Part shown: positions 1-64,000 of the stretch, piece by piece
Numbering within the stretch: position 1 is the stretch's first letter
Layout of the letters: each line of letters opens with the position of its first letter
NCBI RefSeq assembly: GCF_013364235.1
Contig: NZ_CP054919.1
Coordinates: 8,213,239-8,277,238 of the forward strand
DNA from: Kitasatospora sp. NA04385
Lineage (GTDB): Bacteria; Actinomycetota; Actinomycetes; Streptomycetales; Streptomycetaceae
Length of the DNA: 64,000 nucleotides
Direction: 5' to 3'
Translations under genes and position numbers: made by a program
Notes under the pieces: generated by a model
What the model saw: the letters and a program-made list of their open reading frames with translations, nothing else
Told to the model about the DNA's origin: nothing
Databases searched by the model: none

Positions 1-619
1 CGTCCAGGTGCGCGCCGAACTCCGCCGAGCGGACCTCGGCGATCCGCTCGTGCCGGGCCACCCGGTCGGTCCAGGCGGCGTCGACGCCGAAGGCCGTGCC
101 CGCGAAGCCCAGCCGTCCGATCGCCTGCGGCACCTCGGGGTCGCCCGGGGCCAGCAGCCGCACCGGCTCGCCGAGGGCCGTGGTGTAGGGCGGGACGAAG
201 TACTCGGGGGGAAGCACCGTGCGGGTGTGCACCAGGGCGGCGACGGCGACCACCGAGCCGGTGCCCACCACGGCCTCCTGCAGCACGCTGATCGAGGTGG
301 CCAGGTAGCAGGCGCGTTCCACGGTGCAGCCCAGCAGGGTGGCGTGCGGGCCGACGAACACGTGGTCGCCGACCAGCACCGGCTGGTCGGCGGCGACGGC
401 CGAGGCGCGCAGGACGGCGTTCTCGCACACCACCGTCGCCTCGCCGATCTCGATTCGCGAACCCTCCGCGTCCAGCACCGCGCCGTACATCACCCGGGCG
501 CGCGGGCCGATCCGGACGTCACCGACCAGGGTGGCCGTCGGTGCGACGTACGCGGTGGGGTGGACCTGGGGGACGGCGCCCCGGTGTTCGAGCCGGAGGC
601 CCTGCGCATGTGTGGACAT
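1..619 (-). CDS. Gamma-carbonic-anhydrase-like hexapeptide-repeat protein (3' end outside window)
   Basis: The reverse frame reads without a stop from an ATG at 619 to the window edge, about 206 residues. It shows left-handed beta-helix hexapeptide periodicity (residues ~19-110: VHPTAYVAPTATLVGDVRIG, then IEIGEATVVCENAV and VLVGDHVFVGPHATLLGC), typical of gamma-class carbonic anhydrase-like and acyltransferase proteins. The C-terminal part (PPEYFVPPYTTALGEPVRLL) also fits that family. Of the three zinc histidines of the Cam-type enzymes, the strand that normally carries the first one reads CENAVLRA, with Arg where His is expected, and the second pair is only partly present (GPHATLLG). Carbonic anhydrase activity is therefore doubtful. 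An in-frame ATG at 631 is an alternative start; neither has a strong ribosome site. Confidence 0.8.
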   Translation of the reverse strand, partial: MSTHAQGLRLEHRGAVPQVHPTAYVAPTATLVGDVRIGPRARVMYGAVLDAEGSRIEIGEATVVCENAVLRASAVAADQPVLVGDHVFVGPHATLLGCTVERACYLATSISVLQEAVVGTGSVVAVAALVHTRTVLPPEYFVPPYTTALGEPVRLLAPGDPEVPQAIGRLGFAGTAFGVDAAWTDRVARHERIAEVRSAEFGAHLD

Positions 620-942
620 GCCCGCGATCATCGCGCACCACCGACCGGCCGGCTGGCGGGAATCGGACATGGCACACAAGGCTCCGGACCGGCGCGCACC
701 GCACACCACCGGCGCACCGCACGCCGTCCGAGCCCCCCGGCGCGGCACCTGCTGACGCACCGTCCGGGCGGGTGGGCGGCGGGCGGCAGGTGGGGCGGGA
801 AGCCGGGCGACGGGTCGGACGGCGGATCGAACGGCGGATCGAACGGTGGGGCGGGCGGGTAAAGCTCCGGTGTGGTCCGAGGGCGAACCGCTGTCGCGGA
901 GGGGGGTCGGCGCGCTACGGTCTGTGGTCTGGAGGTGGGCCG
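620..942. other. Intergenic region with low-complexity repeats, no gene seen
   Basis: This stretch separates the divergent carbonic-anhydrase-like and zinc-ribbon genes. Around 820-850 it holds a short direct repeat (GGCGGATCGAACGG twice). Long open frames here have arginine/proline-rich translations without family features and look like high-GC shadows. Promoters for both neighbours must lie here, but I see no clear -10/-35 pair. Confidence 0.5.
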
Positions 943-1104
943 ATGGTCGAGCAGCAGACCTGCCCGGGATGCGGTGGGGCGCGCGGGACGGAGAAGACGG
1001 AGCACTCCGTGGAGACCGACCAGCAGGGGAGGCAGCAGCCGGTGCAGCGCAGCTACTGGTCACCGTGCTCGGTGTGCGGCGGCGCGGGGGTGGTGCAGCG
1101 ATGA
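943..1104 (+). CDS. Small CxxC zinc-ribbon protein
   Basis: This 53-residue protein has two CxxCGG knuckles, C7-C10 (TCPGCGGARG) and C42-C45 (CSVCGGAG). The spacing and the glycines resemble a minimal DnaJ-type zinc finger, so it probably folds around one zinc ion. The middle is charged and Gln-rich. ATG 943 is preceded by GGAGGTGG, a good ribosome site. The stop overlaps the start of the next gene (ATGA, 1101-1104), so the two are translationally coupled. Similar small proteins are common in streptomycetes without a known function; a role in binding a partner protein or nucleic acid is a guess. Confidence 0.72.
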   Translation: MVEQQTCPGCGGARGTEKTEHSVETDQQGRQQPVQRSYWSPCSVCGGAGVVQR

Positions 1105-1424
1105 GGCTGCTCTTCGTCTGCCAGGCCTGTGGCTGTCACTACCTGGTGCCGGTGGGCCTGGACTACCCCGACGGCGGTCGGGCCAGCGCGGTCTGGTGCT
1201 CCTCCTGCCAGCGTGCCGCTGCCGAACGCGGTGCCACCGAACCCGTCGAACTCGCCGCCGTCGCCGTCCTGTTGGCCGTCCGTGCGCTCAAGGCGGACCT
1301 CGCCGCCCGCCCCTCCCCGGCCGCCGCCGGGCAGTCGGCCCGGCCGGACCGGCGCCCCAGCCGTCCCGCGATCAGCTCCCGGGGCCGCACCCACCCGGCG
1401 GCCACCCGGACCAGGCTGGCCTGA
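1101..1424 (+). CDS. Small cysteine-rich protein coupled to zinc-ribbon gene
   Basis: A 107-residue protein starts in the ATGA overlap with the upstream zinc-ribbon gene. Its first 40 residues hold C7xxC10xC12 and C33xxC36, a rubredoxin-like zinc-ribbon arrangement. Residues ~45-70 are hydrophobic and alanine-rich and may form a helix. The last 40 residues are Arg/Pro-rich and probably disordered. I do not recognise a named family. The four-base overlap implies that it is made together with its neighbour, and both may bind the same partner. Confidence 0.62.
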   Translation: MRLLFVCQACGCHYLVPVGLDYPDGGRASAVWCSSCQRAAAERGATEPVELAAVAVLLAVRALKADLAARPSPAAAGQSARPDRRPSRPAISSRGRTHPAATRTRLA

Positions 1425-1460
1425 GCCCGGTCGGCGCCGGGGCGGAGCACCGGCCCGTCA

Positions 1461-1501
1461 GTTTGCCCCAGAGGCAAACCGGCTGGCATGCCGTCAGCCG
1501 G
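1461..1501. terminator. Two small adjacent hairpins between convergent genes
   Basis: GTTTGCC (1461-1467) pairs with GGCAAAC (1473-1479), and CCGGCTG (1479-1485) pairs with CAGCCGG (1495-1501). They sit in the gap between convergent genes ending at 1424 and 1605, where a terminator is expected. Stems are only 7 bp and no U-run follows, so the call is tentative. Confidence 0.35.
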
Positions 1502-1604
1502 ACGGGTGGTCAATTCGGCCGGTCCGGGCGACTGATCGGCATGGCCGGTCCGTGTGCTTTGTGTGACAGAACGGTGTGGCGGGCACGCGGGCGAGCGTGG
1601 CAGG

Positions 1605-2156
1605 TCAGCGCGGCCGCTCGGTGCGCCCGGGGGCGTGGCGCACCGTGCGCGGGCCGAGCAGCTCCGCGCCCAGGGCGGCGACCCGTTCGCGCAGTTCCCG
1701 GTCGGCCGTCACCACCAGCAGTCGACGTCCCGGAGCCGATCCAGACCCGGGCCCGGTCTCGGAGCCGAGCCCGGGCCCGGGCGAGGCGTCGGACGAGGCC
1801 CCGGCCCCGGATGCCGACTCCTCGGCGACCAGTTCCACGATCCGGTCGTCGCCGCTGCCGGGTGCCGACACCACCCGCACCCCCGGGACCGGCTCGACGC
1901 CGCGCGCCGCACCCTCCACCACCAGCACCACCGTCAACGGCCCCGGCAGCCCGGGCAGTCCGTCCGCGGCGACGTCCACCAGCGCGTCGCGCAGCCGCTC
2001 GGCCGCGCCCCGGCGGTCCCGCCACCACCCGTCCGGGACGGAGCCGACGACGTTGGCGCCGTCCACCACCAGCAGCGGGGGCGGTGCGGCGGGGAGCGGG
2101 GAGGGGGAACCGGAAGGGGTGTCGGCGGGTCGTTCCACAGTCGCCAAGCCTGCCAC
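1605..2156 (-). CDS. NYN (YacP-like) domain protein, putative RNA nuclease
   Basis: About 183 residues. The N-terminal strand PPLLVVDGANVVGS followed by WWRDRRGAAERL is the hallmark of the actinobacterial NYN/YacP branch of PIN-like nucleases; the Asp in VVDGAN is an expected metal ligand. Later PIN-fold pieces are present: GSGDDRIVELV (acidic pair) and RRLLVVTADRELRERVAALGAELLGP. Between these two conserved strands lies a Gly/Ser/Pro-rich insert (roughly 1735-1800) coded by short GC-rich repeats. The start is uncertain: GTG at 2156, TTG at 2147 and GTG at 2138 are in frame and none has a strong ribosome site. Family members are inferred to act on RNA; the target is unknown. Confidence 0.75.
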   Translation of the reverse strand: MAGLATVERPADTPSGSPSPLPAAPPPLLVVDGANVVGSVPDGWWRDRRGAAERLRDALVDVAADGLPGLPGPLTVVLVVEGAARGVEPVPGVRVVSAPGSGDDRIVELVAEESASGAGASSDASPGPGLGSETGPGSGSAPGRRLLVVTADRELRERVAALGAELLGPRTVRHAPGRTERPR

Positions 2157-2368
2157 GGGAGGCCGGAGCGCGGGGCGACCACAGGCCGGGTGCAGGGCGG
2201 GGGAGCGGGTCGGCGGGCCGCCGGCCGGGCGGAAGCGTCGGATATCGCGGCGGAAGGGAAAAGTCCGGGTAAAAAGCAATCGGCACCTTGGTTCGTACCA
2301 ACCCGCTACTGGGCGGTATTGTCTCTGCGGCAAACTCGCACGTGCATTCGTTCCCGATCGGACCCTCC

Positions 2369-3166
2369 ATGAACCACGGCACCACAGCCCACCTCGACGG
2401 TTTTCAGTACGGGTGGGTGAACCCCGTGGTGGCGTACCTCATCGCCTGCGTGGGAGCCGCGATCGGGCTGCGCTGCACCGCGCGGGCCATGACCCTGCGG
2501 CCGCAGAAGCGTTTCGGCTGGCTGGCGCTGGCCGCCGGTGCGTTCGGGTGCGGCATCTGGTCCATGCACTTCATCGCGATGCTCGGCTTCATGGTCGGCT
2601 CCTCCAGCCTGGTCTACGACATCCCGCTCACCCTGCTGAGCCTGCTGGTGGCCGTCGTCGTGGTCGGCCTCGGCATCGGCATCGTCGGCTACCGGGGCAA
2701 GAGCACCGGCACCCTGCTGGTCAGCGGCGTCCTCACCGGCTGCGGCGTCGCCGTCATGCACTACCTCGGCATGGCCGCGATGCAGGTCGAGGGCCGGGTC
2801 TCGTACGACGTCCTGCTGGTCGTCGCCTCCGTCGCGATCGCCATCGCCGCCGCCACCACCGCGCTGTGGATGACGCTCAACGTCAAGGGCCTGCCCTCCG
2901 CGCTCGGTTCCGCGGCGGTCGCCGGCGTCGCGGTGGTCGCCATGCACTACACCGCGATGGCCGCCGTCACCGTCACGCTCGACGGCCGCCCCCTCGGCGG
3001 CGGCACGCCCGCCTCGCAGTTCATCCTGCCGCTGGCCGTCGGCATCATGGTCGTCCTGGCCGTCGCGGGCATCGCCATCGCCCTCTCCCCGCAGGACCCG
3101 GAGCACGGCGAAGGCCCCGCGGTGGAGCCGATCCGGGTCGACCTGTTCGGCCAGGAGCGCTACTGA
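2369..3166 (+). CDS. MHYT-domain integral membrane sensor
   Basis: A 265-residue membrane protein with about seven hydrophobic segments. Three MHYT-type motifs lie at residues 66-71 (MHFIAM), 130-135 (MHYLGM) and 192-197 (MHYTAM), each near a membrane face. In this family the Met/His residues are proposed to bind copper and to sense a diatomic gas. Here the domain stands alone, with no GGDEF/EAL output domain, and only a short C-terminal tail follows. I chose ATG 2369 because the sequence upstream in the same frame is not membrane-like. Its output partner is not evident from the neighbours. Confidence 0.88.
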   Translation: MNHGTTAHLDGFQYGWVNPVVAYLIACVGAAIGLRCTARAMTLRPQKRFGWLALAAGAFGCGIWSMHFIAMLGFMVGSSSLVYDIPLTLLSLLVAVVVVGLGIGIVGYRGKSTGTLLVSGVLTGCGVAVMHYLGMAAMQVEGRVSYDVLLVVASVAIAIAAATTALWMTLNVKGLPSALGSAAVAGVAVVAMHYTAMAAVTVTLDGRPLGGGTPASQFILPLAVGIMVVLAVAGIAIALSPQDPEHGEGPAVEPIRVDLFGQERY

Positions 3167-3210
3167 CCCCCGCGCGCCTGGCGTCCCGCGCGCTCCGCAT
3201 CTCGCACCAG

Positions 3211-3257
3211 CGGCAGGGCCCCGGGACGGACGACTCGTCCGTCCCGGGGCCCTGCCG
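3211..3257. terminator. Strong bidirectional terminator (perfect 23-bp inverted repeat)
   Basis: Positions 3211-3233 are exactly complementary to 3235-3257 with one base between them, so a long hairpin would form on either strand. It lies between the convergent MHYT and AraC genes and should stop both transcripts. Confidence 0.85.
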
Positions 3258-3277
3258 CCGTCTCGGATGAGCGAAGG

Positions 3278-4225
3278 TCAGCCCCCGGCGTGCAGCCCGC
3301 GCCAGGCGGACGGGGTGAGGCCGCGGGTGCGCTTGAAGGCGGTGCTGAAGGCGAACGCGTCCCGGTAGCCGACCCGGCGGGCGACGGCGGCGACGGTCGC
3401 GTCGGTGTCCCGGAGCAGGTCCGCCGCCAGGACCATCCGCCAGGCGGTCAGGTGGGCGAGCGGGGGCTCGCCGACCGCGCGGGTGAACTGGGCGGCGAAG
3501 GCCGTGCGGGAGCGGCCCACCCGGGCGGCGAGTTCGGCGACCGTCCAGCGGCGGTCCGGCTCGGCGTGCAGCAGCCGGATCGCCTCGCCCACCGCCGGGA
3601 CGCCCAACGCGGCGGGCCAGGAAGGGAGTCCGGCGTCCGGGCGGGTGCACCAGGCGCGCAGGGCGAGCACCAGGGCCAGGTCGAGCAGCCGGTCCAGGAC
3701 GGCCTCCTGCCCAGGGTCCTGCCGGGCCGTCTCGGCGGCGAGCAGCCGCAGGGCCGTTCCCGTCCCCTCCCCGGCGGGCACCACGGCCAGCGGCGGGAGC
3801 AGCCCCAGCAGGTGCGCGCCCGCCGCGCCCCGGAACTCGTAGGCGCCGTGCAGCAGCGTCGTCGCACCGGGCAGGCCGTCGCCGTACGTGCGCGGCCCGA
3901 GGCTGCGGTCGGCGGCCGCGGCGGGGTCGACGACCTGCTTGGCCCCGGCGCGGATCAGCACCTGCGGCGCCGTGTCGGGCCGGTCCGCCAGGACGTACCG
4001 CCCGGCGGCGCCGCGGACCAGGGCGAGGTCCCCGGGGGCGAGCAGCGCGGGCGGGTCGGACGGGCGCTCCGCGAAGCGGACGGAGGCGGGGCCGTCCAGC
4101 GCGGCGACCACGGTCAGCGCGGGCGGGTCCGCGAAGGCCACCGACCACGGCGGCCGCTGGACGAGCTGGTGCACCCGGGCGTGCTGGGCGCGGGCCCGGT
4201 GCAGCAGATCGCTCAGGACGTCCAT
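3278..4225 (-). CDS. AraC-family transcriptional regulator with cupin-type sensor domain
   Basis: 315 residues. The N-terminal ~185 residues fit the cupin AraC-binding domain (WSVAFADPPALTVVAALDG, then LLAPGDLALVRG). Residues ~215-312 hold two helix-turn-helix units: AELAARVGRSRTAFAAQFTRAVGEPPLAHLTAWRM, then VAAVARRVGYRDAFAFSTAFKRTRGLTP, the classic AraC signature. The gene is divergent from the NmrA-like oxidoreductase (4415) with about 190 bp between starts. This is the usual arrangement for a regulator acting on its neighbour, probably through the tandem repeat at 4316-4339. The ligand is unknown. Confidence 0.9.
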   Translation of the reverse strand: MDVLSDLLHRARAQHARVHQLVQRPPWSVAFADPPALTVVAALDGPASVRFAERPSDPPALLAPGDLALVRGAAGRYVLADRPDTAPQVLIRAGAKQVVDPAAAADRSLGPRTYGDGLPGATTLLHGAYEFRGAAGAHLLGLLPPLAVVPAGEGTGTALRLLAAETARQDPGQEAVLDRLLDLALVLALRAWCTRPDAGLPSWPAALGVPAVGEAIRLLHAEPDRRWTVAELAARVGRSRTAFAAQFTRAVGEPPLAHLTAWRMVLAADLLRDTDATVAAVARRVGYRDAFAFSTAFKRTRGLTPSAWRGLHAGG

Positions 4226-4315
4226 GACCGGCCAGGCTAGCCGCCCCGGTGACGGCGCGTCACCGGGCGGGGGCGCGCGGACGCCGGCCGGTGGACGGTC
4301 CGGCGGCCGGTCTAG

Positions 4316-4339
4316 CGGCAGATCCGGCGGCAGATCCGG
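4316..4339. promoter_or_regulatory. Tandem 12-bp direct repeat, candidate AraC operator
   Basis: CGGCAGATCCGG occurs twice head to tail (4316-4327 and 4328-4339), midway between the divergent AraC and NmrA-like genes. AraC-family proteins usually bind direct repeats, so this is a reasonable operator. Assignment rests on position and symmetry only. Confidence 0.5.
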
Positions 4340-4414
4340 CCGTCGGGACGTTCACGAAGGAATCCGGGACGCGAACCCATGGGACGTCCCGGCCCGGCGG
4401 GGTTGGCTGGAGGC

Positions 4415-5266
4415 ATGAACGACATCCTCGTACTCGGCGGCACCGGCACCACCGGACGCCGCGTCGCCCGCCGCCTCACCGCCCGGGGCCACCGCGTCCG
4501 CACCGCCGCCCGCACCGGCGGCGACCACCGCCTCGACCTGGACGACCCCGCGGGCTGGGCCCCCGCGCTCGACCGGGTGACGGCGCTCTACCTGGTCGAA
4601 CCCGAACTGCGCCCCCGCACCGACCGGCGCGAGCGCCTCCCGCTGCTGGTGGACCACGCCGTCGCCGCAGGCGTCCGGCGGCTGGTGCTGCTCTCCGCGC
4701 ACGGCGTCGGCGAGGCCGACGACAGCCACCCGCTCAAGGCCGCCGAACGGGCGGTGCGGGACAGCGGTGTCGACTGGACGATCCTGCGGCCGGGCTGGTT
4801 CGCCCAGAACTTCAGCGAGACCTTCTGGCGCCCGGCCGTCCTGGCCGGTGTCCTGGCCTTTCCCGCCGGGGACGGGCGCACCGCGTTCGTCGACGCCGAG
4901 GACATCGCCGAGGTGGCCGCCACGGCCCTCACCGAGGACGGCGACCGGCACGCCGGGCAGGCCTACCAGCTGACCGGCCCGCGGGCGATCGGCTTCGACG
5001 AGGCGGCCGCCCTGATCGCCGCCGCCACCGGCCGGGCGCTGCGCCACCAGGACGTCACCGCCGAGGAGTTCGTGGCCGCCGCCACCGCCCACGGCACCCC
5101 CGCCGAGGCCGCCCGGCGGCTGGCCGGCCTGCTGACCGACATCCGCGAGGGCCGCGGGGCGGAGGTCTCCGACGGCGTCGAACGGGCACTCGGCCGGCCG
5201 GCCCGCTCCTTCGAGGAGCACGTCACCCGGGCCGCCGCGGCCGGGTGCTGGACACCCGCGGTCTGA
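4415..5266 (+). CDS. NmrA-like NAD(P)-binding oxidoreductase
   Basis: 283 residues of the atypical short-chain dehydrogenase (NmrA/QOR2-like) family. The Rossmann motif is at the very start (ILVLGGTGTTGRRVARRL, residues 4-21), followed by VRRLVLLSAHGV and by VDWTILRPGWFAQNF, which is typical of NmrA_NAD-binding proteins. There is no classical Tyr-Lys catalytic pair, so it may be a redox sensor or a quinone/NADPH-binding reductase. ATG 4415 follows GGAGGC. It is divergent from the AraC gene, which likely controls it. Confidence 0.85.
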   Translation: MNDILVLGGTGTTGRRVARRLTARGHRVRTAARTGGDHRLDLDDPAGWAPALDRVTALYLVEPELRPRTDRRERLPLLVDHAVAAGVRRLVLLSAHGVGEADDSHPLKAAERAVRDSGVDWTILRPGWFAQNFSETFWRPAVLAGVLAFPAGDGRTAFVDAEDIAEVAATALTEDGDRHAGQAYQLTGPRAIGFDEAAALIAAATGRALRHQDVTAEEFVAAATAHGTPAEAARRLAGLLTDIREGRGAEVSDGVERALGRPARSFEEHVTRAAAAGCWTPAV

Positions 5267-5403
5267 ACGAAGCTCCGGCCGACCAGCGGGCGAGGCTGGA
5301 TCCGCCGGAAGGCGGGCCGGGGAGCGGGCCGGACGGGGCGATGGCCGGATCTGCCAGAACGGTGTCATTGCGGACACCCGGCGGGGACGCCGAGGATGGG
5401 GGC

Positions 5404-6399
5404 ATGTCCTCCAACCGCCGCGTGGTGATCGCGGTCTTCCCGGACGTCGACCTGCTCGACGTCACCGGCCCCGCCGAGGTGTTCGCCCTGGCCGGGCGGG
5501 AGAGCGGCGGCCGGGCGGGCTACCGGGTGGAACTCGCCGGACCGGCGGAAGGACTGGTCCGCACCTCCGCCGGCGTCCGGCTCGCGGTCGACCTGACGTT
5601 CGACCAGGTCACCGGCCCCGTCGACACCCTGCTGGTGCCGGGCGCGGTCGAACCGGGACCGGACGGGGAGGGGCCCCAACCGCGGATCGACCGCGAGGTG
5701 GTGGCCTGGGTGGAACGGACCGCCCCCACGGCCCGGCGGGTCGCCTCGGTCTGCGTAGGCGCCCACCTGCTGGCCGCCGCCGGGCTGCTCGACGGTCGAC
5801 GCGCCACCACCCACTGGTCGACGGCGGCCCGGCTCGCCGCCGACCACCCGGAGGTCACGGTCGACCCCGACCCGATCTTCGTCCGGTCCGGGAGGATCTG
5901 GACCGGCGCCGGGATCAGCGCCTGCATGGACCTCGCCCTGGCCCTGGTCGCCGAGGACCACGGCGAGGAACTGGCGATGGCCGTCGCCCGGCAACTGGTC
6001 ATGTACCTCAAGCGGCAGGGCGGCCAGAGCCAGTTCTCCGTCCCGCTCAGCACCCCGCCCGCCTCCCGCCGGGACATCGACGACCTGCGCCTGCACATCG
6101 CCGAACACCCGGACGCCGACCTCTCCGCGGGCGCGCTGGCCGCCCGGATGTGCCTGAGCGAACGCCACTTCGCCCGGGTGTTCCGGCAGGAGACCGGCAC
6201 CACCCCGGCGGCGTACGTCGAAGCGGTGCGGCTGGAGGCGGCCCGGCGGCTGCTGGAGGGCACCGACCAGCCGCTCGAACAGGTCGCCACCGCCAGCGGC
6301 CTCGGCTCCGTCGAGACCCTCCACCGCACGCTGCGCCGCCGCCTGGGCACGACACCGGCCGCGTACCGCAAGCGCTTCCGCGTGACGAGCGGCCCGTAG
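5404..6399 (+). CDS. GlxA-family AraC regulator (DJ-1/PfpI domain plus HTH)
   Basis: 331 residues. Residues 5-185 form a DJ-1/PfpI-like class I amidotransferase domain: VVIAVFPDVDLLDVTGPAEVF at the start, with C117 in the nucleophile-elbow segment SVCVGAHLLAAAGLL. Residues ~215-325 hold two AraC-type HTH units (SAGALAARMCLSERHFARVF and LEQVATASGLGSVETLHRTLRR). This is the GlxA regulator architecture. The next gene, a cysteine hydrolase, is a frequent partner of GlxA regulators and is probably its target. The 112-bp gap between them holds a short tandem repeat. Confidence 0.9.
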   Translation: MSSNRRVVIAVFPDVDLLDVTGPAEVFALAGRESGGRAGYRVELAGPAEGLVRTSAGVRLAVDLTFDQVTGPVDTLLVPGAVEPGPDGEGPQPRIDREVVAWVERTAPTARRVASVCVGAHLLAAAGLLDGRRATTHWSTAARLAADHPEVTVDPDPIFVRSGRIWTGAGISACMDLALALVAEDHGEELAMAVARQLVMYLKRQGGQSQFSVPLSTPPASRRDIDDLRLHIAEHPDADLSAGALAARMCLSERHFARVFRQETGTTPAAYVEAVRLEAARRLLEGTDQPLEQVATASGLGSVETLHRTLRRRLGTTPAAYRKRFRVTSGP

Positions 6400-6443
6400 G
6401 CGGACACCCGGGCCCCGCCGTTCTTCCCGACCGCCCACAGCCC

Positions 6444-6491
6444 GACCACCCACAACTCCGACCACCCACAACTCCGACCACCCACAACTCC
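6444..6491. repeat. Three tandem 16-bp repeats upstream of cysteine hydrolase
   Basis: The unit GACCACCCACAACTCC is repeated exactly three times (6444-6459, 6460-6475, 6476-6491), with degenerate copies on both sides. It fills the leader between the GlxA regulator and the cysteine hydrolase. It could be a direct-repeat operator or a slipped-strand expansion. Confidence 0.75.
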
Positions 6492-6511
6492 GATCGCCCA
6501 CCCACAGAGAG

Positions 6512-7141
6512 ATGAGTGACATGAGCATGAAAGAAACGTCCGCCACGCTGCGCACCGTGATCGGCCTGGACGGTGCGCCGCCCCGGCTCGCGGAGTCGAC
6601 GCTGGTGCTGATCGACTACCAGAACACCTACCGGGAGGGCGTGATGGCGCTGGAGGGCGCCGAGGAGGCGCTCGCGGCCGGGGCGCGGCTGCTGGCGGCG
6701 GCCCGGGCGGCCGGCGCGCCGGTGGTGCACGTGGTCAACGACGGCGGGCCGGGGACGCCGTACGACATCCGGGCCGAGATCGGGGCGATCAGCGCGCCGG
6801 TCGCCCCGGCCGCCGGGGAGCGGGTGGTGGTGAAGACCTTCCCCGACGCCTTCCACGCGACCGAACTGGCCGAGGTGCTAGGCGAGTTGGACGGGGACGG
6901 ACCGCGGCGCGACCTGGTGCTGGCCGGCTTCATGACGCACATGTGCGTGGCGTTCACCGCGCAGGGGGCGTTCCGCGAGGGGTGGCGGCCGACGGTGGTC
7001 GCCGAGGCGTGCGCGACCCGGACGCTGCCGGGGCCGGACGGCCGGGCCGTGCCCGCCGCCCAGCTGCACGCCGCGGCGCTGGCGACCGTCGGCGACCTGT
7101 ACGGGACGGTGGTGGCCGAGGTCGCCGACCTCACCGGGTGA
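6512..7141 (+). CDS. Isochorismatase-like cysteine hydrolase
   Basis: 209 residues of the isochorismatase/nicotinamidase superfamily. The Asp-Lys-Cys catalytic triad is visible: D35 in LVLIDYQN, K108 in VVVKTFPDAF and C145 in FMTHMCV. A following THMCV-type cis-peptide region is normal for the fold. Likely substrates are amides or isochorismate-like compounds; family membership does not decide which. ATG 6512 has AGAGAG upstream; ATG 6524 is an alternative. It follows a GlxA regulator that probably controls it, and its stop overlaps the convergent MFS gene by 11 bp. Confidence 0.88.
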   Translation: MSDMSMKETSATLRTVIGLDGAPPRLAESTLVLIDYQNTYREGVMALEGAEEALAAGARLLAAARAAGAPVVHVVNDGGPGTPYDIRAEIGAISAPVAPAAGERVVVKTFPDAFHATELAEVLGELDGDGPRRDLVLAGFMTHMCVAFTAQGAFREGWRPTVVAEACATRTLPGPDGRAVPAAQLHAAALATVGDLYGTVVAEVADLTG

Positions 7142-8390
7142 GGGCCAGCCGCCCGGCGCCGTAGTGGCGCTGGGCGTAGGCGGCCGCGGTGGTGGCCGCG
7201 CCGAGGGCGAGCCAGCCGAGCGGGCCGGTGGCCAGGACGGCGCCGGTGAGCAGGAGCGGGCCCGCGGCCTTCTCGGTGGAGTGGGCCATGCCCGCCACCC
7301 CGAGGTACTCGGGCCGGGCCCGCTCCGGGGCGAGGGCCACCGACAGCTCCCAGGAGACCACCGAGCGGACCAGCTCGGCCAGCGTCACCAGCACCGCCGC
7401 GAGCAGCAGCAGCGCCGAGGCGGCCAGGGCCCCCGTCCGGTGGGCCAGGGCCGCCGCCGCGCAGCAGCCGAGCACCGCGAACCCGTACAGCGGCACCACC
7501 CGCACCGCCTGGCGGGCGCTGCGCACCAGGGCGGAGACCCGCAGCTGGGCGAGGACCACGACGACGGTGTTGATCGCCAGGAAGGCCGGGACCAGGGCGT
7601 GCGGGGCGCCGGTGGAGTGGATCAGCCAGAGTGGCAGGCCGACGTTGAGGATCGCGTCGTCGATGGTGAGCACCGCGTCCAGGGCGACGAAGCGCAGGTA
7701 GCCGGCGTCCCGCCAGGGGTTGGGCCGGGGCCCGGGGTCCGGGGCGGCCGACTGCCCGGCGGCCCCGGCTCCGGCTCCGGCCCGGCGCGGCTCGTGGAGC
7801 GAGGCGACCAGGGCGGCCGAGAGCAGGAAGGAGGCCGCGTCGACGACCACCAGCGTCCGGTACGCGGCCGCCGTGCCCACCGCCAGGCCGAGCGCGGCCA
7901 GGCCGGCGCCCGCCGCGTACCCGGCGTTCATCACGGTGCGCGACAGCGCCCGGTAGGCCGAGTGCTGCTCGCCCGCGACCTCGGTGGCGTACAGGATCTC
8001 CATCGAACGGGCCGCCCGGTCGCCGAGCGTGGCCAGCGCCACCACCGGCAGCAGCGCCGCGAACGAGGAGCAGAACAGCACCGCCGTCAGCGCCGCCACC
8101 CGCATCAGGTGACACCCGATCAGCACCCGGCGCACCCCGTGCGAGGCGGCCAGCCGCCCCGCCAGCGGGGTGCCCGCGATCCCCGCCACCGAGGCCGCGC
8201 CCAGCAGCAGCCCGACCTGGGCAGCCGTCAGCCGGCTCAGCTCGGTGAAGTACAGCACGCAGACCGCCGACCAGACCCCGGTCCCGGTGCGGTCGACGAA
8301 CAGCGTCAGCAGCATCGCCCGCCCGTCCCGCCCACCCGGCGGACGGCGCAACTGGGCCGCCAGTCCTTCGCTCCGCGCTCGCTCGCCCAT
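7131..8390 (-). CDS. MFS transporter (12-TM exporter type)
   Basis: 419 residues with about 12 hydrophobic segments. Residues ~20-60 hold LTLFVDRTGTGVWSAVCVLYF, and the loop after TM2-3 reads PLAGRLAASHGVRRVL, a form of the MFS motif A. A low-complexity Gly/Ala/Pro loop near the centre separates the two six-helix halves. No substrate is suggested by sequence. The start MGERARSEG (ATG 8390) fits best; a longer frame to 8507 would run through a palindromic operator. The intergenic palindrome at 8453-8466 suggests repression by a regulator coded elsewhere. Confidence 0.85.
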   Translation of the reverse strand: MGERARSEGLAAQLRRPPGGRDGRAMLLTLFVDRTGTGVWSAVCVLYFTELSRLTAAQVGLLLGAASVAGIAGTPLAGRLAASHGVRRVLIGCHLMRVAALTAVLFCSSFAALLPVVALATLGDRAARSMEILYATEVAGEQHSAYRALSRTVMNAGYAAGAGLAALGLAVGTAAAYRTLVVVDAASFLLSAALVASLHEPRRAGAGAGAAGQSAAPDPGPRPNPWRDAGYLRFVALDAVLTIDDAILNVGLPLWLIHSTGAPHALVPAFLAINTVVVVLAQLRVSALVRSARQAVRVVPLYGFAVLGCCAAAALAHRTGALAASALLLLAAVLVTLAELVRSVVSWELSVALAPERARPEYLGVAGMAHSTEKAAGPLLLTGAVLATGPLGWLALGAATTAAAYAQRHYGAGRLALTR

Positions 8391-8452
8391 GGTGCTCCGT
8401 TCTCCGCAGAGGGCCGTTCGTCCGTGCGAGGAGCAACTCTGCCCGATAGGTC

Positions 8453-8480
8453 TCTTGATATCAAGATGCTTGATGTCGAG
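8453..8480. promoter_or_regulatory. Palindromic operator between divergent MFS and DinB-like genes
   Basis: TCTTGATATCAAGA (8453-8466) is a perfect 14-bp palindrome. A degenerate second copy (CTTGATGTCGAG, 8469-8480) lies directly beside it. Position and sequence are typical of a MarR-type repressor site controlling an exporter, but no MarR gene is adjacent. Confidence 0.6.
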
Positions 8481-8514
8481 ACGATTCCCCGGCTCCGGTG
8501 GGTACACTCCGTAG

Positions 8515-9183
8515 ATGGCTGATGACGAGCAGGTGGAGCGCCCCGGCGCCGCGGGCCCGGTGACGGCGGACGACCTCGCCGAAGGCGTGCGGCTGGTCGT
8601 CGCCCTGCTCGGCGGGCCGGACGCGCAGGCCGCCGACTGGGACCGCCCCGCCGGGACGCTGGAGTGGAGCTGCTGGGAGACCGCCGAGCACCTGGCCGAT
8701 GACCTGTTCTCCTACGCCGCCCAGCTCGGACCGCAGTCGCCGCCCGCCGACGGCTTCGTCCCGTTCGTCTACCGGCGGGACGGGCCGGGCAAGCCCGCCA
8801 GCGTGGTCTTCGCCCAGCGGGAGGCCGGGCCGCGGGGCCTGGTCCAGGTACTGGAGGCGTGCGGGGCGCTGCTGGTGGCGATGGTGCGGGTGGCCCGGCC
8901 GCAGGACCGGGCCTTCCACGGCTTCGGGACGGCGGACGCCGAGGGCAGCGCCGCCATGGGGCTGGTCGAACTTTTCGCCCACGCCGAGGACCTGGCGCTC
9001 GGCCTGGGCCTGGAGTGGACGGCCCCCGCCGGGATCAGCGCCCGGGTGCTGCACCGGCTCTTCCCCGGCGCACCCACCCGCACCGACCCCTGGCCCACCC
9101 TGCTCTGGGCCACCGGCCGCGGTGACCTGCCCGGCCTGGAACGCCCCGCCGAGTGGCGCTGGTACAGCGCCCCGCGCGACTGA
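8515..9183 (+). CDS. DinB-like / maleylpyruvate isomerase N-terminal family protein
   Basis: 222 residues. Helical-bundle features of the actinobacterial DinB_2/mycothiol-dependent maleylpyruvate isomerase group are visible: WSCWETAEHLADDLFSYAAQL near residues 46-66, and MGLVELFAHAEDLALGLGLEW with the second conserved His near residues 146-166. These proteins are thought to use a metal held by three His and often act as mycothiol S-transferases. Here the first segment has ETAEH and the last FAHAEDL. The specific reaction is unknown. It is divergent from the MFS gene and shares its operator region. Confidence 0.75.
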   Translation: MADDEQVERPGAAGPVTADDLAEGVRLVVALLGGPDAQAADWDRPAGTLEWSCWETAEHLADDLFSYAAQLGPQSPPADGFVPFVYRRDGPGKPASVVFAQREAGPRGLVQVLEACGALLVAMVRVARPQDRAFHGFGTADAEGSAAMGLVELFAHAEDLALGLGLEWTAPAGISARVLHRLFPGAPTRTDPWPTLLWATGRGDLPGLERPAEWRWYSAPRD

Positions 9184-9219
9184 GAACCGGCCCGGGCCCG
9201 ACCCCTCGCCCCGGCCGGG

Positions 9220-10068
9220 TCAGAGCAGGGGCTGGATGTCCCCCGTGGTGACGGTCGGGCCGGTGCCGCGGGTGGTCAGGTCGCCCGGGGGGATGCCCGG
9301 GTGGTGGCGGGAGTCGCCGGGGGTGGCGGGGGACGGGTCGGCGAGGGAGATCCGGGAGACGATCCGGTAGCGGTCGCCCCGGTAGAGGGAGTGGACGTAC
9401 TCGACGGGGCCGCCGGAGGCGTCGGTGGTCAGCCGTTCGAAGCGCAGCGCGGGGGAGAGAGCGGGGACGGCCAGCAGGCGGGCCTCGCGGTCGCTGACCA
9501 CGGTGGGCTCGATGGCCTGGACGGCCTGGTGGACGTGCACGCCGCGGGCGGCCATCAGCTGGTAGAGGTCGCCGCGCTCCAGGTCGGCGGGGGCCAGGCC
9601 GGGCAGCAGCCGCGCGGGGATGTGCAGGTGCTCGATCGCCATCGGTTCGCCGTCGACCAGCCGCAGCAGGACGATGTGCAGGATCGGCGTGGGCGGTGAG
9701 AGCGACAGCTTGCGGCCGATCGCCGCGCCGGCCGGCATCGAGCTGAACTCCAGCACCCGGCTGGTCCAGCTCCCGGACGCCCGGGGCACGCTGAAGGACG
9801 GCTGGCCGCCGCCGGACGGGGTCAGCTCCTGGACGATCTTGGCGGGGGCGACGAACATGCCGCGCCCGTGCTCGCGCACCAGCAGCCCCGCGGCCACCAG
9901 CTCGTCCACCCCGGCGCGCAGCGTCGGGCGGGAGACGCCGAGCTGGGCGCAGAGCGCCCGTTCGGAGGGGACCGGGTCGCCGGGGGTCAGCGATTCGACC
10001 AGTTCGCGCAGGTACTCCCTGACCTGATCGCGCTTCAATCCCGCCCCGCCGGACGAATCCGTCGCCAT
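9220..10068 (-). CDS. DasR-type GntR/HutC regulator
   Basis: 282 residues. The N-terminal winged helix-turn-helix is seen at residues ~10-75 (GDPVPSERALCAQLGVSRPTLRAGVDELVAAGLLVREHGRGMFVA), and a UTRA effector domain follows at ~100-240 (EPMAIEHLHIPARLLPGL, then FERLTTDASGGPVEYVHSLYRGDRYRI). The ending VEYVHSLYRGDRY matches DasR, the GlcNAc-phosphate-responsive regulator, but the HTH part differs enough for a paralogue. A 40-residue polar tail is extra. ATG 10068 has AAGGGATGGA upstream. It is divergent from the sugar transporter operon and likely represses it through the sites at 10088-10116 and 10257-10275. Confidence 0.88.
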   Translation of the reverse strand: MATDSSGGAGLKRDQVREYLRELVESLTPGDPVPSERALCAQLGVSRPTLRAGVDELVAAGLLVREHGRGMFVAPAKIVQELTPSGGGQPSFSVPRASGSWTSRVLEFSSMPAGAAIGRKLSLSPPTPILHIVLLRLVDGEPMAIEHLHIPARLLPGLAPADLERGDLYQLMAARGVHVHQAVQAIEPTVVSDREARLLAVPALSPALRFERLTTDASGGPVEYVHSLYRGDRYRIVSRISLADPSPATPGDSRHHPGIPPGDLTTRGTGPTVTTGDIQPLL

Positions 10069-10087
10069 CGTTCCATCCCTTCGCGTC

Positions 10088-10116
10088 GAACTGGTCAGAC
10101 CATACCAGACCAGTTC
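10088..10116. promoter_or_regulatory. dre-like operator (composite palindrome)
   Basis: GAACTGGTC (10088-10096) and GACCAGTTC (10108-10116) form a perfect 9-bp inverted repeat. The inner TGGTCAGACCA (10092-10102) is itself palindromic and close to the DasR responsive element core TGGTCTAGACCA. The site lies just upstream of the regulator gene start. Confidence 0.75.
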
Positions 10117-10256
10117 GCGGACCTTACCAGTGCCCGACCGGACCTCGGAAGCCTCGGACTGGAAGGTTTCCTTGCAGGTCGGAGGCCGGGCGAAGCGTTC
10201 GCCGGGGGCCTTGACGAGGTCTGGCGGCTGTGCCACCTTCTCTTACCACCGACCGG

Positions 10257-10275
10257 ACCAGTTCACTCTACTGGT
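10257..10275. promoter_or_regulatory. Second dre-like inverted repeat upstream of transporter
   Basis: ACCAGT (10257-10262) and ACTGGT (10270-10275) are an inverted repeat with a 7-bp spacer, about 85 bp before the binding-protein start. The half sites are those of the operator at 10088-10116, so one regulator probably binds both. Another half site (ACCAGT) is at about 10126. Confidence 0.6.
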
Positions 10276-10357
10276 AAACAGTCGGCCTCCTTCGAGTACC
10301 CCAGAGCACCAGAACACCCCCACAGGCGTTCCCAGTCACCTTGAGGCGGCACCCACC

Positions 10358-11638
10358 GTGAGATCCACCGCACTTCCGACCACCCTGCGCTCCGCGATCG
10401 CCCTGCTGCTCGGCGCGGCCACCCTGACCGCCTGCTCCTCCGGCTCCGGGTCGGGCTCCCAGGAGACGGCCGGACCGGCCGAGCTGACGGTCTGGATCAT
10501 GAAGGACAGCGTCACCGACACCTTCCTGAAGGACTTCCAGGCCGACTTCGAGGCCGGCCACCCCGGCACCACCCTGAAGGTGCAGATCCAGGAGTGGGAC
10601 GGCATCGGCCAGAAGGTCACCAGCGCGCTGGCCAGCAAGGACGCCCCCGACGTGATCGAGGTGGGCAACACCCAGGTCGCCCAGTACGCGGCCAGCGGCG
10701 GCGTGCACGACCTCAGCGACAAGACCGCCGAACTCGACGGCGCGCACTGGATCCCCGGCCTCGCCGCCCCCGGCAACATCGGCGGCCAGCAGTTCGGCAT
10801 CCCCTGGTACGCCGCCAACCGGGTGGTCATCTACCGCAAGGACCTGTTCGAGCAGGCCGGCATCACCACCCCGCCCAAGACCCGGGAGGAGTGGATCTCC
10901 GACACCCAGAAGCTCAACACCGGCGGCAACGAGGGCATCTACCTCACCGGCCAGACCTGGTACGTGCTGGCGGGCTTCCTCTGGGACGAGGGCGGCGACC
11001 TCGCCGTCAAGGGCTCCGACGGCAAGTGGGCCGGAACCCTGGACACCCCGCAGGCCAAGGCCGCGATCGGCTTCTACCAGCAGCTCCAGGCCCTCGGCAA
11101 GGGACCCAAGGACGCCGACGAGGCCAAGCCGCCGCAGGCCGAGGTGTTCGCCCAGGGCCACACCGCGCAGGTGATCTCCACCCCCGGCGGCGCCGCCGCC
11201 ATCCTCAAGGCCAACCCGGAGCTCAAGGACAAGCTCGGCTTCTTCCCGATCCCCGGCAAGACCGCCGACAAGCCCGGCGCGGTGTTCACCGGCGGCTCCG
11301 ACCTGATCGTCCCCGAGTCCTCCCGCCACCAGCAGGCCGCCTACGAAGTGGTCAAGGCGCTGGCCGGGGACAAGTGGCAGACCGAGATCGCCAAGCAGAT
11401 GAACTACGTCCCCAACCGGACCACCCTGGCCTCGGTGCTCAGCGGCAACGAGGGCGCCGCCGCGATGGCGGCCGGTGCGGTCAACGGCCACGCCACCCCC
11501 AACTCGCCCGACTGGGCCGCCGTCGAGGCCGACAACCCGATCAAGCAGTACATGACCCAGGTCCTCACCGGCGCCGACCCCGCCGCCGCGGGCAAGACCG
11601 CCAGCACGGCCATCACCAAGGCGCTCAGCGGCAACTGA
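10358..11638 (+). CDS. Sugar ABC transporter substrate-binding lipoprotein (DasA-like)
   Basis: 426 residues with a lipoprotein signal (LLLGAATLTAC, lipid-anchored C26) and a family 1 solute-binding fold. ELTVWIMKDSVTD at the mature start, DVIEVGNTQVAQYAASG, GIPWYAANRVVIYRKDLFEQAG and the late PVFTGGSD-like segment (AVFTGGSDLIVPES) resemble DasA and NgcE, binders of chitobiose and GlcNAc. GTG 10358 is preceded by GAGGCGG. It heads an operon with two permeases and a GH20 enzyme. Amino-sugar oligosaccharides are the likely ligand, from context and operator type. Confidence 0.87.
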   Translation: MRSTALPTTLRSAIALLLGAATLTACSSGSGSGSQETAGPAELTVWIMKDSVTDTFLKDFQADFEAGHPGTTLKVQIQEWDGIGQKVTSALASKDAPDVIEVGNTQVAQYAASGGVHDLSDKTAELDGAHWIPGLAAPGNIGGQQFGIPWYAANRVVIYRKDLFEQAGITTPPKTREEWISDTQKLNTGGNEGIYLTGQTWYVLAGFLWDEGGDLAVKGSDGKWAGTLDTPQAKAAIGFYQQLQALGKGPKDADEAKPPQAEVFAQGHTAQVISTPGGAAAILKANPELKDKLGFFPIPGKTADKPGAVFTGGSDLIVPESSRHQQAAYEVVKALAGDKWQTEIAKQMNYVPNRTTLASVLSGNEGAAAMAAGAVNGHATPNSPDWAAVEADNPIKQYMTQVLTGADPAAAGKTASTAITKALSGN

Positions 11639-11733
11639 CCCCGGCCGGGCCCCCGTCGGGCCCGCCCCCGCCGGCCGTCCCCGCCGGCCCGCCCCCGGGT
11701 CCGCACCACCGTCGAACAGGAGTACACCCCGCC

Positions 11734-12648
11734 GTGCCCACCAACGCGTCACCGCCGCTCCGCACCAGGATCCGGCCCTACCTGCTCATCGCCCCGACCC
11801 TGGTGGGCGCGGCGTACCTGCTGCTCTACCCCGTCGCCCGCAACCTGGTGATCTCCTTCCAGCACTTCCGGCTGGCCGAACTGATCCGCGGCGGCGCCCC
11901 CTTCGTCGGGCTCGACAACTACACCGAGCTGCTCTCCGACCCCAAGTTCTGGACCGTCGCCCTGCGCACCCTGTACTGGACCGCGCTCAACACCGTGCTG
12001 ATCACCGGCCTCGGCACGCTCGTCGCGCTGATGCTGGTCCGGCTCGGCAAGCGGATGCGACTGGCCGTGATGAGCGCCCTGGTGCTGGTCTGGGCGACCC
12101 CGGTGATCGCCGCCACCACGGTCTTCCAGTGGCTCTTCCAGTCCCGCTTCGGAGTGGTCAACTGGGCGCTTGACCAGTTGGGCCTGCACGGCTACCACGA
12201 CTACGCCTGGTTCGCCCACTCCGGCGCCACCTTCACCGTCCTGGTGCTGCTGGTGGTCTGGCAGTCCGTCCCGTTCGCCGCGCTCACCCTCTACGGCGGA
12301 CTCACCACCATCCCGACCGAGCTCTACGAATCCGCCCGGATCGACGGCGCCGGCGCCTGGCAGACCTTCCGGCTGGTCACCGTCCCCGTGCTGCGCCCGC
12401 TGTTCGCCCTGGTCACCTCGCTGGAGGTGATCTGGACCTTCAAGTGCTTCGCCCAGATCTGGGTGGTCAGCCAGGGCGGCCCCAACGGCGCCACCACCAC
12501 CCTGCCCGTCTACGCCTTCCAGATCGCCCAGAACCTGCACAAGTACGACCTCGGCTCCGCGGCCTCCACGCTCACCGTGCTGATCCTGCTCGCCGCGCTC
12601 GTCAACACCCTCCGGCGGATGCACCGCCAGGAAGGAGCCGAGGCGTGA
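11734..12648 (+). CDS. CUT1-type sugar ABC permease (first subunit)
   Basis: 304 residues with six membrane segments. The EAA loop ESARIDGAGAWQTFRLVTVPVLRP (~res 205-228) contacts an ATPase. The family match is MalF/DasB-type. GTG 11734 follows AGGAG. No ATPase gene is present in this operon, so the shared streptomycete ATPase MsiK presumably energises it. The stop overlaps the next permease start (GTGA). Confidence 0.9.
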   Translation: MPTNASPPLRTRIRPYLLIAPTLVGAAYLLLYPVARNLVISFQHFRLAELIRGGAPFVGLDNYTELLSDPKFWTVALRTLYWTALNTVLITGLGTLVALMLVRLGKRMRLAVMSALVLVWATPVIAATTVFQWLFQSRFGVVNWALDQLGLHGYHDYAWFAHSGATFTVLVLLVVWQSVPFAALTLYGGLTTIPTELYESARIDGAGAWQTFRLVTVPVLRPLFALVTSLEVIWTFKCFAQIWVVSQGGPNGATTTLPVYAFQIAQNLHKYDLGSAASTLTVLILLAALVNTLRRMHRQEGAEA

Positions 12649-13550
12649 ACCCCCTCGCCCCCCGAAGCACCCTCGCCCCCCGAAGCACCCTCGTCCGCCG
12701 AACCCCCCGCACGCTCCTCGCCCCCCGCCGACTGCGCCGGCTGCCGCTCAACCTCGCCGCGCTCGCCGTCCTCGTCACCGCCGCCTTCCCCGTCTACTGG
12801 ATGGTGGTCACCGCCTTCAAGCCCACCGCCGAGATCCAGTCCGCCACCCCCGCCTTCCTGCCCCTGCACCCCACCCTCGAGCACTTCTCCACCGCGATCC
12901 ACGCCCCCGGCTTCGGCGGCTACTGGCGCAACAGCCTGCTGGTCACCCTCAGCGCCGTCCTGCTCTCCCTGGTCGTCGCGCTGCTCGCCGCGTACGCCGT
13001 CGGCCGGCTGCGCTGGCGCGGCCGCCGGGCGTTCCTGCTGCTGGTGTTCACCGCGCAGATGGCGCCCTGGGAGGCCCTGCTGATCCCGATGTACGTGATC
13101 GCCCGCGACACCGACATGCTCGACAGCCTCAGCATGCTCACCCTGGTCTACTTCATGACCACCCTCCCCTTCACCATCGTCACGCTGCGCGGCTTCCTCG
13201 CCGCCGTCCCCGCCGAACTGGAGGAGGCCGCCCAGGTCGACGGCTGCACCCGGGCCGCCGCCTTCCGGCGGATCACCCTCCCGCTGCTCGCCCCCGGCCT
13301 GCTCGCCACCTCGCTGTTCGGCTTCATCACCGCGTGGAACGAGTTCGCCTTCGCCAACACGCTGATCATCAAGAACCAGGACGCCCGCACCCTCCCGGTC
13401 TGGCTCTCCTCCTTCGCCAACGTCTTCGGCACCGACTGGGGCGCCACCATGGCCGCCGCGACGCTCTTCATGCTCCCCGTCCTGCTGGTCTTCCTGTTCC
13501 TGCAGAACAAGGTCACCACCGGCATGACCGCCGGCGCGGTCAAGGGCTGA
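12645..13550 (+). CDS. CUT1-type sugar ABC permease (second subunit)
   Basis: 301 residues with six membrane segments, MalG/DasC type. The EAA loop reads EEAAQVDGCTRAAAFRRITLPLLAPG (~res 190-215). The start overlaps the previous stop in GTGA (12645-12648), so translation is coupled. An exact short duplication codes for LAPRSTLAPRST in the cytoplasmic N-terminus (about 12655-12690), a recent-looking slippage that should be harmless. It pairs with the upstream permease to form the membrane channel. Confidence 0.9.
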   Translation: MNPLAPRSTLAPRSTLVRRTPRTLLAPRRLRRLPLNLAALAVLVTAAFPVYWMVVTAFKPTAEIQSATPAFLPLHPTLEHFSTAIHAPGFGGYWRNSLLVTLSAVLLSLVVALLAAYAVGRLRWRGRRAFLLLVFTAQMAPWEALLIPMYVIARDTDMLDSLSMLTLVYFMTTLPFTIVTLRGFLAAVPAELEEAAQVDGCTRAAAFRRITLPLLAPGLLATSLFGFITAWNEFAFANTLIIKNQDARTLPVWLSSFANVFGTDWGATMAAATLFMLPVLLVFLFLQNKVTTGMTAGAVKG

Positions 13551-13625
13551 CGCACCGCCGCCCCCCCGCCACCGCACCGCCGCAGGGCCCGCCCGCCTCC
13601 CTACCCCCGGAAGAAGACCACCCCC

Positions 13626-15158
13626 GTGATCCTGCCGACCCCGGTCGATCTCGTCCCCGCTGCCGGACGGTTCACCCTGACCGAACGGACCACCGTGCGC
13701 GCCGAGGGCGAAGCCGCGGCCGCCGCCGACCTGCTGCGCACCCTGCTGCGCCCCGCGACCGGCCTGCCGCTGGCGGCCGGGCCGGAGGGCACCGTGGTGC
13801 TGGCCCTCGACCCCGCCGAACGGGAGCTGGGGGAGGAGGGCTACCGGCTGACGGCCGACCCGTTCCAGGTGACGCTGATCGCGGCCCGCCCGGCCGGCCT
13901 GCGGCACGCGGTGCAGACGCTGCGCCAACTGCTGCCCCCCGAGGCGCTCTCCGCCACCCCCGTCCCCGGCGTCGAGTGGAGCCTGCCCGCCGTGCGGATC
14001 ACCGACCGGCCCCGGCACGCCTGGCGCGGTTTCATGATCGACACCGCCCGGCACTTCCAGCCCCTCGACCGCCTGCTCGCCACCGTCGACCGGATGGCCC
14101 TGCACAAGCTGAACGTGCTGCACCTGCACCTGACCGACGACCAGGGCTGGCGGCTGCCCGTCGACGCCTACCCCCGGCTCACCGAGATCGGCGCCCGCCG
14201 CGAACGCAGCATGGCCGGCCACGCCGGCTCCACCGCGTACGACGCGCTGCCGCACCAGGGCGCGTACACCAAGGCCGAACTGCGGCACCTGGTGGCGCAC
14301 GCCGCCGAACGCGGCGTCACCGTCGTCCCCGAGATCGACATGCCCGGCCACACCCGGGCCGCCCTCGCCGCCTACCCGCACCTGGGCAACCACCCCGAGC
14401 GGCGGCTCGACGTGTGGACCGAGTGGGGCGTGTGCGAGACCGTGCTCGGCGTGCACGACGAGGCGCTCGCGTTCTGCCGCGCCGTGCTGGACGAGACCCT
14501 GGAGCTGTTCCCCTCCCGCTACGTCCACCTCGGCGGCGACGAGTGCCCCACCACCGAGTGGGAGCACAGCCCCACCGCCCGCCGCCGGGCCGCCGAACTC
14601 GGCCTGGCCGCCCCCGCCCAGCTGCGCGGCTGGTTCCTCGGCGAGGTCGGCCGGCACCTGCTGGACGCCGGCCGCGTCCCGGTCTGCTGGGCCGAGACCG
14701 ACGGCGCCACCCTGCCGGTCGAGTTCACCGTGATGCCCTGGCGGGACGTCGAGCACGGCCGGGAGGCCGCCCGGCGCGGCCACGACGTGGTGATGGCCCC
14801 GCATCGCGCCACCTACCTCGACTACCCGCAGAGCGCGCACCCCGACGAGCCGCTCGGCCAGGCCGGGTACGTCGTCGACCTGCCCACCGCCCACGCCCAC
14901 CAGGCCGTCCCCGCGCACTGGGACGAGAGCGAGCGGGCCCGGGTGCTCGGCACCCAGGCCCAGCTGTGGAGCGAGTTCGTCACCACCGCCGAGCACTTCG
15001 ACTACCTCGCCTACCCCCGGCTGTGCGCCATCGCCGACCGGGCCTGGAACCCCGACAGCGACTACCGCCGGGACTTCCTGCCCGCCCTCGCCGCGCACCG
15101 CCCCCGCCTCGCCGCCCTCGGCGTCCACCGCCCCGGACGCGTCCCCAGCGCGGTCTGA
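13626..15158 (+). CDS. GH20 beta-N-acetylhexosaminidase
   Basis: 510 residues without a signal peptide, so probably cytoplasmic. Residues ~1-125 form the GH20b helper domain and ~130-500 the TIM barrel (PRHAWRGFMIDTARHF, then HKLNVLHLHLTDDQGWRLP). The catalytic pair is D305-E306 in HLGGDECP, as in substrate-assisted hexosaminidases that use the substrate acetamido group. It would split imported chitobiose or other GlcNAc oligosaccharides to GlcNAc. It starts at GTG 13626, 75 bp after the permease, and completes the binding-protein/permease operon. Confidence 0.92.
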   Translation: MILPTPVDLVPAAGRFTLTERTTVRAEGEAAAAADLLRTLLRPATGLPLAAGPEGTVVLALDPAERELGEEGYRLTADPFQVTLIAARPAGLRHAVQTLRQLLPPEALSATPVPGVEWSLPAVRITDRPRHAWRGFMIDTARHFQPLDRLLATVDRMALHKLNVLHLHLTDDQGWRLPVDAYPRLTEIGARRERSMAGHAGSTAYDALPHQGAYTKAELRHLVAHAAERGVTVVPEIDMPGHTRAALAAYPHLGNHPERRLDVWTEWGVCETVLGVHDEALAFCRAVLDETLELFPSRYVHLGGDECPTTEWEHSPTARRRAAELGLAAPAQLRGWFLGEVGRHLLDAGRVPVCWAETDGATLPVEFTVMPWRDVEHGREAARRGHDVVMAPHRATYLDYPQSAHPDEPLGQAGYVVDLPTAHAHQAVPAHWDESERARVLGTQAQLWSEFVTTAEHFDYLAYPRLCAIADRAWNPDSDYRRDFLPALAAHRPRLAALGVHRPGRVPSAV

Positions 15159-15300
15159 CGGCGCCCCCACAGACCCGGCCGCCGACCCGCGGCCGCCCGC
15201 AGCACGCGGACCACCTCCGCCGCCGCACCCCGCACGTGCACCGCCGGAACGTCCCGCCGCCCCGCCGCACCGCGGGGCTCCCCCCACGGAAGGAACCACC

Positions 15301-16770
15301 GTGTCCGCACGCCCCCGCACCACCAGCCGGCGCGCCCGGCTCGCCGCGGCCGCCGCGATCACCGCGGCCGGCCTGGCCACCACCGCGCTGACCGTCGCCC
15401 CGGCGTCCGCCGCCGACAAGTTCAGCGTCCAGTACCGCACCAGCGCCTCCGGCGCGACCGCCGACCAGAGCGAGCCCTGGCTCCAGGTCACCAACACCGG
15501 CAGCGGCACCGTCGCGCTCAACCGGATCACCCTGCGCTACTACTTCAAGTCCGACGGCCCCTCGACCACCTACCGCTTCGCCTGCTCCTGGGCGGTCAAG
15601 GGCTGCGGCAACATCACCGGCACCTTCGGCACCCTGGCCAACCCCACCGCCACCGCCGACCGCTACCTGGAGATCGGCTTCACCGCCGGCGCCGGCTCGC
15701 TCGCCCCCGGCCAGTCCACCGGCGACATGCAGCTGCGCTTCTACCGCTCCGACTGGCAGACCCTCACCCAGTCCGACGACTACTCCTTCAGCGGCACCCA
15801 GACCGGCTACGCGGACTGGCAGAAGGTCACCCTCCAGGAGGACGGCGCGCTGATCTGGGGCACCGCCCCGGCCGGCAACAACCCCTCGCCGTCCGCCAGT
15901 TCGTCCTCGTCCCCGTCGCCGTCGCCGTCCGGCTCCACCTCCACCCCGCCGGTCGACCCGAACGCGCCCGTCCTGTTCGACGACTTCTCCTACAACACCA
16001 GCTCCGACGCCGCGGTCCAGCAGCACGGCTGGACCGTCAAGTCCGGCCAGGGCGGCCCCGGCGTCTCCGGCGCCACCTGGTCCCCGGCCGACGTCACCTT
16101 CCCCACCGTCGGCGGCAGCAAGGTGCTCAACCTGCGCCTGACCACCGACGGCACGGCCTCCGGCACCAAGGAGACCGAGATCCAGACCACCGCGCGCAAG
16201 TTCAAGAACGGCACCTACGCGGCCCGGGTCAAGTTCGCCGACGCCCCCAACAGCGGCCCCGACGGCGACCACATCAACCAGACCTTCTTCGCCTTCACCC
16301 CGCTCAACGCCCCGATGGACCCGAACTACAGCGAGCAGGACTTCGAGTACCTGCCCAACGGCGGCTGGGGCGAGCAGAGCAACATCATGTACGAGACCAC
16401 CTGGGAGACCTACAACCCGGACCCGTGGAACGCCGTCAACACGCACGGCGAGCAGCGCCAGTCCTTCGACGGCTGGCACCTGCTGCAGTTCACCATCGAC
16501 AACAGCAACGTCACCTACTACATCGACGGCCAGGTCGTCGCCACCCACGGCGAGCCCTACCTGCCCGAGACCCCGCAGTTCATCGACTTCAACCACTGGC
16601 TGATCGACCTGGCCGGCCAGTACTCCACGACGCCGCGCTCGTACGACCAGCAGGTCGACTACGTGTACTTCGTCAAGGACCAGGTGCTCAGCCCGGCCCA
16701 GGTCGCCGGCAACGTCGCCGCGCTGCGCTCGGCCGGCACCGCCTTCAAGGACACCGTCCCCGGCAGCTGA
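15301..16770 (+). CDS. Secreted CBM3-GH16 glycoside hydrolase
   Basis: 489 residues. A signal peptide ends about ALTVAPASA (res ~38). Residues ~40-185 match a family 3 cellulose-binding module (FSVQYRTSASGATADQSEP, then CSWAVKGCGNITGTF). A Ser/Pro linker (~196-220) leads to a GH16-like jelly roll (~225-489). The GH16 signature ExDxxE appears as E345-Q-D347-F-E349, giving nucleophile, helper Asp and acid/base. Strong ribosome site GGAAGGA before GTG 15301. Substrate could be a beta-1,3 or mixed-linkage glucan; the module suggests action on cellulose-bound material. It follows the hexosaminidase by 142 bp and may be its own unit. Confidence 0.85.
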   Translation: MSARPRTTSRRARLAAAAAITAAGLATTALTVAPASAADKFSVQYRTSASGATADQSEPWLQVTNTGSGTVALNRITLRYYFKSDGPSTTYRFACSWAVKGCGNITGTFGTLANPTATADRYLEIGFTAGAGSLAPGQSTGDMQLRFYRSDWQTLTQSDDYSFSGTQTGYADWQKVTLQEDGALIWGTAPAGNNPSPSASSSSSPSPSPSGSTSTPPVDPNAPVLFDDFSYNTSSDAAVQQHGWTVKSGQGGPGVSGATWSPADVTFPTVGGSKVLNLRLTTDGTASGTKETEIQTTARKFKNGTYAARVKFADAPNSGPDGDHINQTFFAFTPLNAPMDPNYSEQDFEYLPNGGWGEQSNIMYETTWETYNPDPWNAVNTHGEQRQSFDGWHLLQFTIDNSNVTYYIDGQVVATHGEPYLPETPQFIDFNHWLIDLAGQYSTTPRSYDQQVDYVYFVKDQVLSPAQVAGNVAALRSAGTAFKDTVPGS

Positions 16771-16784
16771 CCCCGCACCGACTG

Positions 16785-16827
16785 CCCCGTCCCCTCCCGC
16801 CAGGCCGCTCGGCGGGAGGGGGCGGGG
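16785..16827 (+). terminator. Terminator after CBM3-GH16 gene
   Basis: A 17-bp stem (16785-16801 with 16811-16827, one G-T pair) with a 9-base loop lies just after the stop and before the convergent SsgA-like gene. Confidence 0.7.
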
Positions 16828-16848
16828 CGCCCGCGCGTCCGCGGCGGG

Positions 16849-17253
16849 TCAGGCGGTGATCCGGGCCAGGGCGGCGTCCAGGTCCAGGTGGTCGCTCTCG
16901 CTGCCGGGCGGGACGAGGAGGTAGGAGTCGCGCAGGAAGGCGGTCACGTCGGGCGCGGAGAGGCTGAGCACGGCCCGCTCGTCCCCGGAGCAGAGCGTGA
17001 CGCGGATCTCGCCCCGGCGGCCCGGCTCGACCCGCACGTCGCCGTACCCGGCGGGCTCGTGGCCGCCGTCGTGCAGCAGGTCACGGGCGAAGTACCAGGC
17101 CACCGCCCCGCCCTCGACCCCCTCCGGGCCCAGCACCAGGCACACCCCGTAGGGCAGTTCGGCGTCGAAGCGCAGCTGCGCGCGGACGGGCATGTGGGGG
17201 TGGGCGCTGTGGGGCAGCCGGGCAGTGGTGTCGTGGGCGGTGAAACCTGGCAC
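16849..17253 (-). CDS. SsgA-like sporulation/cell-division protein (SALP)
   Basis: 134 residues covering the whole SsgA family fold: PVRAQLRFDAELPYGVCLVL, then VAWYFARDLLHDGG, GYGDVRVEPGRRGE and a C-terminal FLRDSYLLVPPGSE, all standard SALP blocks. SALPs are found in sporulating actinomycetes, where SsgA/SsgB place FtsZ septa and others affect peptidoglycan remodelling. Which member this is cannot be told from sequence alone. It is a lone gene, convergent with the GH16 gene. ATG 17253 is followed by an N-terminal stretch (res 1-20) not found in the core fold. Confidence 0.9.
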   Translation of the reverse strand: MPGFTAHDTTARLPHSAHPHMPVRAQLRFDAELPYGVCLVLGPEGVEGGAVAWYFARDLLHDGGHEPAGYGDVRVEPGRRGEIRVTLCSGDERAVLSLSAPDVTAFLRDSYLLVPPGSESDHLDLDAALARITA

Positions 17254-17454
17254 GGGGGGACCTCGCTGTCGGGACGCTGGTGACTGTGCGCAGCACGGCT
17301 ACCCGGACCTGGCGTTTTCACCGCCGGTGTCACCCTTCCGGCGGTGTCCGGTCCGCACCGCGCGCCGGTGACCGTGCGAACTCCGTGAAGGATCAACGAA
17401 CTTGGCGATCTTCGGACAGTATGATCGCAAATCATTCCAATCACGGGGGAAGCG

Positions 17455-17958
17455 ATGTCCGAGTTCCGAGAACCACCCCGCTGGCCGCTGCTCACCCTCC
17501 GGGTGACGGCCGGCCTCACCGCTCTGCTCGCCCTGCTCATGCCCTTCCTGGCCGGCGGCTTCCTGCAGGGCTACTACCCGCTGCTGGACGCCCACAAGCA
17601 GACCGCGCTGGCGCTGTCCGTGGTGGCCCTGCTGACCGCCGTCGCCGGCCTGCTGGTGTGGCGCCTCTCGCGCGGGCCCGGCGGCCCGGCCGTCCAGTAC
17701 GGCGTGCTCGCGCTGCTGTGCGTCGTGCAGTACGCCCTCGGTGACGAGCGCGTCCTGCTGCTGCACGTACCGCTCGGCGTGGGCGTGTTCGTGATGGCGG
17801 AGAAGTTCGCGGTGGACGCCTTCAAGGCCAAGGCCGGGACCACCGCCGCCGCCGAGCCCATCGTTGCCGAGCCCGGGGCCGCCACGTCCGCCGCCGCCGA
17901 GCCCGGGGCCGCCGCGTCCGGCGCCGCCGGAGCCCGCGCCGAGGCGGGCGCCGAGTGA
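17455..17958 (+). CDS. Small four-TM membrane protein coupled to multicopper oxidase
   Basis: 167 residues with four hydrophobic segments in the first 115 residues (LLTLRVTAGLTALLALLMPFL, ALALSVVALLTAVAGLLVW and two more). A 45-residue Ala/Glu/Pro-rich tail follows, coded by imperfect repeats. GGGGGAAG precedes ATG 17455. It ends inside the start of the multicopper oxidase gene (GTGA, 17955-17958), so the two are co-translated. It may be a membrane partner or electron donor site for the oxidase; nothing in the sequence shows heme or metal ligands. Confidence 0.75.
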   Translation: MSEFREPPRWPLLTLRVTAGLTALLALLMPFLAGGFLQGYYPLLDAHKQTALALSVVALLTAVAGLLVWRLSRGPGGPAVQYGVLALLCVVQYALGDERVLLLHVPLGVGVFVMAEKFAVDAFKAKAGTTAAAEPIVAEPGAATSAAAEPGAAASGAAGARAEAGAE

Positions 17959-19535
17959 GCGGCCCGCTGACCAGGCGTCAACTGCTGGGCGCCGGAGGCG
18001 TCGCCGCGCTCGGGCTCGGCACGGCCTTCGGCCTCCCGCCGCTGATGAACCGGCTGCTGCCCGGCGGCGAACCCGGCAAGCTGCTGCGCAGCGCCCTGCC
18101 GCTGCCCGCCCGCTACGCCGCCGAACTGCCCGTCCCCGCCGTGCTGGCGCCCGTCCGCAGCGACGCGGGCGCCGACTACTACGAGATCACCGCGCGCCGG
18201 GCCACCGCCCGCCTGCTGCCCGGCCACGACACCGAGGTGTGGGGCTACCAGGGCACCTTCCCCGGCCCGACCGTCGAGTCCCGCAGCGGCCGGCGAACCG
18301 TCATCACCCACCGCAGCGAACTGCCCCGACCCACCGCCGTCCACCTGCACGGCGGCCACACCCCGCACGACAGCGACGGCCACCCGCTCGACCTGGTCGG
18401 CACCGGGCACCACGAGATGCCCGGCATGGCGGACACGGCGGACACGGCAGGCATGCCGGGCATGGCGGGCACGCAGGGCGCCACCGTCCTCCCGCAGCGC
18501 GAGTACGCCTACCCGATGGCCCAGCGCGCCGCCACGCTCTGGTACCACGACCACACCATGGGCTTCACCGGCCCACAGGTCTACCGCGGCCTGGCCGGCT
18601 TCCACCTGGTCCGGGACGAGGAGGAGGCCGCGCTCGGCCTGCCGCGGGGCCCGCGCGAACTGCCGCTGATGATCGCCGACCGCTCGTTCGCCGCCGACGG
18701 CTCCTTCGCCTACCCCGAACTGCCCGGCGGCGCCCCCGGAGTGCAGGACGCCTACATGAACGGCGTGCTGGGCGACGTGATGCTGGTCAACGGCGCGCCC
18801 TGGCCGCTGGCCCGGGTCGACCGGGCCTGGTACCGGCTGCGGCTGCTCAACGCCTCCAACGCCCGGCGGCTGCGCCTGGCCCTGGACCCGCAGCCGGGCG
18901 GCGGCGGGGCGCTGGTGCAGATCGGCTCCGACGGCGGCCTGCTCGAACGCCCGCTGCGCCACGACTCGGTGGACCTCGCGCCCGCCGAACGCTGCGACGT
19001 GCTGGTCGACTTCTCCCGCTACCCCGCCGGGACCAGGGTCCGGCTGCGCAACGGGCTCGGCGACGGCCCCGCCGGCGAGGTGATGGCCTTCGAGGTCGGC
19101 TCCGCGACCGACGGGGACTTCCACCTGCCCGAGCGGCTCTCCGAGGTCGAACGGCTCGACCCCGCCAAGGCCGTCAACACCCGCACCTTCGTGTTCCAGA
19201 AGGGCGAGCGGCACTGGACCGTCAACGGCGAGGAGTATCGGCCCGGCCGCTCGATCGCCGCGCCCCGGCTCGGCCAGGTCGAGGTCTGGCGCTTCGTCAC
19301 CGACTTCCACCACCCCGTCCACCTGCACCTCGACCCGTTCCAGGTGCTCGGCCGGGCCGGCGGCGGGCCCGGCGGCAACGACGCCGGCTGGAAGGACACC
19401 GTGGACGTGCTGCCCGCCCAGGGCGTCGAGGTCGCCGTCCGGTTCACCGACTACGCCGGGCAGTTCCTGATGCACTGCCACAACCTCGAACACGAGGACA
19501 TGGCGATGATGGCCGAGTTCACCACCACCGAGTAG
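17955..19535 (+). CDS. Tat-exported multicopper oxidase (CotA/SufI-like)
   Basis: 526 residues. The twin-arginine signal is at the start (TRRQLLGAGGVAALGLG). All four copper motifs are present: HLHGGH (130-135), WYHDH (196-200), HPVHLH (453-458) and HCHNLEHEDMAM (507-518), giving the T1 site and the trinuclear T2/T3 cluster. The loop at 152-173 is rich in His and Met (HHEMPGM, then GMPGM), like the methionine-rich segments that bind Cu(I) in CueO. The enzyme probably oxidises Cu(I), phenols or bilirubin-like compounds outside the membrane. It is coupled to a small membrane protein gene. Confidence 0.92.
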   Translation: MSGPLTRRQLLGAGGVAALGLGTAFGLPPLMNRLLPGGEPGKLLRSALPLPARYAAELPVPAVLAPVRSDAGADYYEITARRATARLLPGHDTEVWGYQGTFPGPTVESRSGRRTVITHRSELPRPTAVHLHGGHTPHDSDGHPLDLVGTGHHEMPGMADTADTAGMPGMAGTQGATVLPQREYAYPMAQRAATLWYHDHTMGFTGPQVYRGLAGFHLVRDEEEAALGLPRGPRELPLMIADRSFAADGSFAYPELPGGAPGVQDAYMNGVLGDVMLVNGAPWPLARVDRAWYRLRLLNASNARRLRLALDPQPGGGGALVQIGSDGGLLERPLRHDSVDLAPAERCDVLVDFSRYPAGTRVRLRNGLGDGPAGEVMAFEVGSATDGDFHLPERLSEVERLDPAKAVNTRTFVFQKGERHWTVNGEEYRPGRSIAAPRLGQVEVWRFVTDFHHPVHLHLDPFQVLGRAGGGPGGNDAGWKDTVDVLPAQGVEVAVRFTDYAGQFLMHCHNLEHEDMAMMAEFTTTE

Positions 19536-19552
19536 CGACCGGGTGGCGCACC

Positions 19553-19616
19553 CGCCGGTGCCCCGGACCCCGCCACCAGGGCCCGGGGCACCGACGTGCG
19601 GGGCGGGGCACCGGCG
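19553..19616. terminator. Hairpin between convergent oxidase and oleate hydratase genes
   Basis: CGCCGGTGCCCC (19553-19564) is complementary to GGGGCACCGGCG (19605-19616). An alternative shorter hairpin (19557-19566 with 19583-19592) is nested. Position between convergent stops supports a shared terminator. Confidence 0.6.
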
Positions 19617-19623
19617 CGCGGGC

Positions 19624-21390
19624 TCACTCCGGCAGCAGGCCGTACTCCTTCAGCAGCGCGCCGATCTCCGAGGTCTCCAGCCGCGCCTCCAACCGCCTGC
19701 GCAGCACGTGCGGCCCCGGCAGGCCCACCGGCGCGCCGTCGCGCAGCCGGCTCGCCGCGTTCAGCAGCGCCCGCACGTCGTACGTCGACCCGAACACCTC
19801 CGGCACGCCGCGCTCCACCCCCAGCAGCCGGTAGACCGCCTCCATGGCGGAGCGCACCGAGTACTCGGTGGTGAAGATGCAGTCCCGGCTGCCCGTCTCG
19901 GCGAACTGCCCGACGAACGCGAAGTTCACCGCCCCCGGCGGCACCACGTCCGGCCGGTCACCGGCCCGGCGCGGCATGAAGAACGAGGTCACGTACGGCA
20001 TCATCACCGGCACGCACTTCGCCGCCTCCGCCGCCAGCCGATCGATCAGCTCCACCGGCACGCCCAGGTGGTACAGCCACTCGCGGGTGATCTCCTCGCC
20101 GGTGCACTCCTGCATCGGCTTCCGCACGTAGTCGCCGGGCCGGTCCACGAACAGCGAGTACAGCCAGACCACGACCTGGTCCTCCGGCTGCTGCTTGAAG
20201 TGCGGCTGCCGGTTCACCGTCCAGCTCAGCAGCCAGGACGAGTCGCGGACGGTGACGATCCCGCCGGTCACCACCCGGCCCGAGAACGGGTCCCGCTTGC
20301 ACACCTTCCGGATGTACTCCGGGATCCGGTGGTCCAGCGTGGTCACCGTCGCCGACTCCCACTTGGTCTGCGGGACGTGCGCGCCGAACACGTCCGGGCG
20401 GCCGAAGTCCGGGTGCTTGGCGGCGATCCGCCGCCACAGGTCCCAGGCCGGGGCCGGACCCTCGTCCAGCTTCGCCGGGGTGTGCTGGTCGCCGTTGTCG
20501 GAGTTCTCGGTCAGCGAGCCGATCGTGGTGAACAGCAGGTCGTCCGCCGTCAGGTCGACCCCGCCCGGCTCGCCCTCCGACACCCAGTGCAGCCGGGTCG
20601 CCTGCTTGCGGCCGTCCGCGAAGGAGAAGTCGACGTCCGTCACCTCGGTGCCGAACCGGAAGACCACCCCCTGGTCCAGCAGCCAGCGGTACAGCGGCAG
20701 CACCAGCGACTCGTACTGGTTGTACTTGGTGAACTTCAGCGCCGAGAAGTCCGGCAGGCCGCCGATGTGGTGCACGAAGCGGTGCAGGTACAGCTTCATC
20801 TCCAGCGCCGAGTGCCACTGCTCGAACGCGAACATGGTCCGCCAGTACAGCCAGAAGTTCGACGCCAGGAACTCCTCGCCGAACACCTCGTCGATCCGCT
20901 TGCCCTCCATCTCCGCGCGCGTCGCCAGGAACACCTTCAGCAGGTCCCGCTGCGCCCGGTTCCCCAGCGCGAACAGGCCGTCGGTGCCCGCGTCCAGGCC
21001 CTGCCGGTGGGTGACGCGCCGGAGCGAGAAGTTCGGGTCGTCCTTGTTCAGCCAGTAGAACTCGTCCAGCACGCTGGCCCCCGCCACCTCGATCGACGGG
21101 ATCGAGCGGAACAGGTCCCACAGGCACTCGAAGTGGTCCTCCATCTCCCGGCCGCCGCGCACCACGAACCCGCGCTTCGGCTCCTTGATGCCGTCCAGCG
21201 CCCCGCCCGGCAGCTTCAGCCGCTCCAGCACGGTGATCCGCTCGCCCGGCAGCTGCCCGTCCCGGACCAGGAACGCCGCCCCCGCCATCGACGCCAGACC
21301 CGCCCCCACGAACCACGCGCTCTTCCCGTCCACCCCCGCCGGCTTGCGGGGACGGGCGAACGCCTCGTAGTTGCCGCTGCTGTAGTACAC
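19624..21390 (-). CDS. ohyA: Oleate hydratase (myosin-cross-reactive antigen family)
   Basis: 588 residues, close to the family length. The N-terminal FAD-binding segment reads SAWFVGAGLASMAGAAFL, and later blocks are characteristic: GGREMEDHFECLWDLFRSIPS, WYWRTMF-like LYWRTMFAFEQWHSALEMKLYL, GSLTENSDNGD, and VTSFFMPRRAGDRPDVVP. The enzyme adds water to the C9 double bond of oleic acid, giving 10-hydroxystearate, and is peripheral to the membrane. GTG 21390 has GGGAG upstream. No operon partners. In other bacteria it detoxifies host or environmental unsaturated fatty acids. Confidence 0.95.
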   Translation of the reverse strand: MYYSSGNYEAFARPRKPAGVDGKSAWFVGAGLASMAGAAFLVRDGQLPGERITVLERLKLPGGALDGIKEPKRGFVVRGGREMEDHFECLWDLFRSIPSIEVAGASVLDEFYWLNKDDPNFSLRRVTHRQGLDAGTDGLFALGNRAQRDLLKVFLATRAEMEGKRIDEVFGEEFLASNFWLYWRTMFAFEQWHSALEMKLYLHRFVHHIGGLPDFSALKFTKYNQYESLVLPLYRWLLDQGVVFRFGTEVTDVDFSFADGRKQATRLHWVSEGEPGGVDLTADDLLFTTIGSLTENSDNGDQHTPAKLDEGPAPAWDLWRRIAAKHPDFGRPDVFGAHVPQTKWESATVTTLDHRIPEYIRKVCKRDPFSGRVVTGGIVTVRDSSWLLSWTVNRQPHFKQQPEDQVVVWLYSLFVDRPGDYVRKPMQECTGEEITREWLYHLGVPVELIDRLAAEAAKCVPVMMPYVTSFFMPRRAGDRPDVVPPGAVNFAFVGQFAETGSRDCIFTTEYSVRSAMEAVYRLLGVERGVPEVFGSTYDVRALLNAASRLRDGAPVGLPGPHVLRRRLEARLETSEIGALLKEYGLLPE

Positions 21391-21619
21391 GTCCGCACTC
21401 CCTCTGCCGCTCCCGTACGGACGGGCCCCGCGTCGTCGCCCGTCCCGTGCCCCACCCAACCCGCGCCCGCGGCCCGGCGCGCCCGGCACTGCGCCGTCCG
21501 GGCGAGCCCGGACGGGGGACGGGGGCGGGGTGCGGGGCGGGGTGCGGGACGGGCCGAGGAGGTGTCAGCGGCGGTGGATAGGGTCGGCGGGACCGGCGGA
21601 CGAACGGGGGAGCACGGTG

Positions 21620-22054
21620 ATGGGAACGACGCAGCGGCAGCTGGTCCGGCAGGCCCGGGAGGACGGCATCGAGGCGCTGCTGGGCGGGGCGGCCGTCCTC
21701 GACGGCAGCGGGCGCGTCCTGCTGGTCCGGCGCAACCCGGACGACCACTTCGGCGGCCTGTGGGAGATCCCCGGCGGCTCGCTCGACCCCGGCGAGGAGC
21801 CCTCGGCCGGCGCCGCCCGCGAGCTCGCCGAGGAGACCGGGCTCACCGGCCTCGACCTGGCCTACCTGCACGCCGCCGACTTCACCGGCCGCAGCGGCCT
21901 CCGGGCCCGCCAGTTCGCCTACACCGGCACCGTCCCCGACGGCACCCCCGTCACGCTCACCGAGCACGACGCCCACCGGTGGGTGCCGCTCGACGCCCTC
22001 CCCGAGGTCAGCGCCCACCACCGCGAGATCCTCGACCGGCTGCGCGCGCGGTAG
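21620..22054 (+). CDS. Nudix hydrolase
   Basis: 144 residues with a full Nudix box in residues ~52-75 (GGSLDPGEEPSAGAARELAEETGL, matching Gx5Ex7REUxEExGU). The domain starts with a strand AAVLDGSGRVLLVRRN. Metal-dependent cleavage of a nucleoside diphosphate derivative is expected; the substrate is unknown. GGGGGAG lies before ATG 21620. It is divergent from the oleate hydratase. Confidence 0.88.
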   Translation: MGTTQRQLVRQAREDGIEALLGGAAVLDGSGRVLLVRRNPDDHFGGLWEIPGGSLDPGEEPSAGAARELAEETGLTGLDLAYLHAADFTGRSGLRARQFAYTGTVPDGTPVTLTEHDAHRWVPLDALPEVSAHHREILDRLRAR

Positions 22055-22236
22055 CGGCACCGGCCGGCCGGGCCCGGGGCTGGCCGATCGGGTGACAGTG
22101 CGTCAACGAAGCACTAGGCGGGTGCCGTCCTGGTGATGACTGGGCGTGACCGCCGATCGGTTCGGCGGCCGCCCCCCCCGCGGACGCCCCGCCCACGGGC
22201 GCCCCACCCTCCCCGCCGGACCCGAGCAGGAGAGAC

Positions 22237-22749
22237 ATGCCCCGCACCCCCTGGCGCCGCCGCCTGCCGGCGGCCCTCGCCGTCCCCGCGAGCGTCCTCG
22301 CGCTGAGCGCCGCCGCACCCGGCCCGGACCCCGCGCCGGGCCCCGCCGCGATGCCGCCCGCCGCGATGCCGCCCGCCGCCCGCGACGCCGAACCGGTCTG
22401 CACCGGCCCCGCCGGGCCCGCGGTCCCCGTCACCGGGGGCACCGTCACCTGGTGCCCCACCCGGGACGGCGGCCGACTGCTCTTCACCAACACCGGGCCC
22501 GCACCGGCCGACCTCTCCCTGGTCGTCTACGACTGCGACGGCGGCAAGGCCCCCGCCGTGGACGCCGCCAGGTGCGCCGCCACCCTGAAGGGCACCCGGG
22601 ACGTCATCTGGCAGCGGATCGAACCCGCGCAGTCCGTGCACGCCGACTTCACCATCCCCAAGGGCGCCAACGCCCAGGTGTGGTGGAGCGCCGACGGCAC
22701 CGACCGGGCCACCGGCCTCAAACTCCTGGGGACGCCGTGGAACTCCTGA
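22237..22749 (+). CDS. Secreted small protein of unknown function
   Basis: 170 residues. A signal peptide (RRRLPAALAVPASVLALSAAA) is followed by a repeat-rich Pro/Ala linker (AAMPPAAMPPAA, residues ~38-50) and a beta-rich domain with three or four Cys (VCTGPAG, TWCPTRD, YDCDGG, RCAAT) likely forming disulphides. I do not recognise the family. AGGAGAG lies before ATG 22237. Its 3' end overlaps the next secreted gene by 13 bp, indicating joint expression. Confidence 0.7.
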   Translation: MPRTPWRRRLPAALAVPASVLALSAAAPGPDPAPGPAAMPPAAMPPAARDAEPVCTGPAGPAVPVTGGTVTWCPTRDGGRLLFTNTGPAPADLSLVVYDCDGGKAPAVDAARCAATLKGTRDVIWQRIEPAQSVHADFTIPKGANAQVWWSADGTDRATGLKLLGTPWNS

Positions 22750-23231
22750 CCGCCGCCCGCCCGCTGCGCACCCTCGCCGCCCGCCCGCTGCGCCCCCTCG
22801 CCGTCCTGCTGCTCGCCGCCGCCCCGACGGCCGCCCCGGCCGTCCCCGCGGCCGCCACCCCGGCCCCGACGCCCCCCGTCGCCGCCGCCGTCAGCAACCC
22901 GCCCGGCGTGCACGTCCTCAACGGCGACAGCCGCGCGCCCCGGCACACCGAGTGCCCGGCCGGCTGGGTCTGCCTCTACGACGGCGCCCACTTCGACCAC
23001 GCCGCCGTCGCCCTGCTGCCCGGCACCGCGCTCCCCGACACCGAGCGCCTCGACCTCCCCGACGGCTCCCGGTTCACCGGCGAGCAGGGCGTCTCCGCCT
23101 GGATCAACAACTCGCCCGTCACCTACTGCTGGTACCCCGGCAAGGACTACGGGGGCACTGCCGTCACGATGGCCCCCGCCACCCGGGGCAACGCCCACGG
23201 CAACGCGCTCAAGTCGCTGCGCCCGTGCTGA
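22737..23231 (+). CDS. Secreted peptidase-inhibitor-like protein (family I36)
   Basis: 164 residues starting at GTG 22737 inside the previous gene. After a signal segment (PLAVLLLAAAPTAAPAVPAAA) comes a crystallin-like domain: CPAGWVCLYDGAHFDHAAVALLPG, then GVSAWINNSPVTYCWYPGKDY. This matches the I36 family, founded by the Streptomyces metalloproteinase inhibitor SMPI. Two or more disulphides are likely. Inhibition of an extracellular protease is plausible but unproven. The N-terminal repeat (ARPLRTLAARPLRPLA) is coded by a short DNA duplication. Confidence 0.75.
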   Translation: MELLTAARPLRTLAARPLRPLAVLLLAAAPTAAPAVPAAATPAPTPPVAAAVSNPPGVHVLNGDSRAPRHTECPAGWVCLYDGAHFDHAAVALLPGTALPDTERLDLPDGSRFTGEQGVSAWINNSPVTYCWYPGKDYGGTAVTMAPATRGNAHGNALKSLRPC

Positions 23232-23488
23232 ACCCGCCGCGCCCGATCCTCGGTTGACGCCGCCCGCCGGACCCCCGCCCGCCGGACCCGCGCCCGCCGG
23301 ACCCCGCCCCGGGCCTGCCGACCGACGACGGCACCTCCCGGGGCGGGGGAGTGGCATGATCCGTCCACCCGACGGACTGTCATGATCCGGCCCGCGGAAG
23401 GACGGTGCGGACGTTCGCACCCGGTGGATATCCTGCGCGAAGACGGCCCGGGGAGCACCGGCCGAGCACCGAGGGGGATACCGAGTCG

Positions 23489-24055
23489 ATGTCGTACCTG
23501 CGCACCTTCCTGCCCTGGATCGTCTTCGCGGCGGTCCCCGCCGAGCAGTGGCAGTGGGCCGCCCTGGCCGGTCTGGCCGTTGCCGCCGCCGTCATCGCCC
23601 AGCAGCGCCGGGCCGGTGCCGGGTGGGACGCGCTGATCATCGAGACCGGCTCCGCGCTGTACTTCGCCGCGCTGGCCGCACTCGCCTTCGCCGACCCGCA
23701 CTCCGGCCTCCGCGACTACTCCGCCGCCCTGTCCTCCGCCGTCCTCGCGCTGATCGCCGGCGTCTCGCTGCTGATCGGCCGGCCGTTCACGCTCGGCATC
23801 GCCAAGCGCACCACGCCGCAGGAGTTCTGGACGCTCAAGCCGTTCATCCGGATCAACACCGTCATCACCGCGGTGTGGACCGCCGCCTTCGCGGTCACCG
23901 CCGTCGCGCTCGCCGCGATCGCCCACGCCGGGGACGGGCGCTCCGCCGCCGCCCTGGCCGTCCAGATCGCGGGCTTCGCCGTCCCCATGGTGTTCACCGT
24001 CCGGTACGTCGCCGTCGCCCGGGCCCGCGCCCAGCAGCGCCCGCCGCAGGACTGA
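23489..24055 (+). CDS. Integral membrane protein, unknown function
   Basis: 188 residues with about five hydrophobic segments (AALAGLAVAAAVIAQQ, ALYFAALAALAFA, AALSSAVLALIAGVSLLIG, VWTAAFAVTAVALAAIA, IAGFAVPMVFTV). The segment LIGRPFTLGIAKRTTPQEFW between helices is polar and conserved-looking. Similar proteins are annotated only as membrane proteins in actinobacteria. GAGGGGG precedes ATG 23489. The 257-bp upstream gap holds three imperfect CGCCCGCCGGACC repeats (23265-23310) and a CATGATCCG direct repeat. Confidence 0.65.
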   Translation: MSYLRTFLPWIVFAAVPAEQWQWAALAGLAVAAAVIAQQRRAGAGWDALIIETGSALYFAALAALAFADPHSGLRDYSAALSSAVLALIAGVSLLIGRPFTLGIAKRTTPQEFWTLKPFIRINTVITAVWTAAFAVTAVALAAIAHAGDGRSAAALAVQIAGFAVPMVFTVRYVAVARARAQQRPPQD

Positions 24056-24062
24056 GGACGCC

Positions 24063-24117
24063 GCCGCCCCTGCCGGGAGGCCCGCGAGACCCGGGAGGCC
24101 TGCGCGGCAGGGGCGGC
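24063..24117 (+). terminator. Terminator after membrane protein gene
   Basis: A 13-bp perfect stem (24063-24075 with 24105-24117) closes a GC-rich loop immediately after the stop at 24055. Confidence 0.6.
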
Positions 24118-24286
24118 AGGGGCGTGGCGTGCGGGGGCGGGGAGCGGTGAGGGTCCGGCGGGCCCCGGCGGACCGGCGGGAAGGGTGGGGCGAGGGTGCG
24201 GGGAGGTTCGAGGAGCCGACGGGGTGGGCAGGTCCCTGCCAATCCTGTCCGTTGCTCGATCCTCTTCCACCCGCGGAGGCTGTCGA

Positions 24287-24973
24287 ATGAAGCGCACGAC
24301 CTGGGGTGCCGGGCTGACCGTCCTGGCCATGGTGTCGCTCGCCCTGTCCACCACCACCGGCCCGGCGTCCGCCGCCGCCCCCACCGCCGGGAGCACCACC
24401 GGGGGCGCCGCCACCGGGTGCACCTACACCGCCGCCGTGCCCGCCGACAACTTCAAGGGCATCCCGGTCTTCGACGCCAAGAAGGCCGCCAAGCCCTACA
24501 GCGCCACCCTCCGCACCAGCCAGGGCGCGATCACCTTCCAGGCGCTCACCGACCAGGCCCCCTGCACCACCTACTCGTTCCGCTTCCTCGCCGAACGCGA
24601 CTACTTCGACCGCACCCACTGCCACCGCCTCACCACCCAGCGGCTCTACGTCCTGCAGTGCGGCGACCCCACCGGCACCGGCAGCGGCGGCCCCGGCTAC
24701 TCCTTCCCCGACGAGAACCTGACCGGCGCCACCTACCCCGCGGGCACCGTCGCGATGGCCAACGCCGGGCCGAACACCAACGGCAGCCAGTTCTTCCTCG
24801 TCTGGAAGGACACCAAGCTCTCCCCGGCCTACACCCCCTTCGGCCGCGTCACGGCCGGCCTCGACGTGCTGCAGAAGATCGCCGCCGGCGGCGAGGACGA
24901 CCAGAACGGCCCCGGCGACGGCTTCCCGACGCTGCCCGTCAACATCCGCAACGTCGGGATCTCCAAGCGCTGA
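24287..24973 (+). CDS. Secreted cyclophilin-type peptidyl-prolyl isomerase
   Basis: 228 residues. A signal peptide ends about TTGPASA (res ~31). The cyclophilin fold follows, with FDRTHCHRLT (catalytic Arg region), VLQCGDPTGTGSGGPGYSFPDE and VAMANAGPNTNGSQFFLVW, all standard blocks. It would assist folding of exported proteins at the cell surface. GCGGAGG precedes ATG 24287. Single gene. Confidence 0.92.
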   Translation: MKRTTWGAGLTVLAMVSLALSTTTGPASAAAPTAGSTTGGAATGCTYTAAVPADNFKGIPVFDAKKAAKPYSATLRTSQGAITFQALTDQAPCTTYSFRFLAERDYFDRTHCHRLTTQRLYVLQCGDPTGTGSGGPGYSFPDENLTGATYPAGTVAMANAGPNTNGSQFFLVWKDTKLSPAYTPFGRVTAGLDVLQKIAAGGEDDQNGPGDGFPTLPVNIRNVGISKR

Positions 24974-25023
24974 CCCGCCCCTCCCGGGCAGGCCGGGGAG
25001 AGCCGGCAACGCCCGGAGGAACG

Positions 25024-25050
25024 CCCCGGCGGCGCGCTACGCCGCCGGGG
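25024..25050. terminator. Hairpin overlapping the EF-hand gene stop
   Basis: CCCCGGCGGCG (25024-25034) pairs with 25040-25050. It lies between convergent cyclophilin and EF-hand genes and includes the latter's TAG stop, so it likely serves the cyclophilin transcript. Confidence 0.6.
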
Positions 25051-25582
25051 CCAGCGCCCCGCACAGGTGGTTGCCCGGGTCCGCCGGGTCCGCGCTGATC
25101 CAGAACTGCGCCCACAGCTCGGTGAACTCCTCCCGGGAGAGGAAGCCGTCGCCGTCCAGGTCGACCAGCTCGAACACCCCCGTGGTGTCGGTCGGCCGCC
25201 CGTTCCACACGTCGACCAGGCGGCGGTGCTCCTCCCGGGAGATCCGGCCGTCGCCGTTCTCGTCGATCGCCTCGAAGACGGTGTCCGCCGTCGTCGTCAC
25301 CGCCTCCCGCATCTCGGGCAGCCGGTCCACCATGGCCAGGATCTCGTCCATGTCCACCAGCCCGTCGCCGTTGGTGTCCGCCGCCTCGTACAGCGCGTCC
25401 CACCAGCCGAGCATCACCCGCTCCACCCGGGCCGCCAGCTCCGGGTCCGCCGCCACCCGGGGCAGCCGGCCCCAGCGGTCCGCCAGCGCCCGGAAGTCCT
25501 CCCGGTCGAGGTAGCCGTTCCCGTCGGTGTCGAACGCATGGAACATGCTGGTCAGCTTGTAGCGCTGGAACTCGCTCGCCAT
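25037..25582 (-). CDS. Four-EF-hand calcium-binding protein (calerythrin-like)
   Basis: 181 residues with four EF-hand loops at residues 18-29 (DTDGNGYLDRED), 68-79 (DTNGDGLVDMDE), 106-117 (DENGDGRISREE) and 140-151 (DLDGDGFLSREE). Loops 2-4 end in the usual Glu; loop 1 ends in Asp29, which can favour Mg over Ca. No signal peptide, so a cytoplasmic calcium sensor or buffer similar to calerythrin and CabB-like proteins. ATG 25582 has a good upstream purine run. It is divergent from a LiaF-like gene and near a second EF-hand gene. Confidence 0.92.
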   Translation of the reverse strand: MASEFQRYKLTSMFHAFDTDGNGYLDREDFRALADRWGRLPRVAADPELAARVERVMLGWWDALYEAADTNGDGLVDMDEILAMVDRLPEMREAVTTTADTVFEAIDENGDGRISREEHRRLVDVWNGRPTDTTGVFELVDLDGDGFLSREEFTELWAQFWISADPADPGNHLCGALAPAA

Positions 25583-25794
25583 GGCCGTGCCTTTCCCTGG
25601 AACCTCTCGCGACGTGCGAGGCTGATCCTTTCCACTCCGCACCGCCCTACGGCGGCGTGCGGTCGTACGCCGCGCACGCGCACGCGCGCCCCGGGCGCGC
25701 GGCACCGCCCGCACGCCGGGCGCCGGTCGGGCATCTGCGGCAAAGGCGAAGGGCCACTTCTGCAAGGCTCCTGACGACCCCTAAGGTGACGGCC

Positions 25795-26151
25795 ATGACC
25801 ACCACGGGGAACCCCAGGGACGACGACCGCACCGACATCCGGATCAGCCTGATCGGCGGCACCCGGCTGGAGGGCCGGGAGATCCACGCCCGCACCCTCA
25901 CCGCCTCCCTGGTCGGCGGCGCCGACATCGACCTCACCGACCTCGACATCCCGGACGGCGCCGAACTGCGGATCACCAAGCTCAGCCTGGTCGGCGGCGT
26001 CTCCCTGCGGGTCCGCCCCGAGGTCCGGGTGGTCGTCACCGGCATCCGGATCGGCGGGGTCAGCGACGACGGCCCCACCGGCGAGGGCGGGCCCACCGTC
26101 CACGTCGCCGCCTGGGGCCTGGTCGGCGGCGTCCGCGTCCACCGCGACTGA
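25795..26151 (+). CDS. LiaF C-terminal-like (cell-envelope stress) domain protein
   Basis: 118 residues made of repeated beta strands with an SLIGG/SLVGG motif (ISLIGGTRLEG, TASLVGGADIDL, KLSLVGGVSLRV, GLVGGVRV). This pattern is that of the C-terminal domain of LiaF and related cell-wall-active antibiotic response proteins. No membrane segment or DUF1707 domain is fused, so it is a free cytoplasmic version. ATG 25795 is a short distance from CTAAGGTGA. It lies between two EF-hand genes. Confidence 0.75.
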   Translation: MTTTGNPRDDDRTDIRISLIGGTRLEGREIHARTLTASLVGGADIDLTDLDIPDGAELRITKLSLVGGVSLRVRPEVRVVVTGIRIGGVSDDGPTGEGGPTVHVAAWGLVGGVRVHRD

Positions 26152-26197
26152 CCGGCCCCGGGAGCGCCCCGGGACCGCTCGCCGCCCGCCCGCCGAC

Positions 26198-26237
26198 CGC
26201 TGTTCCGGACCGCCCTGTCGGACCGTCCGGAACAGCG
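26198..26237. promoter_or_regulatory. Inverted repeat before small EF-hand gene
   Basis: CGCTGTTCCGGAC (26198-26210) is exactly complementary to GTCCGGAACAGCG (26225-26237), and TATTGT, a possible -10 element, follows at once. It may be a terminator for the LiaF-like gene or an operator for the EF-hand gene; sequence alone does not decide. Confidence 0.5.
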
Positions 26238-26307
26238 GCTATTGTGGCCCGCGCGCCGGAACACGGCGGCACGTACCGGTGGAACAGCAAGAAGAGGGGT
26301 GGGTCCG

Positions 26308-26520
26308 GTGGCGGACATCGAAGCGGCACGGACGGCTTTCGCGCGCCTGGACGTCGACGGCGACGGGCGGGTCACCGCGCGCGAGTACAAGACGGTCATG
26401 GCCCAGCTCGGCGACTACCACGTCACCGAGACGGTCGCCCAGGCGATCATCAACGCCAAGGACGCCAACGGCGACGGCAAGCTCTCCTTCGAGGAGTTCT
26501 GGGCCTCCGTCCAGGGCTGA
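26308..26520 (+). CDS. Small two-EF-hand calcium-binding protein (CabC/CabD-like)
   Basis: 70 residues from GTG 26308. Two canonical EF-hand loops are at 15-26 (DVDGDGRVTARE) and 52-63 (DANGDGKLSFEE), giving a calmodulin-half-like domain. Size and loops match the small streptomycete Cab proteins, one of which (CabC) affects spore germination and aerial growth. GAGGGG lies upstream. It ends just before a strong terminator. Confidence 0.92.
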   Translation: MADIEAARTAFARLDVDGDGRVTAREYKTVMAQLGDYHVTETVAQAIINAKDANGDGKLSFEEFWASVQG

Positions 26521-26532
26521 CCGCCGAGCGCC

Positions 26533-26560
26533 CCCGCCCCCTCCGGCCGGAGGGGGCGGG
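26533..26560 (+). terminator. Terminator after small EF-hand gene
   Basis: A perfect 28-bp palindrome (26533-26546 with 26547-26560), GC-rich, starts 13 bp after the stop. Confidence 0.75.
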
Positions 26561-26659
26561 TGAGGTGCGGCACACCCGCACCGGCCCGACCGGCCGGAAC
26601 GCCCCCGGCCCCGGCCGCCGGGCTTGGCCACTGGCCCCCGCCCGCCGTACAACTGGCGG

Positions 26660-27220
26660 ATGCCGCCGAACGACCTCCGCCGCCGCCACCTCGCCGCCCG
26701 GGCCACCGCGCCCACCTACCCCGAGGTCGGCGCCACCGCGGCCGCCGCGCTGCCCGCCGGCTACTCCTGGCTGCGCCGCCGCGTCCACCTCGGCCACGGC
26801 CCCGCCGTCCTGGAGCGCGCCGGGGCGTACGTCCTCGGCTGGGGCGCCCAACTCGGCTCCGGCTTCGGGGTGTACCCGCCGGCCGAGCCCGCCGCCCCCG
26901 GCGCCACCGTCCTGCTCCGGCTCGCCCTGCCCGGGCTGCGCCTGCCCCGCCTGGTCATCCCGTGCCGGGTGGTCTGGACGGTCGAGGCCCCCGACCGGAT
27001 CGGTTTCGCCTACGGCACCCTGCCCGGGCACCCCGAGTGCGGCGAGGAGTCCTTCACGGTGAGCATGGACGCCGACGGCGAGGTGTGGTTCGAGGTGGCC
27101 GCCTTCTCCCGGCTCGCCTCCTGGTACGCCCGGCTCGGCCGCCCCGTCGCGCTCGCCCTCCAGCACCTGGCGATCGAGCGCTACCTGCGGGCCGTCGCCC
27201 GCGCGGCGGCCACGGCCTGA
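26660..27220 (+). CDS. DUF1990 family protein
   Basis: 186 residues. Blocks typical of DUF1990 are visible: TYPEVGATAAAALPAGYSWLRRRVHLGHG near the start, then CRVVWTVEAPDRIGFAYGTLPGHPECGEESFTV and a C-terminal LQHLAIERYLRAVARA. The family has an unknown role, with a few members tied to plant or bacterial stress proteins. There is no signal peptide. ATG 26660 lacks a clear ribosome site. Single gene convergent with the serine hydrolase. Confidence 0.83.
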   Translation: MPPNDLRRRHLAARATAPTYPEVGATAAAALPAGYSWLRRRVHLGHGPAVLERAGAYVLGWGAQLGSGFGVYPPAEPAAPGATVLLRLALPGLRLPRLVIPCRVVWTVEAPDRIGFAYGTLPGHPECGEESFTVSMDADGEVWFEVAAFSRLASWYARLGRPVALALQHLAIERYLRAVARAAATA

Positions 27221-27296
27221 CCCGAACGCCCGGCGGCACCGGCCCCGGTGCAGACGCCGGTCCGGCCCGGGCACCGATTCGGGCCCCGGCCCCGGG

Positions 27297-28274
27297 TCAG
27301 GCGGCGGCGGCGAACGCCCGCACCGCCGCGGACGCGACGGACTCCACCAGCGCGATGCCGGCCTCCTCGCTCGCCGAACCGTCGCTCAGCACCGACACCA
27401 GCAGGCTCCGGCCGCCGTACTCGATCCGGCCGATGCTGTTGACCACCCACAGCCCGGTGCTGTCCCGGGGCAGCCAGCCGTTCTTCAGCTGCACCGCGCC
27501 GCCCTGGTCGGCCGCCGAGACGCCCCAGTCCTGGTCGTCCGCGACCAGGCCCATCAGCTTCGCCAGGTAGGCGCGGGAGGACGGGCCCAGCGGCGAGTCC
27601 TCGGTGAACACCACCCGCAGCAGCCGGGCCTGGTCGGCGGCGGTGGTCTCGGTCAGCCCCCAGAAGCCGTCCGTCCCCGCGACCGTCCCGGTCAGCCCGA
27701 AGGCCGCATTGGCCGCGTCCAGCCCGCTCGCCCCGCCCACCGCCTCGAACAGGGTGGTCGCCGCGGTGTTGTCGCTCTGCTCGATCATCAGCGCGGCCGC
27801 CGCCTTCTGGGTGCTGCTCAGCACGCCGTCGTTCTGGAGCAGCAGTGCGGCCAGGATGTCGACCTTGACGATCGAGGCGGTGACGAAGGAGTCCTCGCCC
27901 CAGGCCGCGGACGCCCCGGAGGCCGGGTCGGTGACGGTGACGGCGAAGTGCCCGTCGAGGGTGTTCAGCGCGTTGTCCAGGGCGCTGCCCAGAGCGGCGG
28001 CCGCGGCGTCCTGCGTCGCGCCGTCGTCCACGTCGTCCGCGTCCTGCGAGCCGTCTGCGTCGTCCGAGCCGTCCGCGGTCGGTTCGGACGACGACACCGC
28101 CGCGGAGGCCGCCGCGCTCGCCGGGGCGCCGGCCGTCGGGCGGGAGAGCACCAGCCAGGAACCCAGCGCCGAGAGCGCCACCGCCACGACCACCGCCCGC
28201 CTGATCCGCCGGGTGCGCCTGCTGCGACGCTCCTGCCTGCGGGCGGAGGTCCGTGATTCGGGTGGTGCCGTCAT
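27297..28274 (-). CDS. Membrane-anchored class A beta-lactamase-like serine hydrolase
   Basis: 325 residues. An Arg-rich cytoplasmic start precedes one membrane anchor (VVVAVALSALGSWLVL, res ~28-43), then an acidic Ser/Asp linker (~55-90) and the hydrolase domain. Penicilloyl-serine motifs are in order: S134-x-x-K137 (TASIVKVD), SDN 167-169 and KNG 264-266 in place of KTG. The class A omega-loop glutamate motif is not obvious, so penicillin hydrolysis is uncertain; a peptidoglycan or unknown ester/amide target is possible. The start at ATG 28274 was chosen over 28391 because it directly precedes the polar/TM pattern. Confidence 0.85.
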   Translation of the reverse strand: MTAPPESRTSARRQERRSRRTRRIRRAVVVAVALSALGSWLVLSRPTAGAPASAAASAAVSSSEPTADGSDDADGSQDADDVDDGATQDAAAAALGSALDNALNTLDGHFAVTVTDPASGASAAWGEDSFVTASIVKVDILAALLLQNDGVLSSTQKAAAALMIEQSDNTAATTLFEAVGGASGLDAANAAFGLTGTVAGTDGFWGLTETTAADQARLLRVVFTEDSPLGPSSRAYLAKLMGLVADDQDWGVSAADQGGAVQLKNGWLPRDSTGLWVVNSIGRIEYGGRSLLVSVLSDGSASEEAGIALVESVASAAVRAFAAAA

Positions 28275-28632
28275 GCGGACGATGCTCTGCCGCCCGTCTT
28301 GGCCCGCGATGAGCCCCGGCTGAGCCCGCGCTGAGAAGCCGCAGCGGAGATCAACGCAAGAATCCGACAGATTTCTTGCGCAATCACGCAAGCGAATCCG
28401 GGCATTCGGCCTGCCCGGCGGGCGAAACGCTCCGACGGGCCTCGACTTCGGCCGCCGTTGCGGCGATAGTTGGGGTGGCCAAGGCCAGCTGAGCTGCCGG
28501 GATGTTCGGCCCCGGGTGTCCGCTTCGACTCAGGTCGCTAGTGCGAATCTTGCGCAGATTGCTATACTTCTTGCTGGGCCGTGTTTACGGTGGGGGGCAG
28601 GCCGCTCAGCAGCAGAGGAATGGAGCCCCCTC
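28275..28632. promoter_or_regulatory. 358-bp regulatory region with repeated CGCAAG/CTTGCG half sites
   Basis: The region separates the divergent serine hydrolase and a small unknown gene. It holds CGCAAG at 28355-28360, CTTGCG at 28375-28380, CGCAAG at 28387-28392 and CTTGCG at 28549-28554. The first two form an 8-bp inverted repeat (CGCAAGAA with TTCTTGCG), the second and third another with a 6-bp spacer. A TATACT element at 28563-28568 may be the -10 box of the small gene. No gene is seen in the gap. Confidence 0.55.
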
Positions 28633-28950
28633 ATGGCCCTCGCTTCCGCCTCCCGGCCCCGGCCGCTCCCGTCCATCGTGCGGCCGTCCGCCGTGCGGCC
28701 GTCCGGTACCGCCCCGGCCCCCGCGCCCGGGCCGCCGCTGCCGGTCTGGCTGGTGACCGTCCCCACCGCGGCGGCGGACTCCCGGGGCGGCGTCCAGGTC
28801 TTCGCGGTCCGGGCCGCCACCGTCCCGGACGCCCTCGCGCTGGCGGAGAGCCGCGCCGCGACGCCGTCCGCCGTGCTCCGCCGCCGCGGCGCCGCGGCCG
28901 ACCTGGCGCAGGCCACGGCCGCTCCGGCCGCCGGGGGATTCCTGGTCTGA
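28633..28950 (+). CDS. Small protein of unknown function
   Basis: 105 residues from ATG 28633. The N-terminal half is Pro/Arg/Ala-rich (SRPRPLPSIVRPSAVRPSG), followed by an alpha/beta segment (PVWLVTVPTAAADSRGGVQVFAVRAATVPDALALAES). No family recognised and no signal peptide. Support comes from codon bias, a possible promoter (TATACT) and a strong terminator at 28994-29036. Confidence 0.5.
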   Translation: MALASASRPRPLPSIVRPSAVRPSGTAPAPAPGPPLPVWLVTVPTAAADSRGGVQVFAVRAATVPDALALAESRAATPSAVLRRRGAAADLAQATAAPAAGGFLV

Positions 28951-28993
28951 GCTGCCGCGACGGTCTGCGCGGGGGTCCGCCCCGCCGACCGGC

Positions 28994-29036
28994 ACCCGGG
29001 GCCGCCCGCCTCCACCGAGGGCGGGCGGCCCCGGGT
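28994..29036 (+). terminator. Strong terminator (17-bp stem)
   Basis: 28994-29010 pairs perfectly with 29020-29036, 9-base loop. It separates the small unknown gene from the promoter of the GH87 gene. Confidence 0.8.
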
Positions 29037-29066
29037 CTTCCGTATGCGGAGCCTCTTTACGGTCCG

Positions 29067-29132
29067 TTGACACTCCGCTCATCACTCTGTAACTCTTGGG
29101 TGCCCTCACGCAAAAAACAGACAGATGTCTGT
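29067..29132 (+). promoter_or_regulatory. Promoter and palindrome upstream of GH87 gene
   Basis: TTGACA (29067-29072) is a consensus -35 box; TAACTC at 29090 is a possible -10 with 17-bp spacing. Downstream, ACAGACAGATGTCTGT (29117-29132) is a perfect palindrome placed where a repressor would block transcription. It does not resemble the CebR-like palindromes found further on. Confidence 0.55.
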
Positions 29133-29183
29133 CATTTTCTCGACTCTCCTCTCCCCCCACCCACCCCGAGACAGAGGGACGTC

Positions 29184-32100
29184 ATGAGATCCAAGCGCCT
29201 ACTGCCACGCCTGACGGCGACGTCGGTCGTGACGGGCATGCTCCTGCTCGCCGGGCCCGTACTGCCGGCCCGCGCCGCCGGCGGCCCCGACCTCGCCGCC
29301 GGGAAGACCGTCACCGCCAGCAGTGCCAACGGCCAGTACACGGCCGCGAACGTGAACGACGGCAACCAGTCCACCTACTGGGAGAGCGGTAGCGCCGCCC
29401 TCCCGCAGTGGGTCCAGGTCGACCTGGGCAGCGCCGCCAAGGTCGACCAGGTGGTGCTGAAACTGCCCGCCGGCTGGGGCGCCCGCAACGAGACGCTGGC
29501 CGTCCTCGGCTCCACCGACGGCAGCAACTTCACCCCGCTGGCCGCCGCGGCCGGCTACGCCTTCGACCCGGCGAGCGGCAACACCGTCCGGATCGACTTC
29601 CCCGCCGCCACCGCCCGCTGGGTGCGCGTCCAGGTCTCCGCCAACACCGGCTGGCAGGCCGCCCAGATCTCCGAGTTCGAGGTCCACGGCGCGAGCACCG
29701 CCTCGGCGAACCTGCTGGCCGGGCGCACCTTCACCGCCGGCGGCACCTCGCAGAACTACGGCGCGGGCAACGTCGGCGACGGCAACCAGGCCACCTACTG
29801 GGAGAGCGCCAACAACGCCTTCCCGCAGTGGATCCAGGGCGACCTGGGCTCCGCCGCCAAGGTCGACCGGCTGGTGCTGAAGCTCCCGGCCGGCTGGGAG
29901 CAGCGCACCGAGACCTTCAAGGTGCAGGGCTCCACCGACGGCAGCACCTTCACCGACCTGCTGGCCCCCGCCGCCTACAGCTTCGACCCGGCCGCCGGGA
30001 ACCAGGTCACCGTCTCGCTGCCCACCAGCACCACCCGCTACCTGCGGCTGCTGTTCACCGCCAACTCCGCCTGGCCCGCCGCCCAGCTCTCCGAGTTCGA
30101 GGCCTACGGCCCGACCTCCGGCGACACCCAGGCCCCCACCGCGCCGACCAACCTGGCGTACACCCAGCCCGAGGCCGGCAAGATCAGGCTGACCTGGAGC
30201 GCGGCGAGCGACAACACCGCCGTCACCGGCTACGACGTCTACGCCGACGGCCGGCTGGCCGCCTCGGTGGACGGCTCCACGCTGACCTGGACGGACACCC
30301 GCCCGGCGAGCGACACCGTCACCTACACCGTCCGGGCCAAGGACGCCGCGGGCAACCAGTCCAACCCCAGCGCGCCCGTCACCCGCACCGGCGAGGCCCC
30401 GGGCGACACCGCCAAGCCCAGCGCGCCCGGCAACCTCGCCTACACCGAACCCGCCGCCGGACAGATCAGGCTGACCTGGGACGCCGCCACCGACAACGTC
30501 GGCGTCACCGGCTACGACGTGTACGCCGACGGCCAGTTGAAGGCCTCCACCGCCGCCACCGTCCGCACCTGGACGGACAGCCAGCCCGCCACCGCCACCG
30601 TCACGTACACCGTGCGGGCCAAGGACGCGGCCGGCAACCAGTCCGACCCGAGCGCCCCGGTCACCCGCACCGGCAGCGGCACCGGCACCCCCGGCAGCAA
30701 CCTCGCCGCCGGCAAGCCGATCGAAGCCTCCGGCCAGGCCTGGACCTTCGCCCCGGCCAACGCCAACGACGGCAGCCTGTCCACCTACTGGGAGGGCAAC
30801 TCCGGCGCGTTCCCCAACACCCTGACGGTCCACCTGGGCAGCGACGCCGACCTGCAGAACGTCGTCGTCAAGCTCAACCCCGACGCCTCGTGGGGCGCCC
30901 GCACCCAGAACATCCAGGTGCTCGGCCGGGCCGACGGCGCCACCGCCTTCACCAGCCTGAAGGGCGCCGCCGACTACCGCTTCGACCCCGCGAGCGGCGC
31001 CAACACCGTCACCGTCCCGGTCACCGGCCGGGCCGCCGACCTCCAGCTGAAGTTCACCTCCAACACCGGCGCCCCCGCCGGGCAGGTCGCCGAGCTCCAG
31101 GTCGTCGGCACCCCCGCACCCAACCCCGACCTCACCGTCACCGACGTGGCGTGGTCCCCGGCCGACCCGGACGAGACCACCGCGATCACCCTGCGCGCCA
31201 CCGTCAAGAACACCGGCAACCTGCCCGCCGCCGCCACCACCGCCGACCTGCTGCTCGGCGGCGCGCTCGCCGACAGCGTCGACGTCCCCGCGCTGGCCGC
31301 CGGCGAGTCCGCCACCGTCAGCAAGGCGATCGGCACCCGCCCGCAGGGCAGCTACCTGCCCAGCGTCCGGGTCGACCCGAAGAACACCGTCCGGGAGCGC
31401 AACGAGGACAACAACCTGCTCGCCGCGAGCAGCCCGATCACCGTCCGCCAGGCGCCCGGCCCCGACCTCGAAGTCCTCGACGTCACCCCCAACCCGGCCA
31501 GCCCCGCGGCCGGCGCGGCCACCTCCTTCACCGTCAAGCTCCACAACCGCGGCATCGACCCGGCACCCGCCGGAGTCACCCGGCTCACCGTCGGCACCGC
31601 CACCCTGGACACCGCCACCCCCGCCATCGGCGCCGGACAGACCCTCACCCTCCCCGTCACCGGCACCTGGACCGCCGTCGCCGGCGGCGCGACCGTCGCC
31701 GTCACCGCCGACGCCACCAACACCGCCAAGGAGACCAACGAGGGCAACAACACCTACAGCAAGGCCATCGTGGTCGGCCGCGGCGCCGCCGCCCCCTTCA
31801 CCTCCTACGAGGCCGAGGACGGCAGCTACCAGGGCGAACTGCTCCAGGCCGACGCCACCCGGACCTTCGGCCACACCAACTACGCCTCCGAGTCCTCCGG
31901 CCGCAAGTCGGTCAAGCTGACCGCCACCGGCCAGTACGTCGAGATCACCTCCACCGTCCCCACCAACTCCATCGTGGTGCGCAACTCCATCCCCGACGCC
32001 CCCGGCGGCGGAGGCATCGACGCCACCCTCAGCCTCTACGCCGACAACGTGTTCGTGCAGAAGCTGAACCTCACCTCCAAGTACAGCTGGCTGTACGGCA

Positions 32101-33527
32101 ACACCGACCAGCCCGAGGGCCTCACCCAGACCCCGCAGGCCGACGCCCGCCGGCTCTTCGACGAGACCCACGCGCTGCTGCCCAAGAGCTACCCCGCGGG
32201 CACCAAGCTGCGCCTGCAGCGCGACAGCGGCGACACCGCCTCCTCCTACACGATCGACCTGATCGACCTGGAGCAGGTCGCCCCGCCCAAGGCCAAGCCG
32301 GCCGAGTGCACCTCGATCACCGACTTCGGCGCCGTCCCCGACGACGGCAAGGACGACACCGCCGCGATCCAGGCCGCCGTGACGGCCGACCAGAACGGCA
32401 GCATCTCCTGCGTCTGGATCCCCCAGGGCCAGTGGCGCCAGGAGCAGAAGATCCTCACCGTCGACCCGCTGCACCGCGGCAACTACAACCAGGTCGGCAT
32501 CCGCGACGTCACCATCCGCGGCGCGGGCATGTGGTACTCGCAGTTCTACACGCTCACCGAACCGCAGAACGTCGTCGGCGGCATCAACCACCCGCACGAG
32601 GGCAACTTCGGCTTCGACATCGACGACAACACCAAGATCTCCGACGTCGCGATCTTCGGCTCCGGCCGGATCCGCGGCGCCTCCGACGGCTCCGAGGGCG
32701 GCGTCGGCCTCAACGGCCGGTTCGGCAAGAACACGAAGATCGAGAACGTCTGGATCGAGCACGCCAACGTCGCCGTCTGGGTCGGCCGCGACTACGACAA
32801 CATCCCCGACCTGTGGAACCCCGCCGACGGACTCCAGTTCAGCGGCATGCGGATCCGCGACACCTACGCCGACGGCATCAACTTCGCCGACGGCACCCGC
32901 AACTCCACCGTGTTCAACTCGACCTTCCGCACCACCGGTGACGACTCGATGGCCGTCTGGTCCAACAAGTACGTCAAGAACACCGCCGTCGACATCGGCC
33001 ACGACAACGCCTTCGTCAACAACACCGTCCAGCTCCCGTGGCGCGCCACCGGCATCGCGGTCTACGGCGGCTACGGCAACCGGATCGAGAACAACCTGGT
33101 CTACGACACCGCCAACTACCCCGGCATCATGCTCGCCACCGACCACGACCCGCTGCCCTTCTCCGGACAGACCCTGATCGCCAACAACGCGATCTACCGC
33201 AGCGGCGGCGCGTTCTGGAACGAGGCCCAGCAGTTCGGCGCGCTCACCCTGTTCGCCGCCAACCAGGACATCCCCGGCGTCGTCATCCGCGACACCGAGA
33301 TCCACGACAGCACCTACGACGGCATCCAGTTCAAGACCGGCGGCGGGACCGTCCCCGACGTCAGGATCAGCAACGTGCGGATCGACAAGTCCAACAACGG
33401 CGCGGGCATCCTGGCGATGTCCGGCGCCCGCGGCAGCGCCGTCCTGACCAACGTGCAGATCAGCGGCTCCGCCACCGGCGACGTCGTCCGCCAGCCCGGC
33501 ACCACCTTCACCATCACCAACGGCTAG
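29184..33527 (+). CDS. Secreted multidomain GH87 alpha-1,3-glucanase (mutanase/mycodextranase type)
   Basis: 1447 residues. Order: signal peptide (1-32), two discoidin/CBM32 domains (~33-310), two fibronectin type III domains (~312-500), a third discoidin domain (~505-648), two CARDB-like domains (~650-865), a CBM6/35-like domain (~870-1030) and a C-terminal parallel beta-helix catalytic domain (~1038-1447). Three aspartates, D1230 (YADGIN), D1253 and D1254 (TGDDS), have the same 23/24-residue spacing as the catalytic Asp trio of Bacillus-type GH87 enzymes. The likely substrate is alpha-1,3-glucan (fungal cell wall, mutan). ATG 29184 follows GAGGGA. It stands alone behind its own promoter. 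Confidence 0.92.
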   Translation: MRSKRLLPRLTATSVVTGMLLLAGPVLPARAAGGPDLAAGKTVTASSANGQYTAANVNDGNQSTYWESGSAALPQWVQVDLGSAAKVDQVVLKLPAGWGARNETLAVLGSTDGSNFTPLAAAAGYAFDPASGNTVRIDFPAATARWVRVQVSANTGWQAAQISEFEVHGASTASANLLAGRTFTAGGTSQNYGAGNVGDGNQATYWESANNAFPQWIQGDLGSAAKVDRLVLKLPAGWEQRTETFKVQGSTDGSTFTDLLAPAAYSFDPAAGNQVTVSLPTSTTRYLRLLFTANSAWPAAQLSEFEAYGPTSGDTQAPTAPTNLAYTQPEAGKIRLTWSAASDNTAVTGYDVYADGRLAASVDGSTLTWTDTRPASDTVTYTVRAKDAAGNQSNPSAPVTRTGEAPGDTAKPSAPGNLAYTEPAAGQIRLTWDAATDNVGVTGYDVYADGQLKASTAATVRTWTDSQPATATVTYTVRAKDAAGNQSDPSAPVTRTGSGTGTPGSNLAAGKPIEASGQAWTFAPANANDGSLSTYWEGNSGAFPNTLTVHLGSDADLQNVVVKLNPDASWGARTQNIQVLGRADGATAFTSLKGAADYRFDPASGANTVTVPVTGRAADLQLKFTSNTGAPAGQVAELQVVGTPAPNPDLTVTDVAWSPADPDETTAITLRATVKNTGNLPAAATTADLLLGGALADSVDVPALAAGESATVSKAIGTRPQGSYLPSVRVDPKNTVRERNEDNNLLAASSPITVRQAPGPDLEVLDVTPNPASPAAGAATSFTVKLHNRGIDPAPAGVTRLTVGTATLDTATPAIGAGQTLTLPVTGTWTAVAGGATVAVTADATNTAKETNEGNNTYSKAIVVGRGAAAPFTSYEAEDGSYQGELLQADATRTFGHTNYASESSGRKSVKLTATGQYVEITSTVPTNSIVVRNSIPDAPGGGGIDATLSLYADNVFVQKLNLTSKYSWLYGNTDQPEGLTQTPQADARRLFDETHALLPKSYPAGTKLRLQRDSGDTASSYTIDLIDLEQVAPPKAKPAECTSITDFGAVPDDGKDDTAAIQAAVTADQNGSISCVWIPQGQWRQEQKILTVDPLHRGNYNQVGIRDVTIRGAGMWYSQFYTLTEPQNVVGGINHPHEGNFGFDIDDNTKISDVAIFGSGRIRGASDGSEGGVGLNGRFGKNTKIENVWIEHANVAVWVGRDYDNIPDLWNPADGLQFSGMRIRDTYADGINFADGTRNSTVFNSTFRTTGDDSMAVWSNKYVKNTAVDIGHDNAFVNNTVQLPWRATGIAVYGGYGNRIENNLVYDTANYPGIMLATDHDPLPFSGQTLIANNAIYRSGGAFWNEAQQFGALTLFAANQDIPGVVIRDTEIHDSTYDGIQFKTGGGTVPDVRISNVRIDKSNNGAGILAMSGARGSAVLTNVQISGSATGDVVRQPGTTFTITNG

Positions 33528-33546
33528 CCGACCCGTCCGGCCCGCC

Positions 33547-33590
33547 GGACCGTCTTGTTCCCGGCCCCCCGGCCGGGAACAAGACGGTCC
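33547..33590. terminator. First of twin terminators between GH87 and GH6
   Basis: A perfect 20-bp stem (33547-33566 with 33571-33590) with a CCCC loop, directly after the GH87 stop. It can act on both converging transcripts. Confidence 0.82.
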
Positions 33591-33640
33591 GCCGTCTTCC
33601 GGAGCGCCGCCGGACTCACGGCGGTGCTCCGGAAGACGGC
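33591..33640. terminator. Second of twin terminators between GH87 and GH6
   Basis: A 22-bp stem with one G-T pair (33591-33612 with 33619-33640) abuts the first hairpin and ends 2 bp before the GH6 stop. Confidence 0.8.
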
Positions 33641-33642
33641 CG

Positions 33643-34923
33643 TCAGCGGCCGGTGTTGAAGGTCAGCGCCGGGCTCGCGTTGGCGGCCAGGGTGTGCGCG
33701 AACTCCGGCCACCAGGCGCCGGCCGCCGGGTCCTCGATGCCGTACTCCGGGTCGACCGGACCGGCCGTGCCGCGGTGGCAGGTGCCGTCGGACTCGCCGA
33801 TGGTCTTGACGTAGAGGTAGGCGTCGGCGAGCGGCCGGCCGGTGTTCGCGGTGGGGCGGACGCCGATGCCGCGGCCGGGGGCGTTGCACCAGGGCTCGGC
33901 GTCGGTGTACTTGCCCGCCGGGGGCACCCAGGCGCCCTGGCCGTTGCGGCTGTTGTCCAGGACGTAGTGCGTCAGGTCCTTCACCGGCGGCGCGCCCACG
34001 ACCTGGTCGAACCAGGCGTCGGTCCACTTCCAGGTGGACGGGTCGGCGAACTCGACCGCGTTGCCGGGCCGTCCGTCGTTGGGGGCGGCGGGGGAGTAGT
34101 ACTGGCTGGCGCAGGCGTCGGTCCGGCCGCGGGCCTCGGCCGGGCCCGCGGTGGCGTACCAGACGCACTCGGAGACCCAGGTCGCGTACCGGTTGAGCTG
34201 GTCGGTGGGCTGGTAGTTGGAGACGTTCAGGGCGAAGCCCTGGGTCTTGGCCAGGTTCGCCTTGAGCAGCCGTCCGGCCAGCTCGCCGACCGGCTGCCAG
34301 TTGCTGCTGCCGCCGTCGAGGTAGACGGAGGTCTTCGGCTCGGCCTCCATGATGTCCACCGCGGCGCGGACGTTGGCGTAGCGCTCCTCGGTGCGGGTGC
34401 CGTCCGGGTCGCCCTCCGGGCAGTCCTTGGGCAGCAGGGCCAGGCCGTCGGGTTCGACGATCACCGCGGCGCGGCCGGTGCCGATGCCGTCGGCCACGCC
34501 CTGGACCCAGGCGCGGTACTCCTCGGGGCTGTCGGCGCCGCCGGCCGAGTAGAAGCTGCAGTCGCGGCCGGTGACGTTGTAGAGCACGAAGACCGGGACG
34601 GTGCCGGTGGCCCTGGCCGCCAGCATGGTCCGCTGGACGACCTTCCTGATCTCGGCGGGGGTGCCGTAGTCCAGCCAGATCGCCTGCGGCCAGCTGGCCA
34701 ACTGGGCCATCCGCAGGGCGTCCTGCACCTTGCCCGCCTTGAGGTCGGTGACCGCCTGCCGGGCCGCGCCCGCCTCCGGGTCGACGTAGAAGCGGGTGTT
34801 CTTGGGCAGGGTGTGGTCGGCGGCCGGGACGCCGGGCGCGGCCACTGCCGCGCCACCGCCCAGGGCGCCGGCGGCGAGTGCCGCGCAGGCCGCGGGGACG
34901 AGCAACCGTCTCACTCTGCTCAT
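33643..34923 (-). CDS. Secreted GH6 cellulase (endoglucanase/cellobiohydrolase)
   Basis: 426 residues with a signal peptide (VPAACAALAAGALGGGAAVAAP). The GH6 barrel blocks are VPVFVLYNVTGRDCSFYSAGG with D121, AVIVEPDGLALL with D159 (the catalytic acid) and YVLDNSRNGQGAW with D323. These are the conserved aspartates of family 6. There is no carbohydrate-binding module. It would cut cellulose or mixed-linkage beta-glucan by inversion and release cello-oligosaccharides. AAGGAG precedes ATG 34923. It is divergent from the lacI gene, with palindromes at 35140 and 35271 in the shared region. Confidence 0.94.
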   Translation of the reverse strand: MSRVRRLLVPAACAALAAGALGGGAAVAAPGVPAADHTLPKNTRFYVDPEAGAARQAVTDLKAGKVQDALRMAQLASWPQAIWLDYGTPAEIRKVVQRTMLAARATGTVPVFVLYNVTGRDCSFYSAGGADSPEEYRAWVQGVADGIGTGRAAVIVEPDGLALLPKDCPEGDPDGTRTEERYANVRAAVDIMEAEPKTSVYLDGGSSNWQPVGELAGRLLKANLAKTQGFALNVSNYQPTDQLNRYATWVSECVWYATAGPAEARGRTDACASQYYSPAAPNDGRPGNAVEFADPSTWKWTDAWFDQVVGAPPVKDLTHYVLDNSRNGQGAWVPPAGKYTDAEPWCNAPGRGIGVRPTANTGRPLADAYLYVKTIGESDGTCHRGTAGPVDPEYGIEDPAAGAWWPEFAHTLAANASPALTFNTGR

Positions 34924-35139
34924 GGGGGAGGTCTCCTTCGTACGGGGTGGGTGGGGCCGTCCGCCGGGGACGGGTGGGTCCGGGGCGGAGCAGGACGCGG
35001 GAGGAACGGCGGTGCGCGGCCCGGGCGGGGCGCCGGTGCGGCGCGGGCCCCGTACGGGCGGGCCGTACTCGGGTGTGCCGTGCGCGGCGGCCGGGGTGGT
35101 GGTGGGGCGGACGGGAGGGCCGGGTTCGGGGGCGCCCAC

Positions 35140-35153
35140 TGGAAGCGCTTCCG
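35140..35153. promoter_or_regulatory. CebR-like operator between GH6 and lacI-type gene
   Basis: TGGAAGCGCTTCCG is a near-perfect palindrome of the class found in front of the GH1 operon. It differs from the CebR box TGGGAGCGCTCCCA at two symmetric positions and at its end. It lies 217 bp upstream of GH6. Confidence 0.7.
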
Positions 35154-35270
35154 GTTCTACGGTCGGCCGGGGCCGTCACGGGCACTCATGGTGGGGGGAG
35201 CGCGTTGGAAGTGTCAAGGCACAGCGGCGGGCAGGCGCGGGGCGGATGCTCCGGTGCGGGGCCGGGGGCA

Positions 35271-35286
35271 CCGGAAGCGCTACCGG
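35271..35286. promoter_or_regulatory. Degenerate LacI-type palindrome upstream of lacI-type gene
   Basis: CCGGAAGCGCTACCGG keeps the central AGCGCT of the other sites with changed flanks. It lies about 115 bp before the regulator start and may serve autoregulation. Confidence 0.5.
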
Positions 35287-35399
35287 AATTCCGGCCCGAT
35301 CGGCCCGGTTCCTCACGGTGGAGCGCCCTTCGGGCGGCCGGAGTCGTGGGATCATCGCAGTGTCCGCCGCCACGTGAAACCCGAGGAGCAAGTGTTTCG

Positions 35400-36419
35400 A
35401 TGGACCCGTCGCCCAGGCGCATGCCGACCCTCGACGAAGTGGCGGAGCGCGCCGGGGTCTCCCGTACCGCCGCCTCGCGCGTGATCAACAACGTCCCGCA
35501 CGTCAGCCGGGCCAAGCGGGAGGCGGTGGAGCGGGCGGTCCGGGAACTGGGCTACGTCCCCAACCCGACGGCGCGCGCCCTGGCCACCCGCAAGGTCGGC
35601 GCGGTGGTGCTGGCCGCCTCCAGCGACGAGGCCGGGCTGTTCGCCGACCCCTTCTTCGCCGAGGTCGTGGTGGGGGTGAGCGCCGCGCTGGAGCAGTCCG
35701 ACCTGGAGCTGATCCTGCTGCTGGCCAACACCCCGCGCGGCCGGGAGCGGCTGCGGCAGATGATCCGCTCGCGGCGGGCGGACGGCATCATGCTGATGCC
35801 GCTGCACGGCGACGACCCGCTGGGCGGGCTGGGCGACGAGTCCGGCGTCCCGGTGGTCTTCGGCGGCCTGCCGCTGACCGGCGAGCCGCGCTGGTACGTG
35901 GACGCCGACAACCGCGGCGGGGCCAGGCTGGCGGCCGAGCACCTGGTGGGCAGCGGCCGGCGGCGACCGGTGATGATCACCGGCCAGGCGGACCAGCTGG
36001 TCTCCGCGACCCGCGAACAGGGCTTCGCCGAGGGCCTGCTGCTGGCCGGCGTCCCGCTGCTGGACGTGGCCTCCGGCGACTTCCAGGTGGAGGGCGGCGC
36101 CGACGCGATGGACCGGCTGCTGGACGCCCACCCCCGGCTGGACGCGGTCTTCGCCGCCTCGGACAACATGGCGATCGGCGCGCTCCAGGCGCTGCGCCGC
36201 CGCGGCCGCCGGGTGCCCGAGGACGTGGCGGTGGTCGGCTTCGACGACCTGGCGGGCGCCCGGGTGGCCAACCCGCCGCTGACCACGGTGCACCAGCCGG
36301 TGCGGGCGCTGGGCCACGAGATGGCCCGGATGCTGGTCAGCGCGATCGAGGGCCAGGACCCGAGCCCGCTGATCCTGCCGACCCGGCTGACCGTCCGCGA
36401 ATCCGCCCCGGCCCGCTGA
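35400..36419 (+). CDS. LacI-family repressor, CebR-like
   Basis: 339 residues. The LacI helix-turn-helix and hinge occupy residues ~8-65 (PTLDEVAERAGVSRTAASRVINN, then LGYVPNPTARALATRKVGAVVLA), and the periplasmic-binding-like effector domain follows (DPFFAEVVVGVSAAL, YVDADNRGGARLAAEHLV, LDAVFAASDNMAIGALQALR, VAVVGFDDLAGARVANPPLTTVHQP). The order of blocks is as in CebR, the cellobiose-responsive repressor. GAGGAG lies 12 bp before ATG 35400. It is divergent from GH6 and just upstream of the GH1-transporter operon. Repeated AGCGCT-centred palindromes nearby are its probable operators, with a beta-glucan oligosaccharide as likely inducer. Confidence 0.9.
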   Translation: MDPSPRRMPTLDEVAERAGVSRTAASRVINNVPHVSRAKREAVERAVRELGYVPNPTARALATRKVGAVVLAASSDEAGLFADPFFAEVVVGVSAALEQSDLELILLLANTPRGRERLRQMIRSRRADGIMLMPLHGDDPLGGLGDESGVPVVFGGLPLTGEPRWYVDADNRGGARLAAEHLVGSGRRRPVMITGQADQLVSATREQGFAEGLLLAGVPLLDVASGDFQVEGGADAMDRLLDAHPRLDAVFAASDNMAIGALQALRRRGRRVPEDVAVVGFDDLAGARVANPPLTTVHQPVRALGHEMARMLVSAIEGQDPSPLILPTRLTVRESAPAR

Positions 36420-36476
36420 GGCCCGGACCGGCCCCGTCCGATCGTCCTGATCCGGCAGGGCCGGGCTCCGGCTGAC

Positions 36477-36490
36477 TGGAAGCGCTTCCA
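36477..36490. promoter_or_regulatory. Perfect LacI-type palindrome upstream of GH1 operon
   Basis: TGGAAGCGCTTCCA, a perfect 14-bp palindrome. It lies just upstream of a TTGACA (-35-like, 36521-36526) and ends 216 bp before the GH1 start. Confidence 0.75.
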
Positions 36491-36520
36491 AATTGTTTCC
36501 GGTTTACCCGGCCGACCCAC

Positions 36521-36550
36521 TTGACACCTCCTGCTTACCGAGCCGAAACT
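36521..36550 (+). promoter_or_regulatory. Possible GH1 operon promoter
   Basis: TTGACA (36521-36526) is a consensus -35 box; GAAACT at 36545-36550 is a weak -10 with 18-bp spacing. The pair lies between two identical 14-bp palindromes. Confidence 0.45.
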
Positions 36551-36563
36551 TTCGGCACGGCCG

Positions 36564-36577
36564 TGGAAGCGCTTCCA
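36564..36577. promoter_or_regulatory. Second identical palindrome near the transcription start
   Basis: TGGAAGCGCTTCCA again, just downstream of the possible -10 box, where a bound repressor would block transcription. Two more GCTTCC half sites follow (36583 onward). Confidence 0.75.
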
Positions 36578-36690
36578 GTCACGCTTCCAGTCCTGCTTCC
36601 GGCCATGGACCCACGAGTCCCCTCTCCGCACCAGCAAGTCGCCCGGCCCGCGGTCGGCGACGCAGCGCATCCTTGCGCCATGCCCAAGAA

Positions 36691-36704
36691 TGGGAGCGCT
36701 CCCA
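36691..36704. promoter_or_regulatory. Perfect CebR box overlapping the GH1 ribosome site
   Basis: TGGGAGCGCTCCCA equals the published CebR box. It ends 2 bases before ATG 36706, and its GGGAG is the only Shine-Dalgarno-like sequence for that gene. Confidence 0.85.
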
Positions 36705-36705
36705 A

Positions 36706-38148
<1,443 letters not shown>

Positions 38149-38162
38149 AGGAGCGCCCGCAG

Positions 38163-39149
38163 ATGCGAACGATCCTGCGCCGTCTCGGCTTCTACCTGCT
38201 GGCCGGCTTCGCGGCGGTGACCGCCAACTTCTTCCTGGCCCGGCTGCTGCCCGGCAGCGCGCTGCAGAACGTGCTGTCCAAGCTGCGCTCGGCCAACCTC
38301 GACCAGGAGGCGATCAAGGCCCTGGAGGCCCAGTACGGCGGAGGCCACGCGAGCCTGGTCTCGCAGTACCTGACGTACCTGAACCACCTGCTCCACGGCG
38401 ACCTCGGCGTCTCCACCTCGCAGTCCTCGCCGGTGGCGACCATCCTGGGCGAGACCCTGCCCTGGACGCTCGGACTGGTGGGCACGGCGACCGTGCTGGC
38501 CTTCCTGGTCGGCACGGTGGGCGGCATCGTGATCGGCTGGAAGCGCAGCGGGCTGCTGGACGGCCTGCTGCCGGCCACCACCTTCTTCCAGTCCGTGCCG
38601 TACTTCATCCTGGCCTTCCTGGTGATGATGACGCTGGGCTTCTTCGGCGGCCTCTTCCCGTACCAGAACGGCTACGACATCGGCCGGGACGCCGACCTGA
38701 CCCCGGGCTGGAACGGCCCGTTCGTGCTCAGCGTGGTCGAGCACGGCGCGCTGCCGGTGCTGACCGTGGTGCTGGCCTCGCTGGCCGGCTGGGTGGTCGG
38801 CATGCGCAACCTGATGATCACCACGATGGACGAGGACTACGTCCTGGTCGCGGCGGCGAAGGGCCTGCCGCAGTGGCGGGTGGCGGCGGTGGCCGCGCGC
38901 AACGCGATCCTGCCGACCATCGCCAACTTCGCGCTGTCGATCAGCCTGGTGGTCACCGGCTCGCTGGTGACCGAGATCGTCTTCACCTACCCCGGCGTCG
39001 GCTGGCAGATCTACCAGGCCGTCCTCACCGGCGACTTCCCGCTGCTCCAGGGCATCCTGCTGGTCGTCGTGTTCACCGTGCTGGCCGTGAACCTGCTCGC
39101 GGACATCGCCTACGTCGCCCTCGACCCCCGCGCCCGCAAGGAGGCCTGA
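38163..39149 (+). CDS. Opp/Dpp-type ABC permease (DppB-like)
   Basis: 328 residues with six membrane segments. The N-terminal part fits DppB/OppB (LLAGFAAVTANFFLARLLPGSA, then a large extracytoplasmic loop). The permease EAA-like loop reads DYVLVAAAKGLPQWRVAAVAARNAILP. AAGGAG precedes ATG 38163 and the gene follows GH1 by 14 bp. In place of peptides, the context suggests beta-glucan oligosaccharides, as known for some peptide-family transporters of Thermotoga and archaea. Confidence 0.9.
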   Translation: MRTILRRLGFYLLAGFAAVTANFFLARLLPGSALQNVLSKLRSANLDQEAIKALEAQYGGGHASLVSQYLTYLNHLLHGDLGVSTSQSSPVATILGETLPWTLGLVGTATVLAFLVGTVGGIVIGWKRSGLLDGLLPATTFFQSVPYFILAFLVMMTLGFFGGLFPYQNGYDIGRDADLTPGWNGPFVLSVVEHGALPVLTVVLASLAGWVVGMRNLMITTMDEDYVLVAAAKGLPQWRVAAVAARNAILPTIANFALSISLVVTGSLVTEIVFTYPGVGWQIYQAVLTGDFPLLQGILLVVVFTVLAVNLLADIAYVALDPRARKEA

Positions 39150-39152
39150 GCG

Positions 39153-40208
39153 ATGCCCCGGATGCTCCGCTCCCGCAAGGTGGCCACCGGCCTGGTGCTG
39201 CTGCTGGTCCTGCTGCTGCTGGCCCTGGTCGGGCCGCTGCTCGCCCCGCACGCACCGGACTTCCAGGCCAACCGCAGCAGCGGCCTGCCGCTGCCGCCGT
39301 CCGCCGAGCACTGGCTCGGCACCGACCAGCAGCAGCACGACCTGTTCTCCCGGCTGCTGTCCGGCGGCCGCGACACCCTGCTGATCTCCTTCCTGGCCGG
39401 CGCGCTCGCCAACGTGCTGTCCGTCCTGGTCGGCGTCACCGCCGGGTACCTGGGCGGCCTGGCCGACGAGGTGCTCTCCGCGCTGACCAACATCTTCCTG
39501 GCGCTGCCCGGCCTGCTGATCCTGATGGTGATCATGAAGCCGCTGCCGCCGTCGGAGACCTCGAACCCGCTGCTGATCGGCTCGGTGATCGCGGTCACCG
39601 CGTGGGCCTGGGGCGCCCGGGTGCTGCGGGCCCAGACCATGGCGCTGCGCGGCCAGGACTACGTCGAGGCGTCCAAGGTCATCGGCGAGCGCACCTGGCG
39701 GATCATCCTCTTCGAGGTGGTGCCCAACCTGCTGCCGATCCTGGCCTCGGCGTTCATCTTCACGGTGATCTACGGCATCGGCACCTACACCGCGCTGGCC
39801 TGGCTCGGCGTGATCAGCCCGGCCTCGGTGACCTGGGGCACGGTGCTCAACGAGGCCCAGGCGTCCGGCGCGGCGATCAACGGCTACTGGTGGTGGTACC
39901 TGCCCCCGGCGCTGGCGGTGGCCCTGGTCGGCATCGCGCTGGCGCTGATCAACTTCGGCATCGACGAGGTCACCAACCCCCGGCTGTCCTCGGTCCGCAC
40001 CGGCCGGGCCGCCAAGGTCCGCTTCCGGCTCGGCCTGACCCCGGTGCTGCGCACCGCGACGGAGCCGCGCACCGCGACGGAGCCGCGCACCGCGACGCCG
40101 CCGAGCGAGCGGGACGAACCGCCTTCCGCGGAGGGCGAGTTCACGCCCACGGCGGTGCGGACCGCCGCGAAGAGCGGAGACCCGAAGACCCTGGAGGCCC
40201 AGCCGTGA
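39153..40208 (+). CDS. Opp/Dpp-type ABC permease (DppC-like)
   Basis: 351 residues. A DppC/OppC-like N-terminus (VGPLLAPHAPDFQANRSSGLPLPPS, EHWLGTDQQQHDLFSRLLSGGRDTLL) precedes five to six membrane segments and the loop DYVEASKVIGERTWRIILFEVVPNLLP. The cytoplasmic tail (~res 295-351) is unusual: it holds a repeated TATEPR coded by tandem DNA repeats at 40051-40097. It starts 4 bp after the upstream permease, and its stop overlaps the next gene (GTGA). Confidence 0.9.
   Translation: MPRMLRSRKVATGLVLLLVLLLLALVGPLLAPHAPDFQANRSSGLPLPPSAEHWLGTDQQQHDLFSRLLSGGRDTLLISFLAGALANVLSVLVGVTAGYLGGLADEVLSALTNIFLALPGLLILMVIMKPLPPSETSNPLLIGSVIAVTAWAWGARVLRAQTMALRGQDYVEASKVIGERTWRIILFEVVPNLLPILASAFIFTVIYGIGTYTALAWLGVISPASVTWGTVLNEAQASGAAINGYWWWYLPPALAVALVGIALALINFGIDEVTNPRLSSVRTGRAAKVRFRLGLTPVLRTATEPRTATEPRTATPPSERDEPPSAEGEFTPTAVRTAAKSGDPKTLEAQP
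40051..40097. repeat. Tandem 18-bp repeat inside DppC-like gene
   Basis: The unit GCACCGCGACGGAGCCGC is repeated twice (40051-40068, 40069-40086) plus a partial third copy to 40097. It codes for TATEPR repeats in the cytoplasmic tail and keeps the frame. Confidence 0.8.
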
Positions 40209-41238
40209 CCGGCGAACCGATCCTCGAAGTGCGCGACCTGTGCGTCGACTACGGCCTGGGCGACCGGGCGGTGCGCGCCATCACCGACGCCGGCCTCACC
40301 CTGCACCGGGGCGAGGTGCTCGGCCTGGCCGGCGAGTCCGGCTCCGGCAAGTCCACCCTGGCCTACGCGCTCACCCGGCTGCTGCGCGCCCCCGGCGTGA
40401 TCACCGGCGGCGAGGTCCGCTTCCACGGCCGGGACGGCTCGCTGGACCTGCTGGCGGCGGACGCGGCCGAACTGCGCCGGGTGCGCTGGAACCAGATCTC
40501 GGTGGTCTTCCAGAGCGCGATGCACGCCCTGAACCCGGTGGCCCGGATCGACGCCCAGCTGACCGACGCGCTGCGGGCGCACCGCGCCCGGATGACCGAG
40601 GCGCAGCGCGCCGAACGGGCGGTGGAACTGCTGCGGCTGGTCGGCATCAGCGCGGACCGGCTGCGCAGCTACCCGCACGAGCTGTCCGGCGGCATGCGGC
40701 AGCGGGTGATGATCGCGATGGCGCTGGCGCTGGACCCGGAGATCGTCATCATGGACGAGCCGACCACCGCGCTGGACGTCGTCACCCAGCGCGAGATCCT
40801 CACCGAACTGCTGCGGCTCAAGGACGAGTTGGGCTTCGCGATCGTCTTCATCACGCACGACCTGTCGCTGCTGGTCGAGCTGGCCGACACCATCGCGATC
40901 ATGTACGCGGGACGGCTGCTGGAACGCGGCCCGGCCCGGGAGCTGTTCGAGGGCCCCCGGCACCCGTACACGGTCGGGCTGCTGGACTCCTTCCCCGCGC
41001 TGCACGGCGAACGGGTGCGGATGGAGGGCATCCCCGGTTCGCCGCCGGCCCTGACCGCGCTGCCCACCGGCTGCTCCTTCCACCCGCGCTGCGCGTTCGC
41101 GCTGGAGCGCTGCGCCGTCGACGTCCCGCCCGCCACCGTGCCCGCGGGCGGCTCCGCCGAGCGGCTGGCCGCGTGCTGGCTGCACGGGGACGGCCGTGAA
41201 CTGCCGGCACCGCTGGCCCGATCCCTGGGGAGGAACCT

Positions 41239-41242
<4 letters not shown>
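40205..41242 (+). CDS. Opp/Dpp-type ABC ATPase (DppD-like)
   Basis: 345 residues. Walker A is at 43-51 (GESGSGKST), the signature is LSGGMRQR and Walker [15 protein letters not shown]-terminal oligopeptide/dipeptide (oligo_HPY) domain with the Cys pattern [16 protein letters not shown] marks the DppD/OppD subgroup. GTG 40205 overlaps the upstream stop. Unlike the CUT1 locus at 10-14 kb, this transporter has its own ATPases. Confidence 0.92.
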
Positions 41243-42362
<1,120 letters not shown>

Positions 42363-42366
<4 letters not shown>

Positions 42367-44057
42367 GCCGTTCCACCGCTTGGAGAGCCGCCGCCCTGGT
42401 CACGGCGATCGGCCTCGGCATCACCGCCTGTTCCGGCTCCGGCGCGGGCTCCGGCAAGAGCGCGAAGGACCGCACCCTGGTGGTGGAGTCCAACCCGGTG
42501 CCCTCCTTCACCGAGAACTACAACCCCTTCGACGGCAACTCCTTCGTCACCGTCGCCAACGCCCGCTCGCTGGTGTGGGAGCCGCTGTTCCAGTTCAACA
42601 CCCTCACCGAGCAGGACCCGATCCCGTGGCTGGCCAAGGGCTACGAGTGGTCGAACGGGAACCGGACGCTGAAGCTGACCCTCACCCCGGGCGTCAAGTG
42701 GAGCGACGGCCAGGCGTTCTCCTCGGCGGACGTCAAGTTCACCTTCGAGCTGCTGAAGGCGAACCCGGCGGCCAACGGCGGCGGCGCCCCGCTGCCGAGC
42801 GGGATCGAGACGCCCGACGCCGACACCGTGGTGATGACCTTCGACGCCCCGCAGAAGGCCAACTTCGTCGGCATCGCCAACCAGCTGATCGTGCCCGAGC
42901 ACGTCTGGTCGGGCGTCAAGGACCCGGCCACCGCGGTGATCAAGGCCGACAAGCTGATCGGCACCGGCCCGTACCTGCTGGACAAGTTCACCGCCCAGAA
43001 CGTCACCTTCAAGGTCAACCCGCAGTTCCGCGAGACCCCGAAGGTCAAGCGGATCTCCTTCCCCGCCTACGCCACCAACGACGCGGCCACCCTGGCGCTC
43101 AGCTCCGGCGAGATCGACCTCGCGGGCAACAACATCAACAACGTGCTGAACACCTTCGTCGGGAAGAACCCGCAGCACCACCACCTGTTCCAGAAGGACG
43201 CGCCCTACTTCCCGGGGTCCAACACCGCCTCGCTCTTCCTCAACACCGCGAGCGAGAGCGCCCCGGCGCTGGCCGACCCGGCGGTGCGCCAGGCGATCAG
43301 CGCCGGGATGAACCGCAAGGCGTACACCAGCCAGTGCGAGACCGACTACGCGCTGCCCGCCACCTCCTCCAGCGGCCTGCTGCTGCCCAACGACGCCAAG
43401 GCGCTGGACCCGGCGCTGAAGGACGACCTCAAGCCGGAGGCCGACGCGGCGAAGGTCGACGCGCTGCTGGGCGCGGCCGGCTGGAGCAAGTCCAACGGCA
43501 AGTGGACCAAGGACGGCAAGACGATCAAGTTCACCATCATCGACCCGAACTCGTTCACCGACTACTGGTGCGCGGCCCAGGCGATGGCCAAGGACCTCAA
43601 CTCCCTCGGCTTCGACGTCGACGCCAACGGCGCGTTCGACTTCAACAGCTGGAACACCGCGATCACCACCGGGAAGTACGACGCGGCGATCCACTGGGGC
43701 CAGGGCGGCACCGCCTACCAGCGCCTCCAGTACGTGCTGGACCCGCGGATGGGCGCCGAGACCGGCAAGGTCGCGGCGGGCAACTTCAGCAAGTACGCCC
43801 CGGCGAAGGCGCTGGACGCGGTGAAGGCCTTCGAGTCGGCGGCCGACCCGGCCGCCGAGCAGGCCGCGCTGCACGACCTCCAGCAGATCATGTCGCAGGA
43901 CGTGCCCGCGGTGCCGGTCTTCTACGGCCCGGCCTGGTACGAGTACAACGACACCCAGTTCACCGGCTGGCCGAACGAGGACGACCCCTACATGAACCCG
44001 TCGCCCAACAGCCAGGCGTACGAGTACATCATCCTCAAGCTGACCCCGCGCGACTGA
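42363..44057 (+). CDS. Peptide/oligosaccharide-binding lipoprotein (SBP family 5)
   Basis: 564 residues, lipoprotein signal with C23 ([11 protein letters not shown]). Family 5 landmarks: [56 protein letters not shown] (the DppA/OppA motif) and [20 protein letters not shown]. Its length and fold are those of peptide-binding proteins, but neighbours suggest a beta-glucan oligosaccharide ligand, as for the cellobiose- and laminaribiose-binding members of Thermotoga. The start is in ATGA overlap with the ATPase and AAGGAG is upstream. Aromatic residues (Trp/Tyr) are numerous, which fits sugar binding but is not proof. Confidence 0.9.
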
Positions 44058-44094
44058 CCCACACCGCAGGGCGGCGGAGCCGCACGCCCACGGG

Positions 44095-44133
44095 TGGAAG
44101 CGCTTCCGGACCCGCCGGACGGGAGCGCTTCCA
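44095..44133. promoter_or_regulatory. Pair of CebR-like palindromes upstream of GH16 lichenase
   Basis: TGGAAGCGCTTCCG (44095-44108) and CGGGAGCGCTTCCA (44120-44133) lie 11 bp apart, about 150 bp before the GH16 start. Both centre on AGCGCT like the other sites in this region. The rest of the leader is low-complexity (CAACAGCACCA-type repeats) without a gene. Confidence 0.75.
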
Positions 44134-44283
44134 CCCCGCCCCCCCCCGAGTTCCGCGCGCCGCGACGGCCCCCACCGTCCGCACGCGCGCGGCGCACCAA
44201 CAGCACCACCAGCACCAACAGCACCACAGCACCGAGGCACCACGGCACCACCCCCACCCACCCGTGCCCCGAGGAGGCCGACC

Positions 44284-45078
44284 ATGCGACCCACCGCACG
44301 CCCCCGCAACCCCCGGCAGGCCCGCGCCCGCCGCTGGCTGCTCGCCCCGCTCGCCGCGCTCGCACTGACCGTCAGCCCGATCGCCAGCCCCGCCGCCAAC
44401 GCCGCCATCGGCGGCAGCTTCACCGACAACTTCGACTCCTTCGACACCGGCCGCTGGCACAAGGCCGACGGCTGGAGCAACGGCGGCATGTTCAACGCCG
44501 GCTGGCGCGCCGACCACGTCTGGTTCAACGGCGGCGTGATGGGCGAGAACCTCGACACCGCGAGCTGCCCCGGCGGCTGCTCCGGCAAGCCCTACGCCTC
44601 CGGCGAGTTCCGCTCCAACGACCTGTTCTCGTACGGGCGTTTCGAGGCCCGGCTCCAGGCGGTCAAGAACCCCGGCACGGTCACCGGGTTCTTCACCTAC
44701 ACCGGGCCGAGCGACAACCAGCCGTGGGACGAGATCGACGTCGAGATCCTCGGCAAGAACCCCACCCAGATGCAGACCAACTACTTCACCAACGGCGTCG
44801 GCGGCCACGAGACCGTCATCAACCTCGGCTTCGACGCCTCCGCCGGGTACCACGACTACGCCATCGAGTGGTGGAACCAGGGCACCATCAACTGGTTCGT
44901 CGACGGCAAGCTCGTCCACCAGGAGAACGGCTCGCGCGGTGCCCTCCCCACCCACCCGATGCGGCTCATCGCCAACCTGTGGCCCGGCACCGGGGTCGAC
45001 AGCTGGCTCAACCCGTTCACCTACCCGGGCACGCCGCTCACCGCCCGCTACGACTGGATGAAGTACACCAAGTACTGA
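44284..45078 (+). CDS. Secreted GH16 lichenase-like beta-1,3-1,4-glucanase
   Basis: 264 residues, signal peptide (LLAPLAALALTVSPIASPAANA). The sequence follows bacterial lichenases closely: DNFDSFDTGRWHKADGWSNG, CSGKPYASGEFRSNDLFSYGRFEARL, catalytic WDEIDVEILGKNPTQMQTNY with E150, D152 and E154, and NLWPGTGVDSWLNPF. These enzymes cleave beta-1,4 links next to beta-1,3 links in lichenan and barley glucan. It has two CebR-like sites upstream and follows the transporter operon, so it is probably part of the same regulon. Confidence 0.93.
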   Translation: MRPTARPRNPRQARARRWLLAPLAALALTVSPIASPAANAAIGGSFTDNFDSFDTGRWHKADGWSNGGMFNAGWRADHVWFNGGVMGENLDTASCPGGCSGKPYASGEFRSNDLFSYGRFEARLQAVKNPGTVTGFFTYTGPSDNQPWDEIDVEILGKNPTQMQTNYFTNGVGGHETVINLGFDASAGYHDYAIEWWNQGTINWFVDGKLVHQENGSRGALPTHPMRLIANLWPGTGVDSWLNPFTYPGTPLTARYDWMKYTKY

Positions 45079-45092
45079 TCCCGGTAGTGCTC

Positions 45093-45130
45093 CCGGTGGG
45101 GCGGGGCGGCCTCCCGCCCCGCCCCACCGG
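45093..45130. terminator. Terminator after lichenase gene
   Basis: A 17-bp perfect stem (45093-45109 with 45114-45130) with a 4-base loop between convergent genes. Confidence 0.82.
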
Positions 45131-45147
45131 CGGTCAGCGATCCGCGG

Positions 45148-45945
45148 TCAGCGGTCCGCGACGTGCAGGTGCGGGGCCGCGTCCGGCGGCCGGTGCCAGG
45201 AGGTGCGCAGGCCGCAGGCGGTCAGGGCGGTGCCCACCGCGTGGTGCATCGCCTCCCGGACGGCCGTCGACACCGCCGGGGTGTCCGGCAGTTGCGGGGA
45301 GGAGCGCCAGGCCGCGTCGGCGACGGGCACCGTGTCCGCGTCGGCGTCGGCGCCCGGGGACGGCGGGCAGGCCGTGAGCGCGACACCGGCCGCCCGGGCG
45401 TGCCGGGCGAGCGGGAGGCCCGCGAGGGCGGCGCCGCGGCGGACGGCGGCGACCACCTCCTCCGGCAGCAGGACCATCGCGGCCGGCTCCCCGGCGGACG
45501 CTCCGGGCGCAGCGGCGAACGCCCCGGCCCCGGCGGCGGCCTGGGCGGCGTCCTCGCCGGGGCCGACCAGCGTCGGCCCGTCCGGGGCGGTGCGGGTGGC
45601 CGACAGTCCGAGGGCGGGCAGGAACTCGGCGAGCGCGGTCTCGACGCTGTTCACGACCAGCTGCCGGGTCCGGGGCCACGGACTCCCCGACCCGGCACCG
45701 GCGGCCGCCGCGGCGTCCTCCAGCCGGGCGGAGCACAGCCAGCGCAGCGTCACCGGCCACCGCTCCCGGTCGGCGGTGCCGCCCGAACCGTCGGTCCCCG
45801 TGGCGAACAGGTGCACCCCGGGCCCGTGCCCGCCGTGCGCGACGGGCAGACCGACCAGCAGCAGCGCCTCGACGACCCGGTCGGCCAGCAGCGGATCGAC
45901 CCGTGCCTCCCGCACCCCGGCCGCCGCCACCCCGTGGACTCCCAT
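45148..45945 (-). CDS. Protein of unknown function
   Basis: 265 residues from ATG 45945, preceded by GGGGGATCGGG. Two alpha/beta halves are visible: VEALLLVGLPVAHGG with VTLRWLCSARLEDAA, and a later AMVLLPEEVVAAVRRGAALAGLPL with VSTAVREAMHHAVGTALTACGLRTSWH. The middle is Ala/Gly/Pro-rich. No signal peptide or known motif. A second long frame on the same strand (45134-46000) has an Arg/Gly-rich translation and is a shadow. Real-gene status rests on codon pattern and the ribosome site. Confidence 0.6.
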   Translation of the reverse strand: MGVHGVAAAGVREARVDPLLADRVVEALLLVGLPVAHGGHGPGVHLFATGTDGSGGTADRERWPVTLRWLCSARLEDAAAAAGAGSGSPWPRTRQLVVNSVETALAEFLPALGLSATRTAPDGPTLVGPGEDAAQAAAGAGAFAAAPGASAGEPAAMVLLPEEVVAAVRRGAALAGLPLARHARAAGVALTACPPSPGADADADTVPVADAAWRSSPQLPDTPAVSTAVREAMHHAVGTALTACGLRTSWHRPPDAAPHLHVADR

Positions 45946-46164
45946 CCCGATCCCCCCTCACCCGCGGGGCGCTCCCGCGCGTGTGACTATCCATGAACAC
46001 GTAAAGTCAGTCAACAGCCCCGGCCCGCACCGGAGACCGGTCCCGCCCGCACGCCGCCCGCACGCCGTCGGCACACCGCCCGCACGCCGCCCGGCCGCTT
46101 TTCGGCCCCGGCCCGGACCACCCCGTGGCGGCCCGCCCCGCCCGCACCCTGATAGCGTCCCGCC

Positions 46165-46968
46165 GTGTCCCCTTCCCGCACCCCGCTGTACGCCGCGGCC
46201 GACGTCCACGGCCACCGCGCGGAGTTCCTGGACGCGCTGCGCGCCGAGGGCCTCGCCGACGCCGATGGCCACTGGTGCGGCGGCCGGGCCCGGCTCTGGA
46301 TGCTCGGCGACTACGTCGACCGCGGCCCGGACGGCATCGGCGTCATCGAGGACATCCGCCGCCTCGCGGCCCAGGCCCGCGACGCGGGCGGCAAGGTGGG
46401 CGCGCTGCTGGGCAACCACGAGGTGCAACTGCTCGCCGCGCACCGCTTCGGCACCGCCCCCGTCCCCGGCTGGGACCAGCCCGGCGGCTTCCACGGCGGC
46501 TGGTCCCGCTTCGGCGGCCGGGAGTCCGACCTGCGCCGCCTGACCCCCTCCCACCTGGACTGGCTCGCCGCCCTGCCCGCCGCCGCCCTGGTCGACGGCC
46601 ACCTCCTGGTGCACTCCGACACCACCCAGTACCTCGACCTCGGGACCAGCCTCGACGCCGTCAACACCGCCGCCGCCGACGCGCTGGCCGACGAACGCCC
46701 GGAAGCCTGGCTGGAGTTCAGCCGGCTGATGAGCTCCCGCGGCTCCTTCCGGGGCGCCCGGGCCGCCGACCCCCGCGACCCCGTCGCCCGCGTCCTGGAC
46801 GCCCTCGGCGGCACCGTCCTGGTGCACGGCCACAGCACCCTCACCAAGCACTTCGGCATCCCCCTGGAACACCTCCGGGAGGCCCTGCGCTACGCCGGGG
46901 GCCGGGTCGTCGCCATCGACGGCGGCGTGTACGAGGGCGGCCGGATCCTGCTCACCCGCCTGCTCTGA
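46165..46968 (+). CDS. Calcineurin-like metallophosphoesterase (PPP-type)
   Basis: 267 residues from GTG 46165. All phosphoesterase motifs are present: D13-x-H15 (AADVHGH), GDYVDRG (48-54), GNHE (83-86), and later HSD and VHGHS. GDYVDRG and GNHE are the signature of protein-phosphatase-like (PPP) enzymes and diadenosine tetraphosphatases. The substrate (protein, Ap4A or other) is not clear. Single gene with a strong terminator after it. Confidence 0.9.
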   Translation: MSPSRTPLYAAADVHGHRAEFLDALRAEGLADADGHWCGGRARLWMLGDYVDRGPDGIGVIEDIRRLAAQARDAGGKVGALLGNHEVQLLAAHRFGTAPVPGWDQPGGFHGGWSRFGGRESDLRRLTPSHLDWLAALPAAALVDGHLLVHSDTTQYLDLGTSLDAVNTAAADALADERPEAWLEFSRLMSSRGSFRGARAADPRDPVARVLDALGGTVLVHGHSTLTKHFGIPLEHLREALRYAGGRVVAIDGGVYEGGRILLTRLL

Positions 46969-46977
46969 GCACCGGAG

Positions 46978-47023
46978 ACGCGCGGGGGCCCTCCGGGACG
47001 CGTCCCGGAGGGCCCCCGCGCGT
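46978..47023. terminator. Terminator (46-bp perfect palindrome)
   Basis: Positions 46978-47000 are exactly complementary to 47001-47023. It lies between convergent metallophosphoesterase and peptidase genes. Confidence 0.85.
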
Positions 47024-47043
47024 CCGGCCGCGGTGGCGGCGGG

Positions 47044-48618
47044 TCAGGAGGTGGGGCAGCGGGTGCCCGCGGCCGGCATGGTGCCGTTGATCAGGAAGCC
47101 GTTCACGGCGTCCCGGATGCAGCCGCTCTTGTTGTACGCGGTGTGGCCGTCGCCCTCCCGGGTCAGCAGGGTGGCGTTGGCGAACCCGGCGGCCAGCTTC
47201 TCCGACCAGGCGTACGGGGTGGCCGGGTCGCCGGTGGAGCCGACGACCAGGATCGGCGCGCTGCCGACGGCCTTGACGACGTGCGGCTGCTCGGTCGAAC
47301 GGTACGGCCAGGAGCGGCAGTCCGGGTCGAAGAGCTCCTTCTCGGTGAAGTGCGCGCTCACCAGCGGGGCCTGCTGGTGGGCCGCGGCCAGCGCGGCCTG
47401 CAGCCGGTCGGCGCCGGGGGTCTCCGCGCCCGGGTCGGCGCAGTGGATGGCCGTGTAGGCGTCGAACATGTTGCTGTAGTGGCCGTTCTCGTCACGGCCG
47501 TTGTAGCCGTCCGCCATGGCCAGCAGGTAGTCGCCCTTCTTGCCGACCATCGCCCAGCCGATCGCGTTGCGCAGGTACTCCCAGGACTTCTGATCGCCGT
47601 AGAGCATGCTCAGCGTGCCGCTCCAGCCGGCCGTCTCGGTGAGCTTGCGGTCCTTGCCGACCTTCATCGGGTGGTCGTGCAGGCCGTCCAGGAAGGAGGC
47701 GAGCTTCTGCGCCGCCTTGTCCGGGTCCTTGCCGAGGGGGCACTGCGCCTGCTTGGTGCAGTCCGCGGCGAAGGCCTTCAGCGACTTCTCGAAGCCCGCG
47801 AACTGCTGCACCAGCAGGTCGAGCTGGTCGGCGGTGGGGTCGACGGCGCCGTCCAGGACGAGCCGGCCGGTGCGGTCGGGGAACTGCTCGGCGTAGCTGG
47901 AGCCCAGGTAGGTGCCGTAGGAGAAGCCCAGGTAGTTGAGCTTCGGGTCGCCCAGGGCGCCGCGCAGCACGTCCAGGTCGCGGGCGGCGTCCACCGTCCC
48001 GACGTGGGGGAGCAGCTTGCCGGAGTTGGCCGCGCAGGCGTCCGCGAGCGCCTTGCCGTGGTCGTCCGGACGGTCGTCGGACAGCGCCCAGGTGTCGTGC
48101 GCGGCGTCGTCCATGCAGTGCACGGCGGTGCTGGCGCCGACCCCGCGCGGGTCGAAGCCGACCAGGTCGTAACGGGCGTTCAGGTCCTTGTAGGCGTCGC
48201 CGCTGTACTCGAGCTGCTCGATGCCGGAGCCGCCGGGGCCGCCCGGGTTGAGCAGCAGCGAGCCGAGCCGGTCGGCGCCGGTCGCGGGCTTGCGGGAGAG
48301 CGCGACCTCGACGCCCTCGCCGGCCGGGTCCGCGTAGTCCAGCGGCACCTTCAGGCGGCCGCACTGGAACGCGGACTCGTCGATCTTCTCGGTCTTCGGG
48401 TCGTCCGCGCACGGCGCCCAGGCGATCTGCTGGGTGTAGAACACCTTCAGCGCGGGGTCGTCGGCGCCGGTGGGCTTCGGGGTCGGGCTCGGCGAGGCCG
48501 AGGGGCTCGCCGAAGCGGGCGGCGGGGCGGCGGAGTCCGAGGTGCTGCTGCAGGCGGCGAGCAGGACGGCCAGGAGGGCGGCAGGGAACGCCCGGCGGAT
48601 CGGCCGGGTGGTACGCAT
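47044..48618 (-). CDS. Secreted tripeptidyl-aminopeptidase-like lipoprotein (S33 alpha/beta hydrolase)
   Basis: 524 residues with a lipobox (LLAVLLAACSS, C23) and a Ser/Pro-rich tether (~30-50). The SlpD/SlpE/TAP family is clear: LLLNPGGPGGSGIEQLEY (oxyanion side), YDLVGFDPRGVGAST, nucleophile Ser in LGFSYGTYLG, and C-terminal SAPILVVGSTGDPATPYAWSEKLA with the later GDGHTAYNKSGC histidine. It removes N-terminal peptides from extracellular proteins. The start at ATG 48618 is preferred over GTG 48624. The upstream 70 bp are AT-richer, with repeated ATTATCGAT (48663-48680), likely promoter. Confidence 0.92.
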   Translation of the reverse strand: MRTTRPIRRAFPAALLAVLLAACSSTSDSAAPPPASASPSASPSPTPKPTGADDPALKVFYTQQIAWAPCADDPKTEKIDESAFQCGRLKVPLDYADPAGEGVEVALSRKPATGADRLGSLLLNPGGPGGSGIEQLEYSGDAYKDLNARYDLVGFDPRGVGASTAVHCMDDAAHDTWALSDDRPDDHGKALADACAANSGKLLPHVGTVDAARDLDVLRGALGDPKLNYLGFSYGTYLGSSYAEQFPDRTGRLVLDGAVDPTADQLDLLVQQFAGFEKSLKAFAADCTKQAQCPLGKDPDKAAQKLASFLDGLHDHPMKVGKDRKLTETAGWSGTLSMLYGDQKSWEYLRNAIGWAMVGKKGDYLLAMADGYNGRDENGHYSNMFDAYTAIHCADPGAETPGADRLQAALAAAHQQAPLVSAHFTEKELFDPDCRSWPYRSTEQPHVVKAVGSAPILVVGSTGDPATPYAWSEKLAAGFANATLLTREGDGHTAYNKSGCIRDAVNGFLINGTMPAAGTRCPTS

Positions 48619-48689
48619 GATCACCGCGTATGACTATCACCCGGTTGCCACGCCGGTCGCGTGATTATCGATCGATTATCGATTCGTCA

Positions 48690-49562
48690 TCAAACTGCTG
48701 CCGGGCGGCCGCTCCCACCCGTGCCCCCCCCGGGTGCCGACGCCTGTTCCCCGTGGCCGGAGAGCACCTCGTGCAACCGCTCCGCCGTCCCCCGCGGCCG
48801 GAAGGCGTACCCGTTGTGCCCGCCGGGGAACCCCGCGCACGGCACGCCCAGCTCCGCGGCCAGCAACTCGCCGCACCGGCGCGGCCAGACCCGCCCGGAG
48901 TTCTCGCCGACCCCGGCCACCACCCGCACGCCCGAACCCTTCAGCGCGCCCAGGTCGAGCAGGTGCCCCGGCAGCGTCGGCACGTCGTACCGCAGCAGGA
49001 ACCCGGCGTTGCGCACCTGCTCCGGCCCCCGCGCCCGGGCCGGGGCGTCGGGCTCCCGGTCGGCCGGGTCGATGCCCGCGAACCGGGCGAACCGGCGCAG
49101 CGCGGCGTCGACCCCCGCCGCCTCGAACGCCTCCCGGGCCCCCAGCAAGTCCCGTACGGCCGAAGCCCGTTCGGGCTCCGGCAGCAGCTGGACGGCCGCC
49201 GGCTCGTGCGCGACGACCGTGCGGACCCGGCCGGGGTGCCGGATCGCGAACTCCAGCGCCACCAGGCCGCCGAGACTGCTGCCGAAGACCAGCGCGGGCT
49301 CCGGGGTGAGCGCCGCCAGCAACCGTGACACGTCATCGGCGTGCACCGCCACCGTGGTCCGCTCCGGCTCCTCGACGGTGCTGCCCGACAGGCCGCGCCG
49401 GTCGTAGGTGACCACCGTGTACCGGTCGGCCAGCCGGGCGGCCAGCGCGTCGGTCGCCCCCGCGTCCCCGTGGCCGCCGGCCACGAGCAGCAGCACCGGG
49501 CCCGCCCCGCGGACGAAGTGGCGCAGCCGGGCACCCGGCACCTCCAGCACGGACTCCCTCAT
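48690..49562 (-). CDS. Alpha/beta hydrolase
   Basis: 290 residues. VLLLVAGGHGDAGATDALAARLADRYTVVTYDRRGLSGS, then nucleophile elbow VFGSSLGGLVALEFA and a late GGHNGYAFRP histidine give a full alpha/beta-hydrolase triad. GGAGAG lies before ATG 49562. It is of the small esterase/epoxide-hydrolase-like group; no substrate is suggested. It lies downstream of the MarR gene on the same strand, 200 bp away. Confidence 0.87.
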   Translation of the reverse strand: MRESVLEVPGARLRHFVRGAGPVLLLVAGGHGDAGATDALAARLADRYTVVTYDRRGLSGSTVEEPERTTVAVHADDVSRLLAALTPEPALVFGSSLGGLVALEFAIRHPGRVRTVVAHEPAAVQLLPEPERASAVRDLLGAREAFEAAGVDAALRRFARFAGIDPADREPDAPARARGPEQVRNAGFLLRYDVPTLPGHLLDLGALKGSGVRVVAGVGENSGRVWPRRCGELLAAELGVPCAGFPGGHNGYAFRPRGTAERLHEVLSGHGEQASAPGGGTGGSGRPAAV

Positions 49563-49699
49563 CGGACGCTCTCCTCCACTCGTCGGCGCCGGGCACCCCC
49601 GGCCTGCTCCGACTATGGCCGCCCCGGCGGCGCCCGTGGAGCGGAGCGCCTGCCCTAGGAGCGCCGCTCCCAGGCAGCGCGGCCACGGGGGGTGACGCC

Positions 49700-49800
49700 G
49701 GGTCGGGTGCTTTCCGTCGGTGTTTTCGGTCCGGTGTTTTCGGTCCGGTGTTTTCCGCCCGTCAGGTGTCGGCGTCGGCGTCGGCGTCGGTGTCGGTGGC
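49700..49800. repeat. Short tandem repeats at the 3' end of the MarR gene
   Basis: A 14-bp unit (CGGTCCGGTGTTTT) is repeated between about 49718 and 49756, and hexamer GTCGGC repeats run into the MarR coding end, coding for a DTDADADADT tail. Such repeats arise by slippage. Confidence 0.65.
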
Positions 49801-50280
49801 GCTGTCGGCCCTGCCGCCGTCCGCGTCGACGTCCACCGCGGCCCGGATGCGTCCCAGCAGGGTGCGCAGCTGCTCGCGCTCCGCGGCGTCGAGCGCACCG
49901 GTGGCCGCGGCCAGGGCGGCCCGGTCCAGCTCCTCGGCCTCCCGGTGGCGGCGGGCGCCCTCCTCGGTGAGCGTCAGCAGGAACGCCCGCCGGTCCGTGG
50001 GGTGCCGGACGCGTTCGACCAGGCCGTCGCGCTCCAGGCTGTCGACGATCGTGGTGGTGGTGCGGGGCGCGTTGCCCACGTGCTCGGCGAGGTCGCGCAT
50101 CCGCAGCGGCTCGCCCGCGAGGGCGAGGACGCGCAGGGTGCGCAGCCGGGCCACCGAGGCGCCGTGCTCGCGCAGCCTGCCGTCCACGAAGGTGCGCAAC
50201 CGGTGCGTGGTGGCGAACAGTTCGTCCACCAGGACGTCGCTGCTGCCGAACCGCTGCCGTGCCGCCGGTTCCTCTGCCAT
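49762..50280 (-). CDS. MarR-family transcriptional regulator
   Basis: 172 residues with a winged helix-turn-helix at ~35-105 (LRTLRVLALAGEPLRMRDLAEHVGNAPRTTTTIVDSLERDGLVERVRHPTDRRAFLLTLT). The tail is Asp/Ala repeats encoded by a slippage-prone tract. It is divergent from an EmrB/QacA-like exporter with a 125-bp gap holding an inverted repeat, so it probably represses that exporter and is relieved by a drug or phenolic ligand. Confidence 0.9.
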   Translation of the reverse strand: MAEEPAARQRFGSSDVLVDELFATTHRLRTFVDGRLREHGASVARLRTLRVLALAGEPLRMRDLAEHVGNAPRTTTTIVDSLERDGLVERVRHPTDRRAFLLTLTEEGARRHREAEELDRAALAAATGALDAAEREQLRTLLGRIRAAVDVDADGGRADSATDTDADADADT

Positions 50281-50371
50281 GCCGTGCCTTCCCCATCCTC
50301 GCGAGGGCCCGCCGGACCCTCCGGTCCGGCGAATCCCTCCGGTCCCTCGGGTTCCGTGGGCCCGCAGCTTT

Positions 50372-50400
50372 CTGAGCACCATCATAGTGAGTATGCTCAG
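50372..50400. promoter_or_regulatory. Inverted repeat operator for MarR/exporter pair
   Basis: CTGAGCA (50372-50378) and TGCTCAG (50394-50400) form a perfect inverted repeat with a 15-bp spacer. It ends 5 bp before the exporter start, which suits a repressor site. Confidence 0.65.
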
Positions 50401-50405
50401 CTTTC

Positions 50406-51866
50406 ATGAGCACCCGCTTGAGCCAGCGCCGTGTCGTGCCCATCATGGCCGTCCTGACCACCTTCATCTGCATCATCGACGGCGCGATCACCACCGTTGC
50501 GCTCCCCAGCATCGCCCGGCAGTTCGCCCTCACCCCGGCCGCCCTCACCGGCGTCGTCGTGGTCTACCCGGTCTGCCTGGGCATGGTGATCCCGGCCTCC
50601 GCCTGGCTGGTGGAACGCCACGGCGGCCGCCGCGCGCTGCTGCTGTCGCTGGCCGCCTTCACCGCCGCCAGCGGCCTGTGCGGCGCCGCCCCGAACCTGA
50701 CCGCCCTGGTCGCCGCCCGCGCCCTGCAGGGACTGGCCGCCGGCCTGCTCATGCCCACCTCGCAGGCCCTGCTCTTCCGCACCTTCAGCCAGGCCGAACA
50801 GGTCCGGCTGTCCCGGCTGATGGTCATCCCGCAGCAGATCGCCCCCGCCCTCGCCCCGCTGCTCGGCGGCCTGCTCGTCACCAGCCTGTCCTGGCGCTGG
50901 GTGTTCTACGTGAACGTCCCCTTCGGCACCGCCGCCGTCCTGTTCGGCGCGTTCTTCCTCGCCGAGCACCGCGACCACGCCGCCGGCCGCCTCGACCTGC
51001 CCGGACTGCTGCTGTGCGCCGCCGCCACCGGCACCCTGATGTACGGCGTCTGCGCCGGACCGGACCTCGGCTGGGACCGCCCGCAGGTGATCGGCGCGCT
51101 CGCCGTCGGCGCCGTCCTGCTCGCCGCCGCCGTCCGGCAGCAACTGCGCGCCCCCGAACCGGTCCTGCGGCTGCGGCTGTTCCGCGACCGGCTGTTCCGC
51201 GACACCAACCTGGTCAGCCTGGTCGGCTACGTGCCGATGATGGGCGCCATGTTCCTCGGCCCGCTCTTCATCCAGGAGGCCCGCGGCGGCTCCGCCCTGG
51301 ACAGCGGCAGCACCACCTTCACCGAGGCGTTCGGCGTCCTGGTCACCATGCAGGTGGTCGGCGCCGTCTACCACCGGGTCGGCCCGCGCCTGATCATCGG
51401 CACCGGCCTGCTCGGCGTCGCCGGCGTCATGCTGCTGTTCGCCACCGCCGACGCCGACACCGGCCTGTGGACCTTCCGCTGCTACATGTTCCTGCTCGGC
51501 CTGGCCATGGGCGGGGTCTTCATCCCCACCACCATCGCCTCGTTCAGCACCGTCGACCGCGCCGACGTCGCGCACGCCGCCACCCTGAACACCGTCGTCC
51601 GCCAGACCGGCAACGCGCTCGCCCCGGCCGTGGTCACCTCCGTCCTCGTCCTCGGCGCGAGCGGCACCCGGCGGGTTCACCCACCGCTGGCCTCCTACCA
51701 GCTCAGCTACTTCGTCCTGGCCGCCGTCGCCGTCGCCGCCGCCCTCTTCGCCTTCACCATGCCCGACGGCCCCGCCCGCACCGCGACCCCCGCCACCTCC
51801 CGCCCCACCGGCCCGCGGGCGGCCGGGCCGCGACCCCGGCAGAAGGCGGGCCGACCGGGCCGTTGA
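50406..51866 (+). CDS. DHA2-type MFS drug exporter (EmrB/QacA family)
   Basis: 486 residues with about 14 hydrophobic segments. Motifs: FICIIDGAITTVALPSIAR (motif D1), WLVERHGGRRALLLSL (motif A) and ARALQGLAAGLLMP (motif B); a late QTGNALAPAVVTS is motif C-like. The C-terminal 30 residues are Arg/Pro-rich and cytoplasmic. Proton-driven export of a toxic compound is likely. It is divergent from a MarR regulator. ATG 50406 lies only 5 bp after the operator, so the leader may be very short. Confidence 0.9.
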   Translation: MSTRLSQRRVVPIMAVLTTFICIIDGAITTVALPSIARQFALTPAALTGVVVVYPVCLGMVIPASAWLVERHGGRRALLLSLAAFTAASGLCGAAPNLTALVAARALQGLAAGLLMPTSQALLFRTFSQAEQVRLSRLMVIPQQIAPALAPLLGGLLVTSLSWRWVFYVNVPFGTAAVLFGAFFLAEHRDHAAGRLDLPGLLLCAAATGTLMYGVCAGPDLGWDRPQVIGALAVGAVLLAAAVRQQLRAPEPVLRLRLFRDRLFRDTNLVSLVGYVPMMGAMFLGPLFIQEARGGSALDSGSTTFTEAFGVLVTMQVVGAVYHRVGPRLIIGTGLLGVAGVMLLFATADADTGLWTFRCYMFLLGLAMGGVFIPTTIASFSTVDRADVAHAATLNTVVRQTGNALAPAVVTSVLVLGASGTRRVHPPLASYQLSYFVLAAVAVAAALFAFTMPDGPARTATPATSRPTGPRAAGPRPRQKAGRPGR

Positions 51867-51934
51867 GGGCGGGCCGTCACCCCCGGCCGCCCGCCGCGTA
51901 GAGTGGCCGCCCGCCCACCGGAGAGGACGATCGC

Positions 51935-52789
51935 GTGCCCGAGCGTTCCAGCATCCTGTACGTGACCGATCTCGCCTACCCGGCGCGCGGCCGCCGCTAC
52001 TGCGACGAGGACATCCTCCTCACCGCACGCCTGCGCGAGCACTTCGACCTGGCCCTGTGCCACCCGAAGGACGCCGCCGCGCTGATGTCCGGCTTCGACG
52101 CCGTCGTGGTCCGCAACAGCGGCCCCGTCCTGCACTACCGGCAGCAGTACGACGAGTTCCGCCAGCGGGCCGCCGCCCGCGGCACCCGGGTCTACAACCC
52201 GCTCACCGGCCGCGGCGACATGGCCGGCAAGGGCTACCTCCTCGACCTCACCGCGGCCGGGTTCCCCGTCATCCCCACCATCGACCGCCCCGAGGACCTC
52301 GGCCTGCTGCCGCCCGCCGACCGCTACCTCGCCAAGCCCGCGGCCGGCGCCGACTCGATCGGCCTCACCCCCGTCGACCGCGCCGACCTGCCCCGGCTCG
52401 ACTGGGCCGGCCTGCTGCTCCAGCCGCTGGTCGACTTCCGGTACGAGGTCTCCTTCTACTTCGTCGACCACGCCTTCCAGTACGCCCTGTACGCCCCCGA
52501 CCCGTCCCGCCGCTGGGAACTGACCCCCTACCGGCCGACCCCGGACGACCTCGCCTTCGCCCGCCGCTTCATCGACTGGAACACCCTCGACCACGGCATC
52601 CAGCGGGTGGACGCCTGCCGCACCACGGCGGGCGACCTCCTACTGGTGGAACTGGAGGACCTCAACCCCTACCTGTCCCTGGACGCCGCCACCCCGCAAC
52701 AGCGCGAGGACTTCGTCACCGCACTGACGGCCTCGCTGCACCGCTTCCTGCGCACCGGCGGGGACGACTCCCGCCCCGCGCCCGCCTAG
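51935..52789 (+). CDS. ATP-grasp-like protein
   Basis: 284 residues from GTG 51935 (GGAGAGG upstream). The pattern resembles RimK/glutathione-synthetase-like ATP-grasp proteins: a pre-ATP-grasp domain (ILYVTDLAYPARGRRYCDEDILL, DAVVVRNSGP), the lysine strand YLAKPAAGADSIGL, a middle LLLQPLVDFRYEVSFYFV and a metal-binding end LLLVELEDLNPYLSLD. Such enzymes join a carboxylate to an amine or thiol using ATP. It may modify a small metabolite or peptide; no partner is obvious beyond the next small gene. Confidence 0.72.
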   Translation: MPERSSILYVTDLAYPARGRRYCDEDILLTARLREHFDLALCHPKDAAALMSGFDAVVVRNSGPVLHYRQQYDEFRQRAAARGTRVYNPLTGRGDMAGKGYLLDLTAAGFPVIPTIDRPEDLGLLPPADRYLAKPAAGADSIGLTPVDRADLPRLDWAGLLLQPLVDFRYEVSFYFVDHAFQYALYAPDPSRRWELTPYRPTPDDLAFARRFIDWNTLDHGIQRVDACRTTAGDLLLVELEDLNPYLSLDAATPQQREDFVTALTASLHRFLRTGGDDSRPAPA

Positions 52790-52838
52790 CGCCCTGACCG
52801 GCAACGTCCACCGGTCGGGCCCGGGGTAGCCTGCGCCC

Positions 52839-53129
52839 GTGAAGGTCTATCCCCTCTGGCACATCAGCCACCAGAACGAAGCCGGTCCGGACGGCGTGAC
52901 GATCCACCTCGACGACGGCGGCGTGTTCATCGACGAGCAGGACGGCGACGACGTCAAGCTGCTGGGCGTCTACTCGTCCGAGGCCGCGGCGGAAGGGCGG
53001 ATGCGGCGCGCGCGTCTCCTCCCGGGCTTCGTCGACGAGCCGGACTGCTTCCGGATCGGGGAGTACGACCTCGACGAGGACCACTGGACCGAAGGCTTCG
53101 TCCGGGTGCCCGTCCCGGGCGTCGCCTGA
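52839..53129 (+). CDS. Small conserved protein, possible DUF7336 type
   Basis: 96 residues from GTG 52839. Acidic, with an alpha/beta pattern: KVYPLWHISHQNE, GGVFIDEQDGDDVKLLGVYSSEAAAEGRMRRARLLPGF, then PDCFRIGEYDLDEDHWTEGFVRV. It resembles small bacterial proteins annotated as domains of unknown function of this WHxxH...WTEGF type. No known activity. It follows the ATP-grasp gene by 50 bp and may share its transcript. Confidence 0.7.
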   Translation: MKVYPLWHISHQNEAGPDGVTIHLDDGGVFIDEQDGDDVKLLGVYSSEAAAEGRMRRARLLPGFVDEPDCFRIGEYDLDEDHWTEGFVRVPVPGVA

Positions 53130-53303
53130 ACGACCCCGCAGGGCGGGCCGGTCGCGCCGCTCCGGTGAGCGCCGCGTCACGCTCCCGCGCGTCCGCCGCG
53201 CGGCCGAGGCTGCCCAAGACCGCCGGTCCTGTCGCGGCCAGTGAACCCGGCGAACCCGGCGAACCCTCTCGGTCACAGCACGGGGAACCGTCCGCCCGTC
53301 CGC

Positions 53304-53365
53304 CGCGCTTTGGCATCCCCGCGCTTTGGCATCCCCGCGCTTCGGCACCGCGGAGCTTCGGCACC
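53304..53365. repeat. Tandem 16-bp repeat array in intergenic region
   Basis: CGCGCTTTGGCATCCC occurs twice exactly (53304-53319, 53320-53335) and twice degenerately (53336-53350, 53351-53365). The array lies just downstream of the unknown gene ending at 53404. No coding role seen in the 274-bp gap. Confidence 0.75.
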
Positions 53366-53403
53366 GCCGGGCCCGGCACGGGCGACGAAGCCCGGCCGGC
53401 CCG

Positions 53404-53901
53404 TCAGGGCAGCGGGCCGGCCAGCAACCGGGCGGCCAGTTCGTGCAGTTCGGCCACCAGTTCGTCCGGCACCCCGTCGCCGTGCGCCACCTGGTCCTCC
53501 GCGCGGTACAGCCATCCGCGCACCGCCCACAGCGGCGAGCCGGGGTCGTCGGCGGGGCACAGCACGAGACCGACCCGCTCGGCCGCCGCCAACGGATCGA
53601 CGCGGCCGTCCAGCACGTCCCGCAGGCAGTACCGGGCCAGTGCCCGGTCCCGGGCCGCGCCGTCGGCGGGCAGCCGCAGCACCGCCCAGAACTCCTGCTC
53701 CAGCTCGTCCAACAGCCGGCGCGCCTCCGGGACGTCCCACTCCGGCAGCGCCCCGAGCTCCCACAGGCGCGCGCTGTCCACCCCACCGGCCAGCGCGGCC
53801 CGAGCCGCCGCCACCGCCGCCGCGGCCGTCTCCGGCCCGCTGCGGGCCGCGCGCTCCAGCAGCACCCGGCGCAGCGGTTCCAGGGCCCGATCCGATTCCA
53901 T
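53404..53901 (-). CDS. Protein of unknown function
   Basis: 165 residues, ATG 53901, mostly alpha-helical (LEPLRRVLLERAARSGPETAAAAVAAARAALAG, then PEARRLLDELEQEFWAVLRLP, and ELVAELHELAARLLAGPLP). No recognised domain or signal peptide. It may belong to a small helical family seen near actinobacterial phage or immunity genes, but there is nothing to confirm that here. Confidence 0.6.
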   Translation of the reverse strand: MESDRALEPLRRVLLERAARSGPETAAAAVAAARAALAGGVDSARLWELGALPEWDVPEARRLLDELEQEFWAVLRLPADGAARDRALARYCLRDVLDGRVDPLAAAERVGLVLCPADDPGSPLWAVRGWLYRAEDQVAHGDGVPDELVAELHELAARLLAGPLP

Positions 53902-53998
53902 GCCGCGAGCGTAACCACCCGCCCCGGCGCCGCCCCCGCCACCCTCACCGCTCCCGGGCCGCAGCGCGGAAGCCGGTGGCGGGGCGCTCGGCCCGGGC

Positions 53999-54679
53999 TC
54001 AGCGGTCGGCGGGGGCGCCCCCGGCCGGGGCGAGGGGGAAGCGTTCCAGCACCGTCCAGTCGATCGTCCACCCGACCGCCCCGCCCGTCGGTGTTGCGGC
54101 CGGGCGCCAGAACACCTCCACCAGGGCGACCTGGCGCAGCGTCAGCGGGGCGTGCCCGGGCCGGACGCGGTGCAGCAGCACCGTGAGCGGATCGGTGTCC
54201 GTGTCGGCGGCCGCGTAACCGGCGCTGAGGTGGAGCACCCCGAGGCGGTAGCCGGTGGAGCCGGGGCCGCGGACGGAGTGGATCGCGGCCCGCACCCGCC
54301 GCTGCAAGGCGGCGAGCTCGCCGTCCGGATGGAGGTCGATCAGCACCCCCCGGGGCGTCGCCACGGCGGACCCGGCCAGCAGCCCGATCTCGGCCGTCCC
54401 CGCCAGGGCCGCCCGCAGCGCGCCCGCGAGTGCCGCCCGCTCCGGCTCCGGGACGTCCCGGGCCGGCGCGTCGGTGACCATGTCCAGCGTGACGTGCAGC
54501 CGGTCGTCGGCGATCGGCACGACGGGCGCCCCCGACACCGCCGCGCGCACCCCGTCCACCAGCGCCCCCAGCGCGGGCTCCGCGCCCACGTCCGGCAGCG
54601 CGTAGACCTGTAGCACCCGCAGCCCCTCCGGCCACGCCACCGTCCCGAACACCGGATCGAAACGCCGCAACGCCCCCAC
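53999..54679 (-). CDS. 2'-5' RNA ligase-like (2H phosphoesterase) protein
   Basis: 226 residues. Two HxT/S motifs of the 2H family are visible: LHVTLDM in the first half and LHLSAGY in the second. Pieces of the two-lobed fold surround them (VLQVYALPDVGAEPALGALVDGV, and VALVEVFWRP near the end). 2H proteins cleave or join cyclic phosphodiesters in RNA or nucleotides. The start is uncertain (GTG 54679 chosen; GGGAGG lies close upstream). Confidence 0.72.
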   Translation of the reverse strand: MGALRRFDPVFGTVAWPEGLRVLQVYALPDVGAEPALGALVDGVRAAVSGAPVVPIADDRLHVTLDMVTDAPARDVPEPERAALAGALRAALAGTAEIGLLAGSAVATPRGVLIDLHPDGELAALQRRVRAAIHSVRGPGSTGYRLGVLHLSAGYAAADTDTDPLTVLLHRVRPGHAPLTLRQVALVEVFWRPAATPTGGAVGWTIDWTVLERFPLAPAGGAPADR

Positions 54680-54844
54680 CCCTCCCGCTCGCCCGCCCCG
54701 TCCCGCCGTACCTACCCCGCCCCCGCCCCCGCCGACCCCCGGGAACCGGACAGGCGCCGCCAGGCCGGGGCCGCTGCCGGGGGCACCCCTTCGGGGAGAA
54801 CGCGGCGAGGTGCGGGAAACGGGACGCCTGCCGATGCTGGATCC

Positions 54845-55300
54845 ATGATCGAAGCCAAGGGACACACCGGCCAGGTCACGTTCGACGGCGAGTACGTCAC
54901 GATCACCCGCAAGGGTTTCGTGGCACGGATGTCGGTCGGCAAGGGCGAGAAGCGGATCCACGTTTCGCAGATCACGGCCGTCCAGTGGAAACCGCCCGGG
55001 GCACTGGTGAACGGGTTCATCCAGTTCACCCTGCCGGGCGGCACCGAACGGCGCTCCGGGTTCGGCAGCCAGACGAGCAGTGCGACCACGGACGAGAACA
55101 GCGTCGTCGTCCTGAAGAAGCAGGTTCCCGAGTTCGAGAAGCTCCGCGCAGCGGTCGAAGAAGCCATCGCCGGCCAACACCGCCCCGCGGCCTCGTCCTC
55201 GCTGGCCGACGAACTCGCCAAGCTCCAGCAGCTCGCGGACTCCGGGACGCTGTCCGCCCAGGAGTACGAGGCCGCCAAAGCCCGCGTCCTGGGCACGTAG
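54845..55300 (+). CDS. DUF4429-SHOCT protein
   Basis: 151 residues. Residues ~1-115 match DUF4429 (GQVTFDGEYVTITRKG, KRIHVSQITAVQWKPPG, NGFIQFTLPGG), a PH-like domain. The last ~35 residues form a SHOCT helix pair (LADELAKLQQLADSGTLSAQEYEAAKARVLG), an oligomerisation or membrane-proximal element. Common in streptomycetes, role unknown. The gene is in a separate transcription unit facing transketolase. Confidence 0.88.
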   Translation: MIEAKGHTGQVTFDGEYVTITRKGFVARMSVGKGEKRIHVSQITAVQWKPPGALVNGFIQFTLPGGTERRSGFGSQTSSATTDENSVVVLKKQVPEFEKLRAAVEEAIAGQHRPAASSSLADELAKLQQLADSGTLSAQEYEAAKARVLGT

Positions 55301-55770
55301 ACCGATCGGCTCCGACCCCCTCCGCACCGGTCTTTGGCCGGTCTTCGCCCGCAGCGACAGGTGGGGCCCCGGGAGCGTTTCGACTGCTCCTCGGCGGAGT
55401 TCGTCCGTCGGACGCCGACCGACCCGAAGCACCCCCACTCCCTCGCGGAGCACTGCGAGACCCACTGGTTCGCCTCTGCCGTGTCGGAGCCGGGCCGTGA
55501 CCAGCGGGTGCGCATAGCCTGGGACGGCCCGGAGCCGGGCCGGACGAGCGGTCCGCGGCTCGCCGGGACCGGCTTCCGGGAGCTCCGGCGCTGCGAGTCC
55601 GGTGCCGGGGCGAGTCGGTGCGGTCGGATCGGGTAGGCGCGCCGCGGCGGCCCCGCGTGGCCGTCCCGCGCTCCGTGCGGCCCGCCCCGGGCGTTCCGCG
55701 ACGGCGGTCGCGCCCCCGCCCGGGCCCCTGCCGCCGCCGGGCGTCCTCCGACCAGAAAGGCCCGTCCGAC
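55301..55770. other. 470-bp intergenic region without a convincing gene
   Basis: A 100-codon frame (55334-55636, plus strand) has a charged, Cys/His-containing translation (HCETHWFASAVSEPGRDQ) without known motif or ribosome site and with codon use unlike neighbours. It may be a gene remnant. The transketolase promoter should lie near 55700-55760, where AGAAAGG is its ribosome site. Confidence 0.4.
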
Positions 55771-57657
55771 ATGACCGCGCAGTCCCCCCTCGGCCCCGAC
55801 ACCGAGCCCGCCGCCCTCTTCGACCTCGCGCAGCAGCTGCGCGTCGACGCCGTCCGGACCAGCACCTCGGCCGGCTCCGGGCACCCCACCTCCAGCCTGT
55901 CGGCCGCCGACCTGATGGCGGTGCTGATGACCCGCCACCTGCGCTACGACTGGCAGGCGCCCGACAACCCCGAGGCCGACCACCTGGTGTTCTCCAAGGG
56001 GCACGCCTCCCCGCTGCTGTACGCGATGTTCAAGGCCGCGGGCGCCATCACCGACGAGGAGCTGATGACCACCTACCGGCGCTTCGGCCAGCGCCTCCAG
56101 GGCCACCCCACCCCGGAACTGCCCTGGGTCGACCTGGCCACCGGCTCGCTCGGCCAGGGCATCGCCTGCGCCGTGGGCATCGCCCTGGCCGGCCGCGACC
56201 TGGAGCGCCGCGACTTCCGGGTGTGGGTGCTGTGCGGCGACAGCGAGACCACCGAGGGCTCCGTCTGGGAGGCCCTGGACAAGGCCGGCCGCTACCGCCT
56301 CGCCAACTTCACGGCGATCATCGACGTCAACCGCCTCGGCCAGAGCGGCCCCACCGAGCTCCAGTGGGACACCGACGCCTACGCCCGCCGGGTCGAGGCG
56401 TTCGGCTGCCGGGCCCTGGTCGTCGACGGCCACGACCTGGAGGCCGTCGACCGGGCGCTGACCACCGCCGCCGACGGCTCCGCGCCCACCGTCGTGATCG
56501 CCCGCACCGTCAAGGGGCAGGGCGTCCCGGAGGTCGCCGACCAGGAGGGCTGGCACGGCAAGCCGCTGCCCCCGGACATGGCGCGGCGGGCCGTCGCCGA
56601 ACTGGGCGGGGAGCGCGACCTGCGGGTGCGCGGACCCCAGCCCCCGCACGCCGGGCCCACCATCAAGGCCGACGCCCCCGAGGTCGAGCTGCCGCGCTTC
56701 GAGAAGGGCGAGGAGGTCGCCACCCGGGTCGCCTTCGGCAAGACCCTCGCCGCGCTCGGCGCCCGCCCCGAGGTGGTCGCGCTGGACGCCGAGGTCGGCA
56801 ACTCCACCCACGCCGAGGACTTCGCGAAGGCCCACCCCTCCCGCTACTTCCAGAGCTACATCGCCGAACAGCAGATGGTCGCCACCGCCGTCGGCATGGC
56901 GGTGCGGGGGTTCCGGCCCTACGCCACCACCTTCGCCGCCTTCCTCACCCGCGCCCACGACTTCATCCGGATGGCCGCCGTCTCCCAGATCACCATGTCG
57001 CTGTGCGGCACCCACACCGGTGTCGAGATCGGTGCCGACGGGCCCTCCCAGATGGGCCTGGAGGACCTGGCCATGATGCGCGCCGTCCGCGGCTCCACCG
57101 TCCTCTACCCGGCCGACGCCACCGCCGCCGCCGCCCTGACCGCCGCGATGGCCGACCTGCCCGGCATCTCCTACCTGCGCACCACCCGCGGCGCCTACCC
57201 CGTGCTGTACGGCCCCGAGGAGCGGTTCCCGGTCGGCGGCTCCAAGACGCTGCGCCACGGCGCCGACGACCGGGTCACGCTGATCGGCGCCGGAGTGACC
57301 CTCCACGAGTGCCTGGCCGCCGCCGAGCTGCTCGCCGAGGACGGCGTCCCCGCCCGGGTCCTCGACCTGTACAGCATCAAGCCCGTCGACACCGACGCCC
57401 TCGTGCGCGCCGCCCGCGAGACCGGGGCCCTGGTGGTGGTCGAGGACCACCACCCCGAGGGCGGCCTCGGCGAGGCCGTGCTGTCCGCGCTGGCCGCGGA
57501 GGACGCCCACCCGGCCGTCACCCACCTCGCCGCCACCGGCCTGCCGGGCTCCGGCACCACCGAGGAGCTCCTGCGCGCCGCCGGCATCTCCCGCGAGGCG
57601 ATCGCCGACGCGGCCCGCACCCTGGCCGCCCGTACCCTCGCCGGCCACCGGCGCTGA
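55771..57657 (+). CDS. tkt: Transketolase
   Basis: 628 residues, near full family length. The three domains are visible: TPP-binding N-domain (VRTSTSAGSGHPTSSLSAADLMAVL, SKGHASPLLYAM, TGSLGQGIACAVGIALA and LCGDSETTEGSVWEAL for the metal site), pyrimidine-binding domain (QSYIAEQQMVATAVGMA with the catalytic Glu, RPYATTFAAFLTRAHD) and C-terminal domain (VEDHHPEGGLGEAV). It moves two-carbon units in the pentose phosphate pathway. Being alone, not beside tal/zwf, it may be a second copy. Confidence 0.92.
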   Translation: MTAQSPLGPDTEPAALFDLAQQLRVDAVRTSTSAGSGHPTSSLSAADLMAVLMTRHLRYDWQAPDNPEADHLVFSKGHASPLLYAMFKAAGAITDEELMTTYRRFGQRLQGHPTPELPWVDLATGSLGQGIACAVGIALAGRDLERRDFRVWVLCGDSETTEGSVWEALDKAGRYRLANFTAIIDVNRLGQSGPTELQWDTDAYARRVEAFGCRALVVDGHDLEAVDRALTTAADGSAPTVVIARTVKGQGVPEVADQEGWHGKPLPPDMARRAVAELGGERDLRVRGPQPPHAGPTIKADAPEVELPRFEKGEEVATRVAFGKTLAALGARPEVVALDAEVGNSTHAEDFAKAHPSRYFQSYIAEQQMVATAVGMAVRGFRPYATTFAAFLTRAHDFIRMAAVSQITMSLCGTHTGVEIGADGPSQMGLEDLAMMRAVRGSTVLYPADATAAAALTAAMADLPGISYLRTTRGAYPVLYGPEERFPVGGSKTLRHGADDRVTLIGAGVTLHECLAAAELLAEDGVPARVLDLYSIKPVDTDALVRAARETGALVVVEDHHPEGGLGEAVLSALAAEDAHPAVTHLAATGLPGSGTTEELLRAAGISREAIADAARTLAARTLAGHRR

Positions 57658-57695
57658 CCGCGCCCCCGCCGACGGCCGCGTCCCGGGGGACACGG

Positions 57696-57730
57696 CCGAG
57701 GGGCCGCCACCTCGGGTGGCGGCCCCTCGG
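57696..57730. terminator. Terminator after transketolase
   Basis: A 16-bp perfect stem (57696-57711 with 57715-57730) and a 3-base loop between convergent genes. Confidence 0.82.
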
Positions 57731-57748
57731 GGCGGGGGACGGGACCGG

Positions 57749-58681
57749 TCAGCCGCGCTCGATGTCCCCGGAGCGGGAGGGGACGGCGTCCAGGGCGGCC
57801 AGCGTCGCCCCGTCCAGGACCAGGGCCCCGGCGGCGGCGTTGGCCCGCAGGTGGTCCGGGTCGGCGGTGCCGGGGATGAGGAGCGTGTTCGGGGCGTGGT
57901 GGAGCAGCCAGGCCAGGCCGACCTGCGCGGGGGAGGCGCCGAGCGCCCCGGCCGCGGCGAGGACGGCGGGCTCCTCGACGACCTTCGGGATGCCCGGGTA
58001 CGCGCCGCCGAGCGGGAAGTACGGCACCCAGGCGACGCCCTCGGCGCGGCACAGCCGCAGCAGGTCCTCGTCCTCGCGCGACACCAGGCTGTAGGCGTTC
58101 TGCACGCAGGCGACGCCCGCCGGGAGGGCCCGGCGCAGCTCGTCGGCGCCGACGCTGCTGAGGCCCAGGGCGCCTATCTTGCCCGCGTCGCGCAGCTCGG
58201 TCAGCACGGCGAGCTGGTCGTCCAGGTCGACCACCTGGTCGCCCTCGGCGCGCAGCCCGGGGCCGTGGCTCGCGCGGCGCAGGTTGACCAGCGGAATCCG
58301 CTCCCACCCGAGGCTGCGGAGGTTGTCCTCGACGGCGGCGCGGAGCTGTTCGGGGCGCTGGGCCAGGCGCAGCGGGATCGGGCCGTCGGCGGGCTCGGCG
58401 CCGACCTTGCTGGCGACCAGGACGTCGTCCCGGGCGGTGAACGCGGCGCCGATCGCCTCGTTGGCGGAGCCCGCGCCGTAGAACTGGGCGGTGTCGACGT
58501 GGTCGATGCCCAGGTCGGCGGCGGTGCGCAGCAGGGCGACGGCGGCGGTGCGGTCCAGGCGGCGCAGCTGCATGGCGCCGAAGCCGACCCGGGAGACGGT
58601 GCGGCCCGCGAGCGTGCCGGGCCCGCCGGCCCGTTCCGCGCCGGCGGCGGTGAACTGCGGGGACCCGAGCGTGGAGGACAT
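57749..58681 (-). CDS. Aldo/keto reductase
   Basis: 310 residues. AKR blocks: VSRVGFGAMQLRRL, LGIDHVDTAQFYGAGSANEAIG (catalytic Asp and Tyr), VLVASKVG (catalytic Lys) and GKIGALGLSSVGADELRRA, with the late LIPGTADPDHLRANAAA cofactor loop. It reduces aldehydes or ketones with NADPH; no substrate seen. ATG 58681 with GGGAG upstream. It is divergent from a TetR regulator, with the operator at 58714-58730 in its promoter. Confidence 0.92.
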   Translation of the reverse strand: MSSTLGSPQFTAAGAERAGGPGTLAGRTVSRVGFGAMQLRRLDRTAAVALLRTAADLGIDHVDTAQFYGAGSANEAIGAAFTARDDVLVASKVGAEPADGPIPLRLAQRPEQLRAAVEDNLRSLGWERIPLVNLRRASHGPGLRAEGDQVVDLDDQLAVLTELRDAGKIGALGLSSVGADELRRALPAGVACVQNAYSLVSREDEDLLRLCRAEGVAWVPYFPLGGAYPGIPKVVEEPAVLAAAGALGASPAQVGLAWLLHHAPNTLLIPGTADPDHLRANAAAGALVLDGATLAALDAVPSRSGDIERG

Positions 58682-58713
58682 GGCGATCTCGCTCCCGTGA
58701 GACGATGGAGGTA

Positions 58714-58730
58714 AACGGAGGAACTCCGTT
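58714..58730. promoter_or_regulatory. TetR-type palindrome at AKR promoter
   Basis: AACGGAG-GAA-CTCCGTT, a 7-bp inverted repeat with a 3-bp spacer, lies just upstream of the AKR gene. Confidence 0.78.
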
Positions 58731-58748
58731 ACCGCCACCGTAGCACTA

Positions 58749-58765
58749 ACCGGAGGGACTCCGTT
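58749..58765. promoter_or_regulatory. Second TetR-type palindrome overlapping the TetR ribosome site
   Basis: ACCGGAG-GGA-CTCCGTT ends at the base before the TTG start at 58766 and contains the Shine-Dalgarno GGAGGG. Its similarity to the site at 58714 suggests that one repressor binds both. Confidence 0.78.
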
Positions 58766-59539
58766 TTGGCTTCTCCCGACCCCGCCGCTTCCGGCTCCGC
58801 CGCCTCCGACCCCGCAGCCCCCGGCTCGGGCGCTTCCGGCTCCGCCGTCCCCGGCTCCGCCGTCCCCGGCTCGGGCGCCCCCGGCCCAGGCGCTTCCGGA
58901 TTGCCCACGGCCGGGAGGCCGCCCCGGGCCGACGCCCGGCGCAACCGCGAACGGCTGCTCGTCGTCGCCCGGGACGCCTTCGCCGCGACCGGGGGCACGG
59001 CCACCCTCGACGCCATCGCCCGCGAGGCCGGCGTCGGCATCGGCACCCTCTACCGGCACTTCCCCACCCGCGAGGCGCTCGTGGAGGCGATCTACGCCAG
59101 CGAGCTCGACGCCGTGGTCACCAGCGCGCCCGCCCTGCTCGCCCAGCTGCCGCCCGAGGCGGCGCTGCGCGCCTGGATGGACCGCTACGCCGCGTTCTTC
59201 GCGGCCAAACGCGGCATCTCCGAGACCCTCCGGGCCGGCCGCGCCTCGGGCACCATCGCGACCCCGGCCGCCCGGGAGCGGATCACCGCGGCGATCGCCG
59301 CGATCCTGGACGCCGGGGCGAAGGCCGGTTCGCTGCGCGACGACGTGCCCGCCGAGCGGGTCACCATGATGCTCCTGGGCGTCTTCCTCTCCGCCTCGGC
59401 GAGCAACGACCCCGAGCTGACCGGCCCGCTCCTCGACCTCGTCGCGGACGCCCTGCGCCCCGTCGCCCGACCGGGCCTCCCGCCTCGCTCGGGAGGACCG
59501 GCTCGCGGGGGCGGTCAGGCGGTGGGGGAGCCCCAGTAG
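58766..59539 (+). CDS. TetR-family transcriptional regulator with repeat-rich N-terminus
   Basis: 257 residues from TTG 58766. GGAGGG and the operator lie directly in front, which supports this rare start codon. The first ~45 residues are Gly/Ser/Ala/Pro repeats (GSAVPGSAVPGSG). The TetR helix-turn-helix follows at ~60-105 (RERLLVVARDAFAATGGTATLDAIAREAGVGIGTLYRHFPTREALVEAIY), and the ligand domain to ~245. A later in-frame TTG (58901) lacks a ribosome site. Two copies of one palindrome control this gene and the divergent aldo/keto reductase. The last codons overlap the next convergent gene by 25 bp. Confidence 0.88.
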   Translation: MASPDPAASGSAASDPAAPGSGASGSAVPGSAVPGSGAPGPGASGLPTAGRPPRADARRNRERLLVVARDAFAATGGTATLDAIAREAGVGIGTLYRHFPTREALVEAIYASELDAVVTSAPALLAQLPPEAALRAWMDRYAAFFAAKRGISETLRAGRASGTIATPAARERITAAIAAILDAGAKAGSLRDDVPAERVTMMLLGVFLSASASNDPELTGPLLDLVADALRPVARPGLPPRSGGPARGGGQAVGEPQ

Positions 59540-60354
59540 CCGGGGTCGGCGGCCTGCCGCCCGCGCAGGTCCTCGCGGACGGCCGCCGCCAGGCGCAGGG
59601 TGTCCTTGCGGCAGACCCGCGCCCCGATCACCGCACCGGCCAGCAGCGGGGCGAGGGTCGGCAGCCGGCGCAGCCCCGAGCGGGTCAGGCGCTTGCTCAC
59701 CTGCCGGCGCAGCGCCGCGCTCCGGTTCAGCGCCAGCAGCGCTCCCGGGCGGGTCAGGTCCAGGCCGCGGCCCTCGCTCCACACCGCCAGGTACGCGTAC
59801 GAACGCTGTCGGGCGGACCCGGCCGGGACCTGGCCGTAGACCGCGTACAGCTCGGCGATCAGCTTCAGCTCGATCGCCGCGGAGGCCAGCAGCTCGGACG
59901 CCAGCTCGACGGGCATCGCCAGCGGCACGGGCATCATCGCCACCGTCCCGGCGCCCGCGCCGACCGCCGTCGAGGCCCGGGCCGACCCGGCGACGAGCAG
60001 GTCGGCCAAGTCCTCCGGGGTGCGGGCCCCGGGATGCTGGGAGCGCAGCGTGGCCAGGTCCCGGACCGGAATCCGCGGGGCCGCGTCCAGCAGGCGCTCG
60101 GTCAGCATCCGCAGGCCGCCGCGGGAGCCCGCCCCGAGCCGTCGGCCGCTGCGGCCCAGGCTGCGGCCCAGACTGTGTCCCAGCCGCCGGGCCAGCGTGC
60201 CCATCCGGCGCGTCGGCCCGCCCCGGGAGCCGCCCTTCTCCTCGACCTCCACCTCGGCGGCGATCCGCGCCAGCTCCTCCGTCACCTCCTGCGCGAGTGC
60301 GTCCGGCTCCCCGGGGGAGCGCTCCGGCAGATCCGGCTCACCGATCGGCACCAT
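59515..60354 (-). CDS. Conserved protein of unknown function with hydrophobic centre
   Basis: 279 residues, ATG 60354 with AGGGAAG upstream. The first third is charged (QEVTEELARIAAEVEVEEKGG, LGRSLGRSGRRLG), the centre hydrophobic (ASTAVGAGAGTVAMMPVPLAMPVELASELLASAAIELKLIAELYAVYG) and the end basic (LRRQVSKRLTRSGLRRLPTLAPLLAGAVIGARV). It resembles EcsC-like or other membrane-associated actinobacterial proteins in layout only. The 193-bp region upstream (60355-60547) holds no gene I can support. Confidence 0.68.
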   Translation of the reverse strand: MVPIGEPDLPERSPGEPDALAQEVTEELARIAAEVEVEEKGGSRGGPTRRMGTLARRLGHSLGRSLGRSGRRLGAGSRGGLRMLTERLLDAAPRIPVRDLATLRSQHPGARTPEDLADLLVAGSARASTAVGAGAGTVAMMPVPLAMPVELASELLASAAIELKLIAELYAVYGQVPAGSARQRSYAYLAVWSEGRGLDLTRPGALLALNRSAALRRQVSKRLTRSGLRRLPTLAPLLAGAVIGARVCRKDTLRLAAAVREDLRGRQAADPGYWGSPTA

Positions 60355-60547
60355 GTGCTTCCCTCCACCTCTGCCCCGCCCGCCCGGCTGCCCGGCGGGC
60401 GGTGGGTGTCCGGGCACGGACCTTCCCCCTTCGTGTGCCCGCCCCCGGCCCGCGCAGTCCCCGGCCGGTCCCGGTCGTCCCGGCGCCGGGCGGAGCAGGA
60501 CGGGCAGCACCGCGTACCCGGCCCTCAGGGCCGGCGGGGGCGCCGCC

Positions 60548-60766
60548 TCACCAGGCGAAGATCCGTCCGACGGCGAAGCCGATGCAGGACGCGACCATCA
60601 CGACGATGATCAGCAGGGGAATCCAACCGGGCCAGGCCGTGTGCAGTTCCACGGACTCGGGCGTGGAGATGGCGTGCGTCGTGGAGGCCTCGCACTCGGG
60701 CGTCTCGGTCGGCAGGGAGTGGCCGGCCAACTGCACCGGGGCGGGAACGGGGTGGCTGACTGACAT
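60548..60766 (-). CDS. Small membrane-anchored protein
   Basis: 72 residues, GGAGG before ATG 60766. A polar N-terminus is followed by one C-terminal membrane segment (PGWIPLLIIVVMVASCIGFAVGRIF). The few Cys and His residues (CEAS, THA) show no motif. It lies just upstream of the EcsC-like gene on the same strand. Function unknown. Confidence 0.62.
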   Translation of the reverse strand: MSVSHPVPAPVQLAGHSLPTETPECEASTTHAISTPESVELHTAWPGWIPLLIIVVMVASCIGFAVGRIFAW

Positions 60767-60937
60767 GGCGTCCTCCGATGTCCGAACACCTTGGTGCGCT
60801 GCTCTGTTGCTTCCCTTCCACGGTCCACCCGACGCGGCCCATGCGCAAAAGCCGCCCGGCGCACCGAACGAGGACGGACGGGCGGGCGGGCGGGGCCGGG
60901 CCCGGGACGGGGCCGGGCAGGTCGCGGCGCGGACGGT

Positions 60938-61510
60938 TCAGCTCGGGGTGGCCTGGGCGCCGATGACGCCCCAGCCGGCGTCGCGGGCGCGCTGCCAGAC
61001 GGGCACCAACCCGTCGAGCAGGGCGGCGGCGTCCGCGTCCTGGACCTCGTCGAGCACGGCGCGCAGCCGCTGTTCGGCGGCCGCCCGCTGCGCGGGGTCG
61101 AGGGAGAGCGCCGCCGCGACACCGGGCAAGGTGTCGCGGACCCGGCCGGGGGACAGCACGAAGTGGCCGAACCAGCCCGGCAGCGCCGCGAACCGCTCAG
61201 GGCCCAGGGCGTGGGCGAGACCGACGGCCGGGTAGCCCTTGCGGCACGAGGCCGCGAGGGACGGGCCGGACTCCGCGTGGGCGTTCCACACCTCGTAGAG
61301 CAGGTCGAGGTGCTCGTCCAGCAGGTCGGGAGCGGCCAGGTCGTACTGCTCCGGCACGCAGCGCAGATCGAGCTCCCCGCGCCGCCACCGCTCGAACCCT
61401 CCCTGCCCGGCGGCGGCCTGACCTTCGATCAGCGGCCCCAACCGGGGGCGCACCTCGGCGACGACCGAACCGGGCACCGCCATGACGATCCACCACCCCG
61501 TGACACTCAT
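60938..61510 (-). CDS. Protein of unknown function
   Basis: 190 residues, ATG 61510 (GTG 61516 is an alternative). Tryptophan-rich start (SVTGWWIVMAVPG), then a likely helical body (LLDEHLDLLYEVWNAHAESG, RFAALPGWFGHFVLSP, AAEQRLRAVLDEVQDADAAALLDGL). No recognised domain. The region of 61511-61679 behind it, up to the IS element, holds no further gene. Confidence 0.6.
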   Translation of the reverse strand: MSVTGWWIVMAVPGSVVAEVRPRLGPLIEGQAAAGQGGFERWRRGELDLRCVPEQYDLAAPDLLDEHLDLLYEVWNAHAESGPSLAASCRKGYPAVGLAHALGPERFAALPGWFGHFVLSPGRVRDTLPGVAAALSLDPAQRAAAEQRLRAVLDEVQDADAAALLDGLVPVWQRARDAGWGVIGAQATPS

Positions 61511-61679
61511 GCCCACAGGCTACGCAGCGCCCGCCGCCCGCTCAGCTCCTCCGCTCGCCCAGGACGCAGAACTAGATGTTCTGGAGTGAGACATGGTACG
61601 GCGCTACTGGTCAGGGAGTCGGACACTGCGGTTGACGGGCGACTCTCGCTCCCTACACGGGACATGGGAGACGTACCTA

Positions 61680-62846
61680 CTGACTTCGGCTCGTCAGGGT
61701 GACGTTGTGGTGTCGAGGGCCAGGCCGGTGCCAGCTATGAAGCCGTCGAGGGTGTCGGGCCGGTACTGCAGGCGCTTGAGTCGGTTGCGGACGAGGGCTT
61801 CGAGGCGGTCGAGGGCCATGACGGCGAGGTTGGCGAGGCTGTGCTTGACGTGTGCCCAGACCCGTTCGACGGGGTTGAGGTCGGGCGCGTAGGCGGGAAG
61901 GAGGAAGACCGTCAGCCAGGTGCGCTGGGAGATCAACTCGCGTATGGCGTGGGAGACATGGGTGTTCAGGCGGTCCCGGACCAGCACGATCGGCGCCTTG
62001 ACGAGGTGGTGGACGCCGTCGACCAGGGCGATGAAGTCGCGCTCGCCCATGCTGCGGCGCTGACCCCTGCCCGCGGGGTGGGTGCGCAAGCGGTGGCACA
62101 GCCTGGTGCGCGAGCCCGGCCGCATGGCGATCAGTCCCGCCACGGACAGGCATCCCGAGCGGTGACCGCTGACGGTCACGACCAGGGTGCGGCCTCGCCG
62201 GCCCCAGGTACGTCCCCTGAGTGGCCGGCGGGTGAAGCCTGCCTCGTCCTCGAAACAGATGTAGCCCCCGCAGGCCGCCCGGGCGCTTTTACCTCCGCCC
62301 AGGTCACCTCCTTCCAGGCGGTGACGGCCTGCTCGTCCCGCTCGGCCACCCGCCGCGCGGGACCTGCGGGCTGAAGCCGAGCCTGTGCATCAGCCGCGTC
62401 GCCCCGGACACGCTGTAGGAAACGTGGAACTTCCGCCCGATCAGCGTGGTCACCCGCGAAGCGGTCCACACCTGGTCCTCCACCCAGCCGTATGCCGCCG
62501 GACCCTGGTCCAGATACGCGGCGCGCTTGGCCGGACAGCGCGGCGACAGGCGGCACCGCGACCCGCCCGGACCGCGAGAGGCCAGAGCCTGCACGCCACC
62601 GCCGCGCCACAACTGGTGCCACTGGTAGGCCGACTTCGAACTCACCCGCAGGCGCCGGGCCACCTCCGCCGGCTTGACCTCCTGCTCGAACAACTCGGCC
62701 GCCTACACCCGCACCGACTCCCGACGCAGCCGTCCCGCGCCGGTCAGCCCGCCCCCATCCGCATACCTCACACACCACCGCATACAGCTGCCGCAACGAG
62801 CTCGTCAGCCGATTCGGGACATTTCACCCTGACGAGCCGAAGTCAG
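61680..62846. mobile_element. IS630-family insertion sequence (decayed copy)
   Basis: A 1167-bp element with about 24-bp terminal inverted repeats: CTGACTTCGGCTCGTCAGGG at the left end (61680) matches the complement at the right (ending 62846). TA dinucleotides flank it (61678-61679 and 62847-62848), the target duplication of the IS630/Tc1-mariner group. The transposase inside is on the minus strand and broken. The right junction lies in the stop codon of a Nudix gene. Confidence 0.9.
61694..62783 (-). pseudogene. IS630 transposase, inactivated
   Basis: Reading from ATG 62783 gives RYADGGG, then a TAG at codon 27 (62703-62705) where a Gln would be expected. After it the HTH domain continues (AAELFEQEVKPAEVARRLRVSSKSAYQWHQLW). 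Near 62355-62362 one base is missing (VPR then RVAERDEQ in the next frame). Near 62287-62290 a TAAAAG run allows a -1 shift into GGYICFEDEAGFTRRP and the DDE domain with RLNTH and LPAYAPDLNPVERVW. The last shift may be normal programmed slippage in this family; the first two are inactivating. Confidence 0.85.
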
Positions 62847-63364
62847 TAGCCAAGCGGCCGTCCATCGTTGAGGAAGCCCGGACGTCCGCTTTCCAGCGCC
62901 TGCATTGCAGCACGGAACCGCGGCACAAGTCGTTCGCGGAGTAGTGTCTCTGCCGTCGCCGGACTGACCATGGCCACCTCGGTCAGCTCCGCATCATGCG
63001 GGTGTAGGGACTGCGCGTGTGAATCCGAGATCACCCCGCCATCGAGAATGAAGGCCAACTGGTCGTCCCAGGGACCATGCGGCGGCACCCACTCCACTAC
63101 GAGCAGGCCAAGAGGTGCGATGTCCAACCCAAGTTCTTCGCGCAGTTCGCGCCGCGCCGCGTCGTCGGGGGCTTCGTTGGCTTCCACCATCCCGCCAGGA
63201 AGGTCCCATCCGGGTTTGTAACCCGGGTTCACTACCAACACCATTCCGTCCGTGTTGCGGATGATCAGGTCCACCGCAACACGCTTCCGGGCTTGCTTGG
63301 CGTTGCCCTCGGCGAGATAGGCGTTCCACGCTTCTGGGTCATCGGGTGTTGGTGTGGTCCCCAC
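62843..63364 (-). CDS. Nudix hydrolase with IS-derived stop codon
   Basis: 173 residues from GTG 63364 (GGAAGGA upstream). Residues ~60-90 hold the Nudix box (GGMVEANEAPDDAARRELREELGL). The IS630 insertion at TA 62847-62848 changed the end: the original TAG stop was split, giving GGC TAC TGA, so one Tyr is added and the stop comes from the IS end. The 5' end overlaps the TPR gene by 26 bp, so the two are coupled. Lower GC than the rest of the window. Confidence 0.85.
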   Translation of the reverse strand: MGTTPTPDDPEAWNAYLAEGNAKQARKRVAVDLIIRNTDGMVLVVNPGYKPGWDLPGGMVEANEAPDDAARRELREELGLDIAPLGLLVVEWVPPHGPWDDQLAFILDGGVISDSHAQSLHPHDAELTEVAMVSPATAETLLRERLVPRFRAAMQALESGRPGFLNDGRPLGY

Positions 63365-64000
63365 TGCCGGATCCTTCCCTTGACGGCATGATGTCAGCCA
63401 GCAGCAGCGCACGGGTGCGGCGCGCCTGGTCGAAGTGCACCAGGTAGTCGCGGACCGACCCATGTGCCGCGTGTGGCTCTAGTGCATCACGGAAGCTGTC
63501 CAATTGGTGAACGACCCGAACGGACCCGAGAGTTGGACTGGTCGACAGCAGCTCGACTCCCACATGCAAGGCTTCTTCTAGCTCTCCGCGCTGAACGTAC
63601 ACCGTTGCGAGTGTAATTTTACTGAGGGCAAAGGACCGGGTACGACCGTGTTCCCGTAGACGCACCGCGCGTTCTGCGTGGTGTAGCGCATCGTCGTACC
63701 GGCCCAAGTCGGCGAACGTCAGTGCAGACTCGCTTGCCAGCGCAGCCTGATCAAAAGGGCTCAGCCATGGGTGCGTGTCGTCTGCTGCTGCCGCGAGTGC
63801 TTCGCGTGCTTGTTCCAGTGCTTGAGCAGCAGGACCTAGCCGTCCGAGCGTTGCAAGAGCACGGGCGTGCATGCTGTGAAGTCGAGCCGTGAGACTGGGC
63901 AGATGCGGCCCGCCATGCGCAAGCTGCATTCCCAACAGAGCCCAATGCGTTGCCTGTTGGGGATTGCCAGACTGTAGCGACAGGTGACTGCTGCTGGCAG
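63339..64000 (-). CDS. TPR-containing protein, probably C-terminal part of an XRE-type regulator (5' end outside window)
   Basis: The frame is open from the window edge to the stop at 63339, ~220 residues. It shows TPR-like helix pairs: GNPQQATHWALLGMQLAHGG, LHSMHARALATLGRLGPAAQALEQAREAL, ASESALTFADLGRYDDALHHAERAVRL and TLATVYVQRGELEEALHVGVELL. In streptomycetes such regions follow an N-terminal XRE-type helix-turn-helix and often sit before a Nudix gene, as here. The N-terminus is not seen, so DNA binding is inferred. GC and codon use are visibly lower than upstream of the IS. Confidence 0.75.
   Translation of the reverse strand, partial: ASSSHLSLQSGNPQQATHWALLGMQLAHGGPHLPSLTARLHSMHARALATLGRLGPAAQALEQAREALAAAADDTHPWLSPFDQAALASESALTFADLGRYDDALHHAERAVRLREHGRTRSFALSKITLATVYVQRGELEEALHVGVELLSTSPTLGSVRVVHQLDSFRDALEPHAAHGSVRDYLVHFDQARRTRALLLADIMPSREGSGSGDHTNTR

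Follow-up and report, generated by a model that had tools for sequence, protein, structure and literature searches.

The window analysed here is a stretch of 64,000 nucleotides from Kitasatospora sp. NA04385. Near its right-hand end, an insertion sequence (IS) separates the end of a Nudix hydrolase gene from the first codons of a serine-recombinase integrase gene. The features of this region, in window coordinates, are as follows.

61542..61571, minus strand: last codons of a glyoxalase-like (VOC) gene (FCVLGERRS, then stop), putatively one half of an attachment site.
61664..61679, plus strand: start of a serine-recombinase integrase gene, which the IS interrupts after five codons (MGDVP); 16 of 16 bases equal the integrase start of genome G011 (L110).
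61678..61679, no strand: TA at the integrase-side end of the IS, from the sequence and the own-genome copies.
61680..62846, 1167 bp: IS630-type insertion sequence with its transposase gene on the minus strand, recognised by terminal inverted repeats, two further own-genome copies and a DDE_3 domain.
61680..61702, plus strand: terminal inverted repeat CTGACTTCGGCTCGTCAGGGTGA on the integrase side, from repeat comparison and the own-genome copies.
62824..62846, minus strand: terminal inverted repeat on the Nudix side; its base 1 completes TAC and its bases 2-4 are the new stop TGA.
62843..63364, minus strand: Nudix hydrolase gene, 173 codons plus TGA; the last codon TAC and the TGA straddle the IS end, and the GTG start was chosen by homology.
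62847..62848, no strand: TA at the Nudix-side end of the IS, from the sequence and the own-genome copies.
63339..63998, minus strand: gene for a TPR protein upstream of the Nudix gene, running off the window edge; L258 has a homologue upstream of its own Nudix gene.

The window element is an ordinary IS630-type element. IS630-family elements measure ~1.1-1.2 kb; the window IS has 1167 bp and perfect 23-nt terminal repeats with a TA at either side. The repeat comparison gave arms of 26 nt, because the TA and one flank base match as well. The genome, a single contig of 8.40 Mb, holds two more full-length copies (91%). Both begin and end on identical bases in the context cTA-IS-TAa, which fixes the boundaries of the window IS. 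TA flanks both ends of all three copies, the target duplication of the IS630 family, and the two TAs of the window IS may stem from two different sites. Together with the DDE_3 domain of the transposase, these features bear out the sequence-only reading, which had named an IS630-type element with a TA target.

The transposase of the window IS matched DDE_3 with E 1.6e-15 in a domain scan that left out its N-terminal part; that of a relative (L195) matched both HTH_33 (PF13592, E 8.5e-24) and DDE_3 (PF13358, E 2.2e-22). The window copy is not intact: compared with the three other aligned copies, it lacks one base near element position 485 (window ~62362), whereas a 1,168-bp element of genome G060 is free of frame breaks. 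In the window IS and its relatives the transposase is split over two overlapping frames. The conserved GTAAAAG at the frame crossing suggests programmed frameshifting, to judge from the aligned copies (the remaining copies have GTAGAAG, 4, or GTGAAAG, 1). TA flanks, terminal inverted repeats and a DDE transposase with a helix-turn-helix N-terminus are shared with IS630 of Shigella sonnei and with the IS630/Tc1/mariner superfamily (ISY100; from an excerpt of PMC2170065). In contrast to these elements, the window IS group has the two overlapping frames, with GTAAAAG at the crossing in 22 of the 27 copies shown, and, unlike IS630 of S. sonnei, it prefers YTAR rather than CTAG, TTAA being commonest at paired ends. 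CTAG is given as an IS630 target by a title cited in the reference list of PMC2170065. Both ends of the window IS read CTGAC. One sister group ends in CTGAAC, with inconsistent TA flanks, and another in CTCAGG, which supplies no immediate stop; the CTGA end is thus not universal among relatives. In genome G060, a ~2.8 kb unit made of two related IS copies with ~535 bp between them occurs in three copies at different sites (L194, L195, L196) and looks, from this arrangement, like a composite transposon.

The product of 62843-63364 contains a Nudix domain (PF00293, E 4e-19), as the sequence-only reading had supposed. The gene tail reads CGG CCG CTT GGC TAC TGA, with GGC TAC TGA at 62851-62843 of the minus strand. 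The Tyr codon consists of the TA and IS base 1, and the TGA of IS bases 2-4; the gain of one tyrosine and the supply of the stop by the IS, both proposed earlier, are confirmed. Deleting the IS and one TA in silico, with the base after the TA taken from the far flank, yields GGC TAG, again the letters that had been reported. Because both IS ends read CTGAC, a TAC TGA ending is automatic for any gene that enters the IS with the TA as codon positions 1 and 2, and the only element of chance is the frame, in which a random TA falls with odds of 1 in 3; the letters involve none. The protein presumably continues to function after the gain of the tyrosine.

We compared the other flank with related genomes, using window positions 58000-64000, which extend past the IS, as the query against G011, a genome of the same genus. 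Positions 61556-61679 gave a 125-bp match of 82% to G011 (L110), ending on the base that adjoins the IS. In L110 the integrase frame continues over the TA (ATG GGA GAC GTA CCT AAC CCC; MGDVPNPPAGTVFTETLRGVRCIRLSV..., MGDVPNPPAGT...), and the L110 DNA upstream of its TA gave no match to the Nudix side of the window. The window sequence, ATG GGA GAC GTA CC(T A) at 61664-61679, instead enters the IS and is translated as MGDVPTDFGSSG before a stop. A 559-aa relative of this integrase from G037 has Resolvase (PF00239) and Recombinase (PF07508) domains; the window keeps five codons. No further integrase pieces were found in the window or in the 126.7 kb to the contig end, either with the full 559-aa G037 protein (E 0.01) or with the 90 N-terminal residues of the G011 integrase as query. 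By these matches, the far flank represents the beginning of an integrase gene, and the IS stands where the remainder should start. The sequence-only reading had treated the G of the TAG as the Nudix gene's own base and the event as one clean insertion. Neither claim was supported: the far flank holds the beginning of the integrase gene, severed where the IS starts, so that the flanks joined into an 'empty site' are probably chimeric. This integrase is broken elsewhere as well: the frame is interrupted in G011 and G093 (L430, L432), and in Streptomyces tateyamensis (L259, 3200-4675) the match stops at residue 132 and is followed by a transposase-like ORF, which we take to be IS1380-like.

This integrase is encoded downstream of the Nudix gene, on the opposite strand, in Kitasatospora sp. 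MBT63 (L258) and S. tateyamensis (L259), which scored highest as Nudix relatives among the 80 loci retained from a genome-contig scan. The Nudix stop is at 3019 and integrase residue 202 at 5511 in L258; the corresponding positions in L259 are 3031 for the stop and 5124 for residue 10. The DNA between the two genes is variable and rearranged. These two were the only integrase matches (E 1e-5) among 128 Nudix-neighbourhood loci, which include some places fetched twice; the flanks of the other 126 spanned only 1.5-2.5 kb. The ancestral order was likely a convergent pair of Nudix and integrase genes, whose stop and start, respectively, lay ~2-3 kb apart, as judged from these two loci.

The N-terminal half of the glyoxalase-like gene lies ~6.3 kb from its tail, outside the window (G000:C1 ~8281088), and AGTTCTG occurs at the break in both parts. 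On this evidence the two gene parts are probably the attachment sites of a decayed element. We liken this host of the IS to the actinobacterial integrative elements with a serine integrase. It has in common with them that an integrase start adjoins a split glyoxalase-like gene and that Nudix and TPR genes lie within; in contrast to them it lacks the integrase, and only ~6.3 kb is left.

The length of Nudix homologues, counted at the C-terminus from a conserved DG, bears on the original position of the stop. Of 80 homologues, 52 match the window protein in length once its tyrosine is discounted, 5 exceed that length by one residue, 18 exceed it by more and 5 fall short of it; the stop is TGA in 53, TAG in 21 and TAA in 6. 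The four nearest in the genus share 68-71% protein identity with the window protein. Two of these, L016 and L018, end at the inferred length (DGRPIC and DGRPIF, compared with DGRPLG in the window), and the other two, L017 and L019, are longer. Of the integrase-bearing relatives, L258 has a Nudix protein of the inferred length, and that of L259 is four residues longer, so the Nudix-side TA could also have been in a Tyr codon. The earlier proposal that the TA came from the Nudix stop is thus supported by the majority of homologues and weakened by two of the four nearest, and the longer C-termini that would have spoken against it are present in a minority. Weighing the homologue lengths and the YTAR preference of the group, we judge it likely that the Nudix-side TA belonged to the stop codon. 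No empty copy of the window locus was found in 70 same-genus genomes, in 394 genomes of the family (E limit 1e-40) or in the 80 loci kept of 122 in the genome-contig scan; the closest Nudix genes elsewhere have 77-78% DNA identity.

Our preferred reading, which we hold to be probable, is that the IS630-type element stands at a deletion junction within an integrative element that has since decayed. The glyoxalase-like gene would have been the insertion site of this older element, which encoded a serine integrase and carried the Nudix and integrase genes convergently on opposite strands. Two TAs, at the end of the Nudix gene and at codon 5/6 of the integrase gene, would then have been occupied by IS copies, or by a single copy accompanied by a neighbouring rearrangement. 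Everything between the two TA sites would have been lost, leaving a single IS and no integrase. Recombination between two IS copies in the same orientation, or one copy with an adjacent deletion, could have produced this outcome, and either route would leave a TA on each side. If the Nudix-side TA was, as is probable, the first two bases of the Nudix stop, the C-TGA end of the IS would have let the Nudix protein keep all its residues, gain one tyrosine and stop at once. We infer the recombination route and the original third base of the Nudix codon, as well as, since no intact copy of the window locus was found, the order of events.

That one IS jumped cleanly into the TA of a TAG stop belonging to the Nudix gene, the integrase having been lost in a prior deletion ending at codon 5, appears unlikely. 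It would imply an IS-free Nudix gene in which GGC TAG was joined straight to GTACGTCTCCCAT. The joined flanks do form GGC TAG, which contains the CTAG described for IS630, and the IS group has inserted in this manner elsewhere, in a LysE-type gene of G037 (L183) with a far flank that is collinear in L379 and L381. However, the integrase homology stops at the IS boundary, and the prior deletion would have had to end by chance at the exact TA later used by the IS. Similarly improbable is a Nudix-side TA in an internal or final Tyr codon (TAC or TAT), which would leave the gene a few residues shorter or unchanged and would fit either route of formation. It agrees with the 23 of 80 homologues, among them L017 and L019, that exceed the inferred ancestor, with IS copies known in Tyr codons (L168, CTA/TAC; L446), and with the cupin gene hit in L214, a relative of which natively ends in TAC TGA; against it, 52 of 80 homologues and L016 and L018 stop exactly at the inferred site, and the IS group favours R after YTA. 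The reading of a clean insertion in a TAG is hence corrected to a probable deletion scar, with the Nudix-side IS end likely in a stop codon. With the deletion scar, loss of the integrase in the same event would appear to have fixed the integrative element in place. A stop-codon insertion should not be read from joined flanks alone, as the far flank may be another gene's.

Insertions of the group were also examined at other loci. In L171 the IS lies in the stop of a mutator-type transposase gene (PF00872; presumably IS256-like), the filled site reading CGT TAC TGA; among 12 related loci, the 11 that were readable stop at the same codon (8 TAA, 2 TAG, 1 TGA). In L183 the LysE-type gene reads GAC TAC TGA, all 9 related loci have their stop, a TGA, at this codon, and both flanks are contiguous in empty relatives. 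As these two comparisons with relatives show, the IS group does insert into stop codons and replace them by Tyr-TGA. Exact stop-codon insertions are indeed expected from the YTAR preference and the CTGA ends. We found no description of IS630 elements using stop codons as targets in the titles and opening lines of abstracts that made up the literature covered. Both own-genome copies (L237) looked like stop hits at first. One is plausibly a stop hit at a 105-aa ORF, given a homologue (L407) that is 61% identical and one residue longer; the codon-model rule calls this site 'internal', on the other strand. The 112-aa ORF at the other own-genome copy was rejected as a stop hit: its homologue L404 is 75% identical in DNA and only 45% in protein, so this frame is probably not coding.

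A first sample comprised 27 complete, non-duplicate insertions, the window excluded. It leaves out two flanks that were duplicates, L195 and L196, as well as 65 IS ends without a partner, of which six or seven, in L163, L188 and L191, were then re-paired into three insertions. By the codon-model rule, 6 of the 27 lie in a stop (L162, L171, L175, L183, L209, L214), a class defined only after inspection of the data; 1.16 were expected from matched sites (P 0.00076), and a single pooled YTAR rate gives P 0.027. The hit in L214 is doubtful because its relative natively ends in TAC TGA, and L168, initially counted as a stop hit, was moved, its codon being Tyr. The unpaired ends L173, L178, L180 and L213 also scored as stop frame, the partner flank of each being missing. 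The rule calls the window site itself 'none', the Nudix codons scoring low. For a plasmid sample, 110 records matched, 42 of them over at least 80% of the IS, and 24 of the 25 hits listed gave 21 non-duplicate insertions. None of these 21 was a strict stop hit; 5 lay inside genes, 1 in a Tyr codon and 15 were uncalled. In plasmid locus L456 one annotated CDS ends 4 nt inside the IS, below the threshold of the rule. Pooling both samples gives 6 of 48 compared with ~2.1 expected (P near 0.02 by our own arithmetic), a result that is weaker without L214. We do not claim an excess at stop codons beyond the YTAR preference, as the 6 of 27 was not replicated in the plasmids.

The target preference itself was marked. 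YTAR was the target of 18 of the 27 insertions, compared with 345 of 9172 background TA sites (1.2 Mb); the 27 targets were TTAA in 9, CTAA/TTAG in 9, CTAG in none and other in 9. One of the duplicates left out, L196, has CTA/TAG. In the plasmid sample 11 of 21 were at YTAR, with 1 CTAG, and 3 of 21 were without a clean TA pair. By the codon-model rule, the 345 YTAR background sites fall at stops in 44 cases, inside genes in 36 and in no called gene in 265; over all 9172 background TAs, 168 are at stops and 6122 inside genes. In a third background, the IS flanks themselves, 6 of 94 YTAR sites are at stops and 16 inside genes.

Since YTAR is seldom inside genes (36 of 345, compared with 6122 of 9172 for all TAs) and the IS end restores a stop when a TAR stop is hit, little damage is to be expected. 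This offers a simple, testable reason for the spread of a TA-targeting IS through GC-rich genomes with little harm, and self-restoring stops from YTAR and CTGA ends are a modestly interesting wider point. As a long shot, this IS630 subgroup might swap stop for stop in GC-rich genomes by evolved design: YTAR is rare inside genes and yet contains TAA and TAG, the CTGA ends give Tyr-TGA from either side, and insertion at a gene end, being near harmless, may be a safe landing that was selected and not a by-product. In another frame, annotated genes in L437 (2746-3567), L436 (1426-1623) and L453 (1384-1623) extend 23 nt past the IS boundary and terminate at the TGA of the terminal repeat; this ending is the other-frame counterpart of the Tyr-TGA ending.
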